Shown here: positions 1 through 64,000 of the stretch, piece by piece
Layout of the letters: every line of letters begins with the position of its first letter
Position numbering within the stretch: the stretch's first letter is position 1
Origin: Acidobacteriota bacterium
Lineage (GTDB): Bacteria > Acidobacteriota > UBA6911 > RPQK01 > JAJDTT01
Direction of reading: 5' to 3'
Assembly: GCA_028874215.1 (NCBI GenBank)
Contig: JAPPLF010000061.1
Location: forward strand, 124,001-188,000
Length of the DNA: 64,000 nucleotides
Position numbers and translations under genes: made by a program
The notes under the pieces: model-generated
The model's input: the letters and a program-made list of their open reading frames with translations, nothing else
What the model was told of the DNA's origin: nothing
The model's database searches: none

Positions 1-743
1 CGGATCACGGCCACCGCGTAGCTCAACCGTCGCACGGCACGGCGCGCGCGGGGCAGGGGCAGCTTTTCCTGAACTCCGGCCCGAAGTCCGAGGCAACTCC
101 CCTCCAGCGGACAGCGACCGCAACCCGGCGAGCGCGGCGTGCAGACCAGGGCCCCCAATTCCATGAGAGCCTGGTTCAGATCGGACACTTCCTCCCGGGC
201 CGCGGCATAGCGGCTGATGCGGGTCAGCAGGTCCCACAGCGGCGGGGAATCGTCTCCGGCGGAGACGCCGTCCATCTTGAGGTAGCGGGCGAAGAGCCTG
301 CGGATGTTGCCGTCCAGGATGGGCAGCGGTTGCCCATAGGCAATGGAGAGGACGGCTCCGGCCGTATACCGGCCGACTCCGGGCAACCGGATCATCTCTT
401 GGTAGGTCCGTGGGAACTCACCCCCGTGGCGGTCGCGGATCTGCTGGGCTGCCCGGCGAAGATTGCGGGCCCGGCTGTAATATCCCAGCCCCGACCAGAG
501 GGCAAGGACTTCGTCCTCGTCGCTTTCGGCCAGGTCTTCCAGCGTGGGATAACGCTTCAGAAACCTCCGGTAGTAGGGAACGACGGTCTTCACCTGGGTC
601 TGCTGGAGCATCACCTCGGCCAGGAGGACCGGATAGGGCTCAAGCCGGCGGCGCCAGGGAAGATCGCGCCGGTGCCGCTGGTACCAGCGCAGCAGATCCC
701 GGCAGAACGCGGCGACGGGAACCGGCAGTTCCAGCTTTTCCAT
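1..743 (-). CDS. mutY: A/G-specific adenine DNA glycosylase MutY (C-terminus cut by window edge)
   Basis: Removes adenine mispaired with 8-oxoguanine in base excision repair. I translated the minus strand from the ATG at 743; the frame stays open to base 1, giving 247 residues. Seen: the LPWR and EVMLQQTQV block with the catalytic Glu at about residue 43, the helix-hairpin-helix LPGVGRYTA at 120-128, the catalytic Asp of LDGNIRR at 144, and the four iron-sulfur cysteines with C-x6-C-x2-C-x5-C spacing at 201, 208, 211 and 217. The C-terminal NUDIX-like domain that recognises 8-oxoG would lie outside the window. It follows the acyl-CoA dehydrogenase by 29 bp on the same strand. No strong ribosome binding site precedes the ATG, but no better in-frame start is visible. 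Confidence 0.95.
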   Translation of the reverse strand, partial: MEKLELPVPVAAFCRDLLRWYQRHRRDLPWRRRLEPYPVLLAEVMLQQTQVKTVVPYYRRFLKRYPTLEDLAESDEDEVLALWSGLGYYSRARNLRRAAQQIRDRHGGEFPRTYQEMIRLPGVGRYTAGAVLSIAYGQPLPILDGNIRRLFARYLKMDGVSAGDDSPPLWDLLTRISRYAAAREEVSDLNQALMELGALVCTPRSPGCGRCPLEGSCLGLRAGVQEKLPLPRARRAVRRLSYAVAVI

Positions 744-772
744 GGAGTCGAAAACCAGGCCGGAGCAGGCCG

Positions 773-1951
773 CTACGGGCTGAGGACCTGCTTGGCGATG
801 GTGGCGAGTTGCATGTGGGTCGTGCCCTCGTAGATGGACCCGATCTTGGAGTCCCGAAAATACTTCTCCACGGGATAGTCCCGGGTATAGCCGTAGCCTC
901 CGAAAATCTCGATGGCGCGGGACGTGATCTTCTCGGCGACCCTGGAGCTGTAGTACTTGGCCATCGCCGCTTCCTTCAGAAAGGCCTTGCCCGCGTCCTT
1001 CAACCGCGCCGCGTTGTAGACCAGGAGTCTCGCCGCCTCCAACTCCGTCTCCATTTCCGCCACCGAGAACTGGACCCCCTGGAACTGGCCGATGGGCTTG
1101 CCGAACGCCTCCCGCTCTCGACAATAGGCGAGGGCATGGTCCAGGGCCCCCCGGGCCAGGCCGATCATCTGGGCGCCGATCCCGATTCTGCCCTCATTCA
1201 GAGTCTCGATGGCCACCTTGTAGCCGATGCCTTCGGCTCCCAGGACGTTCTCCGCAGGCACGGCGCAATCCTCCAGGATCAGCTCGCAGGTGGACGAGGC
1301 GCGAATGCCCAGCTTGTCCTCCTTCTTTCCGACGCGGAACCCGGTAAAGCTCCGTTCCACCAGGAAGGCGGTGATGCCCTTGTACCTCTTCTCGGGGGCC
1401 GCGTTGGCGAAGACGATGAAAAGATCGGCCTCCGCCGCGTTCGTGGTCCACAGCTTCCGGCCGTTGAGAACGTAATGGTCCCCCTGCCTGGAGGCCCGGG
1501 CCGCCATGGTGAACGCGTCGCTGCCGGAGGTCGCCTCCGAGAGGGCGTAGGCGCCCACCCACCGCGACGCCATGCGGGGCAGATACCGCTCCTTTTGGGA
1601 CCGTGTCCCCCATCGCAGCAGAGCGTTGTTGACCAGGGTGTTCTGGACGTCCACGACGACTCCGGCCGACGCATCCGCCGTGCTCAGCGCCTCCACCGCC
1701 AGAATGGACATGAAGAAACTGGCCCCGGCCCCACCCAATGACGCGGGGACCTCGATGCCCATCAGATCCAACTGGAAAAACTGCTGCAGGAGCTCGGGCC
1801 GGAAGACTCCGTCCCGGTCCATCTCCGCGGCCAGCGGCCGGACCTCGCTCCGGGCGAAGTCGTAGACGGCATCCCGAAACAGCGCCTCCTCTTCCGACAA
1901 TTCGGTGAGCGGCGACGGAGGCGAGCCGTAGTCGGACATGAGACGGATCAT
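773..1951 (-). CDS. Acyl-CoA dehydrogenase (short/medium-chain type)
   Basis: FAD enzyme that oxidises acyl-CoA to trans-2-enoyl-CoA in fatty acid or amino acid degradation. The 392-residue protein has the whole family layout: N-terminal helical domain, middle beta domain with the first signature YALSEATSGSDAFT near residue 140, and C-terminal helical domain with the second signature GGYGYTRDYPVEKYFRDSKI followed by IYEGTT. The Glu of IYEG (about residue 375) sits where short- and medium-chain enzymes carry the catalytic base. Length is normal. A second ATG lies four codons in. Substrate chain length cannot be read from sequence; butyryl-CoA or a branched short acyl-CoA is likely. It shares the strand with mutY and is divergent from the serine acetyltransferase. 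Confidence 0.93.
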   Translation of the reverse strand: MIRLMSDYGSPPSPLTELSEEEALFRDAVYDFARSEVRPLAAEMDRDGVFRPELLQQFFQLDLMGIEVPASLGGAGASFFMSILAVEALSTADASAGVVVDVQNTLVNNALLRWGTRSQKERYLPRMASRWVGAYALSEATSGSDAFTMAARASRQGDHYVLNGRKLWTTNAAEADLFIVFANAAPEKRYKGITAFLVERSFTGFRVGKKEDKLGIRASSTCELILEDCAVPAENVLGAEGIGYKVAIETLNEGRIGIGAQMIGLARGALDHALAYCREREAFGKPIGQFQGVQFSVAEMETELEAARLLVYNAARLKDAGKAFLKEAAMAKYYSSRVAEKITSRAIEIFGGYGYTRDYPVEKYFRDSKIGSIYEGTTHMQLATIAKQVLSP

Positions 1952-2096
1952 AGACAGACCCCCCTATCCTGACAAGGCCGGCACCAGCCCGGCCCGGCCG
2001 TCCGCTCCGGGCCGAGACCGGGCCGCGGCGGTCCTCCGGCGCCGTCCTGACAGCGGTCCCGGCACCGTAGTAGACTGTTGGCGAGGGGTCAGGGCC

Positions 2097-3014
2097 ATGA
2101 GTTCCAAGATCGACGACAGATCGCGAGGCCGGCGTTCTCTTCCCCGAGTCATCGACGACATCGCTGCCACCTACCGGGACAGCCGTCTGAAGCACCAGCA
2201 CCTGGGGGAGACGCCGCTTCCCAGCCAGCGGGTCGTTGTCGACGTCCTGGGAAAGATCCGAATGATTCTCTTCCCCGGATACTTCGGGCACCAATCCGTC
2301 ACCAACGAGACGGTGGAAGAGTACGTGAGCGGCTTGGTCGAAGAGGTGTACCGGCGCCTCTCGAAGGAGATCTGCAAAGCACTCATTCTCGAATCCGGTC
2401 CGGACCCGGAGAAGGTCGGGAGAACCGCGGATGCCATCTGCCTTCGTTTCCTGAAGACCTTTCCGCGACTTCGCCGGCTGTTGGGACTGGACCTGGAGGC
2501 CGCCATGGACGGCGACCCGGCGGCCCGGAGCAACCACGAGATCATCTTCAGCTACCCCTGCATGAAGGCCGTCACCATCTATCGGGTCGCCCACGAGCTG
2601 ACCCTTTTGAACGTCCCGCTGATCCCCAGGATCATGACCGAATACGCCCATCACGAAACGGGAATCGACATCCACCCGGGCGCCCGAATCGGCCGCCGTT
2701 TCTTCATCGACCACGGCACCGGTGTCGTCATCGGCGAAACCACCGAGATCGGAGAGAACGTCAAGCTCTATCAGGGCGTGACTCTGGGTGCGCTGAGCTT
2801 CCCCGAAGGGGCGGCGGCGGCCCGTGGAAAGAAACGCCATCCCACCATCGAGGACAACGTGGTCATCTATTCCGGGGCCACGATTCTGGGCGGCAATACG
2901 GTCATCGGCCGGGATTCCATCATCGGCGGCAACGTCTGGATCATCAGCAGCGTGCCTCCCGGGTCCAAGGTCATGGTGAGGGTTCCCAAACTTCGAATCA
3001 CCGCCGCGGTCTGA
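2097..3014 (+). CDS. cysE: Serine O-acetyltransferase (EpsC/CysE type)
   Basis: Transfers acetyl from acetyl-CoA to serine, the first step of cysteine synthesis. The protein of 305 residues has an N-terminal helical part of about 185 residues and a C-terminal left-handed beta-helix made of hexapeptide repeats. Visible active-site blocks are HHETGIDIHPGARIG and FFIDHGTGVVIGET, and the tail carries the usual GGNTVIG and GGNVWII repeats. I start at the ATG at 2097 because it has an AGGGG-type ribosome binding site and the conserved domain begins after it; an upstream in-frame ATG at 1938 would only add an Arg/Pro-rich stretch antisense to the neighbour. The long N-terminal domain is typical of the plant-like/EpsC subgroup rather than the short Bacillus form. 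Confidence 0.9.
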   Translation: MSSKIDDRSRGRRSLPRVIDDIAATYRDSRLKHQHLGETPLPSQRVVVDVLGKIRMILFPGYFGHQSVTNETVEEYVSGLVEEVYRRLSKEICKALILESGPDPEKVGRTADAICLRFLKTFPRLRRLLGLDLEAAMDGDPAARSNHEIIFSYPCMKAVTIYRVAHELTLLNVPLIPRIMTEYAHHETGIDIHPGARIGRRFFIDHGTGVVIGETTEIGENVKLYQGVTLGALSFPEGAAAARGKKRHPTIEDNVVIYSGATILGGNTVIGRDSIIGGNVWIISSVPPGSKVMVRVPKLRITAAV

Positions 3015-3136
3015 CCCGCCATTCAATCCGGGCCGGTGTGCCCGCCCTTTCACAGTTCCGCTCCCCCGTTCCTCCCCCCCTTGTCCCCCGCCGTTGACAG
3101 TTTCTTCCGGCCGTTGGTAACTTGGATCTTAACTCC

Positions 3137-5836
3137 ATGATCAATCGGGTCATACTCTCCATCGGGATCCTGCTGGGGCCCGCCCTGCCCTTGTTCGGCT
3201 CCGACAGGTCCGCGGCCGAGTTCTTCGAGATGCGCATTCGGCCCCTGCTGGCCGAAAACTGCTACGCCTGCCACACCAGCGCCCGCAAGGGAGATCTTCG
3301 ATTGGATTCGAGGGACGGACTGGTTCGCGGGGGCAGTTCCGGGCCGGCCATCAGGCCCGGAAACGCTGCCGGCAGCCTGCTCGTCCGGGTCGTCTCCCAC
3401 ACCCATGAGAGGCTGCAGATGCCTCCCCAGGGAAAGCTCAGCGACCGGAAAATCGAGGACCTGCGCAGTTGGATCGACGCCGGCGCCGTCTGGCCGGACA
3501 CCGGCGACAAGTTGATCGCCTCGAATCCGGCAGCCACCTACACGGTCACGCCGGAGCAACGGGCCTTCTGGTCTCTGCGGCCGCTGCAGGAAACCGATCC
3601 TCCCGGCGTGGGGGATGCCCCCCGGCCGGGAAACCCCATCGACTATTTCGTCCTGGACCGGCTGGAAAAAGAGGGTCTGGCTCCCGTCGGGTCCGCCGAC
3701 AGGCGTACTCTCATCCGGAGAGCCAGCTTCGACCTGAGCGGACTTCCGCCCACGCCCGAAGAGGTGGAGGCCTTCGCCTCCGACACCTCTCCGGACGCCT
3801 TCTCCCGGGTCGTGGAGCGGCTGCTGGCCTCCCACCACTATGGAGAGCGTTGGGGGCGCCACTGGCTGGACCTGGCCCGCTATTCCGACGGCAGATTGGG
3901 AGCCCGGACGGACACTCCCTATCCCAACGCCTTCCGATACCGGGATTGGGTCGTCGAAGCGTTCAACCGGGACCTGCCCTACGATCAATTCATCCTGGCC
4001 CAGGTCGCGGCCGACCAACTGCCTGTCGAAAGCCGGGAGGAATTGCTTGCGGGCCTGGGCTTTCTCGCCATCGCTCCCAACCTGGACGACCTGGTGGACG
4101 TGACGGCCCGAACTTTCCTGGGGCTGACCGTGGGCTGCGCCCGGTGCCACGACCACAAGTACGACCCCATCCCCACTCAGGACTTCTATTCCCTGAAGGG
4201 TGTGTTCACCAGCAGCAAAGCCGGGGAACACCCTCTGGTGGCCGACCCCGTCGTCGATGCCTACAAGCAGAGCCAGGAGCGGATCAACGCCCGGAAGGAG
4301 GCGATTCAGGCCTTCATCACGGCTCAGTCGGAGCAACTGTCGGAAATCCTGATGGGACAGACCTCCGGCTACATGGTGGCCGCCTGGAAGGCGATGCGCG
4401 GGAATTCGCAGGCGCCGCCGGCCGAACTGGACTCGGAGATCCTGGACCGGTGGGTCAAGTACCTGGGTCGAAAGGACCTGGAACACCCCTACCTCCGTGA
4501 GTGGGAAGAGCTTGGAGACCAGGGAGGAACTCTCCAACAGGTGAACGATCTCTCCCGCCTCTTCCAGGACGCGGTGCTGGCCGTCCACGCCGAGAAGAAG
4601 GGCATCGAGGACAGGAACTACGTGAAGTTGGGCGGGGCCAAAGGGGTCGCCGACCAGGGCACCCGCCAGTTCACGAACCTGGAGTTCCTCGACCTGGAGA
4701 AGTGGTACCTGTGGAGGGACCTGGCGGCGGGGCCCCATCCCCGAGGGAGCTTCCGGTTCCCGGGCGGAGTGTTTTACTACGGTGCGGAAGAGGGATTGGA
4801 GATCGATCGCTTTCTCAGCCCGGTCTGGAAGGGTCATCTGGACCGGATGCGCGCCGAATTGAAGCGTCTTGAGGACTCGGCTCCCGAGCCCTATCCGTTT
4901 CTCCACATCTATCAGGACCGGGAGAAACCGGAGGACCTCCAAGTTGCCATTCGGGGCGACACGAAGAACCTGGGGGACGTGGCTCCGCGAAGGTTCCTCC
5001 ACATTCTGAGCGACGGGACCCCGAAACCATTCACGGAAGGAAGCGGCCGCCTGGAGTTGGCCAAGGCCATTGCCGATCCCCGGAACCCTCTGACCGCGCG
5101 AGTCATGGTGAATCGGATCTGGCAGCATCATTTCGGCCGGGGACTCATTTCGACGCCGAGCAATCTGGGGAGATTGGGAGAACCGGCCAGCCATCCCCGG
5201 CTGCTGGACTACTTGGCGGGGCGCTTCATTCGCAACGGGTGGTCCGTCAAGCAACTCCACAAGGAGATCATGCTGTCGGCCGCCTATGCCCGGAGCAGCC
5301 GACACCACCAGGAGAATTTCCGGAAGGATCCTGAAAACCGGCTACTGTGGCGAATGAACCCGATTCAGAGGCTGGACGCGGAAGCCCTGCGGGACACGAT
5401 ACTGGCCGTCTCGGGAAGTCTGGACCGCACGCCGGGCGGACCGCCGAATCCGCTGGACGAAAAGCACCGCCGCCGCGCCCTGTACGCCACCGTCAGCCGG
5501 ACTCAGCCCGACCGGGCCATGGCGCTGTTCGATTTTCCCGACCCCAATGCCCACAGCGACCGGCGCGCCGTGACCGTGGGTCCCATGCAGCGGCTCTTTT
5601 TCCTCAACAGCCCCTTTGTCATGGAGCAGGCGAAAGCCCTGGCCGGCCGCCTGGCCAGAGAGTCTCCTCAGGGGAACCGGGCCCGGATCCGGCGGGCCTA
5701 CCAATTGCTGTACGGACGCCCCCCGGATCCGTCCGAGATCCGCATGGGGCTTGAATACCTGGAGGAAGAAAAGGATCCCTGGCCCAAGTACGCTCAGATG
5801 CTGCTGGCGTCCAGCGAGTTCAGTTCGGTGAACTGA
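3137..5836 (+). CDS. PSD1-type secreted cytochrome protein (PSCyt1 + DUF1549 + DUF1553)
   Basis: Large exported protein of a family abundant in Planctomycetes, Verrucomicrobia and Acidobacteria; its biochemical role is not firmly known. The ATG at 3137 begins a clear signal peptide (hydrophobic residues 4-20). A planctomycete-type cytochrome c domain follows with the haem motif CYACH at residues 42-46. The middle region (about 135-350) matches DUF1549, including the GERWGRHWLDLARYSD block and a second Cys pair in GCARCHDHKYDPI. The C-terminal region (about 600-890) matches DUF1553, with LTARVMVNRIWQHHFGRG. About 899 residues, a usual length. The DUF1501 gene follows after 95 bp, a pairing that is conserved in these phyla and suggests joint function, perhaps in polysaccharide breakdown. 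A TTG start at 3122 is possible but lacks support. Confidence 0.9.
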   Translation: MINRVILSIGILLGPALPLFGSDRSAAEFFEMRIRPLLAENCYACHTSARKGDLRLDSRDGLVRGGSSGPAIRPGNAAGSLLVRVVSHTHERLQMPPQGKLSDRKIEDLRSWIDAGAVWPDTGDKLIASNPAATYTVTPEQRAFWSLRPLQETDPPGVGDAPRPGNPIDYFVLDRLEKEGLAPVGSADRRTLIRRASFDLSGLPPTPEEVEAFASDTSPDAFSRVVERLLASHHYGERWGRHWLDLARYSDGRLGARTDTPYPNAFRYRDWVVEAFNRDLPYDQFILAQVAADQLPVESREELLAGLGFLAIAPNLDDLVDVTARTFLGLTVGCARCHDHKYDPIPTQDFYSLKGVFTSSKAGEHPLVADPVVDAYKQSQERINARKEAIQAFITAQSEQLSEILMGQTSGYMVAAWKAMRGNSQAPPAELDSEILDRWVKYLGRKDLEHPYLREWEELGDQGGTLQQVNDLSRLFQDAVLAVHAEKKGIEDRNYVKLGGAKGVADQGTRQFTNLEFLDLEKWYLWRDLAAGPHPRGSFRFPGGVFYYGAEEGLEIDRFLSPVWKGHLDRMRAELKRLEDSAPEPYPFLHIYQDREKPEDLQVAIRGDTKNLGDVAPRRFLHILSDGTPKPFTEGSGRLELAKAIADPRNPLTARVMVNRIWQHHFGRGLISTPSNLGRLGEPASHPRLLDYLAGRFIRNGWSVKQLHKEIMLSAAYARSSRHHQENFRKDPENRLLWRMNPIQRLDAEALRDTILAVSGSLDRTPGGPPNPLDEKHRRRALYATVSRTQPDRAMALFDFPDPNAHSDRRAVTVGPMQRLFFLNSPFVMEQAKALAGRLARESPQGNRARIRRAYQLLYGRPPDPSEIRMGLEYLEEEKDPWPKYAQMLLASSEFSSVN

Positions 5837-5931
5837 GGTGTCCGAACTCAGCCGGGGTTGGCCGGAAAGGACTGGCACGGTACTGACAATCCGGAAAGAT
5901 TCCCTTACCGTTGTCACGGGAGGAGCCCAAC

Positions 5932-7305
5932 ATGAACCGACGTGAAATGCTGTCTCTCATGGGGACCGGGTTCGGCACGGTAGGCATGTCCAGCCTGCTG
6001 GCCGGCCCTTCCGGCGACCAGCCCCTGTCTCGCCGGACACCCCATTTCCCACCCAAGGCCAAGCACGTCATCTTTCTCTTCCTCAACGGCGGGCTCTCCC
6101 AGGTGGATACTTTCGACCCCAAACCGGCGCTGGACCGGCACCACGGCGATCCGCTTCCCGGCCCCAAGGTCAGGACCGACCGGGCCTCGGGAACCCTGAT
6201 GAGATCTCCGTTTCGCTTCAGCCGCCGCGGCGAGAGCGGAATCCCGGTCTCTGAGATCTTCCCGCAAGTGGGCGAATCCATCGACGACTTCTGCGTCATC
6301 CGCTCCATGCATTCGGACATCGGCAATCACGAGCCCTCCCTGCTCCTCATGAGTTGTGGACATCAGCTCCCCGGTCACCCCTCCATGGGTTCGTGGATCA
6401 CCTACGGACTGGGCTCCGAGAACGAGAACCTGCCCGGATTCGTGGTGTTGTGCCCCGGCTATCCCATCGTGGGCCCTCCCCTCTGGTCCTCCGGATTCCT
6501 TCCCAACACCTACCAGGGGACCCACGTTCGCAACAACGAGACGTCGCCGGAAAAGCTGGTGCGGAACGTTCGAAATCAGAGTTTGCTCCCCGGCGAGCAG
6601 GAGCGGCAGTTGGCTCTGTTGTCCCGACTCAACCGCTCCTACCTGGGACGGCTCGGTCACCAGCCGGAACTGGAGTCGGGCATCGCCGCCATGGAAGTGG
6701 CGTTCCGGATGCAGATGGAAGTGCCCCACGTCTTCGACATCACCCGGGAGAAGGAATCCACACGCTCGCGGTACGGCGACAGCGACTTCGGCCGCGGCTG
6801 CCTCATGGCCCTTCGCCTGGTGGAGCAGGGGGTTCGCATGGTCCAGGTCTTCTACGGAAGCTCCCAGCCCTGGGACAGCCACGACGACATCCAGGACCAC
6901 CGCCGCCACGCCCAGGTGGCCGACGGTCCCATCGCCGCCCTGATCCGGGATCTGAAGTCACGGGGCCTGTTCGAGGAGACCCTGGTCATGGTCGGCAGCG
7001 AGTTCGGCCGCACGCCCATGATTCAGAACAGCGGCCTGGAGAAGATCGGAAAGGGGCGGGACCACAACGTGCACGGCTACAGCACGCTTCTGGCGGGAGG
7101 TGGAATTCGCGGCGGCTGCACCTACGGCGCCACCGACGATTTCGGATACAAGGCCGTGGAAGACCGGGTCCATCCCAATGACCTGCATGCCACGATCCTG
7201 CATCTCCTGGGCTTGGACCACACGCGATTGACCTTTCGGTACAGCGGGAGGGACTTCCGCCTCACCGACGTGGGGGGCAAGGTCCTCCACGACGTCCTGG
7301 CGTGA
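5932..7305 (+). CDS. DUF1501 family protein (alkaline-phosphatase-superfamily fold, Tat-type leader)
   Basis: Exported protein of the DUF1501 family, related to sulfatases and phosphatases by fold; substrate unknown. The ATG at 5932 is chosen because a GGGAGGAG ribosome binding site lies just upstream and the mature family starts here. The first residues, MNRREMLSLMG followed by a hydrophobic stretch, look like a twin-arginine leader. Family blocks visible are KHVIFLFLNGGLSQVDTFDPKP near residue 45, MHSDIGNHEPS, GCLMALRLVEQGVRMVQVFYG in the middle, VMVGSEFGRTP, GRDHNVHGYSTLLAGGGI and the closing LHATILHLLGLDH. The 457-residue length is normal. It lies directly downstream of the PSD1 protein in a probable two-gene operon and converges on the M28 peptidase three bases away. 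Confidence 0.92.
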   Translation: MNRREMLSLMGTGFGTVGMSSLLAGPSGDQPLSRRTPHFPPKAKHVIFLFLNGGLSQVDTFDPKPALDRHHGDPLPGPKVRTDRASGTLMRSPFRFSRRGESGIPVSEIFPQVGESIDDFCVIRSMHSDIGNHEPSLLLMSCGHQLPGHPSMGSWITYGLGSENENLPGFVVLCPGYPIVGPPLWSSGFLPNTYQGTHVRNNETSPEKLVRNVRNQSLLPGEQERQLALLSRLNRSYLGRLGHQPELESGIAAMEVAFRMQMEVPHVFDITREKESTRSRYGDSDFGRGCLMALRLVEQGVRMVQVFYGSSQPWDSHDDIQDHRRHAQVADGPIAALIRDLKSRGLFEETLVMVGSEFGRTPMIQNSGLEKIGKGRDHNVHGYSTLLAGGGIRGGCTYGATDDFGYKAVEDRVHPNDLHATILHLLGLDHTRLTFRYSGRDFRLTDVGGKVLHDVLA

Positions 7306-7308
7306 CGG

Positions 7309-9564
7309 TCAAGGCGCCAGGAGTCGAGCCGCCCGTTCGACCTCGCCGGAGAAAGCCCGGATCAAGCCGGCCGTCCGTTCGATCTGAGCCTCGACCTGTT
7401 TCCAGTTCCGCTGCTCAATGGCCTCTCGTACTCCGGGAAGGGTCTTGACTCCGTACCCGGTGTAGAAGCCCGGCGCATAGATGTGATGCCGGTACCAGGG
7501 GCGCCCCGGCAGCCCCTCCGGGTGTGCGAATTTCTGCTCCAGCCCCGTCAGGATCCGATTCAACTGCAACCGTTCCGCTTCCGGAAGCGTGCCCCTCGAT
7601 GCGAAACGTCCGTAGCCGCGAGCATACTTGCGGGCGCTGACCTGAAGTCCCGCCACGGCGTTTCGAAGCGGCGCGAAGTTGAAGAAGGGAACCGCATCCC
7701 GCGGCGCGGGAGGGACGTAAATCCGCGTCGGGTCCGAGGCCGCTTTCAGATATCCCTCCCGGATCCAACGGTTCAGGGCTTGGGTCCCGCGGCGCATTTC
7801 GCCGGCCAGATTCATGACCTCCGTCAGGTAACCCTCCAGCGTGGCGGCCAGGCGGGTGAACTCCAACGGCAGGACTTCGGCGTTGGCCAGCCGAAGAACG
7901 ATTCTGCCGGCCACCTGGGCCAGGACCACGCCGTACCGGTATCCCGGATCCATGAACCGGTGGTAATGGTCGAAGGAGTCATAGAGGGAATGATAGGAGC
8001 CCTGGGAGGACTCGCCGCCGAAAGCCAGATTCAGGCTGGCGATTCCCAGGTGCTGGAGAAACGGAGTGTAGTCGGAACCCGATCCCAGGGCTCCCAGCCT
8101 CACCCGCTCCACCGGTGCAAGCGGCAGCGGATCGATGGAGACCGTTCGCCGGGCCAGGGAACGCTGCAGGACGCTCAGGTCCGTCTGGGGATCGTCGACG
8201 TCCCTCGCCGCCTGATTGACCAGCGTCTCCAGGATGTGGGAGCCTCCCGCGCTCAGGAATCCGCGGCCGTTGGAGTCGCTGTTCACGTACACGACGGCCT
8301 TTTTCTTCAACTCGCCGGCGTATTCCTCCACCCACTCGGTGGAGCCGATCAGGCCCGGCTCCTCGGCGTCCCAGGCGGCGTAGACGATGCTGCGGCGAGG
8401 ACGCCAACCGTCCCCGGACAGGCTGGCCACCGCCCGGGCCTCGGCCAGCATGGCGGCCACACCGCTCACCGGATCCCTGGCGCCGTGGACCCAGGCGTCG
8501 TGATGGTTGCCGCGGAGGATCCACTGATCCGGCTCTTCCCGGCCTTCCAGCCGGGCGATGACGTTGTAGACGCGAACCAGGTCCCAGTTGAACTCCAGCT
8601 TGAGGCGCACCTTGGCCGGACCCGGACCCACGTGGTAGGTGATGGGCAGGGCGCCGCGCCAATGGGGGGGAGCCACCGGACCCCCCAGCGCGCTGAGCAG
8701 GGGAAGGGCGTCTTCATGGGAGATGGGAAGGACCGGAATTCGAGGCAGGGTGGGCGCTTCGCTGCGGGACAATCTTTCGGCGTCCTCGGTCGCCGCCGTG
8801 AAGGGGGTCAATGGATCTCCGGGATGGACCGGCATGTCCAGCACCGATCCCCTCTCCACCCCATCCTCATTCCGAAACGGACCCGTGGGATAGGCGTCGC
8901 CCTGGAAATACCCGTCGTCTTTGGGATCGGAATAGATGATGCAGGCCAGCGCGCCCCGCTCGGCCGCCAGCTTGGGCTTGAGCCCTCTCCATGAACCCCC
9001 GTAGCGGGCGATGACGATCCGGTCCTTGACCTGAATGCCCCGGCGGTCCAGTTGCTCGTAATCGGCCGGGATCCCGTAGTTGACGTAGACCAGTTGACCG
9101 GTCGCCTCCCCATCCGGCGAGTAGGCGTTGTAGGCGGGCAAAATTTCCGATGTCTGGCCGGAGGTGGAATCCTCGGCCAGCGCGGGTTCCTTCAGGCGAG
9201 CCCGGAAGGGCTCGGGCTCCAGCATTTCCAACCGGCGAAGCCTGGGTGTGGGAAAGAGGATCCGGTACTCGTCCAACCGGGCTTCATACCCCCAGGAGCG
9301 AAAGAGGGAAACCATGAACTCGGCGTTTTCCCGGCCTTTGGGAGAGCCCGGGTGATGCGGGCGGGAACTGAGTTTTCGGATCCATTCTTCAATCTGCGCC
9401 GGATCCAGGTCAGCGTCCATTTTCGATTCCAGGAGCCGCTGCTCCTCGGCCGCGCCGCGGGAAAACCCCAGGATTTCGGGAGGATTCTCCGGAGCGCTCT
9501 CGACCGGACCCCAACCGCTCCACAGGATCAGAAAACCGATTCCACAATGTCTACAGATGCGCAT
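7309..9564 (-). CDS. Secreted M28 zinc peptidase, glutamate carboxypeptidase II/transferrin-receptor-like
   Basis: Exported di-zinc aminopeptidase or carboxypeptidase of the family that includes human GCPII. A signal peptide covers about residues 1-24 (MRICRHCGIGFLILW onward, cleavage after VESA). A protease-associated domain follows (about 130-330). The peptidase domain shows the zinc-binding blocks in order: GNHHDAWVHGARDPVSG, AWDAEEPGLIGSTEW with the catalytic Glu pair, YVNSDSNGRG, GSGSDYTPFLQ and YHSLYDSFDHYHRF with the last His ligand. The remaining 200 residues match the transferrin-receptor-like dimerisation domain. At 751 residues it is full length. GGAGG lies a few bases before the ATG. 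Substrate specificity cannot be deduced, though an uptake-related role on small peptides is likely. Confidence 0.93.
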   Translation of the reverse strand: MRICRHCGIGFLILWSGWGPVESAPENPPEILGFSRGAAEEQRLLESKMDADLDPAQIEEWIRKLSSRPHHPGSPKGRENAEFMVSLFRSWGYEARLDEYRILFPTPRLRRLEMLEPEPFRARLKEPALAEDSTSGQTSEILPAYNAYSPDGEATGQLVYVNYGIPADYEQLDRRGIQVKDRIVIARYGGSWRGLKPKLAAERGALACIIYSDPKDDGYFQGDAYPTGPFRNEDGVERGSVLDMPVHPGDPLTPFTAATEDAERLSRSEAPTLPRIPVLPISHEDALPLLSALGGPVAPPHWRGALPITYHVGPGPAKVRLKLEFNWDLVRVYNVIARLEGREEPDQWILRGNHHDAWVHGARDPVSGVAAMLAEARAVASLSGDGWRPRRSIVYAAWDAEEPGLIGSTEWVEEYAGELKKKAVVYVNSDSNGRGFLSAGGSHILETLVNQAARDVDDPQTDLSVLQRSLARRTVSIDPLPLAPVERVRLGALGSGSDYTPFLQHLGIASLNLAFGGESSQGSYHSLYDSFDHYHRFMDPGYRYGVVLAQVAGRIVLRLANAEVLPLEFTRLAATLEGYLTEVMNLAGEMRRGTQALNRWIREGYLKAASDPTRIYVPPAPRDAVPFFNFAPLRNAVAGLQVSARKYARGYGRFASRGTLPEAERLQLNRILTGLEQKFAHPEGLPGRPWYRHHIYAPGFYTGYGVKTLPGVREAIEQRNWKQVEAQIERTAGLIRAFSGEVERAARLLAP

Positions 9565-9604
9565 CGAGGACCTCCGGGAAATTCACCAGGCTGCCGAGAC
9601 CGTC

Positions 9605-11398
9605 TCAAAACGGCCAGAAACGAGGAATGAGCAGTGTCGCCATGACCCAGAAGAGCAAACTCAAGGGACCGCCGAATCGGGTGAAGTCCAGAAACCGGTA
9701 GTTGCCGGGAGCATAGACCATGAGATTGGTCTGGTAGCCCATGGGAGTGAGGAACGCCGACGACGCGGCGAAGCAGGTCGCCATCAGAAAGGGCCTCGCG
9801 TCCGCGCCCAGGGCGGCAGCCAGGCTCAGGGCCACCGGCGGCATCAGGACGGCGGTGGCCGCATTGGACACCACCTGAGTCAGGCCGCAGGTGACCAGGT
9901 AGATCAGCGCCACTCCGACATATGGAGCGATGTCCGACCCCTCGAAGAAAGAGACCACAATCAATATCTGATCGGCGATGTAGCCGGCCGTGCCGGTCTT
10001 GATCATGGCTTCCCCCACGGGGATCAACGACGCGATCAGGACGACTACCGACCAGTCGATGGAGCGGTAGGTCTCCTGCGGGGAGAGAATGGCGAGAAAA
10101 AGGAGTAGCACCACCGCCAGAAACGCACCCTTCAGAATCTCCATGGTGCCCACGGCGGCCAGGAGCACCATAACCGGAATCAAAGCCAGGACCAGCCACC
10201 AAAGGCGCCCTCTTCTGATGTGGAGATCGACCTGGGAGATGATGATGAGGTCCTCGGACCGCCTGAGTTCGTCGAGGCGATCGGGGGCCGCCAGCATCAG
10301 CAGCGTGTCCGAAAAACGCAACGGAATATACGCCAGCTTGTCCCGCATGATCTCCCCATGGCGACGGACAGCCAGCACGAAAGCCCGATAGTGCTGGCGA
10401 AAGTCGGCATCCCTCAGGGTCTTGCCGATGAGGGTACTGGTGCGGGTGACCAGTCCCTCCGCCATGATCTGGCCCTCGCGGGCCAGTTCCCGGTCGTTGA
10501 GCTTCACGTCCGAAAGGAGCGCCAGGCCCAATTCCCTTCGCAGCCTGAAGATGTTGTCGACGGTCCCGCGGACGATGAGGATGTCGCCGACGCCGAGACG
10601 CTCGTTTCGAATGTTTTGGGCAACATGCTGGCCATCTCTCAGGATCGAGAGGACGGTGATGTCGTAGGTCTTGTTCATGCCGACTTCAAGGCAGCTCTTT
10701 CCGGCGAGCTTCGACTTTTCCTGGACCCGGACTTCGGTCAGGTACGCGCCCATGTGGTAGTTCCCGGCCAGGGAGACGGGAGTGGAGCGGGCGGGCAGAA
10801 GACGCCGGGCGAGAAGGCAGACGTAGATCAGTCCGGCACCCAGCAACAGGATCCCCAAAGGGAAAAACTCGAACATTCCGAAAGCAGGCTGGCCGGCTTT
10901 TTCCGCGACAGAACTGACGATCAGATTGGTGGACGTCCCCACCAGGGTCAGGGTTCCTCCGGCCATACTGGCGAAGGAGAGGGGGATCAGGGCTTTGCTG
11001 GGACTCAGGTGAAAGCGCCGGCACAGGCTGATGGCCAAGGGAATGAAGACCGCAACCACAGCGGTGTTGTTCAGAAAGCCGGAGAGAATGCCGGCGACCC
11101 CCAGGAAAATGCACATTCCCAGCCATTTCCGGGTCCCTACCTGCCGACTGAGACGATCGGCGGCCACCTCCAGAATACCGGTCTTCACCAGGGCGTGACT
11201 CAGGACGAACATGGCGGCAATCGTGATCACCGCCTTGTTGCTGAACCCCGAAACGGCCTGCTCCACAGTGAGGGTTCCGGACACCAGGAGAACGCCCAAC
11301 AGACCGACCGCGGTCACCTCGATGGGAAAGATTTCCAGCGAGAACACCACCAGCGCCACCGCGATCAACACCAGCATGAAGGCAATCTCGAGCGTCAT
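9605..11398 (-). CDS. SLC13/DASS-family anion transporter with internal RCK (TrkA-C) domains
   Basis: Inner-membrane transporter of the divalent anion/sodium symporter family; the ion could be sulfate, a dicarboxylate or another anion. The 597-residue protein has about ten or more hydrophobic segments in two halves. Between them lies a cytoplasmic segment of roughly residues 205-375 that resembles two consecutive RCK_C/TrkA-C domains (LEVGMNKTYDITVLSILRDGQ, VGDILIVRG, and later ADFRQHYRAFVLAVRRHG), the usual nucleotide or ligand-sensing insertion of the YfbS-like group. Conserved transport motifs include AGGTLTLVGTSTNLIVS in the first half and SNAATAVLMPPVALSLA in the second. It lies 40 bp downstream of nothing on its strand except the region with tandem hairpins, and 40 bp upstream of the M28 peptidase, so the two may be co-transcribed. 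Confidence 0.88.
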   Translation of the reverse strand: MTLEIAFMLVLIAVALVVFSLEIFPIEVTAVGLLGVLLVSGTLTVEQAVSGFSNKAVITIAAMFVLSHALVKTGILEVAADRLSRQVGTRKWLGMCIFLGVAGILSGFLNNTAVVAVFIPLAISLCRRFHLSPSKALIPLSFASMAGGTLTLVGTSTNLIVSSVAEKAGQPAFGMFEFFPLGILLLGAGLIYVCLLARRLLPARSTPVSLAGNYHMGAYLTEVRVQEKSKLAGKSCLEVGMNKTYDITVLSILRDGQHVAQNIRNERLGVGDILIVRGTVDNIFRLRRELGLALLSDVKLNDRELAREGQIMAEGLVTRTSTLIGKTLRDADFRQHYRAFVLAVRRHGEIMRDKLAYIPLRFSDTLLMLAAPDRLDELRRSEDLIIISQVDLHIRRGRLWWLVLALIPVMVLLAAVGTMEILKGAFLAVVLLLFLAILSPQETYRSIDWSVVVLIASLIPVGEAMIKTGTAGYIADQILIVVSFFEGSDIAPYVGVALIYLVTCGLTQVVSNAATAVLMPPVALSLAAALGADARPFLMATCFAASSAFLTPMGYQTNLMVYAPGNYRFLDFTRFGGPLSLLFWVMATLLIPRFWPF

Positions 11399-11487
11399 GA
11401 TCCGCCGGTCTCCGTAACTCCTGAGAACCTGGAGGGGGCGATTTCCAAGCGCCCGGTCATCGTCGCCATGTTTGTTACACCGGAGTT

Positions 11488-11535
11488 CGGCGGTTAGGAA
11501 ACCGCCGTTCCAGTTCGGCGGTTAGGAAACCGCCG
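11488..11535. repeat. Two tandem copies of a small perfect hairpin
   Basis: The 20-base sequence CGGCGGTTAGGAAACCGCCG occurs at 11488-11507 and again at 11516-11535, a 28-base period. Each copy is an 8-bp perfect inverted repeat around an AGGA loop. The pair lies between the acyl-CoA synthetase stop (11606) and the start of the transporter (11398), both on the minus strand. No clear U-tract follows in the minus direction, so this may be an mRNA-stabilising or REP-like sequence rather than a classical terminator. Confidence 0.75.
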
Positions 11536-11605
11536 CTCCTCTCCTTTTTCTGCCGGGCGTCCGCCGGACCGAGCCGGTGGGGAAGCACCTCATCCGGCCT
11601 CCTGA

Positions 11606-13663
11606 TCATGCGTCCCACCTCGAATACCGGGAACGCAACTGCCGACGCAGGATCTTGTTGGAGGCAGTGCGGGGCATCTGGTGGACCACCCGCACGTCGT
11701 GCAAACGGAACAGGGGGTTGAGCCGGTCCGCGACCGCCTGTTGAAAGATCCCCAGGAGTCCCTCCTCGTCGAAATCCGGTTCCGGCGTCGCCGGGACGAC
11801 GTAGACCACCAGCCGGGTCGCGCCTCCGCCGGGAGGAGAGACCGCCACCGCCGCCGTCTCGCCGATCCCCGGAACCCGGTTCAAGACTCGTTCGATCTCT
11901 GCCGACCCCACCTTGATGCCGCCCAGGTTCATGGTGTCGTCCATCCGTCCCTGAGCCCGGTAGTAACCGTTGCCGAGCCGCTCCATCCGATCTCCATGCC
12001 GGCGCAGCGGGACCCCTCCCGGCCCCTGGGGCGTTCCGGCGAAATACTCCCGGTGGTGGTCCCGGTTCAAGAGGCGAGTGGAGAGGCCGATCGACGGCGG
12101 AACGATGAAGATCTCCCCTTGGTCGGACTCGACCCCACGCCGATCCCGAATGGTCAGACTCATCCCCAGAGCCGCCGTCGAGAAGGCTGAGGCGACAGAA
12201 GGTTGCACCACGGTGCCGGTGATGTAGGCGCCGCCGATCTCGGTTCCGCCGCAGTATTCGACTACCGGCCGGTATCCGGCCCGGGAGGTCAGATAGTGCA
12301 TGTCGTCGGGATTCGAGCATTCTCCGGTAGAGGTGAAGACCCTGACCGAGGACCAGTCGAGTCCTTCCACGCAGCTTCCGGCCCGCCAGGCCCCGACCAG
12401 AGTGGGCACGACCCCCAGGACGTTCACCCTCGCATCCTGCACGAACTCGCAGAATTCCCTGGATGTGGGAATTCCGTCGAACAGCGCGATGGTGGCTCCA
12501 TTGATGAGCGAAGCATAGATCAACCAGGGTCCCATCATCCATCCCAGGCTCGTCGGCCATGCCACCACGTCTCCCTCCCGAATGTCCTGGTGCAGGCATC
12601 CGTCGGCGGCGCACTTGATGGGGGTCAGGTGGGTGAAAGGAATGGCCTTGGGATCGCCCGTGGTCCCCGAGGAGAAGAGAATGTTGATGGCGTCATCGGG
12701 ATCACACGCCACCGCCCGGAAAGCCTCCTCATCACTCAGGAAATCGTCCCATGACAGGTCTCCTTCCCGGAGCGGTTCGGAGAGGCGTCCCTGCACCGGC
12801 ACCACCACCGCCACCGGAGCGCCGGCCTCCAACATCCTGGGGTAAAGGGGCAGCTCCCGGGAACCGCGAAGAATCCGGTCCTGGGTGAAGAGGGCCCTGG
12901 CTTCTCCGACTCTGAGCCGGGTCCGGACCTCCGGCGCGGAAAAGCTTTCGGCTATGGTCAGCGCCACGCAACCCGCCTTGATGACACCCAGGTAGATGGC
13001 CACGGCTTCGACGTTCATGGGCATGTCGATGGCAACCGTGTCGCCCCGGTGCACTCCCAGGCGGGGCAGCGCGTTGGCGACGCGGTTCGAAAGGGAGTCC
13101 AGCTCCTTCCGGGTCAGACTGGAAACCGGCGCTCCCTCCCTGTGACAAACGATGGCCGGGTCCGATCCGCGGCCGAAACAGCTCTCGGCGATGTTCAGCC
13201 GGGCGCCGGGCAGCCATCTCACGTTTTCCGCGCCCGGTGTCGAATCCAGCGTCTTGACCGGCGCAGTCCGGAACCGGATCCCCAGGTGCCGGATCATCAA
13301 ATCCCAGAACGCGGAGCGGTCCTCTACGGTCCAGGAGTGGAGTTCGGCATACGACTTCAGACCCAGTTGCTCTTGGATTCGCGCCAGGTTCGTTTCCCGG
13401 ATGGATTCCGGCGCCGGAACGAATATGGGCGCGGGGCCCGCATCGGGCTCGTTGCCGCACACGGTCCGGTGCAGCAGTTGGTGGACCGGGAACGGATGGG
13501 CCGGACTCAGAAGACCGCTGCTCACTCTTCGCCAGCATTCGGCGGCGGAGCAAGTCCCCAACAGACGGTTCACTCCCGCCGAGAGCCGCCGCGCTTCCGG
13601 AGGCTCCACTCCAAGGGCGACGAGATCGCCGCTGCGTACCCGTTCGGCGGCGGAGCTTCTCAC
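11606..13663 (-). CDS. AMP-forming acyl-CoA synthetase (acetyl-CoA synthetase-like, ACAS_N + AMP-binding)
   Basis: Activates a carboxylic acid to its CoA thioester through an acyl-adenylate. The 685-residue protein begins with a segment (DLVALGVEPPEA) like that of plant acyl-activating enzymes 17/18, then an ACAS_N-like region, then the AMP-binding domain: ILFSSGTTGDPKAIPF (P-loop, residues ~322-337), FTSTGECSNP, EYCGGTEIGGAY, and the YRAQGRMDDTMNLGGIKVGS hinge. The C-terminal lobe ends with MPRTASNKILRRQL, whose Lys is the usual catalytic, acetylatable residue. The start is the GTG at 13663, preceded by GGAGGAGTGAGGAG; the GTGA overlaps the stop of the ABC ATPase, so the two are translationally coupled. 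Substrate is unknown; acetate, acetoacetate or a longer acid are all possible. Confidence 0.85.
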   Translation of the reverse strand: MRSSAAERVRSGDLVALGVEPPEARRLSAGVNRLLGTCSAAECWRRVSSGLLSPAHPFPVHQLLHRTVCGNEPDAGPAPIFVPAPESIRETNLARIQEQLGLKSYAELHSWTVEDRSAFWDLMIRHLGIRFRTAPVKTLDSTPGAENVRWLPGARLNIAESCFGRGSDPAIVCHREGAPVSSLTRKELDSLSNRVANALPRLGVHRGDTVAIDMPMNVEAVAIYLGVIKAGCVALTIAESFSAPEVRTRLRVGEARALFTQDRILRGSRELPLYPRMLEAGAPVAVVVPVQGRLSEPLREGDLSWDDFLSDEEAFRAVACDPDDAINILFSSGTTGDPKAIPFTHLTPIKCAADGCLHQDIREGDVVAWPTSLGWMMGPWLIYASLINGATIALFDGIPTSREFCEFVQDARVNVLGVVPTLVGAWRAGSCVEGLDWSSVRVFTSTGECSNPDDMHYLTSRAGYRPVVEYCGGTEIGGAYITGTVVQPSVASAFSTAALGMSLTIRDRRGVESDQGEIFIVPPSIGLSTRLLNRDHHREYFAGTPQGPGGVPLRRHGDRMERLGNGYYRAQGRMDDTMNLGGIKVGSAEIERVLNRVPGIGETAAVAVSPPGGGATRLVVYVVPATPEPDFDEEGLLGIFQQAVADRLNPLFRLHDVRVVHQMPRTASNKILRRQLRSRYSRWDA

Positions 13664-14880
13664 TCCTCACTCCTCCGCTTCTCTCTTGCCGGCTTGCTTC
13701 TCCCTCTTTTCTCTCCCGGCCCCCATTCCACTTTCAGCCGCACAAGACCCGCATCGGAACCACTGCGGGTCACGGAGAAGGGTTCCTTCTTTTCGGCCAG
13801 GTCGTAGGACTGGAGACCGTCGGTGTCGGTGGCCACGACATTGAAGTAGTACCGGCCTTCCAACAGCGCCATGCGGGGAAAGACCACCCGGGCACGGTAG
13901 TCGCCGGGACCGGCCTCCCGGAGCGGGATCCCGTCGAAGACGGTGCTGGTGACGTAGACGACAACCCCGTCGTCCCGCACCACGGCGACCCCCAGGCCGG
14001 GAGTTCCGCGAAACTCGGGGAGAAAGCGGGCCGACACGTCCAACTCCAGGCTCTCGCCGGTCCGGAAGGGTCCGGTCCGGGGGCGTTGGAGCTTGACATC
14101 CTCGATCCAGCAGATCTTTCGAGAACCGGCCTCCCGGGCCCGGACCGGATCCCACTCCCGGCTCCCGGTCCGGCAGAAATCACGGTATCGCCCCAACACT
14201 TCGCGGCTTGAACCCATGGCTTGGACCTGCCCCCGATGCAGCCACAGGGCTCTGGAGCAGAAGCTCTCGATCTGATGGAGAGCGTGGGAGCACAGGACGG
14301 CGGTGCAGCCTCGATCCCGAAGGCCCTGGATTCGATTCAGGCACCTGCTCTGGAACTCGCCGTCTCCCACGGCCAGGACCTCGTCCACGATCAGGACATC
14401 CGGCTCGAAACTGGTCGCCAGGGAGAAGGCAAGCCGCAACATCATGCCCGCGGAGTAGGTCTTGAGCGGCCGATCGATCTCGTCGCCAAGGCCACTGAAT
14501 TCGATGATCCCGGACTCGCGGCGGGCGATCTCCTCTCTGGAAAAACCGGCCAGCGCGCCCCCGAAGTAAAGGTTGCGCCTTCCCGTGAACTCCGGATCGA
14601 AACCGACGCCCAATTCCAGAAGCGCCGCCACCCGGCCCTGGACCCGGACATCTCCGCGGGTGGGAGCGCAGGTCCCGGCCAAGATCTTGAGCAGCGTCGT
14701 CTTCCCCGCCCCGTTGTTGCCGACGATGCCGAAACTTTCGCCGCGCCGGACTTGAAAGCTGACCGATTTCAGGGCCGCGAATTGCCGATGGGAAGATCTC
14801 CCGGAACTGAGCTCCCGCAACAGGGCAAATGGACCGGGATAGGACTTGTAGACCTTGCTGACCTGATGGGCCCGGATCAC
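13660..14880 (-). CDS. ABC transporter ATP-binding protein of polysaccharide-export type (Wzt/TagH-like) with C-terminal substrate-binding domain
   Basis: ATPase subunit of an exporter for lipid-linked O-antigen, teichoic acid or similar glycans. Residues 1-235 hold the nucleotide-binding domain: Walker A GNNGAGKTT at 54-62, the TYSAGMMLRLAFS signature at 141-153, and Walker B VLIVDE at 162-167. Residues about 250-390 form a beta-rich domain like the Wzt C-terminal domain that binds the modified end of the O-antigen (VSARFLPEFRGTPGLGVAVV, RARVVFPRMALLEGRYYFNV). Length 406 fits Wzt. The normal partner, a Wzm/TagG permease, is not next to it; instead it overlaps an acyl-CoA synthetase downstream. 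The final residues are very basic (GEKRGRSKPAREKRRSEE). Confidence 0.87.
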   Translation of the reverse strand: MIRAHQVSKVYKSYPGPFALLRELSSGRSSHRQFAALKSVSFQVRRGESFGIVGNNGAGKTTLLKILAGTCAPTRGDVRVQGRVAALLELGVGFDPEFTGRRNLYFGGALAGFSREEIARRESGIIEFSGLGDEIDRPLKTYSAGMMLRLAFSLATSFEPDVLIVDEVLAVGDGEFQSRCLNRIQGLRDRGCTAVLCSHALHQIESFCSRALWLHRGQVQAMGSSREVLGRYRDFCRTGSREWDPVRAREAGSRKICWIEDVKLQRPRTGPFRTGESLELDVSARFLPEFRGTPGLGVAVVRDDGVVVYVTSTVFDGIPLREAGPGDYRARVVFPRMALLEGRYYFNVVATDTDGLQSYDLAEKKEPFSVTRSGSDAGLVRLKVEWGPGEKRGRSKPAREKRRSEE

Positions 14881-14983
14881 GTCGGGAGTATATCAGCCGG
14901 TGCCGAGTCTCCCACGCCGACGACGAGTGGCCTCGCTTGCGGCAAGCACCCGGGACTCCTGTGCAGGCGTCAGGGAAATCCCG

Positions 14984-16246
14984 TCACTTTTTCCGGAGAT
15001 CCAGGCAGATCAGACGGATTTCGTTGCGCAGATAGAGAAGTCCGTGGGAAAGAACCGGTGGAGCCCAGCAGGGGTAGGTGAGAACCCGGGCGCGCGCCTT
15101 CTCCCGATACGAGTCCGGGCTCAGTTCCACCAGAGCCAGGTCGCCCCGCTCCCCCAGGAGGATGAGCCGTCCCTCGGCCAGGACAAAACTGGACCGCCCC
15201 AGCTCCCGAGGTGATTTCCAGCGAACCGTACCCGTCAGGAATTCGATGCAACGCAGGTTGGCCTGTCCCTCGTGCCGGCCGTCCACGCCATACAGGTATC
15301 CGTCCCGGTAGAGACTCGTGGCCCAGTGGTTCTGCATCGCCATCCGGTCTCGCCAGACTTCCGTCGGACCCTGCGATCCCAACTCCAGCAGAACGGCTCC
15401 CGTATTGTAGGTCGCCGAGAGAAAGACGTGGTCGCCCACCACGACGGGCGTGGCGGCATTGACCGATTCATAGCTGCGGGAGCGGAACGGATAGCGGTAC
15501 AGTTCCCGGCCGTCCGCCGCGTCCACGGCCAGAAAGCCCGACCGGGTCAGAAACATGGCGACTCGCCGTCCGTCCAGGTCGACGACGGCCGGCGTCGAGT
15601 AGCTCGCCTCGTCATCGCCGGTCTTCCAGATGGTCTCACCCGAGCGCTTGTCCACCGCCAGGACACCCGCGCCGTCGCCGCCCGCGTTCACCAGGATTCG
15701 ATTCCCTTCCACGACGGGAGCCGAACCGACACCGAAAAAGTTCTGCGGGACACGGTAGTCTTGGTTGATCCACCGTTGCCAGAGGATTCGGCCCGTGGCG
15801 AATTCCAGACAGGTGAGTTTTCCCTCGGCCCCGAAGGTGTAGACACGGTCTCCGTCGATGGCCGGGGAGGATCGGGGGCCGTTGTTGTAACCGTAACGAT
15901 CCCGGTAGCGAGTGGGATACCCCTGCTTCCAGATAGGACGCCCCGTCCCGGCTTCCAGACACTCGACCACCTCCTGGCCCCGAATGCGGTGAAATACGAC
16001 GATCCGGCCGGCAGAGGTCACCGGCGGACTGAACGACCGGCCCAGGCTCCGTTCCCAAACCAGCGGCGGACCCTCTTCGGACCAGCCCTCCAGCAAACCG
16101 GTCTCGCTTGAGCTGGCGTCTCCACGCGGCCCCAGGAACCGGGGCCAATCCTCTCCTCCCGTCCCGGCCGGCAGCGGCAGGTGAACCTGAAGTCCCAGCA
16201 GGAGCGGGAAGAGCCACCGGGGCGCGCAAGCGAAAGATCCGCGCAT
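14984..16246 (-). CDS. Exported PQQ-type beta-propeller protein (BamB-like repeats)
   Basis: Secreted protein of 420 residues built from PQQ-like/BamB-like beta-propeller repeats; it probably binds other proteins or acts as a redox-independent scaffold. The ATG at 16246 gives a signal peptide (MRGSFACAPRWLFPLLLGLQ) followed by DWPRFLGPRGD, the common opening of this acidobacterial/planctomycete subfamily. Repeats are visible as WKQGYPTRYRDRYGYNNGP, TFGAEGKLTCLEFATGRILW, VLAVDKRSGETIWKTGDDE and YLYGVDGRHEGQANLRCIE. A much longer reading of the same frame runs up to 17758 but is antisense-like, out of frame with the upstream gene, and lacks family similarity, so I reject it. The gene starts three bases after the Ig-like gene ends, an obvious operon pair. 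Confidence 0.85.
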   Translation of the reverse strand: MRGSFACAPRWLFPLLLGLQVHLPLPAGTGGEDWPRFLGPRGDASSSETGLLEGWSEEGPPLVWERSLGRSFSPPVTSAGRIVVFHRIRGQEVVECLEAGTGRPIWKQGYPTRYRDRYGYNNGPRSSPAIDGDRVYTFGAEGKLTCLEFATGRILWQRWINQDYRVPQNFFGVGSAPVVEGNRILVNAGGDGAGVLAVDKRSGETIWKTGDDEASYSTPAVVDLDGRRVAMFLTRSGFLAVDAADGRELYRYPFRSRSYESVNAATPVVVGDHVFLSATYNTGAVLLELGSQGPTEVWRDRMAMQNHWATSLYRDGYLYGVDGRHEGQANLRCIEFLTGTVRWKSPRELGRSSFVLAEGRLILLGERGDLALVELSPDSYREKARARVLTYPCWAPPVLSHGLLYLRNEIRLICLDLRKK

Positions 16247-16248
16247 TC

Positions 16249-17778
16249 CTATTCTCTTCCGGCCGGGAACTGCCCTGCCGCGGCGGCGGGGGACACGCCG
16301 TGCACCCGAATCGAAGCCATCGTTTCGTTTCCCGCGTGATCGACAGCCTCCACTCGAATTCGATTCTCTCCCTCCCGGAGCCGCAGGTCGCAACTGAATT
16401 CCGTGTCCCAAGACCGGACCGGCGTTCCGTTGCAAGTCAATCGGGCGACCCCGGAGACGGCGTCCTGAACCATTCCCGTCAACCTCAGACCCCCCTCTTG
16501 CAGCCGGGACCCGGTCTTGGGCCACGTCACCTCGATGGACGGGGGCTGCTTGTCCAGCTTGACTTCCAGATCCAGGGAAGCGCTGTTTCCGGCCCGATCG
16601 ACGGCCATGCCCCTGAGGCGGCGGACCGGCCCTTCGGCGGTGATCTGCAGGTCGGGAGTCACGCTGGCCAGTCCGGCGAGGTTGTCCCGCGCCTTGAACG
16701 AAACGGTCACGTCCGCATTGTGCCAGCCCCGGCGGTTCGGCGGGGGAGTGGTCTCGACCTGGATGACGGGCGGCGTGCCGTCCACCATGACGGTTCCGGT
16801 GACGGGAAACGATGCGGCCCGGTACTCGCCCGGCTTGCGCACGGGAATCCTGCCCCGGCGCCGGTCGTACACCGTGAGTCTCGTGAGCTGGCCAAAAGCC
16901 AGGTAGGGGTAGCTCCCGTCGGGCACGAGGCGTCCGGTTCCGTCCGTGCCGTCCCAGGGACGATTGTTCAAGACTCGGATCACCTCGCCGCTGGCGGGAT
17001 CCTGAATAACCCGGACGTAGTCCAGCGAATAGTGTCCCCGGGCCAGGATCTTGAAGGTGATGGACAAGGTGCTGGTGGCCAGCTCCGGAGAAAACGGATC
17101 GGGAGAGTCGCGGAAGGCAATGACCGCCAGGTTCTGCCGGCGCACCGCCCGCTGCGACACCTCCCAGGCCTTCTTCAGGGCATCCATGGCTTTCCGGGAA
17201 TTGTCGTGCCGGGCGGCTCTCTCCAGTTCCCGAAAGGCTCTTTCCACCTGCCATTCGTCGGCCAGTCCGACGGCTCCCAACCGCTGGGCCGCTTCGATGG
17301 AGGCCCTTGCGATCTCCGTCTGAGCCTCGAGGAGGGTCCTGGCCACCTGCTGGAAGACCGATTGGGCCTCGCGGTTCCCGCGCACCGATCTGATGCCCCT
17401 CTGGAGCCGGCTCAGCGCCCGCTTGTTGTACTTGAAGACCCTCTTTCCGTCGGGATACGAACGGATCTGACTCCCATCGAGATAAAGGCTCTCTCCCTTG
17501 TGGGACAGGCTCTCGGAGATGGCCTCCACGATGTCGTCCACCGAACGTTTGACGCGCCGGTTGGAGTCGGGAAGCTGCCGCAGTCGGAGGATCGCCTCCC
17601 GCAAGAGCTCCTGAGGCGACGGACGGGACTCGGTTCCGGCGGCTGAGGAAACGTCGAATCGAGGCGACGGCTCCGAACCGGCGTGGCCGTCCGGGTTCTG
17701 ACTCAAGACGGTTTCCGCCGAAATCAGGAGTAGAGACAGGAACAGCCAAGCCGCCCACCTGCCCGCACGCTGCTCCAT
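16249..17778 (-). CDS. Secreted protein with Ig-like/FlgD-like repeats, function unknown
   Basis: Exported protein of about 509 residues with no recognised enzyme domain. The ATG at 17778 is preferred since it starts a signal peptide (AAWLFLSLLLISAETVLSQ); an earlier in-frame ATG at 17928 would bury it. Residues about 60-230 are charged and helical (VKRSVDDIVEAISESL, AREL-type repeats). From about 240 on there are beta-sandwich modules: one with FSPELATSTLSITFKILARG and WDGTDGTGRLVPDGSYPYLA, the FlgD/Fn3 style loop, then at least two Ig-like modules with the DGTPPVIQVETTPPPN, RAGNSASLDLEV and HAGNETMASIRV signatures typical of bacterial Ig-like (Bap/Big) proteins. It pairs with the beta-propeller gene downstream. 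A surface or adhesion role is inference. Confidence 0.75.
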   Translation of the reverse strand: MEQRAGRWAAWLFLSLLLISAETVLSQNPDGHAGSEPSPRFDVSSAAGTESRPSPQELLREAILRLRQLPDSNRRVKRSVDDIVEAISESLSHKGESLYLDGSQIRSYPDGKRVFKYNKRALSRLQRGIRSVRGNREAQSVFQQVARTLLEAQTEIARASIEAAQRLGAVGLADEWQVERAFRELERAARHDNSRKAMDALKKAWEVSQRAVRRQNLAVIAFRDSPDPFSPELATSTLSITFKILARGHYSLDYVRVIQDPASGEVIRVLNNRPWDGTDGTGRLVPDGSYPYLAFGQLTRLTVYDRRRGRIPVRKPGEYRAASFPVTGTVMVDGTPPVIQVETTPPPNRRGWHNADVTVSFKARDNLAGLASVTPDLQITAEGPVRRLRGMAVDRAGNSASLDLEVKLDKQPPSIEVTWPKTGSRLQEGGLRLTGMVQDAVSGVARLTCNGTPVRSWDTEFSCDLRLREGENRIRVEAVDHAGNETMASIRVHGVSPAAAAGQFPAGRE

Positions 17779-18093
17779 CTTCGACTCCACGACTCCCGAA
17801 CCACCCCGGTGAGACGCCGCATGAGCGCCCCAGGCGTGGATCATCAGGTTAGCCCTGTCCGCAACAGTTTGCCAGAGAGCAGCCTGGCCCGCCGGGGGCG
17901 GCGGCATTCGACTGGGTCTGCATCCCATCGAGAAGGCATATAGATTGCAACACGCATCTCGCGCTGGATTTCCTCTAGAATGGGCGGCGGGGTCTTGAAG
18001 CTCGTCCGCATGACCTGTTGCGACTCCACCGAAGCTAACAAACGCCGTTCGACGCTATTCGAGTCCAGTGACGCGGACAGCATCAGGGGAGAA
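17779..18093. other. Divergent intergenic region, no gene seen
   Basis: 315 bp between the divergent starts of the Ig-like protein (minus) and the PEP mutase family enzyme (plus). It is somewhat less GC-rich toward the plus-strand gene. I see the ribosome binding site AGGGGAGAA for the latter at about 18085, and a TAGAAT at 17976-17981 without a convincing -35 at proper spacing. No RNA gene, repeat or additional ORF with family similarity is evident. Confidence 0.5.
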
Positions 18094-18954
18094 ATGACGA
18101 CCACCGAGCAGCGCGGTAAGGCGCGTGCCCTGCGAGAGCTCCATTCGGACCAAGAAGTTCTTGTGCTACCGAACGTCTGGGATCCGATTGGGGCGCGCAT
18201 TCTGGCAGCTAAGGGTTACCCGGCTGTTGCGACCGCCAGCGCGGCGGTTTCCTCCGCGCTCGGATTCGAAGACGGAGAGAAGATCAGGCGGCAGACGATG
18301 CTGGAGATCGTCGCCCGGATCAGCCGCTCCGTAGCCGTTCCGGTGACGGCCGACATGGAAACTGGGTACGGGACTTCCCTCGCTGAGTTGGAGGACACCA
18401 TACGGTGCCTGCTCGACACGGGGGCCGTTGGGCTCAACATCGAGGACAGCCTCGAAGAGGGCGGGTCCCTCCGACCCGTGGATGAACAGGCCGAAAGGAT
18501 TGCGACGGTACGGGAGACCGCAGCCGCGCAGGGGCTCGACCTCTTGATCAATGCTCGAGTGGACGCCTTTTTGTCAGACGGATTCGGCCGAGCAGAGGAG
18601 CAAATCGAAGAGACCGTGACGCGCGCCGAGGTCTATGGCAAGGCCGGCGCCGACTGCATCTACCCGATCGGTCCTAGCGATGCCGAGACTCTCACCGCGC
18701 TCCGGTCACGGATCACCCTGCCGTTGAACGCCCTCGCGACCCCGGATGCGGTTCCGTTGGGAAGGATGGCGGCGATCGGGATTAACCGCGTCAGTTTTGG
18801 ACCGTTTATCTTCCGGTCGTGTCTCCGAAAGTTCGTAGACATAGCCGAAGCGCTTTCACAGTCCGCCGGCTACGAGTGTTTCGGCCGCGAGCTAATGACG
18901 GGTTCGGAAGCCTCATTGTACTTGACGTCTGAGAGCGAGCAAGATCCTCGTTAG
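18094..18954 (+). CDS. Isocitrate lyase/PEP mutase family protein (carboxyphosphonoenolpyruvate mutase-like)
   Basis: Likely C-C or C-P lyase of the PEPM/isocitrate lyase superfamily; the substrate is probably a 2-methyl(iso)citrate- or oxaloacetate-like acid, not proven. The protein of 286 residues is a TIM barrel with PNVWDPIGARILAAKGYPAVATAS near residue 25, VTADMETGYG (metal-binding acidic block), VGLNIEDSLEEGG, INARVDAFL, and a closing INRVSFGPFIFRS. The KKCGH/KRCG loop of true methylisocitrate lyases is absent, which favours the generic phosphonomutase-like group. The ATG at 18094 has a good ribosome binding site; an in-frame ATG at 17980 does not. Its codon and base use look less GC-rich than the neighbours, suggesting it may have been acquired by transfer; I judged this by eye only. 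Confidence 0.82.
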   Translation: MTTTEQRGKARALRELHSDQEVLVLPNVWDPIGARILAAKGYPAVATASAAVSSALGFEDGEKIRRQTMLEIVARISRSVAVPVTADMETGYGTSLAELEDTIRCLLDTGAVGLNIEDSLEEGGSLRPVDEQAERIATVRETAAAQGLDLLINARVDAFLSDGFGRAEEQIEETVTRAEVYGKAGADCIYPIGPSDAETLTALRSRITLPLNALATPDAVPLGRMAAIGINRVSFGPFIFRSCLRKFVDIAEALSQSAGYECFGRELMTGSEASLYLTSESEQDPR

Positions 18955-19020
18955 CATATCGTCTACATAACTCTTTTATAGTAAATGGGTTACAGAGATT
19001 GTGGAATCAGTCCGGCGACT

Positions 19021-19126
19021 GTGTTGCTCCTCGGTCACATACTCCCGGCATGTTCCCTCTGACCGCCTTGTCCGGCGGGCGCAGCCCCGGTCTCGGTGCT
19101 GCGTGAGACTTTCGCCAGAGATTGTT
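19021..19126 (-). repeat. Palindromic intergenic element, copy A (diverged)
   Basis: About 106 bases that align with the copy at 35.7 kb: GCCTTGTCCGGCGGGCGCAG, TCTCGGTGCT and GAGACTTTCGCC are shared in the same order, and CACATACTC/ATACTCCTGG corresponds to the centre. The far end (the first 60 bases of the full element) is not recognisable here. The element stops about 40 bp before the start of the Gfo/Idh gene at 19168. Orientation is given relative to copy B, though the element is largely palindromic. Confidence 0.7.
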
Positions 19127-19167
19127 AAGATCGGCATCATCCCCAAACTGTTCCGGGAGGTAAAACT

Positions 19168-20271
19168 ATGAGCAAGAAATACCGGGTCGCCGTTATCGGC
19201 CGAACCAACCGAGGCAACTATGGGCACGGCCTGGACACGGTCTGGCTGGACATGGACCGGGCGGAGCTGGTCGCCGTCGCCGATGAGGACGAAAAAGGTC
19301 TCAAGGAGGCGACTGCCCGGCTTGGCGTCAAGGCCGGCTACTCAGACTACCGGGAGATGTTGCGGCAGGAACGTCCTCAGATCGTGAGCGTGGCGCCCCG
19401 GTGGCTGGACTGCCACCACGACATGGTGTTGGCCTGCGCCGAGTACGGAGCCAGCATCTTCCTGGAAAAACCCATGTGCCGGACCCTTGCCGAGGCGGAC
19501 GCCATGGTGGAGGCCTGCGAACGTTCCCACGTCAAGCTGGCCATCGCTCACCAGACCCGCTACAGCCCCAAGATCCAGGTGATCAAGGACCTGATCGCCG
19601 AGGGACGCCTGGGCCGGGTTTTGGAATTCTGCGGCCGCGGCAAGGAGGACCGCCGAGGGGGCGGCGAGGATCTGTGGGTCCTGGGGACGCACATCTTCGA
19701 CCTGATGCGCATTTTCGGGGGAAACGCCCTCTGGTGCTACGCCCGGGTGACCCAGGACGGACGCCCCGTGACCCGCGCCGACGTGGTCGACGGCGCCGAA
19801 GGCATCGGCGCATTGGCCGGAGACCGGGTGGAAGCCATGTACGGCATGGAGAACGGCGCGGGCGCCTATTTTTCGAGCCACCGGAACGCGGCCGGGAGAC
19901 CGACCCGCTTCGGGCTCACGATCCGAGGGTCCAAGGGGCTGCTCGAGATGTACACCGGTTCGGTTCCGGACGTGCACCTGCTGGAAGACTCCGCGTGGTC
20001 GCCGGGCAGGACCGGCTCCAAGTGGATGAGCGTGAGCACCGCTGGAGTCGGAAAGCCGGAACCGCTGGAAAAGGGGCGTGCCCACCAGGGGAACATCTGG
20101 ACCTGTGAAGATCTGATCCGGGCGATCGAGGAAGATCGAGATCCGATCGGCAGCGTCTATGAGGCTCGCGGAGCCACCGAGATGATCGTGGCCGCCTTCG
20201 AGTCCCATCGCCAGGGAGGCCCCGTCAAACTGCCCCTGGAGAACCGGGAGAATCCCCTGCTTTCCCTATGA
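19168..20271 (+). CDS. Gfo/Idh/MocA-family NAD(P)-dependent oxidoreductase
   Basis: Predicted sugar or sugar-derivative dehydrogenase; substrate unknown. The 367-residue protein has the N-terminal Rossmann domain, with a slightly unusual nucleotide loop VAVIGRTNRGNYGHGL at residues 7-22, the VADEDEKGLKEAT cofactor strand, and the EKPMCRTLAEADAM block whose Lys is the usual catalytic residue of the family. The C-terminal alpha/beta domain carries HQTRYSPKIQVIKDLIAEG and GRGKEDRRGGGEDLWVLGTH. The start has a strong GGGAGGT ribosome binding site. Its stop overlaps the pyrF start (ATGA), so the two are translationally coupled. Length and layout are normal for inositol/gluconate-type members. Confidence 0.9.
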   Translation: MSKKYRVAVIGRTNRGNYGHGLDTVWLDMDRAELVAVADEDEKGLKEATARLGVKAGYSDYREMLRQERPQIVSVAPRWLDCHHDMVLACAEYGASIFLEKPMCRTLAEADAMVEACERSHVKLAIAHQTRYSPKIQVIKDLIAEGRLGRVLEFCGRGKEDRRGGGEDLWVLGTHIFDLMRIFGGNALWCYARVTQDGRPVTRADVVDGAEGIGALAGDRVEAMYGMENGAGAYFSSHRNAAGRPTRFGLTIRGSKGLLEMYTGSVPDVHLLEDSAWSPGRTGSKWMSVSTAGVGKPEPLEKGRAHQGNIWTCEDLIRAIEEDRDPIGSVYEARGATEMIVAAFESHRQGGPVKLPLENRENPLLSL

Positions 20272-21020
20272 GCCCCGGCGCGTCGGAGAGGCGGCTCATT
20301 TTCGCCCTGGATGTGGCCAGCCGGACCGAGGCGGAGACCCTGGTCGCCGAGCTGCGGCCTTCCGTGGGCTTCTTCAAGGTGGGCCTCGAACTCTTCGTTT
20401 CCGAAGGGCCCGACCTGGTGCGGTGGCTGGTCCGGGAAGGACTGGACGTTTTCCTGGACCTCAAGCTGTACGACATCCCGGCGACCATGCGCCGCTCTGT
20501 CGCCGCGGCCTCGCGGCTGGGCGCCCGCTTCATCACCATTCACGACGCGGGAGCCGGAGCGGCGGCCGCCCGGGAGGGAACCGGCGATTCCCGCTTGCAG
20601 GTACTCTGCGTCACCCTGCTCACGAGTGTGGATGCCCGGGACTTGCGAGACAGCGCTGGGCCGGGTTCGGCAGGACGGTTCCGGGATTTGGACGAATACG
20701 TCGGCTGGAGGGCCCGGACCGCGGTCTCCAACGGCTGCGACGGATTGATCTGCTCCGGACAGAATGCGCGTCGGCTGCGCCGTGAACTGGGTCCGGATCC
20801 GATCCTGGTCTGCCCCGGCATCCGGCTCGGCGGGGACCGGCTCGACGACCAGAAACGGGTGGTCACACCCTATCGCGCGGTCCGGGACGGCGCCGATTAC
20901 TTGGTGGTGGGACGGCCCATCCGCGACGCCGCCGACCCTACGGCGCAAGCCCGGAAGATCCTGTCCGAGATCGACCGCGGCCTCCGGGACCGGGAATCCG
21001 CGCCAGGGCCGGGCGGCTAG
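20268..21020 (+). CDS. pyrF: Orotidine 5'-phosphate decarboxylase
   Basis: Last step of de novo UMP synthesis, cytoplasmic. The 250-residue TIM barrel shows all key blocks: FALDVASR (Asp 14), FKVGLELFV (Lys 37), the active-site LDLKLYDIPATM with Asp 64, Lys 66 and Asp 69, TLLTSVDARDL, ICSGQNARRLRRELG, LVCPGIRLGGDR and the phosphate-gripping YLVVGRPI near the end. Length fits the pyrF type 1 group. The ATG overlaps the stop of the Gfo/Idh gene by four bases (ATGA), an unusual partner for a pyrimidine gene. No other pyrimidine gene lies in the window. Confidence 0.95.
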   Translation: MSPGASERRLIFALDVASRTEAETLVAELRPSVGFFKVGLELFVSEGPDLVRWLVREGLDVFLDLKLYDIPATMRRSVAAASRLGARFITIHDAGAGAAAAREGTGDSRLQVLCVTLLTSVDARDLRDSAGPGSAGRFRDLDEYVGWRARTAVSNGCDGLICSGQNARRLRRELGPDPILVCPGIRLGGDRLDDQKRVVTPYRAVRDGADYLVVGRPIRDAADPTAQARKILSEIDRGLRDRESAPGPGG

Positions 21021-21172
21021 CCCACCCTCATCTCCCACGACACCTGCGAAAGGTGCGTGGGGCCGCGTGAAGCGGTCAAAATGATCATCGTCGAGGCGTT
21101 CGCTGACGCCACGCCGTCTCCCTGCCGCTGTCCCACCCGGTCAACTGAACTGTCAGATAACGTGTCAGATTA

Positions 21173-21202
21173 TTGACATGGATCACTCTATCCATTTATA
21201 AT
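21173..21202 (+). promoter_or_regulatory. Consensus sigma-70 promoter with internal dyad, upstream of fic
   Basis: TTGACA at 21173-21178 and TATAAT at 21197-21202 are separated by 18 bases: both hexamers match the sigma-70 consensus perfectly. Between them lies the inverted repeat ATGGAT-N6-ATCCAT (21178-21195), placed where a repressor would block RNA polymerase. TGTCAGAT is directly repeated just upstream (about 21151-21170). The transcript would start near 21209, about 44 bases before the Fic start codon. The region is unusually AT-rich for the window. Confidence 0.75.
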
Positions 21203-21252
21203 ATAGACACTTAGGTAGTCAAATAAGGTGTCGGTATAGGTGTCCAATAGAT

Positions 21253-22428
21253 ATGGATTGGGAGCAATTCGAGTTTGAATACCGTTTCAAGACCGACAAC
21301 CTTCTGAGGCTTTTGGTCACCATCGAAGCATACCGGGAGGCAACGCTCAACCTCGTGCTCCCCCCGGACTGGCGCGAGCAGTTGGACCGGTTGAACCGGG
21401 TGCGTGCGATCCATGGGACAACGGCTCTCGAAGGGAATCCGCTCTCCGAACAACAAGTGGCTGAATCTTTGCACGGCGGGGGCGGCAACAACCACCAAAC
21501 GAGAGAACAAATTCAGATCAAGAATGCCGGACGAGCGCAGGACTGGATCAGATCCAGATTCGCGAAGGACCGAGAGCCGCTCCGGCTTCGGGACATCTTG
21601 GAGATGCACCGACTGATGACCGAAAAGTCGGACGAGACCAACAACGCTCCGGGAAAGTTTCGGACCGTTCGTGTGGTCGTGGGGACACCGGCTCTGGGGG
21701 GTGTCCATCGTGCGGCACCGCCCGCTGACGTCCCCCGCTTGATGGACGATTTCGTTGCGTTCATCAACTCCGGCAGATTGCGCCACGAACACCCGGTGAT
21801 CCGAGCCTTGCTCGCCCACTTCTTCCTGGTCACCATTCATCCATTCGGAGATGGCAACGGCCGGGTTTCGCGGCTGGTCGAGGCCGCCATCCTGTACCAG
21901 GGAGGATACAACGTACTGGGGTTCTACGGGCTGTCCAGTTACTTCTATCGCAACCGCGACGAATATATCCGCAGCCTTCAGGAATGCCGGAGAACTCAGC
22001 CTTTCGACGTTACATCATTCGTGAGTTTCGGCCTTGTAGGCTTTGCCGCCGAGCTCGGGGGAATCAACAACTTCATCAAGACCAAGCTCAATCGGATGGT
22101 GTATCGCTCCACGATGCAGAAAGCCACAAACCAGAAAGTGGGAAAACGCCGGCGGGTTCTCAATGACCGGGAGTACGATCTTCTCGATTTCCTCCTCCGA
22201 GAGACCGAGCCGGAAGATCCCTTTGCGGAGAAGCCCTCCATACAGATCCCATTTTCTGAACTTCTGGAATCCCCTTACGTCCGGGCTGCCTACCGCAACG
22301 TGACGCGGCGCACCTTCTGGCGTGAACTGGAGCGACTTTGGGATATGGGTTTCATCGTCCTCCGGCGCCCTGAGGGATCCGACGGAACGACCATCGAAAT
22401 TGACTTCGACGCCATCGGCAGATACTGA
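21253..22428 (+). CDS. Fic family protein (class II, self-inhibited AMP/nucleotide-transferase type)
   Basis: Fic enzymes attach AMP or another nucleotide part to a hydroxyl of target proteins; several are toxins or stress regulators. The 391-residue protein has the catalytic loop HPFGDGNGR at residues 196-204, matching HPFx[D/E]GNGR with all key residues. An N-terminal inhibitory helix fits [ST]xxxE[GN] as TTALEG at 56-61, so autoinhibition by Glu 60 is expected (class II). The 300-391 tail looks like a winged-helix domain (RTFWRELERLWDMGFIVLRR). The ATG at 21253 is preceded by a consensus promoter. No separate antitoxin gene is needed. The target is unknown. Composition is lower in GC than the neighbours, suggesting recent arrival. 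Confidence 0.92.
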   Translation: MDWEQFEFEYRFKTDNLLRLLVTIEAYREATLNLVLPPDWREQLDRLNRVRAIHGTTALEGNPLSEQQVAESLHGGGGNNHQTREQIQIKNAGRAQDWIRSRFAKDREPLRLRDILEMHRLMTEKSDETNNAPGKFRTVRVVVGTPALGGVHRAAPPADVPRLMDDFVAFINSGRLRHEHPVIRALLAHFFLVTIHPFGDGNGRVSRLVEAAILYQGGYNVLGFYGLSSYFYRNRDEYIRSLQECRRTQPFDVTSFVSFGLVGFAAELGGINNFIKTKLNRMVYRSTMQKATNQKVGKRRRVLNDREYDLLDFLLRETEPEDPFAEKPSIQIPFSELLESPYVRAAYRNVTRRTFWRELERLWDMGFIVLRRPEGSDGTTIEIDFDAIGRY

Positions 22429-22567
22429 CCTGCACGGAAGACAGGAACCTTGTCGCCCGGACTTTGTCGTACAATGCTCTCGTTCAAGGTCGGCCAACGA
22501 TCAACCGTTTCACCCGTCACTGGCAACCGGAGCAGGCCGCCTTGTACGAAAAGAGGAGCAGATCGAC

Positions 22568-23203
22568 ATGAAACACGTTTTCATATATTGGGACAATTCG
22601 AACATCTTTCACGAAGCGCAACGCTTTGCCGAGGAGCGCAATGAAGGGCCCGGCGCTCGCTTTCGCGTGCGCATCCATTTCGACAACATCTTCCGTCTGG
22701 CGCATGCCGAGCGACCCGTGCAGAGGGCGGTTGCGGCAGGTTCCATACCACCGGAAATGCGGCAGTTGTGGAACCGGATGGAGAGCAACGGCGTAGAGGT
22801 GAAACTCTTCGACCGCGGCGACCCGGCGCGAAGTGAACAAGAGGTGCCCGATCGGTTGCTCCAGTTGAGAATGCTGGAGGATGCGCTCGACTACAACGGC
22901 GACCCGGGCATCGTGGTGCTCCTGACCGGAGACGGCGCCGGTTATCGTGAAGGCGCGGGTTTCCACAGCGCGCTGGAGCGCATGCACAAGCGCGGCTGGC
23001 GGGTGGAGATCCTGTCATGGGGGCATTCCTGCAACCAGCGGATGCGGCGATGGGCGGAAGAGAAGGGTGTTTTCGTTGCGTTGGATGATTTCTACCAGTC
23101 GATCACCTTCATGGAGCCGTCCAGACCGGGGTTCGAATTTGCGTTCGGGCGCGAGCCAGCCGAGCTGGACCTGTCGCGCCGGCCATTGGCTCAGCGGGGT
23201 TAG
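22568..23203 (+). CDS. NYN-domain (PIN-like) ribonuclease, LabA/Limkain-type
   Basis: Probable RNA-cleaving enzyme of the NYN subgroup of PIN domains. The ATG at 22568 follows a GAGGAG ribosome binding site; a longer frame reaching 22322 overlaps fic and is not family-like. The 211-residue protein has the first acidic motif IYWDNSNIFHEAQ (Asp 9 and neighbours), a middle VEVKLFDRGDPARSEQEVP, VVLLTGDGAGYREGAGFHSAL (second acidic block) and VEILSWGHSCNQRMRRWAE with ALDDFY at the end, where the further acidic residues of NYN proteins sit. It follows fic by 140 bp and is followed by ruvA after 7 bp. Whether it works with Fic is not shown. Confidence 0.8.
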   Translation: MKHVFIYWDNSNIFHEAQRFAEERNEGPGARFRVRIHFDNIFRLAHAERPVQRAVAAGSIPPEMRQLWNRMESNGVEVKLFDRGDPARSEQEVPDRLLQLRMLEDALDYNGDPGIVVLLTGDGAGYREGAGFHSALERMHKRGWRVEILSWGHSCNQRMRRWAEEKGVFVALDDFYQSITFMEPSRPGFEFAFGREPAELDLSRRPLAQRG

Positions 23204-23209
23204 GACGGG

Positions 23210-23806
23210 ATGATCGCCCGCCTTACAGGCCTCCTCGCGCAGAAGTCGGCCGGCCGCGTCATCGTGGACGTTCGGGGGGTCGGATACGAAGTTCACATCC
23301 CCTTCTCGACCTACTATGAGCTGGGTTCCGAGTCGGACGCTGTCACCCTCCAAATCTACACTCACGCGAAAGGGGATCAGCTCAGTCTCTATGGATTCTC
23401 CACTGTCAGAGAGAAGGAGCTTTTCACACGCCTCATCCAGGTATCGGGCATCGGTCCTCGACTGGGAATCGCCATCCTGTCGGGAATGCCGGTCGACGAG
23501 TTTCTGGAGGCCGTCGCGGCCCAGGACCTGGCCCGGCTCTACGCCGTCCCCGGCGTGGGCAAGAAGACGGCGGGACGGATCGTCCTGGAGATGCGCGACC
23601 GGTTGCAGGGGTTGGCGCCGCCAGTGGAGACGGCCGGCATTTCGGGGGTTCCGGCACAGTTGCGGCAGGACGTCGTCTCCGCCCTGGTCAACTTGGGCTA
23701 TCCCAAGAAGGTCGCGGAGAGGGCCGTCACCCGGGTGCTCAAGCAGGAGAGTCCGGATCGCTTCGAGGATCTGCTCAAGAGCACTTTGCGCAAGATCTCC
23801 AGGTAA
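23210..23806 (+). CDS. ruvA: Holliday junction branch migration protein RuvA
   Basis: Binds the four-way DNA junction as a tetramer and loads the RuvB motor. The 198-residue protein opens with MIARLTGLLAQKS and VDVRGVGYEVHIPFSTYYEL, followed by an OB-fold domain with the acidic pin region, two helix-hairpin-helix motifs (VSGIGPRLGIAILSG and VPGVGKKTAGRIVLEM), and a C-terminal domain that contacts RuvB (LVNLGYPKKVAERAVTRV, starting near 148). The start ATG lies 7 bp after the NYN gene, and ruvB follows after 37 bp, a conserved operon. RuvC lies 20 kb away next to yebC. Confidence 0.96.
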   Translation: MIARLTGLLAQKSAGRVIVDVRGVGYEVHIPFSTYYELGSESDAVTLQIYTHAKGDQLSLYGFSTVREKELFTRLIQVSGIGPRLGIAILSGMPVDEFLEAVAAQDLARLYAVPGVGKKTAGRIVLEMRDRLQGLAPPVETAGISGVPAQLRQDVVSALVNLGYPKKVAERAVTRVLKQESPDRFEDLLKSTLRKISR

Positions 23807-23843
23807 CCGGCGGACGGGGCCGGACTTGAAGTAGAGCGTCCAA

Positions 23844-24899
23844 ATGCCGGTGGAAACCGAATCCCAGAGGAACGGACGGGTGCAGGACCGGATCATGAAT
23901 CCCCGGCATCAGGAGGAAGAGGTCCTCTACGAGACCGACCTCCGTCCTCGCCGGCTGCGCGACTTTGTCGGTCAGAACCAGGTGAAGGAGGGGCTCTCCG
24001 TCGGCATCGAAGCCGCCCGCCGCCGCGGGGAGGCCCTGGACCACATTCTGATCTTCGGACCTCCCGGGCTGGGAAAGACGACTCTGGCCCACGTCATCAC
24101 CCATGAACTCGAAGTCAACTTTCGCTCCACCTCCGGGCCCGCCATCGAGAAGCGAGGAGACCTGGCCGCCATTCTTACCAACCTGGAGGACAAGGACGTT
24201 CTCTTCATCGACGAGATCCACCGGCTCCACCCCGCTATCGAGGAGATCCTCTACCCGGCCATGGAGGACTTCCAGATCGACATCATCATCGGCGAAGGCC
24301 CGGGCGCCCGCTCCATCAAGATCGACATACCCCGGTTCACGCTGGTGGGTGCCACGACCCGCACCGGACTGATCACTTCCCCGCTCCGGGGAAGGTTCGG
24401 AATCATACAGCGCCTCGATTTCTACGACGTCGAGAGCCTGGTCTCCATCATCCGCCGGTCCGCGGGAATTCTGGGCGTGGAGATCGACCAGAAGGGAGCG
24501 GCCGAGGTGGCGCGAAGGAGCCGGGGCACGCCACGTATCGCCAACCGCCTGCTCAAGCGGGTCCGCGACTACGCCCAGGTGCGGGCCAACGGAAAGATCT
24601 CCCGGGACATCGCCTGCCGGGGTCTGGAACTCATGAACGTGGACCGGTTCGGATTCGACGAGATCGATCGCAAGCTCATGGACACCATCATCGAGCGATT
24701 CGACGGCGGCCCCGTCGGCCTGAGCACTCTCTCCGCCGCCATCAGCGAGGAGAAGGGCGCCATCGAGGACATCTACGAGCCTTACCTGATTCAGATCGGC
24801 TTCATTGCCCGCACTCCCCGGGGCCGCGTGGCCACTCCCCTGGCCTATTCCCACCTGGGCCTCGAAGCGGCGGCTTCCCAGAAAAGCCTGTTCCGCTGA
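23844..24899 (+). CDS. ruvB: Holliday junction DNA helicase RuvB
   Basis: Hexameric AAA+ motor that drives branch migration at Holliday junctions. The 351-residue protein has [14 protein letters not shown], Walker [11 protein letters not shown] at 71-80, Walker B FIDEIH at 121-126, sensor 1 [10 protein letters not shown], the arginine finger region PLRGRFG, sensor 2 [19 protein letters not shown] and the C-terminal winged-helix (LDAAI-type [21 protein letters not shown], then RTPRGR). The annotated start gives 17 extra residues before NPRH; a later ATG at codon 18 is also plausible. Full length for the family. Its 3' side is followed by an intergenic palindromic element. Confidence 0.96.
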
Positions 24900-24916
24900 C
24901 ACCGCCGGGACTCAGC

Positions 24917-25096
24917 GACTTTCGCGGCGGGCTGGTATCAGTCCGTGGTGAAAGTCCCGCGAGCATCGAGACCGTTCCTGCGCCCGCCGGACAAGGCGCG
25001 ATTCGGGTGCATACCCGGAGTATGTGCCCGAATCGCAACGTAGTCCGCCGGGATGCAGGGACGGTCGAATGCCGTGACGACTTTCGCCACGGGCTG
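24917..25096 (+). repeat. Palindromic intergenic element, copy B (full length) with an extra end fragment
   Basis: The full element runs 24939-25096, starting CAGTCCGTGGTGAAAGTC and ending GACTTTCGCCACGGGCTG, which are near-perfect inverted ends. It folds into one long hairpin with GCGATTCGGGTGCATAC (24998-25014) and GTATGTGCCCGAATCGC (25020-25036) around a five-base centre. Just before it, 24917-24934 repeats the right end once more. It sits between ruvB and moxR, ending about 14 bp before the moxR start. Confidence 0.85.
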
Positions 25097-25109
25097 ATAT
25101 CATACGCCC

Positions 25110-26069
25110 GTGTCGAACGGTGCCGGAATCGCCAGTCTGACGGAGAGATTCAAGGCCCTCCAGTACTCGGTGGAACGGGTCATCAAGGGCAAATCCGACG
25201 TGGTGGAACTGGCCGTGGTGACCCTGCTGGCACGGGGGCACATGCTGGTGGAGGACGTCCCCGGCGTCGGCAAGACCACCTTGGCCCATGCTCTGGCGCG
25301 CTCCGTCGACTGCCGCTTCCAGCGCATCCAGTTCACCAGCGACCTGCTTCCCTCCGACCTGACCGGGATCTCGGTCTTCAACCAGGTGCACAGGGACTTC
25401 GAGTTCCGGCCCGGCCCCCTGTTTGCCAACGTGGTGCTGGCCGATGAAGTCAACCGCACCACCCCCAGGACCCAGAGCGCCCTGCTCGAGGCCATGAGCG
25501 AGGCGAGGATCACGGTGGACAACCACACCCACCTGCTGCCGCAGCCCTTCATGGTGATCGCCACCCAGAACCCCATCGAACACCACGGAACGTACCCGCT
25601 GCCCGAGTCCCAGTTGGACCGGTTTCTCATGCGCATCTCCATGGGCTATCCCAGCGAGTCTCACGAAAAGGAGATTCTGCGCTCTATGGGAGGGTATGAC
25701 TCCCTTGATCTCGATCCGGTCATCAGCACCGAGGATCTCCTGAGGGGCCAGGAAGAGGTTCAGGAAGTGAGGTTCGAGGAGACGCTCCTGCAGTACCTCA
25801 TGGAACTGGTGAGGGCGACCCGGGAATGCGAGCTCCTGGCCCTGGGAGTGAGCACGAGGGGAGCCATGTTCCTGTATCGGGCGTCCCAAGCGCTGGCCTA
25901 TTTCCAGGGTAGATCCTTCTGCATTCCGGACGACGTCAAACGCTTGGCGGTGCCCGTATTTTCCCACCGCGTCCTGGTCAGTCCCAGACATGCCTCGCCT
26001 CTGGAAAAGACCCGGGAAGCCGAATCGATCATTGCGGATCTCGTGGACCAGGTCGAGGTCCCGGTCTGA
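25110..26069 (+). CDS. MoxR-family AAA+ ATPase
   Basis: Chaperone-like AAA+ ATPase that acts with partner proteins to mature or insert other proteins, often with a DUF58 protein. The 319-residue protein has Walker A GVGKTTLAHAL near residue 52, Walker B VVLADEVNR with the acidic pair near 110, sensor 1 VIATQNPIEHHGTYPLPE, then a lid domain with the SQLDRFLMRISMGYPSES and VSTRGAMFLYRASQALAY blocks. The start is the GTG at 25110, reading MSNGAGIASLTERF. The A of its stop (TGA at 26067) is shared with the DUF58 ATG, so the operon is translationally coupled. Its start lies just after palindromic copy B. Confidence 0.93.
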   Translation: MSNGAGIASLTERFKALQYSVERVIKGKSDVVELAVVTLLARGHMLVEDVPGVGKTTLAHALARSVDCRFQRIQFTSDLLPSDLTGISVFNQVHRDFEFRPGPLFANVVLADEVNRTTPRTQSALLEAMSEARITVDNHTHLLPQPFMVIATQNPIEHHGTYPLPESQLDRFLMRISMGYPSESHEKEILRSMGGYDSLDLDPVISTEDLLRGQEEVQEVRFEETLLQYLMELVRATRECELLALGVSTRGAMFLYRASQALAYFQGRSFCIPDDVKRLAVPVFSHRVLVSPRHASPLEKTREAESIIADLVDQVEVPV

Positions 26070-27343
26070 TGATTCGGCGGCTTACGCTGAAATGGGCCCG
26101 GGGAGAAATCGTCTGGCCGCTGATTCTACTGGTGTCCGCGGCGATGCTGGCCGGCCTGAGCGCCACGGCGCGCTGGTCCGGTCAGGGCCATGCCGCGGCA
26201 TTTCTCGCCCTGGTGTCGCTGATCTTCGCGTCCCTGGCCGCCGTGACGCTGGCGCCTTACGTGTTGTCCCGTTACCGGAAGGATCTGAGGGAGAGGATTC
26301 CCACGCTTTCCATCACTCATCGAGGGGCCTTCTTCCTCCTGTTGGTGACCGTGTTGGGATTCTCGTCCATGAACTCGGGCAACAACCTGCTGGTTCTCCT
26401 GCTCTCTCTCCTGCTGGCCGCGCTGCTGGTTTCGGGACTGCTTTCCGCGTTGGTCCTGTACGGCTTGAAGGTGAGCATCAGCGTGCCGGAGACAATCCGG
26501 GCCCACGACACCGCCACCTGCTTCGTCACTCTGCATAACCTGAAGCGCTGGATCCCGTCCTTCGCGCTGAAGCTGAGAGGCCGTCAAAAACGGGACAAGG
26601 ATCCCGAACCGGCGACGGATTTCTTCACCCGGGAGAAGGCCTTTCCCTACATCGGCGTCGGTTCCGACCTGAAACTGACCCTGAAGTGCCTGTTCCGCCG
26701 GCGCGGCTCCTATCCGGTCGATGGCTTCGAGATCGGCACCAAGTTCCCCTTCGGCCTCTTTCATCGCAAGAGAATGCTGCGAACCCAGGGCTCCATCCTG
26801 GTCTACCCCGCGCTGATGAACCTGCGGACCCTGTTCTTCATCTATCCCGAGCTGGCTGGGGCGGAGGCCCTGAACCTGAGAGGCCACGGCGACAGCCTCT
26901 ACGGGATCCGAAGGTACCAGAGCGGCGACAGCGCCCGGCTGGTGGACTGGAAGTCGACCGCCAGGTTGGATCAGCTCATGGTCCGGGACTTCGTCGCCGA
27001 GAATCAGAACCTGATCGATCTGACGTTTCATCCCGAACTGAACGATCTCTCTCCCCGCAGCCTGGAACAGTTCGAAAAAGGGGTCTCTTGCGTGGCGGCC
27101 CTGGGAGACCATTATTGGCGAATGAGCCAGAAGTTCCGATTCACTTGCGGAGAGACTCTGGTTCTCGTCGACGGCCGCAGGAACGGCTATGAACGGTTCA
27201 TGGAGTGCCTGGCGCTGGTCCAGCCGGTGAGCCGCCGCCCGGCGACCCTCCAGAATAGGCCGGCGCGAAACGGCATCGAGGTTGCCGCGGGACATCGGTG
27301 GGTTTCGCCGGGTTCCGTGGCCATAGACTACTTGCGGATTTGA
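26069..27343 (+). CDS. DUF58-domain membrane protein (MoxR partner)
   Basis: Integral membrane protein of the DUF58 (VWA-like) family found beside MoxR and transglutaminase genes; likely part of a MoxR-dependent assembly machine for cell-surface processes. The 424-residue protein has two N-terminal transmembrane hairpins (about residues 12-60 and 80-130), then a cytoplasmic beta-rich part and the DUF58 signature RRYQSGDSARLVDWKSTAR near residue 295 followed by LMVRDFVAENQN. It starts directly at the moxR stop (TGATG) and is followed by the transglutaminase gene after 4 bp. The core role is known only through genomic association. Confidence 0.88.
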   Translation: MIRRLTLKWARGEIVWPLILLVSAAMLAGLSATARWSGQGHAAAFLALVSLIFASLAAVTLAPYVLSRYRKDLRERIPTLSITHRGAFFLLLVTVLGFSSMNSGNNLLVLLLSLLLAALLVSGLLSALVLYGLKVSISVPETIRAHDTATCFVTLHNLKRWIPSFALKLRGRQKRDKDPEPATDFFTREKAFPYIGVGSDLKLTLKCLFRRRGSYPVDGFEIGTKFPFGLFHRKRMLRTQGSILVYPALMNLRTLFFIYPELAGAEALNLRGHGDSLYGIRRYQSGDSARLVDWKSTARLDQLMVRDFVAENQNLIDLTFHPELNDLSPRSLEQFEKGVSCVAALGDHYWRMSQKFRFTCGETLVLVDGRRNGYERFMECLALVQPVSRRPATLQNRPARNGIEVAAGHRWVSPGSVAIDYLRI

Positions 27344-27347
27344 CGCC

Positions 27348-29408
27348 ATGCGGTTCAAGACGGTCCTGCATCTGACCAGCTACGGACTGCAGGTGACGGG
27401 CGTGTCGACACTCTATTCGTCCGGCGAAATCGGCGGCGGGACGCTGCTCGGCTACCTGGCCTGCCTGGGCGCCACTCGATTCCTCCCCCGCATCCGGCTG
27501 GACGGCGCCGTTCAAGGCATCGTCTTCGGCATCCTGCTGGCGCTGTTCGTCGTGGACGCCGCGATCTTTTCCCCGTTCGTTCCGGCGACGGCGCATCTGC
27601 TCATGCTGGTCAGCCTGGTGAGGCTCTGCAGCGCCCGTACGCAGCGGGATTACCTACTGCTGCTCTTCATCTCCTTCGCCTTCGTCCTGATTGCATCCAC
27701 GGCCACCATCTCCGTCGTGTTTCCGGTCTGGGTCCTGGTGTTCCTGTTCCTGGCCGTGCTGGTGCTCATGTTGCTGGAGAGCAAGGATCCGTATGAGAAG
27801 AATCACGGACTCAGACTCGCGCTTCGCGGGCATCTATGGACCGCCCTTCTCATTACGCTGCTGCTGGCGGCGGTTTCCGTCCCCATCTTCGTGGTCATAC
27901 CCCGGGGGACCCTGGGAGCGTTGCCGGCGAAGCGCGTTTCAGGCCATCTGAGCGGATTCTCCGAGAAGGTGAGCCTGGGAGAAATGGGAGAGATCCTCAT
28001 CAACGAGGAGGTGGTGCTGCGTATCAAGGTGGACAAGCCACCGCACCGGATGCCTTCGGAGCTGAAATGGAGGGGCATCGCCTTCGACCACTACGACGGA
28101 AAGACGTGGTCCAGCACCCGGGGCCTCAGGCAGGTCGCCCGGGACGATCGCTACCGGGGGTTTCTGGTGGCTGGCCGGCGCCGGCAGGAGGAGTTCCTGA
28201 TCCGCCAGACCATCCACCAGGAGCCGCTGACCCGGGTGCTGTTCGGGCTTCCCGACATCATTCTCATTTCGGGGCGGCTCCACAGACCGTACGTTTTCCA
28301 GGACGGGAACCGTTCCTTCAGAACAACCGGCGTCGGTGTCCGGACCTACACCGTCTTCTCCGACGTGATGACCCGGGACGAAAAACTCTCCCAAGCTCCG
28401 GTCCCGGTCTACCTCCAGGCTCCGGGCCGGCACTATCTCCAGCTTCCCGAGTTGGACCCGGAGGTCGGGCGCCTGGCCCGGCGCATCACCTCGGGAATCA
28501 CCGATCCCATCCACAAAGCCTTCATGGTGGAACAGTTCTTGAAGGACAACTACCAGTACTCGCTCGCGAACACCTCGGCCTCCAACCGCGACCCGCTCTA
28601 CGATTTCCTGTTCGATTCGCGGGCCGGACACTGCGAGTATTTCGCCACGGCCCAGGCCGTCCTGCTGCGAACGTTGGGCATTCCGACCCGGGTGGTCAAT
28701 GGATTCAAGCGGGGAGACTACAACCGGTGGAACGGTTACTTCATGGTCCGCCATTCCGATGCCCACAGTTGGGTCGAGGCCTATTTCCCGGGACGGGAGT
28801 GGATCGAGTTCGACGCCACCCCGGCAGTCTCCGCCGGCGCCTCCCTGCCGGGTTTTGCCGCTTTGCGAGAGTTGCTGGACGCCATCGATCTGGCGTGGCT
28901 GGACGTGGTCACCTTCGACCACCTGAAACAGTACGGCCTGTTCCAGACGCTGGGCGATTCCTGGAAGGAGGGCTGGGACAATTCGCGGCGGCGAACGCTG
29001 GCCGCCTGGTCCGACTGGGCCGCGGGAGTCACCTGGCAACGGGCGGGGCTCGTGGCGGCGGCCGTTCTGGTTTCGGCACTGCTCCTGGTTCGGACCGGTC
29101 CGCGGTTCTGGCGGCGGGCCCGGACCCGGTGGGCCGGCAGGAGATGGGCCCGAGGTTCCGCCACGTCCATACCCGGCTACTACCTGGAACTGACCCGGAT
29201 TCTGGAAGCGCGGGGACTCGTCCGGATGAGGTCCGAAACGCCGGGAGAATTCGCAGGGAGAATCGGTGGCGCAGTGAAGAGCACCGTGCCCCGGAGACTG
29301 ACGGAAATCTACTATAGGAACCGCTTCGGCGGGCTGGATCCCAGTCCTTCCGAACTGGCGGAGATTCGGGTTTCCCTCGATTCGCTGCGGCGGCCAGGCG
29401 GAATCTGA
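27348..29408 (+). CDS. Transglutaminase-like membrane protein (DUF3488 + transglutaminase core + DUF4129)
   Basis: Large membrane-anchored protein with a transglutaminase/protease fold facing the periplasm. Six or more hydrophobic segments occupy residues 1-200 (DUF3488 part), then a beta-rich domain. The catalytic core shows RAGHCEYFATAQAVLLRTLG with the nucleophile Cys near residue 427, SDAHSWVEAYF with the His near 471, and IEFDATPA with the Asp near 487, so the triad is complete. A further transmembrane segment near 570 (AAVLVSALLLV) precedes a cytoplasmic C-terminal tail. The full 686-residue length is normal for the family. It is the last gene of the moxR-DUF58 operon. Enzymatic activity on proteins or peptidoglycan is likely but unproven. 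Confidence 0.9.
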   Translation: MRFKTVLHLTSYGLQVTGVSTLYSSGEIGGGTLLGYLACLGATRFLPRIRLDGAVQGIVFGILLALFVVDAAIFSPFVPATAHLLMLVSLVRLCSARTQRDYLLLLFISFAFVLIASTATISVVFPVWVLVFLFLAVLVLMLLESKDPYEKNHGLRLALRGHLWTALLITLLLAAVSVPIFVVIPRGTLGALPAKRVSGHLSGFSEKVSLGEMGEILINEEVVLRIKVDKPPHRMPSELKWRGIAFDHYDGKTWSSTRGLRQVARDDRYRGFLVAGRRRQEEFLIRQTIHQEPLTRVLFGLPDIILISGRLHRPYVFQDGNRSFRTTGVGVRTYTVFSDVMTRDEKLSQAPVPVYLQAPGRHYLQLPELDPEVGRLARRITSGITDPIHKAFMVEQFLKDNYQYSLANTSASNRDPLYDFLFDSRAGHCEYFATAQAVLLRTLGIPTRVVNGFKRGDYNRWNGYFMVRHSDAHSWVEAYFPGREWIEFDATPAVSAGASLPGFAALRELLDAIDLAWLDVVTFDHLKQYGLFQTLGDSWKEGWDNSRRRTLAAWSDWAAGVTWQRAGLVAAAVLVSALLLVRTGPRFWRRARTRWAGRRWARGSATSIPGYYLELTRILEARGLVRMRSETPGEFAGRIGGAVKSTVPRRLTEIYYRNRFGGLDPSPSELAEIRVSLDSLRRPGGI

Positions 29409-29456
29409 GATTTTGTGCTCGCGTCGCAGGCCGGAATCGAATAGAACGTCCAAGAC

Positions 29457-29630
29457 ATGAGTCGAAAAACCTCCAAGTGCCCAATCTGCAGACGAAGGGT
29501 GAAGAGGGACGACCCCCAATTTCCCTTCTGCAACGAGCATTGCAGGTTCGTGGACCTGGGCCGTTGGTTCGGCCAGAAATATCGGATCCACCGACAGGCC
29601 GGGAAGGACACGGAAGAAAAGAATGCGTGA
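29457..29630 (+). CDS. yacG: DNA gyrase inhibitor YacG-type zinc protein (57 residues)
   Basis: Small zinc-finger protein; in E. coli YacG binds gyrase and inhibits it. I read it by hand because it is under 60 residues: ATG at 29457, stop TGA at 29628-29630. The four zinc-binding cysteines occupy positions 8, 11, 25 and 29 (CPIC...FCNEHC), and the FVDLGRWFGQKYRI block after them is the family hallmark. The stop overlaps the pgpA ATG by several bases, so the two are coupled, a conserved neighbourhood in several phyla. It lies 48 bp after the transglutaminase gene. Confidence 0.88.
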   Translation: MSRKTSKCPICRRRVKRDDPQFPFCNEHCRFVDLGRWFGQKYRIHRQAGKDTEEKNA

Positions 29631-30099
29631 GAACGGACGGCTTGCCCACACCTTGGCCACCGCGTTCGGTCTCGGGTACGTCCCGTACATTCCGGGGACG
29701 TTCGCCTCGCTGGTCACAGCCTTGGCCGTCGCCCTGCTGCACCGGGCTTCCGGCTCGGCAACGCTGCAACTCGGCGCGGCACTGCTGCTGCTGCTGCTAC
29801 CGGTCAGCATCTGGGCGTCGGCGCGCGTCGCCCGCCGGGAGGCCAGGTCCGACCCCTCCCACGTCGTCATCGACGAGGTGGTGGGACAGGTCTTCTGCCT
29901 TCTCTGGGTCCCGTTTTCCTGGACGTTCCTGGCCCTGGGGTTCGTGGCATTTCGCGCCTTTGACATTCTGAAACCCTATCCCATCAAGAAAGTGGAGCAG
30001 CTCCGGGGAGGCATGGGAATCGTCTGTGACGACCTGATCGCCGGCCTCTACGCGGGCCTCCTGCTGAGAATCGTCTACGCTTTCACCTCTCAATCGTGA
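29623..30099 (+). CDS. pgpA: Phosphatidylglycerophosphatase A
   Basis: Membrane enzyme that removes phosphate from phosphatidylglycerol phosphate, giving phosphatidylglycerol. The 158-residue protein has the GYVPYIPGTFASLVTAL opening, the acidic active-site block DPSHVVIDEVVGQ near residues 66-78, AFDILKPYPIKKVEQL near 107 and the closing GMGIVCDDLIAGLYAGLLLR. Four hydrophobic segments fit the family. It overlaps the end of yacG by eight bases and is followed by the PncC gene after four bases. Confidence 0.94.
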   Translation: MRENGRLAHTLATAFGLGYVPYIPGTFASLVTALAVALLHRASGSATLQLGAALLLLLLPVSIWASARVARREARSDPSHVVIDEVVGQVFCLLWVPFSWTFLALGFVAFRAFDILKPYPIKKVEQLRGGMGIVCDDLIAGLYAGLLLRIVYAFTSQS

Positions 30100-30103
30100 G
30101 CCG

Positions 30104-30625
30104 GTGACCGGAGACGGCATGAGATCAGCGGCAGGAGCACCGAATCGCATTCAGGACGAGCCCCTCGCGTCGGTGGTGGGACGCTTGCTGAAACGGCGGG
30201 GAAAGACCCTGGCGACCGCCGAGTCGTGTACGGGCGGCTACCTGGGCAAGCTCTTGACGGACGTTCCGGGCAGCTCCGATTTCTACCAGGGCGGAATCAT
30301 CAGCTACAGCAACGCTCTCAAGATTCGGCATCTCAAGGTGAGTCCGGAGGTCCTGGATCGATGGGGCGCGGTCAGCGATCCGGTCGCCTGTCAGATGGCC
30401 CGGGAGGTCCGGAACTGGAGCGGCGCCGATCTGGGCCTCTCGGTGACCGGCATCGCAGGCCCCTCCGGGGGAAGTCCCGAAAAGCCGGTGGGCCTGGTCT
30501 ATCTGGGCCTTTCCGATTCCGCCGGGACCCGGGCCCGCAAACTCTTGCTGGAGGGCGACCGCGACGGGGTCCGGACGAACACATGCCGGATCGCCCTGGA
30601 CTGGATCCGAAGGCACCTGACGTGA
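30104..30625 (+). CDS. pncC: Nicotinamide-nucleotide amidohydrolase PncC (CinA C-terminal domain protein)
   Basis: Hydrolyses nicotinamide mononucleotide to nicotinate mononucleotide, recycling the pyridine ring. The 173-residue protein consists only of the CinA C-terminal domain: ATAESCTGGYLGKLLTDVPG near 38, GSSDFYQGGIISYSNALK, WGAVSDPVACQMA, LGLSVTGIAGPSGGSPEKPV and VYLGLSDSAG. The N-terminal molybdopterin-binding-like domain of full CinA is absent, as in E. coli YgaD. Two starts are possible, GTG at 30104 or ATG at 30119. Its stop is coupled to the thpR start (GTGA overlap). In many bacteria pgpA, cinA, thpR and recA cluster; recA is missing here. Confidence 0.92.
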   Translation: MTGDGMRSAAGAPNRIQDEPLASVVGRLLKRRGKTLATAESCTGGYLGKLLTDVPGSSDFYQGGIISYSNALKIRHLKVSPEVLDRWGAVSDPVACQMAREVRNWSGADLGLSVTGIAGPSGGSPEKPVGLVYLGLSDSAGTRARKLLLEGDRDGVRTNTCRIALDWIRRHLT

Positions 30626-31224
30626 TCCGCGCCTTCATCGCCATCGACGTTCCGCCGGAAGTCAAGAACCACTTGAGCTCCGTCACGGCCGCGCTCGGCT
30701 CCTTGGGTCTGGACGCCCGGCCGGCCCCGGTTTCGTCCATTCACCTGACCCTTCGTTTCCTGGGCAACGTCGAGGAGAGCCGCGTCCCCGGAATTGGAGA
30801 CGCGATTCGCCGTTGCGCGCAACGGGTGCCGTCCTTTGCTCTTGAGCTCCGGAACCTGGGCGCTTTCCCCAGCCGGAAACGGCCTCGTATCGTCTGGGCC
30901 GGTGTCGCCGGAGACGGAGGCCTGGAACGTCTGCACCGGCTCCTGGAACTCGAGTTGCAAAAGCTTGGATTCGACCGCGAGAGAAAGAATTTCAGGCCCC
31001 ACCTGACACTGCTCCGCCTGAAATCCTCCCGCAATTTGAAACGGCTTTCGAGTTACCTCGAGACGGAAGGGCAGGAGACGGGAACGGTCTCATTCAGTGT
31101 CCGTAGGATCCACCTTTACGAGAGCCGGCTGTCCAGCCGGGGAGCAAGGCACGAGAAGCTGGTGACCGCCGAACTGGCCGGCAGCCCGAAGATCCCGGCA
31201 CCCTCAATGAGGCCCCCATCGTGA
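30622..31224 (+). CDS. thpR: RNA 2',3'-cyclic phosphodiesterase (LigT/2H family)
   Basis: 2H phosphodiesterase that opens 2',3'-cyclic phosphates at RNA ends. The GTG at 30622 overlaps the pncC stop (GTGA), giving 200 residues; an earlier in-frame ATG at 30226 would only add sequence out of phase with pncC. Both HxT motifs are present: HLTLRFLGN with His 41 and HLTLLRL with His 127, spaced as in the family. The opening IRAFIAIDVPPEV is the standard start of this group. It ends close to a minus-strand methyltransferase. Confidence 0.92.
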   Translation: MIRAFIAIDVPPEVKNHLSSVTAALGSLGLDARPAPVSSIHLTLRFLGNVEESRVPGIGDAIRRCAQRVPSFALELRNLGAFPSRKRPRIVWAGVAGDGGLERLHRLLELELQKLGFDRERKNFRPHLTLLRLKSSRNLKRLSSYLETEGQETGTVSFSVRRIHLYESRLSSRGARHEKLVTAELAGSPKIPAPSMRPPS

Positions 31225-31260
31225 TCATGGCCGTCGCCGGGCCGTATCGCAACGACTCCG

Positions 31261-32034
31261 TCAGCCGGCTCGCTCGTACACCAGGTGGCGCACGCCCCAT
31301 TCGATCCTGTCCATGGAGGTCAAACGCCGGAGCCGTTCGAGTCGACGGGCGAGGCGATCCAGAAAACCCGCTTCGTAGTTGGCAACAACAAACCGGTCGG
31401 TCCTCCAAGCGGTCAAATTCATTAAAAACATGCTTGCGGCTGCTCCCGTGGATACCGGCAGCCGGTAGACCTCGCTCGACAACCGCCGCAGATCCGTGGG
31501 ATTGGCAGCGCCGTGCAGAAACGGTCCCAGATAGAGCTCCCCGCCACTGTCCGCGATCAACCGCTCCACTACGGACAGATAGGTTGAAAATACGGGATGC
31601 TCGGTCTTGATGGTCTCCACTTCGGCGATGGCAACCAAACCCCGGAGAGCCAACTCATCCGCCCACTTTTCCAGAATGCCCTGGGGATCCGGGAGATGAG
31701 TCAAGACCAGCCGGGCCATGATGAAATCCGGGTTCCTGACGGGGAACGGAATCCGGGTCACGTCGTGCTCCAGGAACTCGAGATCCGGAAACCTGGTCCG
31801 GGACGATCGCACGTAACTTCGGGAGATATCCACTCCCACAGCTCTCCGCGGCCGGACCACATCCATGAGCAACCGGGTCGTAAATCCGGGTCCACATCCA
31901 AGATCGAGGGCAAGCCGAACCGGTCTCTTCGGGAGCGTTGCCAGAAGCGCTCGCATCTCCGGTTCGAAGGTCTCCGCGAGAAGGGCAAGCCTCCGCTCTG
32001 CCAAACCCGTATCACGGAAGGAATAACGACTCAT
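31261..32034 (-). CDS. Class I SAM-dependent methyltransferase, substrate unknown
   Basis: Predicted cytoplasmic methyltransferase of 257 residues. The SAM-binding loop LDLGCGPGFTTRLL lies near residue 43, with motif II-like VGVDISRSYVR and the following PDLEFLEHDV, then LVLTHLPDPQGILEKWADEL as post-motif region. The last 100 residues (SDSGGELYLGPFLHGA and VYRLPVSTGAAASMFLMN) lack a recognisable specialised domain, so no target can be named. It converges with thpR and is divergent from the Trm112-like gene, with 67 bp between the starts. Confidence 0.8.
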   Translation of the reverse strand: MSRYSFRDTGLAERRLALLAETFEPEMRALLATLPKRPVRLALDLGCGPGFTTRLLMDVVRPRRAVGVDISRSYVRSSRTRFPDLEFLEHDVTRIPFPVRNPDFIMARLVLTHLPDPQGILEKWADELALRGLVAIAEVETIKTEHPVFSTYLSVVERLIADSGGELYLGPFLHGAANPTDLRRLSSEVYRLPVSTGAAASMFLMNLTAWRTDRFVVANYEAGFLDRLARRLERLRRLTSMDRIEWGVRHLVYERAG

Positions 32035-32101
32035 CCGACGAGTCTACCGGACGGGCGCCGCCGGATTGACCCCGGCGAGTTCCAGCCGGTAATCTTAGTC
32101 G

Positions 32102-32308
32102 ATGGCCATCAACCCGGAGCTGCTGGAGATTCTGGCCTGCCCGGCCTGCAAGGCCGAGGTGTTCCTGACTGCAGACGGCAACGGATTGAGGTGCGGCGCC
32201 TGTTTCCTGGTCTTTCCCATCCGCGACGATATCCCGGTGATGCTCATCGACGAGGCCGTCACTGAGCCGCCGGAAGGTCCGTCCGAGACCGATCAAGCCG
32301 GGGGATGA
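32102..32308 (+). CDS. Trm112-like/YcaR zinc-ribbon protein
   Basis: Small protein of 68 residues of the Trm112/UPF0434 family, which in eukaryotes and archaea activates methyltransferases and in bacteria often sits beside lipid A or nucleotide-sugar genes. Two CxxC knuckles are seen: CPACKAEV at 13-16 and CGACFLVF about 16 residues later; the closing PIRDDIPVMLIDEA is the family hallmark. The last part is acidic. Its stop overlaps the start of the glycosyltransferase by four bases. A role as activator of the neighbouring methyltransferase is possible but speculative, since the latter is divergent. Confidence 0.85.
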   Translation: MAINPELLEILACPACKAEVFLTADGNGLRCGACFLVFPIRDDIPVMLIDEAVTEPPEGPSETDQAGG

Positions 32309-33333
32309 CCCGCCGTTCCCGCGTCCTTCTGGTGCGCCTGCGCTCTCTGGGGGATGCGGTCCTCATGACCCCGGCTCTCACGGTCCTCAAACGAAATCCA
32401 GGCACTCGCGTGGCTGTGCTCCTGGAGGCGCCGTTTCACGAAGTGCTGGCCAACAACACGGACGTGGACCGGATCATTGCCGTCCCCCGCGGCCGATCCA
32501 AGCTCCTGACCCGGAGTCTGGCCATTCAGGCGGCCCGCAGCTTCTCGCCGGACCTGACCGTCGACCTCCACGGCGGGACCACCAGCGCTCTCATCACCGC
32601 TCTTTCGGGGGCGTCCGTGCGCCTGGGCTACGCCAGCAGCCGCAGCAGCCGCTTCTACAACCGAACCGTGCCCGATTCGCGGCAGATCTGGGGCAAGGAT
32701 TCGATCCACACCGTCGAGCACCAACTCTCGCCCTTCAAACATCTCGGATTCCAGGTCGAGCCCATGCCGCCGCTCCAGGTTCCGGTCGGAGCCGCGGCCC
32801 TGGAGCAGGTTCGGACGCTCCTGTCCCGGCGCGCCATCGAGACCGGTTTCCTCCTGGTTCACCCGGGCGCCGCCTTCGACACCAAGCAATGGGAACCGGC
32901 AAGGTTTGCGGAAATCGCGGCGCTTCTGGAGCGTGAGGGACACCCCATCGTCTTCACGGCGGGCCCGGGAGAGGAGCCGCTCCTGGAGGATCTCAGGAAG
33001 ACCGCTCCGCCCTCGGTTCATTTCATGGGGCCGTTTCCGCTGGACCAGTTCATCGCCCTGGCTTCGCTGTGCCGCCTCTATTTGGGGAACGACACGGGCA
33101 CGACCCATATCGCCGCGGCCCTGGGCAGGCCCCTGGTGGTCATCTTCGGTTCTTCAGACTCTCCGGTCTGGTCTCCCTGGGGGACCCGCCACCGCTTGAT
33201 TCGATCAGAACTCCCGTGCGTTCCCTGCCCGGGCTATTACTGCCTGCACTACCAGGAGCCCATGTGCATCCGGTCCATCACCGTCCCCCGCGTGCTGGAG
33301 GCGGTGCGGTCGCTGCTTCGTGAATCCGGCTGA
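32305..33333 (+). CDS. Glycosyltransferase family 9 (LPS heptosyltransferase-like)
   Basis: Transfers heptose or another sugar in lipopolysaccharide core synthesis, from an ADP-sugar, at the inner face of the membrane. The 342-residue protein has the GT9 layout: N-domain VLLVRLRSLGDAVLMTPALT (residues 7-26), DLHGG and LGYASSRSSRFYNR, and C-domain LLVHPGAAFDTKQWEPARFAE, IVFTAGPGEEPL and the acceptor/donor block YLGNDTGTTHIAAALGRPLV. Waa-type heptosyltransferase II/III is the nearest recognised group. The start is coupled to the Trm112-like gene. Presence of such an enzyme fits a Gram-negative envelope. No other LPS gene lies in the cluster. Confidence 0.88.
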   Translation: MTRRSRVLLVRLRSLGDAVLMTPALTVLKRNPGTRVAVLLEAPFHEVLANNTDVDRIIAVPRGRSKLLTRSLAIQAARSFSPDLTVDLHGGTTSALITALSGASVRLGYASSRSSRFYNRTVPDSRQIWGKDSIHTVEHQLSPFKHLGFQVEPMPPLQVPVGAAALEQVRTLLSRRAIETGFLLVHPGAAFDTKQWEPARFAEIAALLEREGHPIVFTAGPGEEPLLEDLRKTAPPSVHFMGPFPLDQFIALASLCRLYLGNDTGTTHIAAALGRPLVVIFGSSDSPVWSPWGTRHRLIRSELPCVPCPGYYCLHYQEPMCIRSITVPRVLEAVRSLLRESG

Positions 33334-33371
33334 CCGGAATTCCCCGATCTTGCCGCCTCGCCGAACCCGGC

Positions 33372-33764
33372 TCAGACGGCTTGTTTCAGAAACCCGATGA
33401 TTTCCCGGGTAGAGGATCCCGGTTGAAAGATCTCGGCGACGCCCAGTTCCTTGAGGCCGGGAATGTCTTCGTCCGGGATGATGCCGCCTCCGAAGACCAG
33501 GATGTCCAAGGCATCCTGGTCGGCCAGAAGTTGCATGATCCGCTTGAAGAGGTGCTCGTGGGCACCGGAAAGGATGGAAAGTCCGATGGCGTCCACGTCT
33601 TCCTGGATGGCTGCCTGCACGATCTGCTCGGGAGTCTGGCGCAACCCGGTGTAGATGACCTCCATTCCGGAGTCGCGAAGAGCGCGGGCCACGATCTTGG
33701 CGCCCCGGTCGTGCCCGTCGAGGCCCGGCTTGGCGATGAGAATCCTGAGTCTTCGGTGGCTCAT
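33372..33764 (-). CDS. mcmB: Methylmalonyl-CoA mutase, cobalamin-binding subunit
   Basis: Carries vitamin B12 for isomerisation of methylmalonyl-CoA to succinyl-CoA. The 130-residue protein is a stand-alone B12-binding domain with the histidine-on motif D16-G-H18-D-R-G21, then [14 protein letters not shown] and [19 protein letters not shown], the usual flavodoxin-like folds. It lies 13 bp after the catalytic subunit on the same strand, the typical split arrangement of acidobacteria, archaea and some others. No MeaB/ArgK chaperone or epimerase is in this window. Length and motif are intact. Confidence 0.93.
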
Positions 33765-33777
33765 TCGGTCTGCTTCC

Positions 33778-35349
33778 TCAGAACAAGGGTTCCTGATAAA
33801 CGCCGAAGATCTCCTTCAGGGAGGTGCAGATCTCCCCCACGGTGGCGTACTCCCGCACCGCATGGATCAGACGGGGCATCAGGTTCTCATCGGTCCGGGC
33901 CGCCTGGTTCAAGTCGCGGAGGGCCCGGCTGACGCTCTCCTGGTTCCGCTCCCGCCGCAGGACCCGGAGGCTCTCGATCTGAGCGTCCTCGACTTCCGGC
34001 CCGATACGGAGAATCTCCGGCCGCGACGGCTCGTCGGTGACGAAGCGATTCACGCCCACCACCACCTGTTCCTCTCTTTCGATGGCGCGTTGCTCCCGGT
34101 AGGAAGCATCCTGGATCTCGCGCTGCGGGTACCCCGCCTCGATGGCGTTGATCATTCCTCCCATCTCGTCGATCCGGTCCATGTACTCCACCGCCCGATC
34201 CTCGACCCGGCTGGTGAGGTTCTCCAGGAAATAGGAGCCGCCCGCCGGGTCCACGCTTGCGGTCAGGCCCGACTCGTAGGCCAGAACCTGTTGAGTCCGA
34301 AGCGCGATCTTGGCCGTCTCCTCGGTGGGAAGCGCCCACGCCTCGTCCAGGGCGTTGGTGTGAAGCGAATTGGTCCCTCCCAGAATCGCGGCGACCGCCT
34401 GCAGTGTGGTCCGGATGATGTTGTTGGCCGGTTGCTGCATGGTCAACGTGCATCCGGCGGTCTGAGTGTGGAACCGGCACATCCACGACCGCTCGTTCAG
34501 AGCTCCGAAACGGCTCCTCATGGTCCGCGCCCAGAGCCTCCGGGCGGCCCGGAACTTGGCGATCTCCTCAAAGAAGTTGTTGTGGGAGTTGAAGAAGAAG
34601 GAGAGGCGGGGTGCGAAGTCATCCACTTCCATTCCGCGGCGAACGCACCAGTCCACGTATTCGATGCCGTCCCGCAACGTGAAGGCCAGTTCCTGGACCG
34701 CAGTGGAGCCGGCTTCGCGAATGTGGTACCCGCTGATGGAAATGCTATTGTACCGGGGAAGCTGCTGCGAGCAGAACTGGATCGAATCCACGACCAGTCG
34801 CATGGACGGGGCGGGGGGATAGATCCACTCTTTCTGCGCGATGTACTCCTTCAAGATGTCGTTCTGGAGGGTGCCCCGGATTCGGCGGGCCGCGACTCCC
34901 TGCTTCTCCGCCGCCACCACGTACATGGCCAGGAGGACGGCCGCGGGTGCGTTGATGGTCATGGAGGTGCTCACCCGGGCCAGGTCGATCCGGTCGAAAA
35001 GGACCTCCATGTCCCGGAGAGAGTCGACGGCAACGCCGCATTTTCCGACTTCACCGGCCGAGAAGGGATCATCCGAATCCAGACCCATGAGGGTGGGCAG
35101 ATCGAAGGCGACGGAGAGGCCGGTCTGTCCGTGCTCCAAGAGAAACCGATACCGGCGATTCGTTTCTTCGGCGCTTCCGTGGCCCGAAAATTGGCGCATG
35201 GTCCAGAGACGTCCCCGGTACATGTTCGGGTAGATGCCCCGGGTGTAGGGGTACGATCCAGGTTCGCCAATGTCCCGGCGATAATCCAATTCGGCCACGT
35301 CCGACGCCCCGAAGGCGGGGGATTCGGTTCTGAATCGGCTCGGCTTCAC
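33778..35349 (-). CDS. mcmA: Methylmalonyl-CoA mutase, large catalytic subunit
   Basis: Catalytic TIM-barrel half of the mutase. I take GTG at 35349 as start because GGAGG lies a few bases upstream; a longer frame up to 35565 adds only a low-complexity part and lacks a binding site. The 523 residues show [20 protein letters not shown] near residue 40, [71 protein letters not shown] and the [11 protein letters not shown] block. These match the archaeal/acidobacterial large subunit family; substrate discrimination between methylmalonyl- and isobutyryl-CoA mutases cannot be made with certainty, but the first is more likely. Followed by the B12 subunit. Propionate metabolism is the expected role. 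Confidence 0.92.
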
Positions 35350-35848
35350 GGACCATCCTCCGCAACTGTCGTCAGAGCCGCTGCTGCCGCCACATGGACC
35401 ATTCCCATGAACATCAGAATCCCGGCGGCCCCTGCTCGTATAGTTATCCCTTTTCTCCGGCGTTGCAAACGACTCTCCGGGCGAAAAACCGGGACCGGGA
35501 CCTGGGCCCGGAAGGGTTGTCCACGGATTTTGTGGAAATGCCGGTGGAAAACGTTGTGAAGACACGATTCAAGGGGCTGTTAAATGGAGACTTTCTCCAT
35601 TTTGCATCCTTTTTGTGCAGTCTCTCAAGGCCCAGACTCCCGGAGCGGCACGAGACTTTCAACACGGACTGTCAACAGCCCGTGGCAAAAGTCGTCACGG
35701 CATTCGACCGTCCCTGCACAGGCGCGGACTGCGTTGCGATTCGGGCACATACTCCTGGTATGCGCGCCCATAGCGCCTTGTCCGGCGGGCGCAGGAACGG
35801 TCTCGGTGCTCGCGAGACTTTCACCACGGACTGTTAAACTGAACGGCA
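35350..35848. other. Non-coding divergent region with repeats, hairpin and DnaA-box-like 9-mers
   Basis: Roughly 500 bp between the divergent mcmA and the small unknown gene. Contents in order: a ribosome binding site for mcmA near 35355; a cluster of three 9-mers that each differ by one base from DnaA-box variants at 35517 (TTGTCCACG), 35531 (TGTGGAAAT) and 35543 (GGTGGAAAA); a 9-bp perfect hairpin AAATGGAGA-CTT-TCTCCATTT at 35582-35602 followed by an AT-rich stretch; an end fragment of the palindromic element at 35654-35672; and full copy C at 35674-35835. I see no additional gene in it. Confidence 0.6.
35674..35835 (-). repeat. Palindromic intergenic element, copy C (full length)
   Basis: Reverse-complement match to copy B over its whole length: read on the minus strand it opens AACAGTCCGTGGTGAAAGTC and closes GACTTTTGCCACGGGCTGTT. 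Shared internal blocks with B include CCGTTCCTGCGCCCGCCGG, GAGTATGTGCCCGAATCGC, and GGGACGGTCGAATGCCGTGA. An extra end fragment, GACTTTCAACACGGACTGT, precedes it at 35654-35672, as in copy B. The element ends 13 bp before the ATG of the small gene at 35849. Confidence 0.85.
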
Positions 35849-36118
35849 ATGTCCACTTCGGCTCGCGAAGATCTGATTCAGGAGGAGAATCGGAAACTCC
35901 GGCGCATGCGCTTTCTGGTCGATCTGACGCTCAGCGTGTTGTACCAGGACCCCAGGTTGACATTGGGCGAAGCCCGGCAGATGGTGCGGCGGACCGAGCG
36001 TGCCGTCCTGGGCATGTTTCCGGACAAAGAGTTCACCTTCCACCTGCTTCTCATGCCCCGTTTCGAGAGAGTCCTGCGGAAACGTTGGGGCAAAGGAATG
36101 GAACCGACCATCCACTGA
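35849..36118 (+). CDS. Conserved small protein of unknown function (89 residues)
   Basis: I cannot assign a family. The sequence is charged and mostly helical: an N-terminal segment REDLIQEENRKLRRMRFLV, a central DLTLSVLYQDPRLTLGEARQM, and a C-terminal stretch FTFHLLLMPRFERVLRKRWGK. No signal peptide, transmembrane segment or metal ligand cluster is evident. It lies 6 bp before dtd, so a shared operon is likely. Its start immediately follows palindromic copy C, whose edge leaves only about 13 bases for a leader, so the promoter may lie within the element or the gene may be nearly leaderless. No ribosome binding site is obvious. Confidence 0.6.
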   Translation: MSTSAREDLIQEENRKLRRMRFLVDLTLSVLYQDPRLTLGEARQMVRRTERAVLGMFPDKEFTFHLLLMPRFERVLRKRWGKGMEPTIH

Positions 36119-36124
36119 ATCGCC

Positions 36125-36577
36125 ATGCGAGTCGTGATCCAGCGGGTGTCGATGGCCGAGGTGGAGGTCCAGGGCCGCACGGTGGGCCGGATCGGCCCCG
36201 GATTGGCCGTCCTGGTTGCCGTATGCGCCGGTGACACCGACAGGGACCTGGCATTCATCAGAAAGAAGATCCTGCAGCTCCGCATCTTTCCGGATGAAGC
36301 CGGCAGGATGAACCGTTCACTTCTGGAAACGGGGCATTCGATACTTCTGGTCTCCCAATTCACGCTCTATGGCGACTGCCGAAAAGGGAACCGGCCCAGC
36401 TTCAGCAGGGCGGCGCCTCCCACCGCGGCCCGTGAGGTATACCGGCGCCTCGCGGAGTCCCTCCGGGAGCCGGGGGTGGTTGTGGAAACGGGCCGATTCG
36501 GCGCCATGATGGATTTGTCGCTGGTCAATGACGGTCCGGTGACTCTGATCGTCGACTCCAGAAAAGACGTTTATTGA
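36125..36577 (+). CDS. dtd: D-aminoacyl-tRNA deacylase
   Basis: Removes D-amino acids mis-attached to tRNA and also glycine from tRNA-Ala. The 150-residue protein starts MRVVIQRVSMAEVEV and keeps the family blocks VAVCAGDTDRDLAFI, LQLRIFPDEAGRMNRSL, the active-site strand VSQFTLYGDCRKGNRPSF at about 79-96, and the GAMMDLSLVNDGPVTLIVDS end containing the cross-subunit Gly-Pro of the catalytic pocket. Full length. The start is 6 bp after the small unknown gene. No unusual feature. Confidence 0.95.
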   Translation: MRVVIQRVSMAEVEVQGRTVGRIGPGLAVLVAVCAGDTDRDLAFIRKKILQLRIFPDEAGRMNRSLLETGHSILLVSQFTLYGDCRKGNRPSFSRAAPPTAAREVYRRLAESLREPGVVVETGRFGAMMDLSLVNDGPVTLIVDSRKDVY

Positions 36578-36701
36578 GAGACCTCCCGTGCCGGGGTCCA
36601 ACCGGTCCGGCGCCAGGCTGAAGAGACTGTAGAGTCTGCTGCCGGCAGTTCCCGGCAACCATCCCCGGCAGCACCGATATCGGAATGTGCCCGGATGTTC
36701 A

Positions 36702-36732
36702 TTGAAACTCGGGGCCATTTTCCGCGTATATA
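36702..36732 (+). promoter_or_regulatory. Candidate promoter of the anti-sigma/anti-anti-sigma operon
   Basis: TTGAAA at 36702-36707 resembles the -35 hexamer, and TATATA at 36727-36732 the -10, separated by 19 bases (one or two longer than ideal). The region from 36716 to 36745 is markedly AT-rich against its background. It would give a leader of about 65 bases before the ATG at 36805. A different sigma factor cannot be excluded; mapping the transcript start would decide. Confidence 0.4.
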
Positions 36733-36804
36733 TTTTTGTGTGACCGCGGCTTCACAAAGTCGGTGCGAACGTAGCACAGCTCATGCGCCGCGGAACCATC
36801 TGCA

Positions 36805-37293
36805 ATGAGCGATTCAGAGCAACGGGACGCGCACCGGCAAGAGTTGCCGAGTGAACTGGCGGGAAGGGGATTCGACAAGGAATTCGAGATGTCTTTCGGG
36901 AGCAATATTCAGTTTCTCGATCTGGTGCAGGAGATCTCCCAGAGCATCACTCGAATGGCCGGATTCGATGACGAGGCAAGCCATTGGATTTGCTTGTCGA
37001 TCCGCGAATCGGTGACCAATGCCATCCAGCACGGAAATCAGGAGGATGAGAGCAAGAGGGTGGGCGTCCGATTCCGCATCGATCGCCACCGTCTTCTCAT
37101 CACCGTTTCAGATCAGGGACGTGGTTTCGACGAGTCCTCGTTGCCGGATCCACTGGATACCGGGAATCTACTGAAACCCTCGGGCCGCGGGGTGTTCTTT
37201 GTGCATACCTTCATGGACAAAGTGACCTATCGGAATCTCAGGCAGGGGGGATTCGAAGTTACAATGGAGAAGTGGTTCAAACACACGATGTGA
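36805..37293 (+). CDS. ATP-binding anti-sigma factor / serine kinase (RsbW/SpoIIAB-like)
   Basis: GHKL-type kinase that usually binds a sigma factor or a regulator and phosphorylates a STAS partner. The 162-residue protein has an N-terminal extension, then the HATPase_c_2 domain: the N-box SIRESVTNAIQHGNQ with Glu 68 and Asn 72, the G1 box VSDQGRGFDE near 102-110, and SGRGVFFVHTFMDKV as G2. The next gene, 10 bp downstream, is a STAS anti-anti-sigma protein, a classical partner-switching pair. No sigma factor gene is present nearby, so the target may be encoded elsewhere or be a different protein. Confidence 0.9.
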   Translation: MSDSEQRDAHRQELPSELAGRGFDKEFEMSFGSNIQFLDLVQEISQSITRMAGFDDEASHWICLSIRESVTNAIQHGNQEDESKRVGVRFRIDRHRLLITVSDQGRGFDESSLPDPLDTGNLLKPSGRGVFFVHTFMDKVTYRNLRQGGFEVTMEKWFKHTM

Positions 37294-37303
37294 GGAGGTA
37301 ATC

Positions 37304-37642
37304 ATGAGCATCGCGACCAGAAACGTGCACGGCGTCACCATCCTGGATGTCCAGGGCAGAATCACCATCGGCGAAGAGAGCGCACTGATACGGAATACCA
37401 TACGGGGATTGGTCCAGTCGGGGCAGAAGAATCTACTCATGAACCTGGCCGATGTCCGCACGGTGGACAGCACCGGGATCGGCGAGCTGGTGAGCTCGTA
37501 CACTCACGTTGCAGACCAGGGAGGAGCGCTCAAGCTTCTCCATCTGACCAAGAGGACCCGGGAGCTGCTGGCCATCACCAAGCTTCTGACCGTTTTCGAT
37601 ACCTTCGAAAACGAGGCTGACGCGGTCGCCAGTTTCGCCTGA
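37304..37642 (+). CDS. STAS-domain anti-anti-sigma factor (RsbV/SpoIIAA-like)
   Basis: Phospho-switch partner of the upstream kinase: when not phosphorylated it binds the kinase and releases its target. The 112-residue STAS domain opens MSIATRNVHGVTILDVQGR, and has the phosphorylation site VRTVDSTGIGELVSSY with Ser 56 in the conserved position, then GGALKLLHLTKRTRELLAITKL. It follows an AGGAGGTAA ribosome binding site. It ends close to a 28-base palindrome and converges on rseP. Confidence 0.93.
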   Translation: MSIATRNVHGVTILDVQGRITIGEESALIRNTIRGLVQSGQKNLLMNLADVRTVDSTGIGELVSSYTHVADQGGALKLLHLTKRTRELLAITKLLTVFDTFENEADAVASFA

Positions 37643-37666
37643 TCGCTATCAGCCGAGGAGGCTCCC

Positions 37667-37694
37667 CCACCGGGCGCCGGCCGGCGCCCGGTGG
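37667..37694. terminator. 28-base perfect palindrome between convergent genes
   Basis: CCACCGGGCGCCGG at 37667-37680 is immediately followed by its exact reverse complement at 37681-37694, with no loop. It lies 25 bp after the STAS stop and about 120 bp from the rseP stop, the place of a bidirectional terminator. There is no T-tract in the plus direction (an A-rich run follows), so termination efficiency is uncertain; a cruciform or protein-binding site is an alternative reading. Confidence 0.5.
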
Positions 37695-37812
37695 AGTCAG
37701 GAGAGAAAAAAGGGATCGAGTCAGTCCGGCTGCCGTTTCCGTGATGAGACCACTCTCGACCGTGGTCCCCTCTACACGGAAACGACGCGCCTTTCTTCAC
37801 TCCCCCGATTTC

Positions 37813-39138
37813 TCAAAAGGGCAGATTCTTGGAGAGGTCGTTGAAGAGAATGACCCCCATCAGCAGGATCAGGAAAAAAAAGCCGGCCTGAAAGATCCGT
37901 TCCTTCACCTTCATGCTGAGGTCCCTGCCGATGAGCCCCTCGATGGCCAACATGGCGATGAGGCCTCCGTCCAGGACAGGGATGGGAAAGAGGTTCAGGA
38001 TCCCCAGGTTCAGGGACACCAGGGCCATGAATCCCATCAGGGGAACCAACCCGCCCGACGCGGCGGCCCCCGAATAGCGGGCGATGTCGATGGGACCTGA
38101 CATGCTCCGGAGGGAGGCCCTGCCGGTCACGATCTTGCCGATGATTTGACCGATCAAGAGGACCAATTCTCCGTTCCTCCGGATCGACAGGGCCAGGGAC
38201 TCCACGATTCCGTACTTCTCGACGCGGACGGGGGGACCTCGCTCGACACCGATCAGAACCCTGCCGTCGATCTCCGCCGGGCGAATGGTGGCCTCCAGGA
38301 ACTCTTCGCCCCGCCGCAGCTTGAACAGCAACGGTTCTCCTTCGCGTTCCGACACGAACGGCGAGATGGCAGAGGGTTCATCGACGGAACCGTTCTCTCC
38401 CCGGACCTCCAGGATCTCGTCACCCGGCTTCAATCCGGCGGCTTGCGCCGGCGAGCCTTCCATGGTTCCGGTGATGATGAATGGGATCCAGGGCTCCACT
38501 CCGATGGTTCCGATCTCGCCTCTTTCCGACGCCGCGGCGACCAGCACCCGTTTATCGATTCGTTTCCCTCCCCGGTCGAGAGTCAGGCGAAGGCTCTGCC
38601 CGGGACTCGTGGCGATGGCGATCTCGGCATCCTGCCAGGTGGACACTTCGTCTCCATCGATGGCCACGATCGTGTCGCGAATCTGAATCCCCGCCGCTAC
38701 GGCAGGGGAATCGTCGGCCACCGCCCCGATTTCCGCCGGTCCGGACCGGTAGGCGAGCACCTGGACCCCCAGCGTGTAGGCGGCGGCCGACAGCAGAACG
38801 GCCAGGACGATGTTCATCAAGGGGCCGGCCACGGCCACGGCGAAACGATGCCGCTTGGGGTGGGCCAGAAACTCGTCGCCGGAACCGGTGAACGACTCGT
38901 CATAGTTCTCTCCGGCCATCTTGACGTAACCGCCCAGGGGTAAAATGCTCACCCGGTAGTCGGTGTCGCCACGGCGAAACCCCGCCAGCCTGGGGCCGAA
39001 TCCGAGGGAGAACACGTCGACGCGAATGCCCAGATACTTGGCAACCGCGTAATGTCCCAACTCGTGGACGAAGATCATGACCCCCAAGACAAAAATGAAG
39101 GCCAGCAGGGTGGTCCCGAAATCACCGATCAACTGCAA
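37813..39138 (-). CDS. rseP: Site-2 intramembrane zinc metalloprotease RseP/RIP
   Basis: Cuts anti-sigma factors and signal peptides within the membrane. The 441-residue protein shows the zinc motif VHELGHYAVAKYLG with HExxH at residues 25-29, GGYVKMAGE, two PDZ domains (about 115-195 and 200-285), and the third zinc ligand in LNLFPIPVLDGG near the C-terminus with flanking transmembrane segments. Length is normal. It is the last gene of a truA-uppS-cdsA-dxr-rseP cluster, as in many bacteria. The N-terminal start at 39138 is well supported by the hydrophobic MQLIGDFGTTLLAF opening. Confidence 0.95.
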   Translation of the reverse strand: MQLIGDFGTTLLAFIFVLGVMIFVHELGHYAVAKYLGIRVDVFSLGFGPRLAGFRRGDTDYRVSILPLGGYVKMAGENYDESFTGSGDEFLAHPKRHRFAVAVAGPLMNIVLAVLLSAAAYTLGVQVLAYRSGPAEIGAVADDSPAVAAGIQIRDTIVAIDGDEVSTWQDAEIAIATSPGQSLRLTLDRGGKRIDKRVLVAAASERGEIGTIGVEPWIPFIITGTMEGSPAQAAGLKPGDEILEVRGENGSVDEPSAISPFVSEREGEPLLFKLRRGEEFLEATIRPAEIDGRVLIGVERGPPVRVEKYGIVESLALSIRRNGELVLLIGQIIGKIVTGRASLRSMSGPIDIARYSGAAASGGLVPLMGFMALVSLNLGILNLFPIPVLDGGLIAMLAIEGLIGRDLSMKVKERIFQAGFFFLILLMGVILFNDLSKNLPF

Positions 39139-39287
39139 AGGAATCTCGCCTTTCTGACAGGGCTCCAGGGACGGAACTCGGTATCCCTGCGACCCGCCGT
39201 CTCAATCGTAAACGACATTCGCTCCAACTCTCGGATCCTCAAACGTGCCGCAGCCCGCTTCTGTTCCCCGTTCTCCCCCGCGGGCAG

Positions 39288-40439
39288 TCAGATTCTGGCC
39301 AGAGCCAGTTCGTTTGCCACGCGCCGGGACCTCCGGTCCGCTTCCAGAACGACTTCCAGGGAATCGGGTTCCTGTGGCCGGTGCCGGTCCAGCACTCCCT
39401 CGATCGTGGCGGGAATATCCCGAAAAGGAATTCGTTCCTCCAGAAATAGTCCGACGGCCACTTCGTTGGCGGCATTGAGGGCCGCGGGGTAGGTCCGTCC
39501 CTCTTGCAGAGCCGCTCCGGCCAGGCGCAGGCAGGGAAACTTGACGGGGTCCGGCGGATGGAACGCCAGCGGCGTCAACGCGAACAGGTCCAGGGACGGG
39601 ACCGGCAGGCTGCAGCGGTCCGGGTAGCTCAGGGCGTAGCCGATGGGAAGACGCATGTCGGTGATTCCCAGTTGGGCCATGATGGCCCCGTCCACGAACT
39701 CCACCATGGAGTGAATCATCGATTGGGGATGGATCACGATTTCCACCTGCCCCGGCCGCAGGCCGAAAAGATGGTGCGCTTCGATCACCTCCAGACCCTT
39801 GTTCATGAGCGTGGCCGAGTCCACGGTGATCTTGGGTCCCATCTTCCAGGTCGGATGGTTCAAGGCCTCCTGTACCGTCACGTCGCTCAGCTCCCGGAGG
39901 GACTTGCCAAAGAAGGGGCCGCCGGAAGCGGTGAGCAGAATCCGCTTGACCTGGGCCATCCGCTCCCCGTTGAGACATTGGTGAATGGCGCTGTGCTCGC
40001 TGTCGACGGGCAGCAGGCGGACCTTTGCGTCCCGGACCTCCCGCATCACCAACTCCCCCGCCATCACCAACGTCTCTTTGTTGGCCAGAGCCACGTCCCG
40101 GCCCGCCAGGATGGCGGCCAGCGTGGGAATCAGACCCGCGGCACCGGTAATGGCTGCCACCACCATTCCCGCCTCCACTTCGGCGGCCAGTTTCGACACC
40201 CCTTCCTGCCCCTCCCAAACCGGCGTCCCCGGAAGTCGCTGCCGGAGCCACGCCGCCTGCTCACGATCATGAAGGGCGACGGCGAGCGGAGAATATTTCC
40301 GGGCCTGTTCCAGGAGTCGAGCGGCATTTCTTCGCGCCGCCAACCCCACGATCCGGAACTGATCCGGGTTCAGATCGACCAGACTCAGCGTGCTGCGTCC
40401 AACGGAACCCGTAGAGCCCAGAATCGAAATCTTCTTCAT
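39288..40439 (-). CDS. dxr: 1-deoxy-D-xylulose 5-phosphate reductoisomerase
   Basis: Second step of the MEP pathway to isoprenoid precursors, which feed undecaprenyl phosphate made by UppS next door. The 383-residue protein has the NADPH loop ISILGSTGSVGRSTLSLV at residues 4-21, ALANKETLVMAGELV, LLPVDSEHSAIHQCLNG with the metal-binding Asp and Glu, TASGGPF, HPTWKMGPKITVDSATLMNKG and VIHPQSMIHSMVEFVDGA. All expected. Length is normal. There is a 146-bp gap to cdsA that contains a partial copy of the palindromic element. Confidence 0.96.
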   Translation of the reverse strand: MKKISILGSTGSVGRSTLSLVDLNPDQFRIVGLAARRNAARLLEQARKYSPLAVALHDREQAAWLRQRLPGTPVWEGQEGVSKLAAEVEAGMVVAAITGAAGLIPTLAAILAGRDVALANKETLVMAGELVMREVRDAKVRLLPVDSEHSAIHQCLNGERMAQVKRILLTASGGPFFGKSLRELSDVTVQEALNHPTWKMGPKITVDSATLMNKGLEVIEAHHLFGLRPGQVEIVIHPQSMIHSMVEFVDGAIMAQLGITDMRLPIGYALSYPDRCSLPVPSLDLFALTPLAFHPPDPVKFPCLRLAGAALQEGRTYPAALNAANEVAVGLFLEERIPFRDIPATIEGVLDRHRPQEPDSLEVVLEADRRSRRVANELALARI

Positions 40440-40482
40440 CTTCTTCCGGGGTTCGTCAGGCGATCGATCGAGCGCGGCGCTG

Positions 40483-40545
40483 AACAGCCCGTGGTAAAAG
40501 TCGTCACGGCATTCGACAGTCCAGGGCCAAAATCGATGCGGACTT
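40483..40545 (+). repeat. Palindromic intergenic element, copy D (partial)
   Basis: AACAGCCCGTGGTAAAAGTCGTCACGGCATTCGACAG at 40483 matches the left part of copy C over about 40 bases with few changes. About 15 bases later GCGGACTTTCAGG resembles the other end, so this may be an internally deleted copy of about 60 bases. It lies between the dxr start and cdsA stop. Confidence 0.6.
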
Positions 40546-40585
40546 TCAGGCGCGAAGAAACGCGCCGAATAGCCGTCTCAGCGCA

Positions 40586-41365
40586 TCATCCTAGCAGAAA
40601 AGACAGGCAATGATAGACGGGAAAAGCGAAGAGCAGACTGTCGATCCGGTCCAAAATTCCCCCGTGTCCGGGAATCAGGGAACCGCTGTCCTTGGCGCCG
40701 ACGGCACGCTTGAGGAGCGACTCGAAGAGATCCCCCAGGATGGCTGCCAACCCCACCACGACGCCTACCAGCGACAACAATCCCCAATCGGAACGGCCGA
40801 GCAGGCCATACCCCAACAATACGGCCAGCGCCGGCGCGGCGGCGAGACCGGCGGCGAATCCCTCCAGGGACTTCGCCGGGCTCAACCGGGGAACGATGCG
40901 GCGGCGTCCCCAGCGCGACCCGACCAGATAAGCTGCGATGTCGCATGACCAGACGATGGCCAGAATCATGAGCAGCTCGTCGGATCTGTTCCGGTACCCG
41001 GCCAGCAACGACACGGGCAGCCCCAGATACAAGAGCGCCATGAGGCTGGCCGAAGCCGAAGCCAGGGCGTCCCGGTGGTTGGAGAACCGGTAGAGATTGG
41101 CGGTGAACAGGAAGAGGCAGGCTCCCAGCAGGTAGGCTACGACCGCGTTCCCTCCCTGATTCCACACCCAGGGAAGAATCAGGCACGCGGCGATGGCAGG
41201 AAGGGGCTTCCTGGCTCCCAAGGGCGCCAGGAGCCGAAACAGTTCCAGGACTGCGATCAGGAGGATCAGATCCAGGAAGCCCAGGAACACCGGGGCGGGC
41301 GCCAACACGATAATCAAGAGGACCAGCGGCGCCAGTACGGCGACGCTCAGGGTGCGGAGGATCAT
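40586..41365 (-). CDS. cdsA: Phosphatidate cytidylyltransferase
   Basis: Makes CDP-diacylglycerol from phosphatidic acid and CTP, the precursor of phospholipids, at the inner membrane. The 259-residue protein is highly hydrophobic (about seven or eight segments) and ends with the complete family signature SLLKRAVGAKDSGSLIPGHG followed by GILDRIDSLL. Start and stop are coupled with uppS: the ATG overlaps the uppS stop by four bases. The product links to pgpA at 30 kb via phosphatidylglycerol synthesis. Confidence 0.96.
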   Translation of the reverse strand: MILRTLSVAVLAPLVLLIIVLAPAPVFLGFLDLILLIAVLELFRLLAPLGARKPLPAIAACLILPWVWNQGGNAVVAYLLGACLFLFTANLYRFSNHRDALASASASLMALLYLGLPVSLLAGYRNRSDELLMILAIVWSCDIAAYLVGSRWGRRRIVPRLSPAKSLEGFAAGLAAAPALAVLLGYGLLGRSDWGLLSLVGVVVGLAAILGDLFESLLKRAVGAKDSGSLIPGHGGILDRIDSLLFAFPVYHCLSFLLG

Positions 41366-42153
41366 CTGGCGCCTTGCAGGGAACGGGATCGGATTCCCCC
41401 GTAACGCCGCTCCCGCTTCTGGTAGGCCAGGATCGACTCCAGCAGGTGTTGGGACCGGAAGTCCGGCCAGAACACGTCGGTGACGTAGATCTCGGAGTAC
41501 GCGATCTGCCAGAGCAGGAAGTTGCTGATTCGCATCTCTCCGCTGGTGCGGATCAAGAGATCCGGATCGGGAAGATCGCCCGTATAGAGACTCCGCTGCA
41601 CCTCCAATTCACTCACCCGCCGGGTTCTCCCCTGCAGGAGCAGTGAGTTGAACGCGTCCACCAGTTCGGCCCGGCCGCTGTAGTTCAGCGCCAGGACCAT
41701 CTTCATCCCCCGGTTGAACCGGGACTCCTCCTCGACGTGCCGCAACTCCCTCCGGACCGAGCGGGGAAGCTCGTGGATCCGCCCGATGGCGTGGAAACGA
41801 ATGTCGTTTTCCTGGATCTCCGGCAACTCCTTCCGCAGATATTCCTTGAGCAGCTCCATCAAGGTATTGACCTCGCTCATGGGCCGCTTCCAGTTCTCCA
41901 CCGAGAAGGCGTAGAGGGTCAGCACCGGGATGTTGAGCCGGACGCTGGTCTCGACCGTAGCCCGAACCGCCTTGATCCCGGCGTTGTGGCCCTTGACCCG
42001 GGGCAGGCCCCGCTGCCGGGCCCAGCGGCCGTTACCGTCCATGATGATGGCCACATGGCGGGGCAACTTGTGTGGATCGAGTTGCGCCAGCAGGCGCGCT
42101 TCCAGGCTTCCAGGCTCGACGATGCCGGTGAAGTTCTCAAAGGGGGGAGTCAT
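41362..42153 (-). CDS. uppS: Undecaprenyl diphosphate synthase (cis-prenyltransferase)
   Basis: Makes the C55 lipid carrier precursor for peptidoglycan and LPS. The 263-residue protein has IIMDGNGRWARQRGL with the catalytic Asp 39, GHNAGIKAVRATVETSVRL, LTLYAFSVENWKRP, ALNYSGRAELVDAFNSL, and the LLIRTSGEMRISNFLLWQIA and EIYVTDVFWPDF ends. Usual length. A short N-terminal extension of about 30 residues precedes the core. Overlaps cdsA by four bases. Lies 66 bp downstream of truA on the same strand. Confidence 0.96.
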   Translation of the reverse strand: MTPPFENFTGIVEPGSLEARLLAQLDPHKLPRHVAIIMDGNGRWARQRGLPRVKGHNAGIKAVRATVETSVRLNIPVLTLYAFSVENWKRPMSEVNTLMELLKEYLRKELPEIQENDIRFHAIGRIHELPRSVRRELRHVEEESRFNRGMKMVLALNYSGRAELVDAFNSLLLQGRTRRVSELEVQRSLYTGDLPDPDLLIRTSGEMRISNFLLWQIAYSEIYVTDVFWPDFRSQHLLESILAYQKRERRYGGIRSRSLQGAR

Positions 42154-42219
42154 TGCGGTGGGCTAAATCTACCACAATTCGGAGCCCTCCCGGATGGGAC
42201 CGAGCGGTGACTGGAGCTT

Positions 42220-43008
42220 TCAATTCCGGTACCACACCCGCGCCAGGAACAGGCCATGCGCGGGGGCGGTGGGCCCGGCCAGGCGCCGGTCCCGGGATTC
42301 CAGAATCGCGGTCATGTCCGTCGCCGGCCTTTGACCGTGTCCAATCTGGATCATGGTGCCCGCGAGGTTCCGGACCATGTGATGGAGAAAGCCGTCACCC
42401 TCGATTCGGTAGGAAAAGTGCCTTCCCTTCCGCCGCCAACGGGAAACGAAAACGGTTCGGACGCGGTTCTTCACCTGCGACGCCGAGGCCGTAAAGCCGG
42501 TGAAATCACGGGTGCCGACGATCAGTTCCGACGCCTGTTGCATCGCCTCCAGGGAGAGGGGGCGGTAGACCTGCAGCACCCTGCCCTCCAGAAACGGAGA
42601 GAGTATGGGGCCGTTGTAGAGACGATAGATGTAGCGTTTCCGCGTCGCGTCCTTCTGGGCATGAAAGGCGTCGGAAGCCACGCTCAACCGGAGCACCCGA
42701 ATCCGGGAGGGGAGAACGCCGTTGAGAGATTTCAGCAGGCGGTCGGGCGTCCGTTGACGACGGAGCCTGAAGTGCGCCACCTGGCCCAGGGCATGCACCC
42801 CGGCATCGGTTCTCCCGGCGCCCACGACGGAGACGGTCTCGCCCGTGATCCGGGCCAGCGCGGCTTCGAGGGTTCCGCCGATGGTGGGACGATTCTTCTG
42901 GACCTGCCACCCGGAATAACCCTCGGAGCGATACTGGACCACACAACGATACTTGGTCAAAACCCGTTCGATCCCCCGGTTGCGGACTCTGGCCCACCGA
43001 GACGCCAT
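42220..43008 (-). CDS. truA: tRNA pseudouridine(38-40) synthase TruA
   Basis: Converts uridines 38-40 of tRNA anticodon stems to pseudouridine. The 262-residue protein has the catalytic block GAGRTDAGVHALGQVAHF with Asp 68, RKRYIYRLYNGPILSPFLEG, FTGFTASASQVKNRVRTVF and DGFLHHMVRNLAGTMIQIG. Length is normal. The start is divergent from yebC with only 38 bp between them, so the two promoters overlap or are very close. Confidence 0.94.
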   Translation of the reverse strand: MASRWARVRNRGIERVLTKYRCVVQYRSEGYSGWQVQKNRPTIGGTLEAALARITGETVSVVGAGRTDAGVHALGQVAHFRLRRQRTPDRLLKSLNGVLPSRIRVLRLSVASDAFHAQKDATRKRYIYRLYNGPILSPFLEGRVLQVYRPLSLEAMQQASELIVGTRDFTGFTASASQVKNRVRTVFVSRWRRKGRHFSYRIEGDGFLHHMVRNLAGTMIQIGHGQRPATDMTAILESRDRRLAGPTAPAHGLFLARVWYRN

Positions 43009-43046
43009 GTTACAATAGGCGCCAACAACGACCAGGAGATCCGCCC

Positions 43047-43799
43047 ATGTCAGGACATTCCAAGTGGCATTCCATTCGGCACAAGAAGGCCGTCGTGGAT
43101 GCCAAGCGGGGCAAGATGTTCAGCAAGATGATCCGGGAAATCACCGTGGCGGCCCGTACGGGCGGCGGAGACCCGGACGCCAATCCGCGGCTGCGCACCG
43201 CCATTCAGACGGCCAAGGCGGCCAATATGCCCCACGACAACATAGAACGAGCGGTCATGAAGGGGACGGGCGAACTCCCGGGCCAGAACTTCGACTCCGT
43301 GACCTACGAGGGCTACGGCCCCGGCGGCGTGGCGGTTCTGATCGAGACGCTGACCGACAACAGGAACCGGACCGTGGCCGAGATCCGGCACATCTTTTCC
43401 AAGAACGGCGGGAGTCTGGGAGAGACGGGCAGCGTTCTATGGATGTTCGAGAAGCGGGGATACTTCGGGGTGCCCAGCGACTCCGTCTCGGAAGAAACGC
43501 TGTTGGAGGTGGTGCTGGACGCCGGGGCCGACGATCTCCAGACCGAAGGCGACACGCTGGCCGTCTACACTCCGTTCGAGAACTTCGAGCAGGTGCGGCA
43601 GGAACTGGAAGCGTCCAACATCCCCACGGAGTCGAGTCAGATCACCATGCTTCCCCAGAATTCCCTCAGGATGGAAGGCAAGATGGCGGGAAAGATGTTG
43701 AAACTGATGGACGCCCTCGAGGACCACGACGACGTCCAGCATGTCTACGCCAACTTCGACATCGACGAGCAGGAGATGGAGGCGCTTCTCCAGACCTGA
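43047..43799 (+). CDS. yebC: YebC/TACO1-family transcriptional or translational regulator
   Basis: DNA- or ribosome-associated protein of the YebC/PmpR/TACO1 family; recent work links members to relief of proline-stretch stalling. The 250-residue protein opens MSGHSKWHSIRHKKAVVDAK and keeps ARTGGGDPDANPRLRTAIQ, AKAANMPHDNIERAVMKG and GYGPGGVAVLIETLTDN blocks; the C-terminal half is acidic. Its TGA shares bases with the ruvC ATG. The yebC-ruvC pairing is widely conserved. Confidence 0.95.
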   Translation: MSGHSKWHSIRHKKAVVDAKRGKMFSKMIREITVAARTGGGDPDANPRLRTAIQTAKAANMPHDNIERAVMKGTGELPGQNFDSVTYEGYGPGGVAVLIETLTDNRNRTVAEIRHIFSKNGGSLGETGSVLWMFEKRGYFGVPSDSVSEETLLEVVLDAGADDLQTEGDTLAVYTPFENFEQVRQELEASNIPTESSQITMLPQNSLRMEGKMAGKMLKLMDALEDHDDVQHVYANFDIDEQEMEALLQT

Positions 43800-44335
43800 T
43801 GGGTCAACCCTCGCCCACCATCGTCATGGGCCTCGATCCGGGGAGCCGCATCACCGGCTTCGGGGTCATCTCGATACTCGGGAATCACTGCCGTTGCGTC
43901 GATTACGGCGCGATCCGCTGTCATGACCGCAGGCTGAAGACTCCTTTCGAGCAACGGCTCAAGACCATCTACCACGAACTTGGGAGCGTACTCCGCCGTC
44001 ACGCTCCAGCCGTGGTGGCCGTGGAATCGGTCTTTCATGCAGTCAATGCCCGCAGCGCTCTCCAGTTGGGGCACGCCCGCGGGGTGGTCCTGCTGGCCGC
44101 CGCGGAACTGGAGATTCCGCTCTTCGAATACTCTCCGCGGGAGGTCAAGAAATCGATCTCGGTCACCGGGCGGGCGACCAAGGAGGAGGTTCAGGCCATG
44201 GTCCGGATCCTGCTCAAGCTCAAGGAACGCCCCCGGCCCAACGACGCGGCCGACGCCCTGGCCGTGGCCCTCTGCCATGCCTTCAAGGGAGTGTCTTCCC
44301 AACGGCTGCAGCAGCAGGCAAGACTTGCCCGCTGA
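43799..44335 (+). CDS. ruvC: Crossover junction endodeoxyribonuclease RuvC
   Basis: Resolves Holliday junctions by paired cuts, following RuvAB. I start at the ATG at 43799, which overlaps the yebC stop (TGATG); a longer frame begins antisense-like in yebC and is rejected. The 178-residue protein has all four acidic catalytic residues: GLDPGSRITGFG (Asp 13), VVAVESVFHAVNARSA (Glu 76), and NDAADALAVALCHA (Asp 149 and 152). A basic patch VKKSISVTGRATKEEVQ is also typical. RuvA and RuvB are 20 kb away, so the ruv genes are split. It ends 20 bp from the convergent grpE. Confidence 0.95.
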   Translation: MGQPSPTIVMGLDPGSRITGFGVISILGNHCRCVDYGAIRCHDRRLKTPFEQRLKTIYHELGSVLRRHAPAVVAVESVFHAVNARSALQLGHARGVVLLAAAELEIPLFEYSPREVKKSISVTGRATKEEVQAMVRILLKLKERPRPNDAADALAVALCHAFKGVSSQRLQQQARLAR

Positions 44336-44355
44336 CCCCTCGTTCCGGAAGACCC

Positions 44356-44976
44356 TCACTCCTGTTTCGCGCCGGATTCGGACTCTCCGCCGGGTGCGGC
44401 GTCGACCAGGCGGCCGACTCGGGCTCTTGCAGGACGCAGGAGCCGGTCCCCGTACCGATAGCCCCTCTGAACCACCTCGACGACCCGTTGATCCAGTTCG
44501 GGGTCGGTGACCGGAATGAGCCCCACGGCCTCCGTCAGATGGGGATCGAAGGGCTGGTTCAACACCTCGATGGGCTCGATCCCCGCCTCCCTGAGCCGAT
44601 CCAGGAAGAGCCGGAGATTCAACTCCACGCCCTTTCGGAGCTCTTGCAGGTCGGAACCGCTCTCGGCCGCCTCCAACGCCCGCTCCAGGTTGTCCACCAC
44701 CTCCAGGAACTGGCGGAGGAGGTCCATTTTGAACCGGTCCAGGCGCTGTTCCAGGGTCCGTTCAAGACGTTGGCGTAGCGCGTCGTTGTCGGACTCGAGC
44801 TGCTCGAGCCTCTGCTTCAGCTTCCGTTCGGCCAACTCGGTCCGGGCCTTCAATTCCTCCACGTAAGTGGGATACCGCGTCTCCGGGACCTGCGACCGGT
44901 CGATGACCGACTCATCTTCGAGCCAGCTTCGCCGGTCGGTGACCTGAAACCTTCCTTCACTGTCCTTCTCGGCCAT
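44356..44976 (-). CDS. grpE: GrpE nucleotide exchange factor
   Basis: Releases ADP from DnaK in the chaperone cycle. The 206-residue protein has the long helical N-terminal half with coiled-coil heptads (about 45-90: AERKLKQRLEQLESDNDALR), then the GrpE core RFKMDLLRQFLEVVDNLERALE, GVELNLRLFLDRLREAGIEPI and the closing FDPHLTEAVGLIPV and VVEVVQRGYRYGDRLLRPARAR. No dnaK or dnaJ is in the window. It is divergent from clpB with 209 bp between starts, an arrangement that may share a stress-responsive control. Confidence 0.92.
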   Translation of the reverse strand: MAEKDSEGRFQVTDRRSWLEDESVIDRSQVPETRYPTYVEELKARTELAERKLKQRLEQLESDNDALRQRLERTLEQRLDRFKMDLLRQFLEVVDNLERALEAAESGSDLQELRKGVELNLRLFLDRLREAGIEPIEVLNQPFDPHLTEAVGLIPVTDPELDQRVVEVVQRGYRYGDRLLRPARARVGRLVDAAPGGESESGAKQE

Positions 44977-45125
44977 ATCGGGGCTCGCTCCAACGTCGTG
45001 TAGAACAGGCGCAGTCTACTACGGCGGGCAGGTGCGAGAAACCGGGGACCGGCCGTAGACCTCATCCGTGGAGCCGTCATCCGGCGGCGCCTCAAAACGG
45101 AATATCCGCGAAGGTCCGCGCTTCC

Positions 45126-45154
45126 TTGCGGCGGTCGAGGGCCGATCCTATAAG
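45126..45154 (+). promoter_or_regulatory. Candidate promoter of clpB
   Basis: TTGCGG at 45126-45131 and TATAAG at 45149-45154 are separated by 17 bases, which is optimal sigma-70 spacing. The -10 is five of six, the -35 three of six. No clear heat-shock sigma-32 or CIRCE element was seen in the 209 bp between grpE and clpB. The transcript would have a leader of about 25 bases, with GGAGG before the ATG at 45186. Confidence 0.45.
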
Positions 45155-45185
45155 GAGGGGAGACCGGACAGTGGAGGATCGGAAC

Positions 45186-47825
<2,640 letters not shown>

Positions 47826-47857
47826 CCGGGGCCTGGGCGTGTCGAGCGTCCCAGGAC

Positions 47858-49402
47858 CTACTGCGGGATGCGAAGCGTCTGGCCCGGGTGGATACGATCA
47901 CGGTGCCGGATGTTGTTGGCCCTCTGGATTTGGCTGGGCGAAACCCCGAATCGCTTGGCAATGCGCCAAAGATTGTCTCCTCGCCGGACCCGATAGACCT
48001 CCGGGCTGCCCGATCTGGCGGCGTTGCCGCGTTGAGCCCTGGAAGGGGTCGGGCTCTGGGCCTCGGCGACGGTGCGGCTCTTCTTTTTGGGCTTCGACAC
48101 CGTGAGAACCTCTCCGGCGTAGATCCGCGTGCCCCGGATGCTGTTGTTCCGTCTGAGAGTGGCCACCGACGTCCCGAACCGCCGGGCGATCCCGCTCAAC
48201 GTATCTCCATGCCGGACGCGATACTCACCTGGTCCGACCTCCCTCCGCTGCGCGAGTTGCACCCGCGGAGCCGACCTGAGAGCGGCCGTTACCTGCTCGC
48301 GCTTGCCGGGCGGGAAATAGAGGCTCACTCCCGCCGGTAGCACTCCCGTCCTCCTCCACACCCTGCTCCGAATATGGGGGTTGAGCCGCCGAAGCGTATT
48401 CATCTTGACCCCGGAGTGCGTCACCAGATCACCGACCCGCCGGTTCGCCTGGAGCCGGACCGAAGCAAAGGTCCTCGGTTCGTCCATTTGAATGGGGCCG
48501 AAGTACTTTTCCGGGTTTCGGCCGATCTCGATGGCGGCCAGGAACTCGGCATAGAAATTCTGTCCGGCGAAGCCGTAGGTCCGGGAACGATAGCGTTTGA
48601 TGATGACTCGCAGGTCCGGGCCATGGCGCCGCTTGGCCCTCGCCATGCCATTGGCCCCCTGGTTGTAGGCGGTCACCGCCAAAGGCCAGTTCCCCAGTCT
48701 CCGATAGTTGGCCCTGAGCAGGCGGGCGGCCGCTTCGGTGGCCCGAATCGGATGGAGCCGCTCGTCCACCGAGCGATTGATCTTCATGTACAGGCGGCCC
48801 GTCGACCGCATGAACTGCCAGACGCCCGCCGCTCCGGCATGGGAATAGGCCCGGTCGTTGAAGCTGGACTCCACGTGGGGAAGATAGGCCAGCTCTTCCG
48901 GCATCCCCTCGCTGCGAAAGATCTCCTTCATCCGCTTCAGATACCGGCCGGAGCGAATCACACCCGCACGGAAACGTTCCCGGATTCCCCGTTGATGGCG
49001 GACGTTTCCGGAAAGACGCTTCAAGGTCTTGGAGGAGAGAGAGTAGCCGGCGCTTCGAACGACTTCCGCGATCTCGCGGTGCTTGCCGCTCCATCCACTC
49101 GGCTCTCGCCGGGCCAGATCCAGAAGGAGCCGCCGCACGTCCGCCCTGGCATTCCGCAACTTCTGCCGGCGCCGGCGTGTCGCGGTCCTCCCCGTCTGCC
49201 GGTCTCCGGTTCGGACCACCCGGTAGACCAGCCTCAAATCGTGCTTGTCGTGAATCTGGTACTCCCCCTCTCCGTACCGGGTGAAAACGTCGGTCCAGAA
49301 CTTCATTCGATCCCGGTACCCCTCGGTGGAGAAGAGCTCCGTCGACTGGGCGGAGACCGGTTGGGAAACGGCAATCAGAAGGAAGATCAGCAGAACAGGC
49401 AT
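47858..49402 (-). CDS. LysM-containing lytic transglycosylase (MltD-like)
   Basis: Cleaves peptidoglycan glycan strands at the cell wall. The 514-residue protein starts with a signal peptide (VLLIFLLIAVSQPVSAQS), then a basic region, and an SLT domain with YLPHVESSFNDRAYSHAGAAG; Glu 178 is the catalytic residue. Then AVTAYNQGANGM and AEFLAAIEIGRN follow. The C-terminal part holds LysM repeats: a degenerate one near 315-355 and two clear ones near 388-431 (YRVRHGDTLSGIARRFGTS) and 469-513 (YRVRRGDNLWRIAKRFGVS). Layout equals MltD of Gram-negatives. It is not part of an obvious operon. Confidence 0.93.
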   Translation of the reverse strand: MPVLLIFLLIAVSQPVSAQSTELFSTEGYRDRMKFWTDVFTRYGEGEYQIHDKHDLRLVYRVVRTGDRQTGRTATRRRRQKLRNARADVRRLLLDLARREPSGWSGKHREIAEVVRSAGYSLSSKTLKRLSGNVRHQRGIRERFRAGVIRSGRYLKRMKEIFRSEGMPEELAYLPHVESSFNDRAYSHAGAAGVWQFMRSTGRLYMKINRSVDERLHPIRATEAAARLLRANYRRLGNWPLAVTAYNQGANGMARAKRRHGPDLRVIIKRYRSRTYGFAGQNFYAEFLAAIEIGRNPEKYFGPIQMDEPRTFASVRLQANRRVGDLVTHSGVKMNTLRRLNPHIRSRVWRRTGVLPAGVSLYFPPGKREQVTAALRSAPRVQLAQRREVGPGEYRVRHGDTLSGIARRFGTSVATLRRNNSIRGTRIYAGEVLTVSKPKKKSRTVAEAQSPTPSRAQRGNAARSGSPEVYRVRRGDNLWRIAKRFGVSPSQIQRANNIRHRDRIHPGQTLRIPQ

Positions 49403-49511
49403 GAGTGGACAGTCCCTCTCCGGTGATCAAGGCCAACGCCAGCCCGCGCCAACAGCGGGGCGCAAAGAGAATAATCCAGAACCCTGTCCAATTTTGGCAT
49501 CCGGTCTCCGC

Positions 49512-50048
49512 TCACCTGCGCGCTTCATCGGGGTTACGATGAACCGTTTCGAGGCGATCGCGGATCAACCGGCAGATCTGCTCCGGGGATCTCCCCGAGA
49601 CTCCGACCTTCAGATCGGCCAAGTCGTAGTCCGGCTGCCGCTTGCGGTACAGGGCTTCGAACTGATTCCGGTCCCGAGCCAGCGGACGGTTGTCCATCTG
49701 AGTGGAGCGCCGCCAGGCGAGTTCCAGCGGTATCCGGAGGGTCACGGCGATCCCGGACCTGAAGATGAGGTCGCGGTTCGGCGCTTGGGAAAACGCGCCT
49801 CCGCCCAGGGCCACCACCGCCGGCTCCCGGTCCCGGACCTCCGCCAGCATTCCGGTTTCCAACTCCCGGAAATGAGCTTCACCCCGAAGATCGAAGATCC
49901 GGGGGATGTCCATCTTCGCGGCGTCCACGATGAGATCATCCAGATCCACGAAGGACCGGCCCAACTGTCCTGCGAGAACCGGCCCCACGGTCGATTTGCC
50001 GCTGCCCATGAATCCCACCAGATAAAGGTGTCCCTTCAACGGCGGCAA
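49512..50048 (-). CDS. aroK: Shikimate kinase
   Basis: Phosphorylates shikimate on the way to chorismate. The 178-residue protein has the P-loop GFMGSGKST near 12-20, VDLDDLIVDAAKM (Mg and shikimate-binding Asp), FRELETGMLAEV and VALGGGAFSQ, NRPLARDRNQFEALYRKRQPDY with the lid Arg. The best start is the TTG at 50048, immediately after a GGAGGGG; this overlaps the aroA stop by 13 bases, so an ATG is not used. Placing aroK behind aroA makes a shikimate operon with uvrB upstream. Confidence 0.92.
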   Translation of the reverse strand: MPPLKGHLYLVGFMGSGKSTVGPVLAGQLGRSFVDLDDLIVDAAKMDIPRIFDLRGEAHFRELETGMLAEVRDREPAVVALGGGAFSQAPNRDLIFRSGIAVTLRIPLELAWRRSTQMDNRPLARDRNQFEALYRKRQPDYDLADLKVGVSGRSPEQICRLIRDRLETVHRNPDEARR

Positions 50049-51337
50049 ATCCCCTCCAAGTGTTGGAAGAAATCAGGATAGGACACGGCCACGCAATCCG
50101 GATCGTCCACTTCCACCGGGTCCTCCGCCACCAGGCCCGCCAGGGCGAAGGCCATGGCGATGCGATGATCGCCGAAGGTCCGCACCTGTCCGCCTCGGAT
50201 GCGGCTGCCGGGAGGAATGACGAACCCGTCCGGGAGCTCGCGGACGTCCACGCCGAGTTCACGCAGATTGACCACGACGGAGTGGATTCGGTCCGACTCC
50301 TTGTGGCGCAGTTCCTGGGCGTCTCGAACCTGGAAACCCCGTTCCAGACTGGTCCCCAAGATGGCCAGCGCCGGAATCTCGTCGATGAGCCGGGCCACCC
50401 AGTCTCCCGAGATTTGGTTGGGAAACTGCCTTCGGACCTCGGGATCCGCGTGAATCTGCAGATCGCAGACCGGCTCCCCGTTGCTTTCAGTAGCATCGGA
50501 CCTCTCAACCCGGATGCCAGCCTCTTCCAGCAGCGAGAGGAATCCCGCCCGCGTGGGATTGACGCCGACTCCCCTCAAGGCGATCCGGCTGCCCGGAACC
50601 AGCAGGCCAGCCACCAGGAAGAACAACGCGGAAGAGAAATCCCCTGGAATCCGGAAGTCGACGCCGTGGAGACGGGCGCCTCCCCGCACCCGGAGGCGGG
50701 CTCCGTTCTGAATCAAAGGAGCGCCGAAGAAGGGCAGGGCCCGCTCGGTATGGTCCCGGGACGGCCCCGTCTCCTCCACCTCCGTTTCGCCCTCGGCCAT
50801 CAGTCCGGCCAGCAGGACGCACGACTTCACCTGAGCACTGGCGATGGGCAACCGGTACCGGATCCCGGTCAGCCGGCCGCCCCGGATCAGCAGAGGCGGC
50901 AAACCCCCGTCCCGGGCCTCGATCCGGGCGCCCATTCGGATCAGGGGTTCCATGATGCGCTGCATGGGGCGCTGATTGAGAGAAGAATCTCCCTGGACCC
51001 GGGAGGAGAACCGGCCCGCCGCCAGCAGTGCCGAGAGCAGCCGGATGGTGGTCCCGCTGTTCTGAACATCCAGGGTCCGGCGCGGCGCGGTGAAACGCCG
51101 CCATCCCGGGCTGTGGACCTCCACTCGGGAGGCGTTTCGAACCACTCCGGCGCCGAGCGCCTCGATACAGGAGAGAGTGGCCCGGCAGTCTTCACTGGAG
51201 GCGAAGTTGCGGATCCGGGTGGTGCCATCGGCCATGCCCCCCAGAAGGGCGTAACGATGGGAAATGCTCTTGTCTCCCGGCACCCGGACCTCGCCCTCGA
51301 GGGGAGCCCGGACCGGATCGATTCGTCTCGGCGTCAT
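50036..51337 (-). CDS. aroA: 3-phosphoshikimate 1-carboxyvinyltransferase (EPSP synthase)
   Basis: Sixth step of the shikimate pathway. The 433-residue protein has [22 protein letters not shown] near residue 17 (PEP/shikimate-binding Lys), GNSGT-like [55 protein letters not shown], and the C-terminal [19 protein letters not shown] and [18 protein letters not shown]. The conserved LxPG(D/N)KS start has Asp, as normal. Its ATG overlaps the uvrB stop (ATGA). Sensitivity class to inhibitors cannot be read reliably without alignment. Confidence 0.95.
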
Positions 51338-53430
51338 CCGGCACCCTGCCCCTGGGCCATGGCCTCCGGGCCGCCCGCCAGTTGGAGGTGAGTCTCCCGC
51401 AACAGCTTGATCCGATCCCGCAATTGGGCCGCTTTCTCGAACTCGAACTTCTGGGCCGCCTGCTTCATTTCGTCGCTCAGCTTGAGTATCTCCTGCTCGA
51501 TCTCCTGGGGGGAACCGTACCGGTCCACCTCCTCGGCCACCAGCGGGATTTCATAGTAGTCCAGTTGGGTCATCTCCAACAGCGTCGCGTCCACGGGCTT
51601 GACGATGCTCTCCGGAGTGATCCCGTTCTCGTTGTTGTAGTCGCGCTGCAGATCCCGGCGCCTCCCCGTCTCTTCAATGGCATGGCGCATGGACCGGGTG
51701 ACGACGTCGGCGTACATGATGACCTTCCCGTTGACGTTTCGAGCCGCCCGCCCCGAAGTCTGGATCAGAGACGTGCCGCTGCGCAGAAACCCTTCCTTGT
51801 CGGCGTCCAGCACCGCCACCAGCGAGACCTCGGGCAGGTCCAGGCCCTCGCGCAACAGGTTCACTCCCACCAGGACGTCGAACCGGCCCAGGCGCAGATC
51901 CCGCAGCAGCTTGACCCGGTCCAACGTATCCACTTCCGAATGAAGGTAACGGACCATGACGCCGATCTCGGTGTAGTACTCGGTCAACTCCTCGGCCATC
52001 CGCTTGGTCAAGGTGGTGACCAGGACCCGCTCCCCGCGGTCGGCCCGGCTCCGAATCTCTTCCAGCAGGTCGTCGATCTGGTTGCGGACCGGGCGCACTT
52101 CGATTTCCGGATCCATGAGGCCGGTGGGGCGAATGATCTGCTCCACCACCTCCCCTCCGCACTCCTCCAGCTCGAAATCGGCCGGCGTGGCCGAAACGTA
52201 GAGGGTCGGAGGACGGCGGAGCTCGAACTCGGCGAAGTTCAAGGGCCGATTGTCGAGAGCCGAGGGGAGGCGAAACCCGTACTTCACCAGGTTCAACTTT
52301 CGGGACCGGTCTCCCTCGTACATGCCCCGGACCTGGGGGACGGTCACGTGGCTCTCGTCGATGAAGATGAGCGATTCCTTCGGCAGGTAGTCCATGAGCG
52401 TGGGCGGAGCCTGTCCCGGGAGGCGGCCGGTGAGGTGCCGGGAATAGTTCTCGATCCCCCGGCAGTAGCCGACGGTCCGCATCATCTCCAGGTCGAAAAG
52501 GGTCCGCTGCCGGACCCTCTCGGCTTCCATCAGCCGTCCTTCTTCCTCGAGCCGGCCGTGGTGCTCCGCCAGCTCATCCCGGATGCTCTCCATGGCGCGT
52601 TCCCGCTGCTCCTCGGGCATCACGTAGTGGGAACGGGGATAGATGGGAATCCGGGGATGGCGTTTCTGCGTCTGTCCGGTCAAGGGATCGAACTGGAAGA
52701 TCCCGTCCACCTCGTCGCCGAACAGCTCGATCCGGATGCCGTAGTCCCCGTAGGAAGGGACCACCTCGACCATGTCCCCCCGGGCCCGGAAGGTCCCCCG
52801 GGCCAGATCCAGGTCGGTCCGCTCGTACTGGATGTCCACCAACCTGCGCAGGAGCGCCTGGCGGGAGATCCGCTGTCCCTCGCTCAGCATGAGCAGCATC
52901 CCATAGTAGGCCTCGGGAGACCCCAGTCCGTAGATGCAGCTCACGCTGCAGACGATGATGCAGTCCCGGCGCTCGAACAGGGATCGGGTCGCCGAGTGCC
53001 GCAGCCGGTCGATCTCGTCGTTGATCAGCGCTTCCTTCTCGATGTAGGTGTCGGTGGAGGCGATGTAGGCTTCCGGCTGGTAATAGTCGTAGTAGCTGAC
53101 GAAGTACTCCACCGCGTTCTCGGGGAAGAAGTTCCGGAACTCCTGGTAGAGCTGGGCGGCCAGCGTCTTGTTGTGACTCAGGACCAGAGTGGTCCGATTG
53201 ACCCGCTCGATGACGCGGGCCATGGTGAAGGTCTTCCCCGACCCGGTGACTCCCAGCAGAACCTGGCTCCGCCGGCCTTCCCGGATGCCCCCGACCAACG
53301 CCTCGATGGCCCGGTCCTGATCCCGGCTGGGAGTGAACGGACTACTGAGCCGGAAGGGGGCGGAAGAGGGCGCCGCCTCCCCGTAGTTCACACCGGCATA
53401 GGAGATCCCCTGCGGATCGGCCATGAGCAC
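51334..53430 (-). CDS. uvrB: Excinuclease ABC subunit B
   Basis: Damage-verifying helicase of nucleotide excision repair. The 698-residue protein has Walker [12 protein letters not shown] with Lys 66, the beta-hairpin region [21 protein letters not shown], motifs [71 protein letters not shown], and [14 protein letters not shown]-terminal UVR motif ([21 protein letters not shown]) binds UvrC. A short N-terminal extension of about 30 residues precedes the core. It is coupled with aroA-aroK on the minus strand. Start uncertain by two codons. Confidence 0.96.
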
Positions 53431-53497
53431 GCATTATAGAAAACCGGGGGGAGCGGCGTGTTTCACGCGCCGAGTCCCGTAGCAACACCGAAAAACG

Positions 53498-53521
53498 GGT
53501 CAAGTCCTCTGGGACTTGACC
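53498..53521 (+). promoter_or_regulatory. Perfect 10-bp inverted repeat overlapping the -35 of the toxin-antitoxin pair
   Basis: GGTCAAGTCC-TCTG-GGACTTGACC covers 53498-53521. Its right arm ends in TTGACC (53516-53521), a good -35 hexamer, with TAGTCT 17 bases on at 53539-53544 as a weak -10. CTAGTC is directly repeated nearby. This position fits an operator for autoregulation by the Phd/YefM antitoxin; an mRNA hairpin is the alternative. Confidence 0.5.
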
Positions 53522-53580
53522 TTCCGCTCCGTACAAACTAGTCTTATTCCTAGTCAGTACCAGCCCAACCGGAGGAACCC

Positions 53581-53841
53581 ATGAGCAACGTCTGGCAGGT
53601 ACAGGAGGCTAAGGCGCGTTTCAGCGAACTGCTGGCGACGAGCCTCGCCGAAGGACCGCAAATCGTCACGAAGCGAGGCGTTGAGACGGCGGTGCTTGTC
53701 CCCATCGAGCAGTGGCGCCGACTGGAGAAAATGGCGAAGCCGAACCTCAAGGAACTTCTTCTCGCTCCCGGGCCGCGCACTGAAGCACTGGTGCCGCCGC
53801 GTCGAGAACTCCGTAAACGTGCGGCTCCACATTTCGAGTAG
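53581..53841 (+). CDS. Type II antitoxin, Phd/YefM family
   Basis: DNA-binding antitoxin of 86 residues that neutralises the next gene's toxin. The sequence opens MSNVWQVQEAKARFSELL and continues GPQIVTKRGVETAVLVPIEQW, the standard Phd/YefM domain. The C-terminal region (LKELLLAPGPRTEALVPPRR) would wrap the toxin. AACCGGAGGA provides a ribosome binding site. The toxin GTG starts 4 bases after the stop codon. An inverted repeat upstream is a likely operator. Neighbour genes are not related in function. Confidence 0.93.
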   Translation: MSNVWQVQEAKARFSELLATSLAEGPQIVTKRGVETAVLVPIEQWRRLEKMAKPNLKELLLAPGPRTEALVPPRRELRKRAAPHFE

Positions 53842-53845
53842 GACA

Positions 53846-54268
53846 GTGTTTCTTCTCGACACCAACATCGTCTCCGAGTTGCGTCGACCCATTCCGCACC
53901 AATCAACGCTGCACTGGATCAGGCGTGTGCCCGCCGAACAGTTGTACCTTTCCTCCGTCACGATAGGCGAAATTCAAGCAGGAATTGAAATCACACGTGA
54001 GCAGGACGCCGTCAAAGCAAGGGAACTGGAGGCATGGCTCAACGGCGTCATCGCCACGTACCACATACTGGCGGTGGACGCCGCTGTCTTTCGGGAGTGG
54101 GCGAAGCTGATGCACCGGCGATCGGACACCTTGATGCAGGATGCCATGATCGCTGCCGTGGCGATCGTCCACAGGCTGACGGTAGCGACCCGAAATGTGC
54201 GGGATTTCGAGCATTTCGGCGTTCCGATCGTCAATCCTTTCGCGGACCAACGCGGGGAGACGGGATGA
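53846..54268 (+). CDS. vapC: PIN-domain toxin, VapC family
   Basis: Ribonuclease toxin of 140 residues. GTG at 53846 starts [14 protein letters not shown] with the first catalytic Asp at residue 5; the longer frame from 53681 overlaps the antitoxin out of phase and is rejected. Other acidic positions lie in [25 protein letters not shown] and [11 protein letters not shown], the complete PIN set. Its stop overlaps the downstream nucleotide-sugar gene start by four bases (ATGA), which is unusual for a toxin. Targets of VapC toxins are usually tRNA or rRNA; the target here cannot be read from sequence. Confidence 0.93.
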
Positions 54269-55218
54269 TCCGGGAACGGATACTGGTAGCGGGAGGCGCC
54301 GGATTCATCGGCAGCCACCTCTGCGAATCGCTGCTCCGGCAGGGCGCGGACGTGCTCTGCCTGGACAACCTGTTCTCGGGCAGCCGGCGCAACATCCTCC
54401 CGCTCACGGAACACCCGTACTTCGAGTTCATCCGCCACGACGTGACCCAGCCGATCCTTTTGGAGGTGGACCGGATCTACAACCTGGCCTCGCCGGCGGC
54501 GCCGGTGCACTACCAGTACAACCCGGTCAAGACGGTGAAGACCAACGTCATGGGCACCCTCAACCTCCTGGGCCTGGCCAAGAGGGTCGGGGCCCGGATC
54601 CTTCAGGCCAGCACTTCGGAAGTTTACGGAGACCCCCTGGTCCATCCCCAGCGGGAGGACTACTGGGGCAACGTGAACCCCATCGGTCCTCGAAGCTGCT
54701 ATGACGAGGGGAAGCGGGTGGCCGAATCCCTGATGATCAATTACCGGCGCCAGAACGGCGTCGACGTGAGGATCGCCCGCATCTTCAACACCTACGGGCC
54801 GCGAATGTCGGAGGTGGACGGACGGGTCGTCAGCAACTTCATGGTCCAGGCGCTTCGGGGAGAGCCCCTGACCGTCTACGGAGACGGGTCCCAGACCCGC
54901 TCCTTCTGTTTCGTCTCCGACATGGTTGCGGGGCTTGAGCAACTCATGGACGCCGATCGGGTCCCCGGACCGGTCAACCTGGGCAGTCCCCAAGAGTGTT
55001 CCATCCTGTCGTTGGCGAAGCTGATCCTGGAACTCACCAGCTCGAAATCCGAGATCCGGTTCGGAGTGATTCCGGAGGACGACCCGGTCCGGCGGCAGCC
55101 CGACATCGGCCGGGCGGAACGGCATCTGGATTGGCAACCGTTCGTGGACCTGAGGGAAGGACTTCAGCGGACCATCCCGTACTACGAGGAAATCTTGGCC
55201 CGCAACCCGACGGGGTGA
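54265..55218 (+). CDS. uxs: UDP-glucuronate decarboxylase (UDP-xylose synthase)
   Basis: Short-chain dehydrogenase that converts UDP-glucuronate to UDP-xylose, feeding surface polysaccharides. The 317-residue protein has the NAD loop [15 protein letters not shown] at residues 8-22, [64 protein letters not shown], and the [12 protein letters not shown] catalytic Tyr-Lys pair; [12 protein letters not shown] and [15 protein letters not shown] follow. This set is diagnostic for the UXS clade. The ATG overlaps the VapC stop, so its expression may be coupled to the toxin operon. Confidence 0.92.
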
Positions 55219-55300
55219 ATGGAGCGGCGGCACGCAACCGCCGAAACGGAGCGCCGATAGCCGATCGCCGGCCTCCGTTCAACCTCCAAGGCATCCAGGG

Positions 55301-55381
55301 AACGGGCGAATCATCTTCCGCTTCGAAGCAGGCGACGCGTACGATGTCGACCTGGTCGACGACCACTGGGAGGTCCCATCC
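55301..55381 (+). pseudogene. HigB-like toxin fragment (C-terminal end only)
   Basis: Reading in frame with the following HigA gene, 55301-55381 encodes [18 protein letters not shown], which is the C-terminal signature of HigB/RelE-type toxins. Upstream in the same frame there is no start codon back to the uxs gene. In another frame just before, [10 protein letters not shown] resembles the PxNxLxxLKG of HigB, suggesting a deletion plus frameshift. No ribosome binding site or start serves this fragment, so I call it a remnant. Confidence 0.6.
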
Positions 55382-55756
55382 ATGGCCATGAAGAATCCGC
55401 CGCATCCCGGCCGCAGTATCAAAAGGAACTGTCTTGATCCGCTCGGTCTGAGCGTCACGGAGGCGGCGAAGGTGTTGGGCGTGGCGCGTCGGACCCTCTC
55501 CCGCGTATTGAACGGCCGAGCCGCCGTTTCACCGGCAATGGCCATTCGACTGGAGAAAGCCGGATGGTCCAACGCCGAGTTCTGGCTGCGCCGGCAGACC
55601 GCGTACGATCTGGCGCAGGCCCGCAAGAACGAACACCGGATCAAGATCAAGCCCTACCCGCCACCCGTCACTCCCCAGGAGACATCGTCCACGTCGCGGG
55701 TGCGCGAGTCGCCGCCATCGTCAAGATCTTCGTCCGTCAACGAAGGCGGATACTGA
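55382..55756 (+). CDS. higA: HigA-family antitoxin (XRE helix-turn-helix), orphan
   Basis: DNA-binding antidote of HigBA type. The 124-residue protein has the helix-turn-helix [20 protein letters not shown] at about 28-47, [18 protein letters not shown] and [18 protein letters not shown], all typical of the HigA/VapI family. The first ATG, at 55382, is followed by another two codons later. The last 35 residues are low complexity and not conserved in the family. Its toxin partner is reduced to a fragment directly upstream, so this may be a free regulator or an immunity remnant. Confidence 0.85.
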
Positions 55757-55881
55757 CCTGCTGTTGCAAGCTCATCGATACCGTCCGGACTACGCCGTTT
55801 CACCGGGCTCGAGCCAAAGCCCCGGCAGCCAATTCGTTCGCCGGGCAGGAGGGGGGACAGGAAAGTCCTCTCCAATTCCCG

Positions 55882-55910
55882 TCGAACGCCGGGATTCGGT
55901 CTGCTAGAAT
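55882..55910 (+). promoter_or_regulatory. Candidate promoter of the nuo operon
   Basis: TAGAAT at 55905-55910 fits a -10 hexamer at five of six positions; TCGAAC at 55882-55887 is a poor -35 at 17-bp spacing. Shortly downstream, ACCCGT-N7-ACGGGT (about 55915-55933) forms an inverted repeat within the predicted leader. NuoA starts at 55962. Other promoters may exist further upstream in the 205-bp gap after higA. Confidence 0.35.
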
Positions 55911-55961
55911 AGGCACCCGTACGGCGAACGGGTCCCGGATGGGACTTTCCCCAAGGAGAAC

Positions 55962-56321
55962 GTGGTGCTCGGATCCTACATTCCCATTTTGATCTTCATC
56001 CTGGTGGCCATCACCCTTCCCGTCGTGGGACTGCTGGTGGGCAGGCTCCTACGGCCCCATCTGCCCACCGCCGACAAGCTGATGCCCTACGAATGCGGCG
56101 TCGACCCCGTCGACGACGCCAGAGGCCGATTTTCGGTGCGCTTCTACATCATCGCCATCCTCTTCGTCATCTTCGACGTGGAGACGATCTTCCTCTTTCC
56201 CTGGGCGGTCATCTACGACAAGCTGGCCCTCTTCGGGTTCATCGAGATGGTCATCTTCCTGGGGATTCTGATCGTGGGCTATTTCTACGTCTGGAAGAAG
56301 GGCGCACTGGAATGGGCATAG
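55962..56321 (+). CDS. nuoA: NADH-quinone oxidoreductase subunit A
   Basis: Small membrane subunit of respiratory Complex I. The 119-residue protein has three transmembrane segments: IPILIFILVAITLPVVGLLV, RFYIIAILFVIFDVETIFLF with the conserved Asp-Val-Glu, and FIEMVIFLGILIVGYFYV. The YECGVDP block with the quinone-channel Cys lies between the first two. The start is one of two adjacent GTG codons after AAGGAGAA. It is the first gene of the nuo cluster; a short palindromic element lies between it and nuoB. Confidence 0.95.
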   Translation: MVLGSYIPILIFILVAITLPVVGLLVGRLLRPHLPTADKLMPYECGVDPVDDARGRFSVRFYIIAILFVIFDVETIFLFPWAVIYDKLALFGFIEMVIFLGILIVGYFYVWKKGALEWA

Positions 56322-56322
56322 G

Positions 56323-56384
56323 AGCCCGTGGTACAAATCCCGCTGAGCCCGACCGGGGCGGAGCGGGACTTTCGCCACGGACTC
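56323..56384. repeat. Palindromic intergenic element, copy E (short form) inside the nuo operon
   Basis: AGCCCGTGGTACAAATCCCG at 56323 and its near reverse complement CGGGACTTTCGCCACGGACT ending at 56384 form a hairpin with arms of about 22 bases and a GAGCCCGACCGGGGCG centre. The ends equal those of copies B and C. It lies directly after the nuoA stop and before nuoB, so it will appear in the operon mRNA as a stable stem-loop. Confidence 0.75.
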
Positions 56385-56421
56385 TCGAACCGTTTCCGAT
56401 CAACCTGACCGAGGTCGAAAC

Positions 56422-56910
56422 ATGGACCGGAGCATAGAGAAGAACGTCATCACCACGACGGCCGACTCGGTTTTCAACTGGGCGCGGAAGTCCTCCCTCT
56501 GGCCCATGACTTTCGGCTTGGCCTGCTGCGCCATCGAGATGATGGCCACCGGCGCCTCCCGGTTCGACATGGACCGGTTCGGTGCCGGCATCTTCCGGCC
56601 CTCGCCGCGCCAGTCCGACCTGATCATCGTGGCCGGGACCGTGACCCTGAAGATGGCCGAGGTGATCCAGCGGCTCTACGAGCAGATGCCGGATCCCAAG
56701 TGGGTCATCTCCATGGGAGCCTGCTCCAGCGCCGGAGGCCCGTTCGACACCTATTCGACCTTGCAGGGAGTGGATAAAGTCATACCGGTGGACGTGTACA
56801 TACCGGGGTGTCCGCCGCGGCCCGAGGCGCTTCTGTACGGACTCATGCGTCTCCAGGACAAGATCGATCTGATGAGTATCACGGACAAGCCGGAGCCGCG
56901 GGCCAGCTAG
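56422..56910 (+). CDS. nuoB: NADH-quinone oxidoreductase subunit B (N2 cluster)
   Basis: Holds iron-sulfur cluster N2, the final electron donor to quinone. The 162-residue protein has the Cys pair [11 protein letters not shown] at residues 35-36, [12 protein letters not shown] with Cys 101, and [16 protein letters not shown] with Cys 130, giving the four N2 ligands. The [26 protein letters not shown] stretch is standard; I quote only part. Starts 37 bp after the element copy E. The C-terminal tail is short. Confidence 0.96.
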
Positions 56911-56944
56911 ATTCCCCTGTAGCCCTTCCCAATCCTTCTTGAAG

Positions 56945-58090
56945 ATGGACGAAGAAACCAAGGCCAGGAAGAGCAACACAGGCGGCGATAAGCCCAAGCG
57001 GGCCCGCCGCAAGTCGAGGATTGCGGGTTACCGTCCCAAGCCGAAGATTCGGACCGCCCGACCCAAGCGGGAGACTCCTGCCGCCCCTTCCGAGGAAGAA
57101 ATCCGGGCTGCCGTCCCTGTCGAGGAAAAGACTCCGGCTGCCCCTCCGGTGAAGGAAACCCCGGCTCCCCCTTCCGAGGAGGAAACCGCGGCTGCTCCCG
57201 AGAAAGAGACCCCGGCTACCCGGCCCAAGCGAAGGCCCCGGACCCGCCCCAGACCAAGGCTCCGGGGTGCCCGGCCCAGACCGAAGATCCGGTCCCGGGC
57301 AGCGGAAGAGACCCCGGCTGCGCCCGCCGGTGAAGAGGCTCCGGCCGCCCGGCCCAAGCGAAGGCCCCGGCCTGCGCGGCCCAAGCCCAGGATCCGGGCC
57401 CGCACCAAGAGCGAGACGACCGCTGACAGTACCGACGGAGAGGCCCCCGCCGCCCGGCCCAAGCCCAAGGCCCGGACCGCCCGGACCGCGGGGAAGAGAC
57501 CGGTTCGCAAACGGCCGCTCCGCAAGCGTCCGCTCCGCAAGCGGCGGCCTCGCAAGGCGAGAAAGAAGGGGCCAAGCTACGAGGACCTGAAGGAAGATGC
57601 CCTGCTGGAAGGCCTGAAAAAGCAGTTCCCGGGGGAGATCCTCTCGGGACAGTCGTTCCTGGGCCAGAGCATCTATACGGTGAAGCCGGGCGTCCTCTAC
57701 GACGTCATGCTGTCCCTTCGGGACCATTCCGAATCGCCTTTCGACTACATGATCGACATCTCGGCCCTGGATTACCTGGGAGACCAGGAGCGGTTCCTGA
57801 TGGTCTACCAGCTCTATTCCTACGCCGCGAAGAGGCTGCTCCGCGTCAAGAGCCGGTTTGCGGAAGGCGATCCGGTTCCGTCCATGACCTCCATCTGGAA
57901 GACCGCCGACTGGCTGGAGCGGGAGGTCTACGACATGTTCGGGATTCTGTTCTCCGGCCATCCCGATCTGAAACGCATTCTCCTGCCCGAGGACTGGCAC
58001 GGATTTCCGCTGCGGAAGGACTACGACATCAAACTGCAGGACCAGAGCTGGATCCGCAATCACCTGAAGATCAGAAAGACCCCCGACTAA
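56945..58090 (+). CDS. nuoC: NADH-quinone oxidoreductase subunit C with a long basic, Pro/Ala/Lys-rich N-terminal extension
   Basis: Peripheral subunit of Complex I (30-kDa type). Residues about 210-381 are an ordinary Nuo[33 protein letters not shown] and the full signature [20 protein letters not shown] followed by [14 protein letters not shown]. The first 209 residues are unlike any NuoC I know: they alternate basic clusters ([37 protein letters not shown]) with acidic/Ala/Pro runs ([25 protein letters not shown]) and contain imperfect internal repeats of [11 protein letters not shown]. There is no signal peptide. The ATG at 56945 is preferred over a TTG two codons earlier; a start within the extension (no good RBS seen) cannot be excluded. 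Part of the nuo operon. Confidence 0.9.
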
Positions 58091-58093
58091 CCC

Positions 58094-59206
58094 ATGGAAC
58101 GGCAGACCATACTCGACACCAAGGAACTCGAGATCAACATGGGTCCCCAGCACCCGTCCACTCACGGCGTGCTGCGAGTCCGGCTCAAACTGGACGGGGA
58201 ACGGGTGGTCGACGCCGAGAGCATCATCGGCTACCTCCACCGGGGGGTGGAGAAGATCGCCGAGAACCGGAACTACATCAAGTGCACTCCCTACTTCGAC
58301 CGGACGGACTACATCGCCGCCGTTTCCAACGTCTACGGCTATGTGCTCGGAGTGGAGAAGATGCTGGGGATAGAAATCCCGGAGCGCGCCCGGCGCATTC
58401 GGATCATGATGACGGAATTCAACCGGATCGCGAGCCATTTGCTCTGGCTGGCCACCCATGCCATCGACATCGGGGCCATGACCGTCTTCCTCTACTGCTT
58501 TCGCGAGAGGGAAGAGGTCCTGAAGCTGTTCGAGGCTATCTTCGGCGCGCGACTGACCACCCACGCCTTCCGGCTGGGAGGGTTGTGGCTGGACATGCCT
58601 CCCGGGTTCGAGGCGGCCTGCCGGAAGTTCATCGACGAGTTTCCGAAGCGCGTCGACGAGTACGAGCAGCTCCTCACCCGGAATCGGATCTGGTTGGAGC
58701 GCACCAGGGGGGTCGGCGTCATTTCGGCCGAAGAGGCCATCGACTGGGGGCTGAGCGGCCCCCCGCTCAGGGGCTCCGGGGTCGACCACGACCTGCGCAA
58801 GCTCCGGCCCTATGGCGGATACGAGCAGTTCCAATTCGACGTGCCCGTGGGGAAGAACGGCGACACCTACGACCGCTACCTGATCCGGCTCGAAGAGATG
58901 CGGCAGAGCCGCCGCATCATCGCCCAGATCCTGGATGACCTGCCCGACGGCCCGGTCCGAGGCCGGGCTCCCAAGATTCCCAAGCCGCCCGTAGGCGAAT
59001 ACTACTCGGGCATCGAGAGCCCCAGGGGTGAGTTGGGATACTACATCGTCAGCGACGGATCGCCGCAACCCTTCCGGCTCCGCATCCGTCCACCCACGTT
59101 CATCAGTCTCCAGGCGCTGCGGAGGCTGGTGCGCGGACACCTGGTGGCGGACGTGGTGGCCATCATCGGAACGCTGGACATCGTGCTGGGGGAGATCGAC
59201 CGCTAA
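58094..59206 (+). CDS. nuoD: NADH-quinone oxidoreductase subunit D
   Basis: 49-kDa-type subunit that shapes the quinone-binding pocket. The 370-residue protein has [21 protein letters not shown] near residue 15, [48 protein letters not shown]-like closing [18 protein letters not shown], and [18 protein letters not shown] at the end. Length is near normal but slightly short. It starts 3 bp after nuoC, and its stop codon shares a base with the nuoH start (TAATG). NuoE, F and G, which often follow, are not here. Confidence 0.96.
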
Positions 59207-60306
59207 TGGCCGAGTGGATCATCGTCTACGGAATCATACCGTTCGCCAAGGTCGCGGTGATCGTACTGGTTCTTTCAGGCGCCGTCGCCTACATGACCCT
59301 GCTCGAGCGCAAGGTCATCGCCCATATCCAGGTGCGGCTGGGACCCATGCGCGTGGGTTGGCACGGGTTGCTTCAGCCTATCGCCGACGGGCTGAAGTTC
59401 ATCCTCAAGGAAGACATCGTCCCGGCCCGGTCGGACAAGCTGATTTTCACGCTGGCTCCGGCCATCAGCCTGGTCCCCGCCTTCGTGGTGTTCGCCGTCA
59501 TTCCCTTCGGTCCTCCCGGCATGATGGAGAACCTGCTGCGCTCGGCGCTGAGTCCTTTTCTGGACGCGGCCGCCGTGGAGTCCATCGCGACCCACTCGGC
59601 CGCTTCGGGAGGATTCGTCACCGACATCAACATCGCGCTGTTGTTCGTGCTCTCCATTTCCTCCGTGGGAATCCTGGGAGTCATCCTGGGAGGGTGGGCC
59701 TCCAACAGCAAATATCCGCTGTTGGGAGCGCTTCGCTCCAGCGCCCAGATGATCAGCTACGAGGTGGCCCTGGGCTTCTCCGTGATCGGTGTGCTGCTGG
59801 TGACCCAGTCGCTGAGCCTGGTCCAGATCGTGGAGAATCAGCGGGAAGCCGAGGTCTGGTACATCTTTTACCAGCCCTTGGCCTTCGTCCTGTTCTTCAT
59901 CTGCGGCATGGCCGAAACCAACCGGCTGCCCTTCGACCTCCCCGAGGCGGAAACCGAGCTGGTGGGCGGTTTCCATACCGAATACAGCGGCTTCCGCTTC
60001 TCACTCTTCTTCATCGCCGAATATGCCGCCATGGTCACGGTCAGCGCGGTGGCGGTGACCCTGTTCCTGGGAGGTTGGCTGAGGCCGTTTCCCAACGTGG
60101 AGTGGCTCTCGTTCCTGGACGTGATCCCACCGCTGTTGTGGTTCGTGATCAAGGTGTTTTTACTGCTTTACGTCTTCATCTGGATCCGGGGAACACTTCC
60201 CCGATACCGCTTCGACCAGTTGATGCGGTACGGCTGGAAGCTCTTTCTCCCGCTGGCCCTGGCCAACGTGATCGTCACGGCGGGAGTGGTGCTGGCATTC
60301 ATGTAG
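59206..60306 (+). CDS. nuoH: NADH-quinone oxidoreductase subunit H
   Basis: Membrane subunit linking the hydrophilic arm to the proton-pumping arm and forming the quinone entry. The 366-residue protein has about eight transmembrane segments and the hallmark blocks LLERKVIAHIQVRLGPMRVG, LLQPIADGLKFILKEDI, SNSKYPLLGALRSSAQMISY (part quoted), and FDLPEAETELVGGFHTEYSG. The start overlaps the end of nuoD. It is followed after 58 bp by nuoI. Confidence 0.96.
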   Translation: MAEWIIVYGIIPFAKVAVIVLVLSGAVAYMTLLERKVIAHIQVRLGPMRVGWHGLLQPIADGLKFILKEDIVPARSDKLIFTLAPAISLVPAFVVFAVIPFGPPGMMENLLRSALSPFLDAAAVESIATHSAASGGFVTDINIALLFVLSISSVGILGVILGGWASNSKYPLLGALRSSAQMISYEVALGFSVIGVLLVTQSLSLVQIVENQREAEVWYIFYQPLAFVLFFICGMAETNRLPFDLPEAETELVGGFHTEYSGFRFSLFFIAEYAAMVTVSAVAVTLFLGGWLRPFPNVEWLSFLDVIPPLLWFVIKVFLLLYVFIWIRGTLPRYRFDQLMRYGWKLFLPLALANVIVTAGVVLAFM

Positions 60307-60364
60307 ACAATGCCAAAACGGGTTTGTAAATTGACGGATCGAACAAGAATCAGGCGGATCAACA

Positions 60365-60826
60365 ATGATTGAATTACTACGCCGCATGCTCTTCTGGGAC
60401 ATCGTGAAGGGTCTGGCCGTGACCTTTCGCTACACCTACACCAAGGTGTACACGGAACAGTATCCGACCGAGAAGCCCAAGCTGGCGGAGCGCTACAAGG
60501 GAGCTCCCCGTCTCAACAACGACCCGGAAACGGGTGAGACTCTCTGCATCGCCTGTGACCTGTGCGCCCTGATCTGTCCGGAAGACCTGATCGTCGTCGG
60601 CTCCACCAGGGATCCGGAGAGCCGCAAGAAGGTGCTGACGCATTACACGTTCGACACTTCCCGCTGCCTGTTCTGCGGGCTCTGCCAGGAGGTGTGTCCC
60701 ACCAACGCCGTCGAGTTGACCCAGGACTTCGAGCTGGCCGCATACGACCGCAGGGACATGGTGTGGGATCGTGAGCGCCTGGAGAAGTGTTGGGACCGCA
60801 TCGATTTCGGGAAGAATTACAACTGA
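60365..60826 (+). CDS. nuoI: NADH-quinone oxidoreductase subunit I (two 4Fe-4S clusters)
   Basis: Carries clusters N6a and N6b. The 153-residue protein has two ferredoxin motifs: CIACDLCALICPEDL with Cys 61, 64, 67 and 71, and CLFCGLCQEVCPTNAVE with Cys 101, 104, 107 and 111. The N-terminal helix (residues 1-30) anchors it at the membrane. The QYPTEKPKLAERYKGAPRLN block is typical. A 58-bp spacer after nuoH is longer than in the rest of the operon. Length normal. Confidence 0.96.
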   Translation: MIELLRRMLFWDIVKGLAVTFRYTYTKVYTEQYPTEKPKLAERYKGAPRLNNDPETGETLCIACDLCALICPEDLIVVGSTRDPESRKKVLTHYTFDTSRCLFCGLCQEVCPTNAVELTQDFELAAYDRRDMVWDRERLEKCWDRIDFGKNYN

Positions 60827-60832
60827 TCGAGC

Positions 60833-61345
60833 ATGGAAACCTATCTCTTCTACGCCCTGGCGCTGATCCTGGTGACCTTCTCCATTCTCACCGTGACCGC
60901 GCGGAACCCGGTGCGGAGCGCCGTCTACCTGGTTTCGGCGCTGCTGGCGGTGGCGGGATTCTTCTTCCTCATGGAGGCGGAGTTCGTCGGCGCCGTTCAG
61001 GTGCTGGTCTACGTGGGCGGCATCATGGTGCTCTTTCTCTTCGTCATCATGCTGGTCAGCATCGAGGCTCTGGACCGGCAGCCGAAGGTGAGCCGGCAAT
61101 GGAGGACCGGCCTGGTCCTGGCCGTGGTCCTCTGCCTGGAATTGAGCCTTCTCATTTTCCGGGGAACGGTTTCTCTGGAGGAGGGACTGGCGGAATCGGG
61201 GATCATCACCACTACCGAGACCATGAACACGGAAGCCGTAGGGACGGTTCTCTACAGCACCTACCTGCTTCCCTTCGAGATTGCCTCGGTCCTGCTTCTG
61301 GTGGCCATCGTGGGCGCCGTGGTACTGGCCAAGAAGGAGATCTGA
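60833..61345 (+). CDS. nuoJ: NADH-quinone oxidoreductase subunit J
   Basis: Hydrophobic membrane subunit, equivalent of mitochondrial ND6. The 170-residue protein has five hydrophobic segments and the conserved VQVLVYVGGIMVLFLFVIML near residues 60-80. The C-terminal half includes LLPFEIASVLLLVAIVGAVV. Starts 6 bp after nuoI. Length is normal for bacteria. Confidence 0.94.
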   Translation: METYLFYALALILVTFSILTVTARNPVRSAVYLVSALLAVAGFFFLMEAEFVGAVQVLVYVGGIMVLFLFVIMLVSIEALDRQPKVSRQWRTGLVLAVVLCLELSLLIFRGTVSLEEGLAESGIITTTETMNTEAVGTVLYSTYLLPFEIASVLLLVAIVGAVVLAKKEI

Positions 61346-61363
61346 ACCGGTGCGGAGTCTAGG

Positions 61364-61666
61364 ATGATCGGACCCAACCATTACCTCTTCCTGAGCGCCA
61401 TCGTCTTCACCATCGGCGCCGTCGGAGTGCTGACCCGGCGCAACGTCATCATCATCTTCATGTCCATCGAGCTCATGCTCAATGCCGTGAATCTGAACTT
61501 GATCGCCTTCTCGGCTCATCTGCAGGATCTGGCGGGCCAGGTTTTCGTCGTCTTCGTCATCACCGTCGCCGCCGCCGAGGCGGCAGTGGGGCTGGGCATC
61601 GTGATCGCCCTGTTCCGCAACCGGGAAACCGTCAACATGGATGAAATCGACCTCATGAGAGGCTGA
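61364..61666 (+). CDS. nuoK: NADH-quinone oxidoreductase subunit K
   Basis: Hydrophobic proton-channel subunit, ND4L equivalent, of 100 residues. The three transmembrane segments, the essential Glu in [20 protein letters not shown] and the second Glu in [18 protein letters not shown] are all present. Starts 18 bp after nuoJ and ends 15 bp before nuoL. No anomalies. Confidence 0.95.
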
Positions 61667-61681
61667 GCCGGGGTCCATGGC

Positions 61682-63754
61682 ATGCTGAACTACATTTGGC
61701 TCATTCCCCTTTGTCCCCTGGCGGGATTCCTGATCAACGGCCTGTGGGGGCTCTGGTGCGTCCGCCGGACCGGGCGCCGGCCGCAGAAGAATTTCGTGGC
61801 CGTGGTCGCCTGCGGCGCGGTGCTCCTGGCGTTCCTGATCTCGCTGGGTGCTTTCGCCGGACTGCTGGAGCTGGACCCGGAGAACCGGATCCACGAGGTG
61901 AATCTCTTCAACTGGATTCCGGGACTGATGGTCCGGACCGTCTCCGGCGAGCTCGCCCCGTTCCAGATCAACTGGGGTTTCCAGTTGGATCCGCTCTCGG
62001 CCGTCATGATCCTGGTGGTCACGGGAATCGGATTCCTGATCCACCTCTACTCCATCGGGTACATGTACGAAGAAGAGGGCTTCTATCGTTTCTTCGCCTA
62101 CATGAACCTGTTCATGTTCATGATGCTCACCCTGGTCCTGGCCAACAATTTCCTCCTCATGTTCGTGGGCTGGGAAGGAGTGGGCCTCTGCTCCTATCTG
62201 CTCATCGGCTACTACATGGAGAAGAGGAGCGCCGGGGACGCCGCCAAAAAGGCCTTCGTGGTCAACCGGATCGGCGACTACGGCTTCATCCTGGGGATGC
62301 TTCTGCTCTTCTCCTGGTTCGGGACCCTGGATTTCACCGATCTCTTCTCCCGGATCGCCACTCTGGTTCCGGAACCCGAGGCCGCATGGGGCCCGTTGAG
62401 CTGGGCGGCATTGCTCCTCTTCATCGGCGCCACCGGAAAGAGCGCCCAGATTCCCCTCTACACCTGGCTTCCCGACGCCATGGAGGGTCCGACTCCCGTC
62501 AGCGCCCTGATCCACGCCGCCACCATGGTCACCGCCGGCGTCTACATGGTGGCCCGGTCGGCGGCCATCTACAGCCGGGCGCCCGATGTCATGCTGATCG
62601 TGGCGGTGGTGGGAATCGTAACCGCCGTGTTGGCGGCTTGCATCGCCCTGTTTCAGCGGGACATCAAGCGGGTTCTGGCCTACTCCACGGTGAGCCAACT
62701 GGGCTACATGGTGACCGCCCTGGGCGTGGGCGCCGTCACCGCCGGCATCTTCCACCTGATGACCCACGCCTTCTTCAAGGCTCTCCTCTTCCTGGGTTCG
62801 GGCAGCGTCATCCTGGGCATGCACCACGAACAGGACATGATGAAGATGGGCGGCCTGAAGAAATACATGCCCACCACCTGGTGGACCATGGGGGTGGGCA
62901 CCCTGGCCATCGCCGGCGCACCCTTCCTGTCCGGCTTCTTCTCCAAGGACGAGATCCTGTGGCGCGCCTACAGCCTGCCGGGAGGCAGCCCCATCATCTG
63001 GGGCGTCGGCGTCCTGGTGGCGGGCATGACCGCCTTCTACATGTTTCGCATGATGTTCCTGACCTTTTACGGGGAGGAACGCTATGACCACCATTCGGGC
63101 CATGCGCCGCACGAATCGCCCCGGGTGATGACCGTCCCCCTCATGGTGCTGGCCGCCGGGTCGGTCGTGGCGGGCTACGTGGGGCTTCCGCCCTGGCTGG
63201 CCTGGCTGGGCCCCAACGTATTCGAGCACTTCCTGGAGCCGGTCCTGGCCACGGCCTGGCAACCCGAGGCGGGGGCCCACCATTCCCACCTGGAGGAGAT
63301 TCTCCTGGCGGCGGTATCGGTGGCGGTGGCCGGATGCGGAGTGTTCCTGGCCTATCACTTCTTCCTCGCCCGGCCCGAGAAGGCGGGGCAGTTGAGGGAG
63401 CGGTTCCAGGGCCTCTACCGGGTCGTCTACAACAAGTTCTACGTGGATGAGGCCTACGACGGCCTCTTCGTCAATCGCTGCAAGGACCTGGGAACCTGGC
63501 TCAGCACCTTCGATCTCAAGGTGGTGGACGGTCTGGTGAACGGAAGCGCCGCCGCCACCCGCATCTCCGCCTGGATCTCGGGTCAGGCGGACATCCACAT
63601 CGTGGACCGGCTGGTGAATCTGACGGCGGAGATCGTGGAGTTCTTCAGCTCAGTCTTCCGGCGGCTGCAGACCGGCCTGGTTCAACGCTACATCGCCTTT
63701 TTCGTCTTGGGGCTGGTGCTCATCATCGGCTGCTATCTCTACCTCGGAGCATAG
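61682..63754 (+). CDS. nuoL: NADH-quinone oxidoreductase subunit L
   Basis: Antiporter-like proton-pumping subunit at the far end of the membrane arm, ND5 equivalent. The 690-residue protein has about sixteen transmembrane segments and the key blocks FVGWEGVGLCSYLLIGYY (conserved Glu), GKSAQIPLYTWLPDAMEGPT (Lys), SALIHAATMVTAGVYM, DIKRVLAYSTVSQLGYM, and FFKALLFLGSGSVILGMHHE. The C-terminal lateral helix follows after residue 560. It starts 15 bp after nuoK. Full length. Confidence 0.96.
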   Translation: MLNYIWLIPLCPLAGFLINGLWGLWCVRRTGRRPQKNFVAVVACGAVLLAFLISLGAFAGLLELDPENRIHEVNLFNWIPGLMVRTVSGELAPFQINWGFQLDPLSAVMILVVTGIGFLIHLYSIGYMYEEEGFYRFFAYMNLFMFMMLTLVLANNFLLMFVGWEGVGLCSYLLIGYYMEKRSAGDAAKKAFVVNRIGDYGFILGMLLLFSWFGTLDFTDLFSRIATLVPEPEAAWGPLSWAALLLFIGATGKSAQIPLYTWLPDAMEGPTPVSALIHAATMVTAGVYMVARSAAIYSRAPDVMLIVAVVGIVTAVLAACIALFQRDIKRVLAYSTVSQLGYMVTALGVGAVTAGIFHLMTHAFFKALLFLGSGSVILGMHHEQDMMKMGGLKKYMPTTWWTMGVGTLAIAGAPFLSGFFSKDEILWRAYSLPGGSPIIWGVGVLVAGMTAFYMFRMMFLTFYGEERYDHHSGHAPHESPRVMTVPLMVLAAGSVVAGYVGLPPWLAWLGPNVFEHFLEPVLATAWQPEAGAHHSHLEEILLAAVSVAVAGCGVFLAYHFFLARPEKAGQLRERFQGLYRVVYNKFYVDEAYDGLFVNRCKDLGTWLSTFDLKVVDGLVNGSAAATRISAWISGQADIHIVDRLVNLTAEIVEFFSSVFRRLQTGLVQRYIAFFVLGLVLIIGCYLYLGA

Positions 63755-63758
63755 TCCT

Positions 63759-64000
63759 ATGGGCTTTTTCATGACCAACATCCTGACCATCGTCTGCTTC
63801 TTCCCACTCGTGGGCGTGCTGATCATTATGCTCTGGCCCAAGGGGAAGGAGCATGAGACCGAGGTCAAGTGGATCGCCAACATCGTCGCCTTTGCAGGGT
63901 TCCTGGTCTCCATCCCCCTGATCACCCATTTCAACCGGCCGGAGTACATCGACGCGAGCGGGATGCGATTCGTCTTCAAGGCCCCGTGGATCGAGTCGCT
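63759..64000 (+). CDS. nuoM: NADH-quinone oxidoreductase subunit M (C-terminus cut by window edge)
   Basis: First 80 residues of the ND4-type proton-pumping subunit, read by hand from the ATG at 63759, four bases after the nuoL stop. The opening MGFFMTNILTIVCFFPLVGV contains the first transmembrane helix; a second, VKWIANIVAFAGFLVSIPLI, follows; then FNRPEYIDASGMRFVFKAPW matches the family's periplasmic loop. The rest of the gene, and presumably nuoN, lie outside the window. Confidence 0.9.
   Translation, partial: MGFFMTNILTIVCFFPLVGVLIIMLWPKGKEHETEVKWIANIVAFAGFLVSIPLITHFNRPEYIDASGMRFVFKAPWIES

Follow-up and report, generated by a model that had tools for sequence, protein, structure and literature searches.

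Tandem 12-bp direct-repeat arrays flank the promoter of a fic gene of an Acidobacteriota bacterium and are a candidate operator for Fic autorepression

Two arrays of 12-bp direct repeats were found on both sides of the promoter of a fic gene in the DNA stretch analyzed here (64,000 nucleotides of an Acidobacteriota genome, contig JAPPLF010000061.1; hereafter, the window). Sequence comparison establishes that the arrays exist, that they keep a strict 12-bp period and a position at the promoter, that they are conserved among Fic homologs and that no neighbor gene accompanies them, and modeling predicts a winged-helix fold of the C-terminus of Fic. As to the binder, the repression and the cooperativity, we infer that Fic probably represses its own gene by cooperative winged-helix binding to the arrays flanking its promoter. 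The coordinates of the features are given in Table 1.

Table 1. Features of the fic locus in the window.
Feature	Position	Strand	Evidence or remark
Left (upstream) array, three 12-bp units: GGTCAACTGAAC / TGTCAGATAACG / TGTCAGATTATT	21139..21174	+	Score 19/21; 0/8000 shuffles as high
Sigma-70-type promoter TTGACA-N18-TATAAT	21173..21202	+	12/12 match
ATGGAT-N6-ATCCAT dyad in the promoter spacer	21178..21195	.	Probably not functional
Right (downstream) array, three 12-bp units: AGTCAAATAAGG / TGTCGGTATAGG / TGTCCAATAGAT	21217..21252	+	Score 16/21
Fic gene	21253..22428	+	391 aa; Pfam PF02661 (2.9e-19), FICD alignment, PADLOC SoFic (3.3e-48), domain model
NYN-domain gene	22568..23203	+	PF01936 (1.1e-08); NYN also in L021

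The initial annotation of this DNA had pointed to a repeated TGTCAGAT ahead of the gene. It is present, at 21151 and 21163, and belongs to a series of 12-bp direct repeats with the core G-T/C-C-A/G, the best unit of which is TGTCAAAT. The repeat is significant as part of a 12-bp triple: when arrays were scored as TGTCANAT three times at 12-bp spacing (maximum 21), no shuffle, with dinucleotides only preserved, reached the score of the left array. This array precedes the promoter, and its last unit runs into the -35 hexamer; the right array sits between the -10 hexamer and the ATG and ends one base ahead of the latter. Triples of TGTCANAT scoring at least 15/21 on either strand of the 64-kb window were restricted to these two arrays. 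When the window was divided into 1268 overlapping background pieces, 16 contained three G[TC]C[AG] cores at 12-bp distances and 76 contained three of the looser G[TC]C. Two background places scored 16/21, namely, a remnant in the related genome G001 (L021), considered below, and a place in L004, from the same genome as the window, that precedes another Fic gene by about 660 bp. Pho boxes consist of 11-bp CTGTCAT repeats; such a reading of the arrays was rejected, the period here being 12.

The consensus and the spacing were set on the window and on two homologs (L013 and L014, 57–58% identity). A subsequent search of 193 genomes supplied the test set, seven new full-length homologs with 60–66% identity to the window Fic. 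The arrays of L013 and L014 scored 18 and 17 (0/8000 shuffles as high in each case), and 12 was the best of the spacings from 8 to 40 in both. The seven new homologs scored 16, 15, 15, 14, 14, 14, and 18, and 0, 1, 5, 16, 13, 32, and 0 of 2000 shuffles, respectively, were as high. Spacings of 20, 24, and 33 score one point above 12 in L062, and other spacings tie with 12 in L060 and L061. All relatives were drawn from samples of one phylum; L057–L061 belong to a single family of genomes, which limits their independence.

The period was also assessed without a consensus, in the 200-bp upstream regions of the window gene and eight homologs (57–66% identity; L059 was excluded from this autocorrelation). 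Pairs of G[TC]C[AG] occurred 27 times at distance 12 (about 0.9 expected from shuffles), 16 times at distance 24 and 6 times at distance 36 (shuffle means of 0.9 or less), and distance 28 also gave 6 pairs. Pairs at distance 12 numbered 0 in the first 200 coding bases, 2 on the upstream minus strand, 2 and 3 in the two stretches of 200 bp 3' of fic, and 6 in the adjoining 200 bp beyond the upstream regions, where other distances reached up to 7. The full-length set comprises ten members, the window and nine homologs; a near copy in the close relative G002 (L011, gene split over two contigs) was excluded. Three strict G[TC]C[AG] cores in 12-bp register precede the gene in nine of the ten members, and three looser G[TC]C cores in all ten. 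Runs of at least three G[TC]C are located upstream in eight members, near the start codon in seven, and in both places in five. The genomes in which the arrays go with fic belong to three classes. The set of ten excludes truncated or degraded relatives: L015/L027 (G222), with internal gaps, carries a single triple at its 5' end, scoring 13 to 15, and the truncated L028 (G267) has no array (52/1000 shuffles as high). The latter relative (positions 1354–2196) follows, by our own reading, a cytochrome-like ORF, carries the altered Fic motif HPFDDANGR and is apparently decaying.

The open reading frames flanking the ten fic loci (n = 204, at least 80 codons, within 1.5–2 kb) gave no match between loci at E 1e-6; when the search was repeated at 1e-3, controlled by the 204 self-matches, a single match of 27 residues appeared, between L058 and L059. 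Since the fic loci share no common neighbor ORF, the arrays belong to fic. At the other nine loci, no ORF at a distance of up to 1.5 kb matches the NYN gene, which is a neighbor rather than a part of the conserved unit. Among the five neighbor proteins searched in Pfam besides Fic and NYN (ORFs of at least 60 aa), no antitoxin family was detected; a small antitoxin gene next to fic would mark a type II toxin–antitoxin module with a class I Fic.

The content of the gap between pyrF and ruvA varies within the genus. It holds fic and NYN in the window and NYN plus another ORF in G001 (L021 2754–3842); in G002, fic was seen beside pyrF. In the corresponding gap of G003, neither fic nor NYN is present. 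In addition, fic is patchy, being found in 5 of 396 genomes of the phylum at E 1e-60. This distribution would suit arrays that are the ends of a mobile element that brought fic, rather than an operator. Such an origin is very unlikely, as the arrays flank the promoter and not the gene, the period is missing on the 3' side, triples scoring at least 15 occur only in the orientation of fic (window and the loci surrounding L013 and L014), and no transposase was found among the window neighbors scanned for families. Searches for close relatives of the gene found none in the viral contigs searched, none in plasmids (one match of 25.6%) and none in phages (11 records, at most 32.1% identity). A near-identical 3' end of fic is present in L010, from a metagenome-assembled genome deposited as Candidatus Aminicenantes (COS4_bin_49).

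The sister genome G001 lacks a close copy of fic (E 1e-60). Its NYN gene is present, but from the first codons of fic to the 3' flank the ORF has been lost (L021 1828–1934), apparently at a junction with a short common stretch, GGA, and the arrays are left in front of NYN. The upstream region is still recognizable, and its comparison with the window shows changes at 1 of 18 positions of the GTC cores and at 40 of 95 of the rest (P = 0.0018), i.e., the cores survive while the promoter and the dyad decay. In G002, all 18 core positions are unchanged, which is not significant alone (P 0.11); its left array has 7 changes in 32 positions, above the 15 in 116 of its flank, and none of them falls in the GTC cores. 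The cores of the right array show no change in either genome. Since the cores were kept in G001 without fic, either fic was lost recently or the repeats are read by another protein. A separate host regulator with fic as one of its targets would be such a protein, and we regard this alternative to Fic as rather unlikely. The arrays accompany fic in three classes with no common neighbor ORF, and the genome of the window has a single match to the triple (up to three mismatches), the fic site itself, and therefore no sign of a regulon. The probabilities given here to the different readings overlap, the sign of regulation being a separate matter from the identity of the binder. A regulon was also sought among 396 genomes, and this candidate was rejected: the triple pattern with up to three mismatches occurred at 28 places in 19 genomes, and the Fic family was found at 2 of the 28, one of them being the window (five largest ORFs per locus considered). 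The other places include 12-nt coding repeats. In the genome G304 (L041, L051–L056), a 12-nt coding repeat (N-D-K-I units) yields many TGTCA-like repeats and is unrelated to fic.

A fully consensus sigma-70 promoter, rare for a high-GC genome, had been described ahead of the Fic gene, and both its place and its rarity were confirmed. The hexamers TTGACA (21173–21178) and TATAAT (21197–21202) match the consensus at six of six positions each, with an 18-bp spacer inside the 16–18 range, 50 bp ahead of the Fic gene. No other perfect site (spacings 15–19, either strand) is present in the window. The whole 5.7-Mb genome contains two perfect N18 sites and none of the reversed control pattern, with approximately 0.003 sites expected per genome according to a second-order Markov model from the window, which gives a rough estimate. 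The second site (L007 1501–1530) lies in front of a gene assigned by Pfam to ribosomal protein S20. From 21141 on, the GC content of the stretch before the fic gene is 30–40% in 30-bp steps, versus about 63% in the window. A promoter-like site with a 10/12 match lies on the minus strand (21222–21195), overlapping the fic promoter, with its -35 hexamer in the right array.

Both hexamers are identical in G002, and in G001 the -35 hexamer is changed at 2/6 and the -10 hexamer at 1/6 positions. In the 200 bp upstream of the other nine full-length members, the best sigma-70-like match is 5–10/12, and a near-consensus promoter is not a trait of the Fic family. Hexamers are poor (5–8/12) in seven homologs, and the left array abuts the -35 hexamer, which is an activator position; both would agree with arrays that activate transcription. 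This reading, with its variant in which the array of the 5' leader acts in RNA, overlaps the others and is unlikely: the window promoter already matches at 12/12, and the leader is occupied as far as the ATG by the right array, a placement typical of repressors. An array unit is also present upstream of the transcript; therefore, RNA alone cannot explain the arrays.

The dyad in the promoter spacer had been proposed as the operator. It is indeed present, and a place between -35 and -10 is classical for operators. At least one perfect 6 + 6 dyad with a loop of 3–10 nt is contained, however, in 243 of 1102 overlapping 116-bp stretches (22%), so that the dyad alone is not significant. In G002, it is one base off, with the first ATGGAT arm intact, in G001, 5 of 12 arm positions are changed, and the exact dyad is absent upstream of the nine other full-length homologs. 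It is probably not functional as an operator, and its use by a dimeric repressor seems highly improbable. The further ATGGAT at the start codon is likewise present, at 21253, and was rejected as a binding site, being Met-Asp coding: the start MDW is common to nine of the ten full-length members. L014 reads MNW, and it and L058 have a GTG start. A wide inverted repeat with 10-bp arms separated by N26 over the -35 and -10 hexamers was not found at the fic promoter; the only inverted pair of at least 8 nt in 21100–21270 has 11-nt arms, 82% complementary and 47 nt apart.

Fic proteins are AMP-attaching enzymes. The window protein carries the Fic motif HPFGDGNGRVSR at residues 196–207, in agreement with the class II pattern of FICD and SoFic-like proteins, HPFx[D/E]GN[G/K]RxxR; this motif is kept in all ten full-length members, with I replacing V in one. 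N-terminal to the Fic core, the sequence T56-T-A-L-E-G61 corresponds to the class II inhibitory motif [S/T]xxxE[G/N]; TTALEG is found in all ten members and aligns with TVAIEG of FICD. By its motifs, the window protein is a class II (self-inhibited) Fic, a class defined also by AMPylation or deAMPylation activity. The premise that a toxin under so strong a promoter needs tight repression is weakened by this conserved inhibitory motif. The PADLOC SoFic profile covers residues 46–371, yet the protein stays far below the cut-off of the NCBIfam SoFic equivalog NF046030 (36.8 vs. 550 bits).

As for the C-terminal part, a winged helix is predicted at approximately residues 300–391. The C-terminal 97 residues modeled alone, from one sequence, gave this fold with a pLDDT of 76.2 and the element order a-b-a-a-a-b-b; the full-length model is poor (pLDDT 37.9). 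The first rows of the Foldseek search contain winged-helix regulators, namely, the operator-binding repressors MftR (in complex with operator DNA) and MecI and regulators of the Fur family, with a weak best E-value of 0.004, and the best Z of VIA-align was 8.4, barely over the level that the tool calls “common”. Fic or CccR did not appear among the matches listed in the structure searches of the domain, which is uninformative either way. No Pfam HTH family passed the cut-off in the window Fic (HTH_11, E 0.2). The segment VTRRTFWRELERL is well conserved across the Fic family and by its position would be the recognition helix; its reading of GTC is what we infer. Thus, the C-terminal winged helix that characterizes Fic-HTH autorepressors of the CccR type is found here as a predicted domain.

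The regulatory circuit with the Fic winged helix suggested in the initial annotation is therefore retained in part: the arrays are conserved in the family and the fold is predicted, and the ATGGAT sites are dropped as its targets. In the autorepression that we consider probable, the winged helix of each Fic protomer would bind one 12-bp unit of the two arrays, one running into the -35 hexamer and the other extending from just past the transcript start to the ATG. Lined up cooperatively, the protomers would obstruct RNA polymerase. The DNA helix has 10.5 bp per turn; a 12-bp step is therefore a turn of ~50 degrees per unit, and Fic protomers in a row would follow a helical path around the DNA. 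Upon entry of the gene into a cell, or each time Fic comes off the DNA, the strong promoter would produce a burst of Fic and then be shut down. It may also be, though this is distinctly unlikely, that Fic forms a cooperative filament on the two arrays and that DNA occupancy sets both transcription and the state of the enzyme, either with DNA raising the activity, as in CbFic2, or in the opposite sense. If so, the arrays would be a sensor platform, and a loss of DNA contact, e.g., in a phage attack, would release the promoter and switch the enzyme together.

Self-inhibited Fic enzymes, some of them anti-phage, have one case of gene-level control that we found in the literature considered, CccR of Yersinia pseudotuberculosis. 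According to the passages of its description seen (PMC9755527), CccR combines a Fic domain with a C-terminal HTH, like the window Fic with its predicted winged helix, and autorepresses. Its operator is one inverted repeat (10 bp, N26) to which a dimer binds, whereas the window has tandem 12-bp direct repeats flanking the promoter. The anti-phage class II Fic SoFic/EcSofic has the inhibitory and Fic motifs in common with the window Fic, and the passages of PMC12249575 seen do not describe an operator of the native gene. CbFic2 of Coxiella is likewise a class II Fic with a C-terminal wHTH; this domain binds DNA, and DNA raises the activity of CbFic2. The assays used random DNA, and the parts of PMC10628234 seen give no specific operator, in contrast to the candidate arrays described here.

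Control by direct repeats is known for other proteins. RptR, the repressor of an E. coli defense island, autorepresses via three short direct promoter repeats, in likeness to the arrays; the parts of PMC12255303 seen show that these are 9-bp repeats holding a 6-bp palindrome and that RptR is an alpha-helical protein, not a Fic. The winged-helix protein TubR lines up on the direct repeats of tubC and represses its operon, its row of protomers winding round the DNA (PMC5016525, in part). TubR serves plasmid partition, and the likeness is in the working only. The listed titles and beginnings of abstracts in open-licence literature on Fic operators and direct-repeat control contained no tandem 12-bp Fic operator. 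Judged on these sources, a Fic autorepressor is already known from CccR with its palindrome, and a tandem 12-bp operator would be a new form of such control. The strict period of the candidate operator, held across a Fic family, points to a defined DNA target, a rule for its spacing and a minimal domain; if true, autorepression would be a second way, tandem rather than palindromic, for a Fic-winged-helix protein to read its own promoter.
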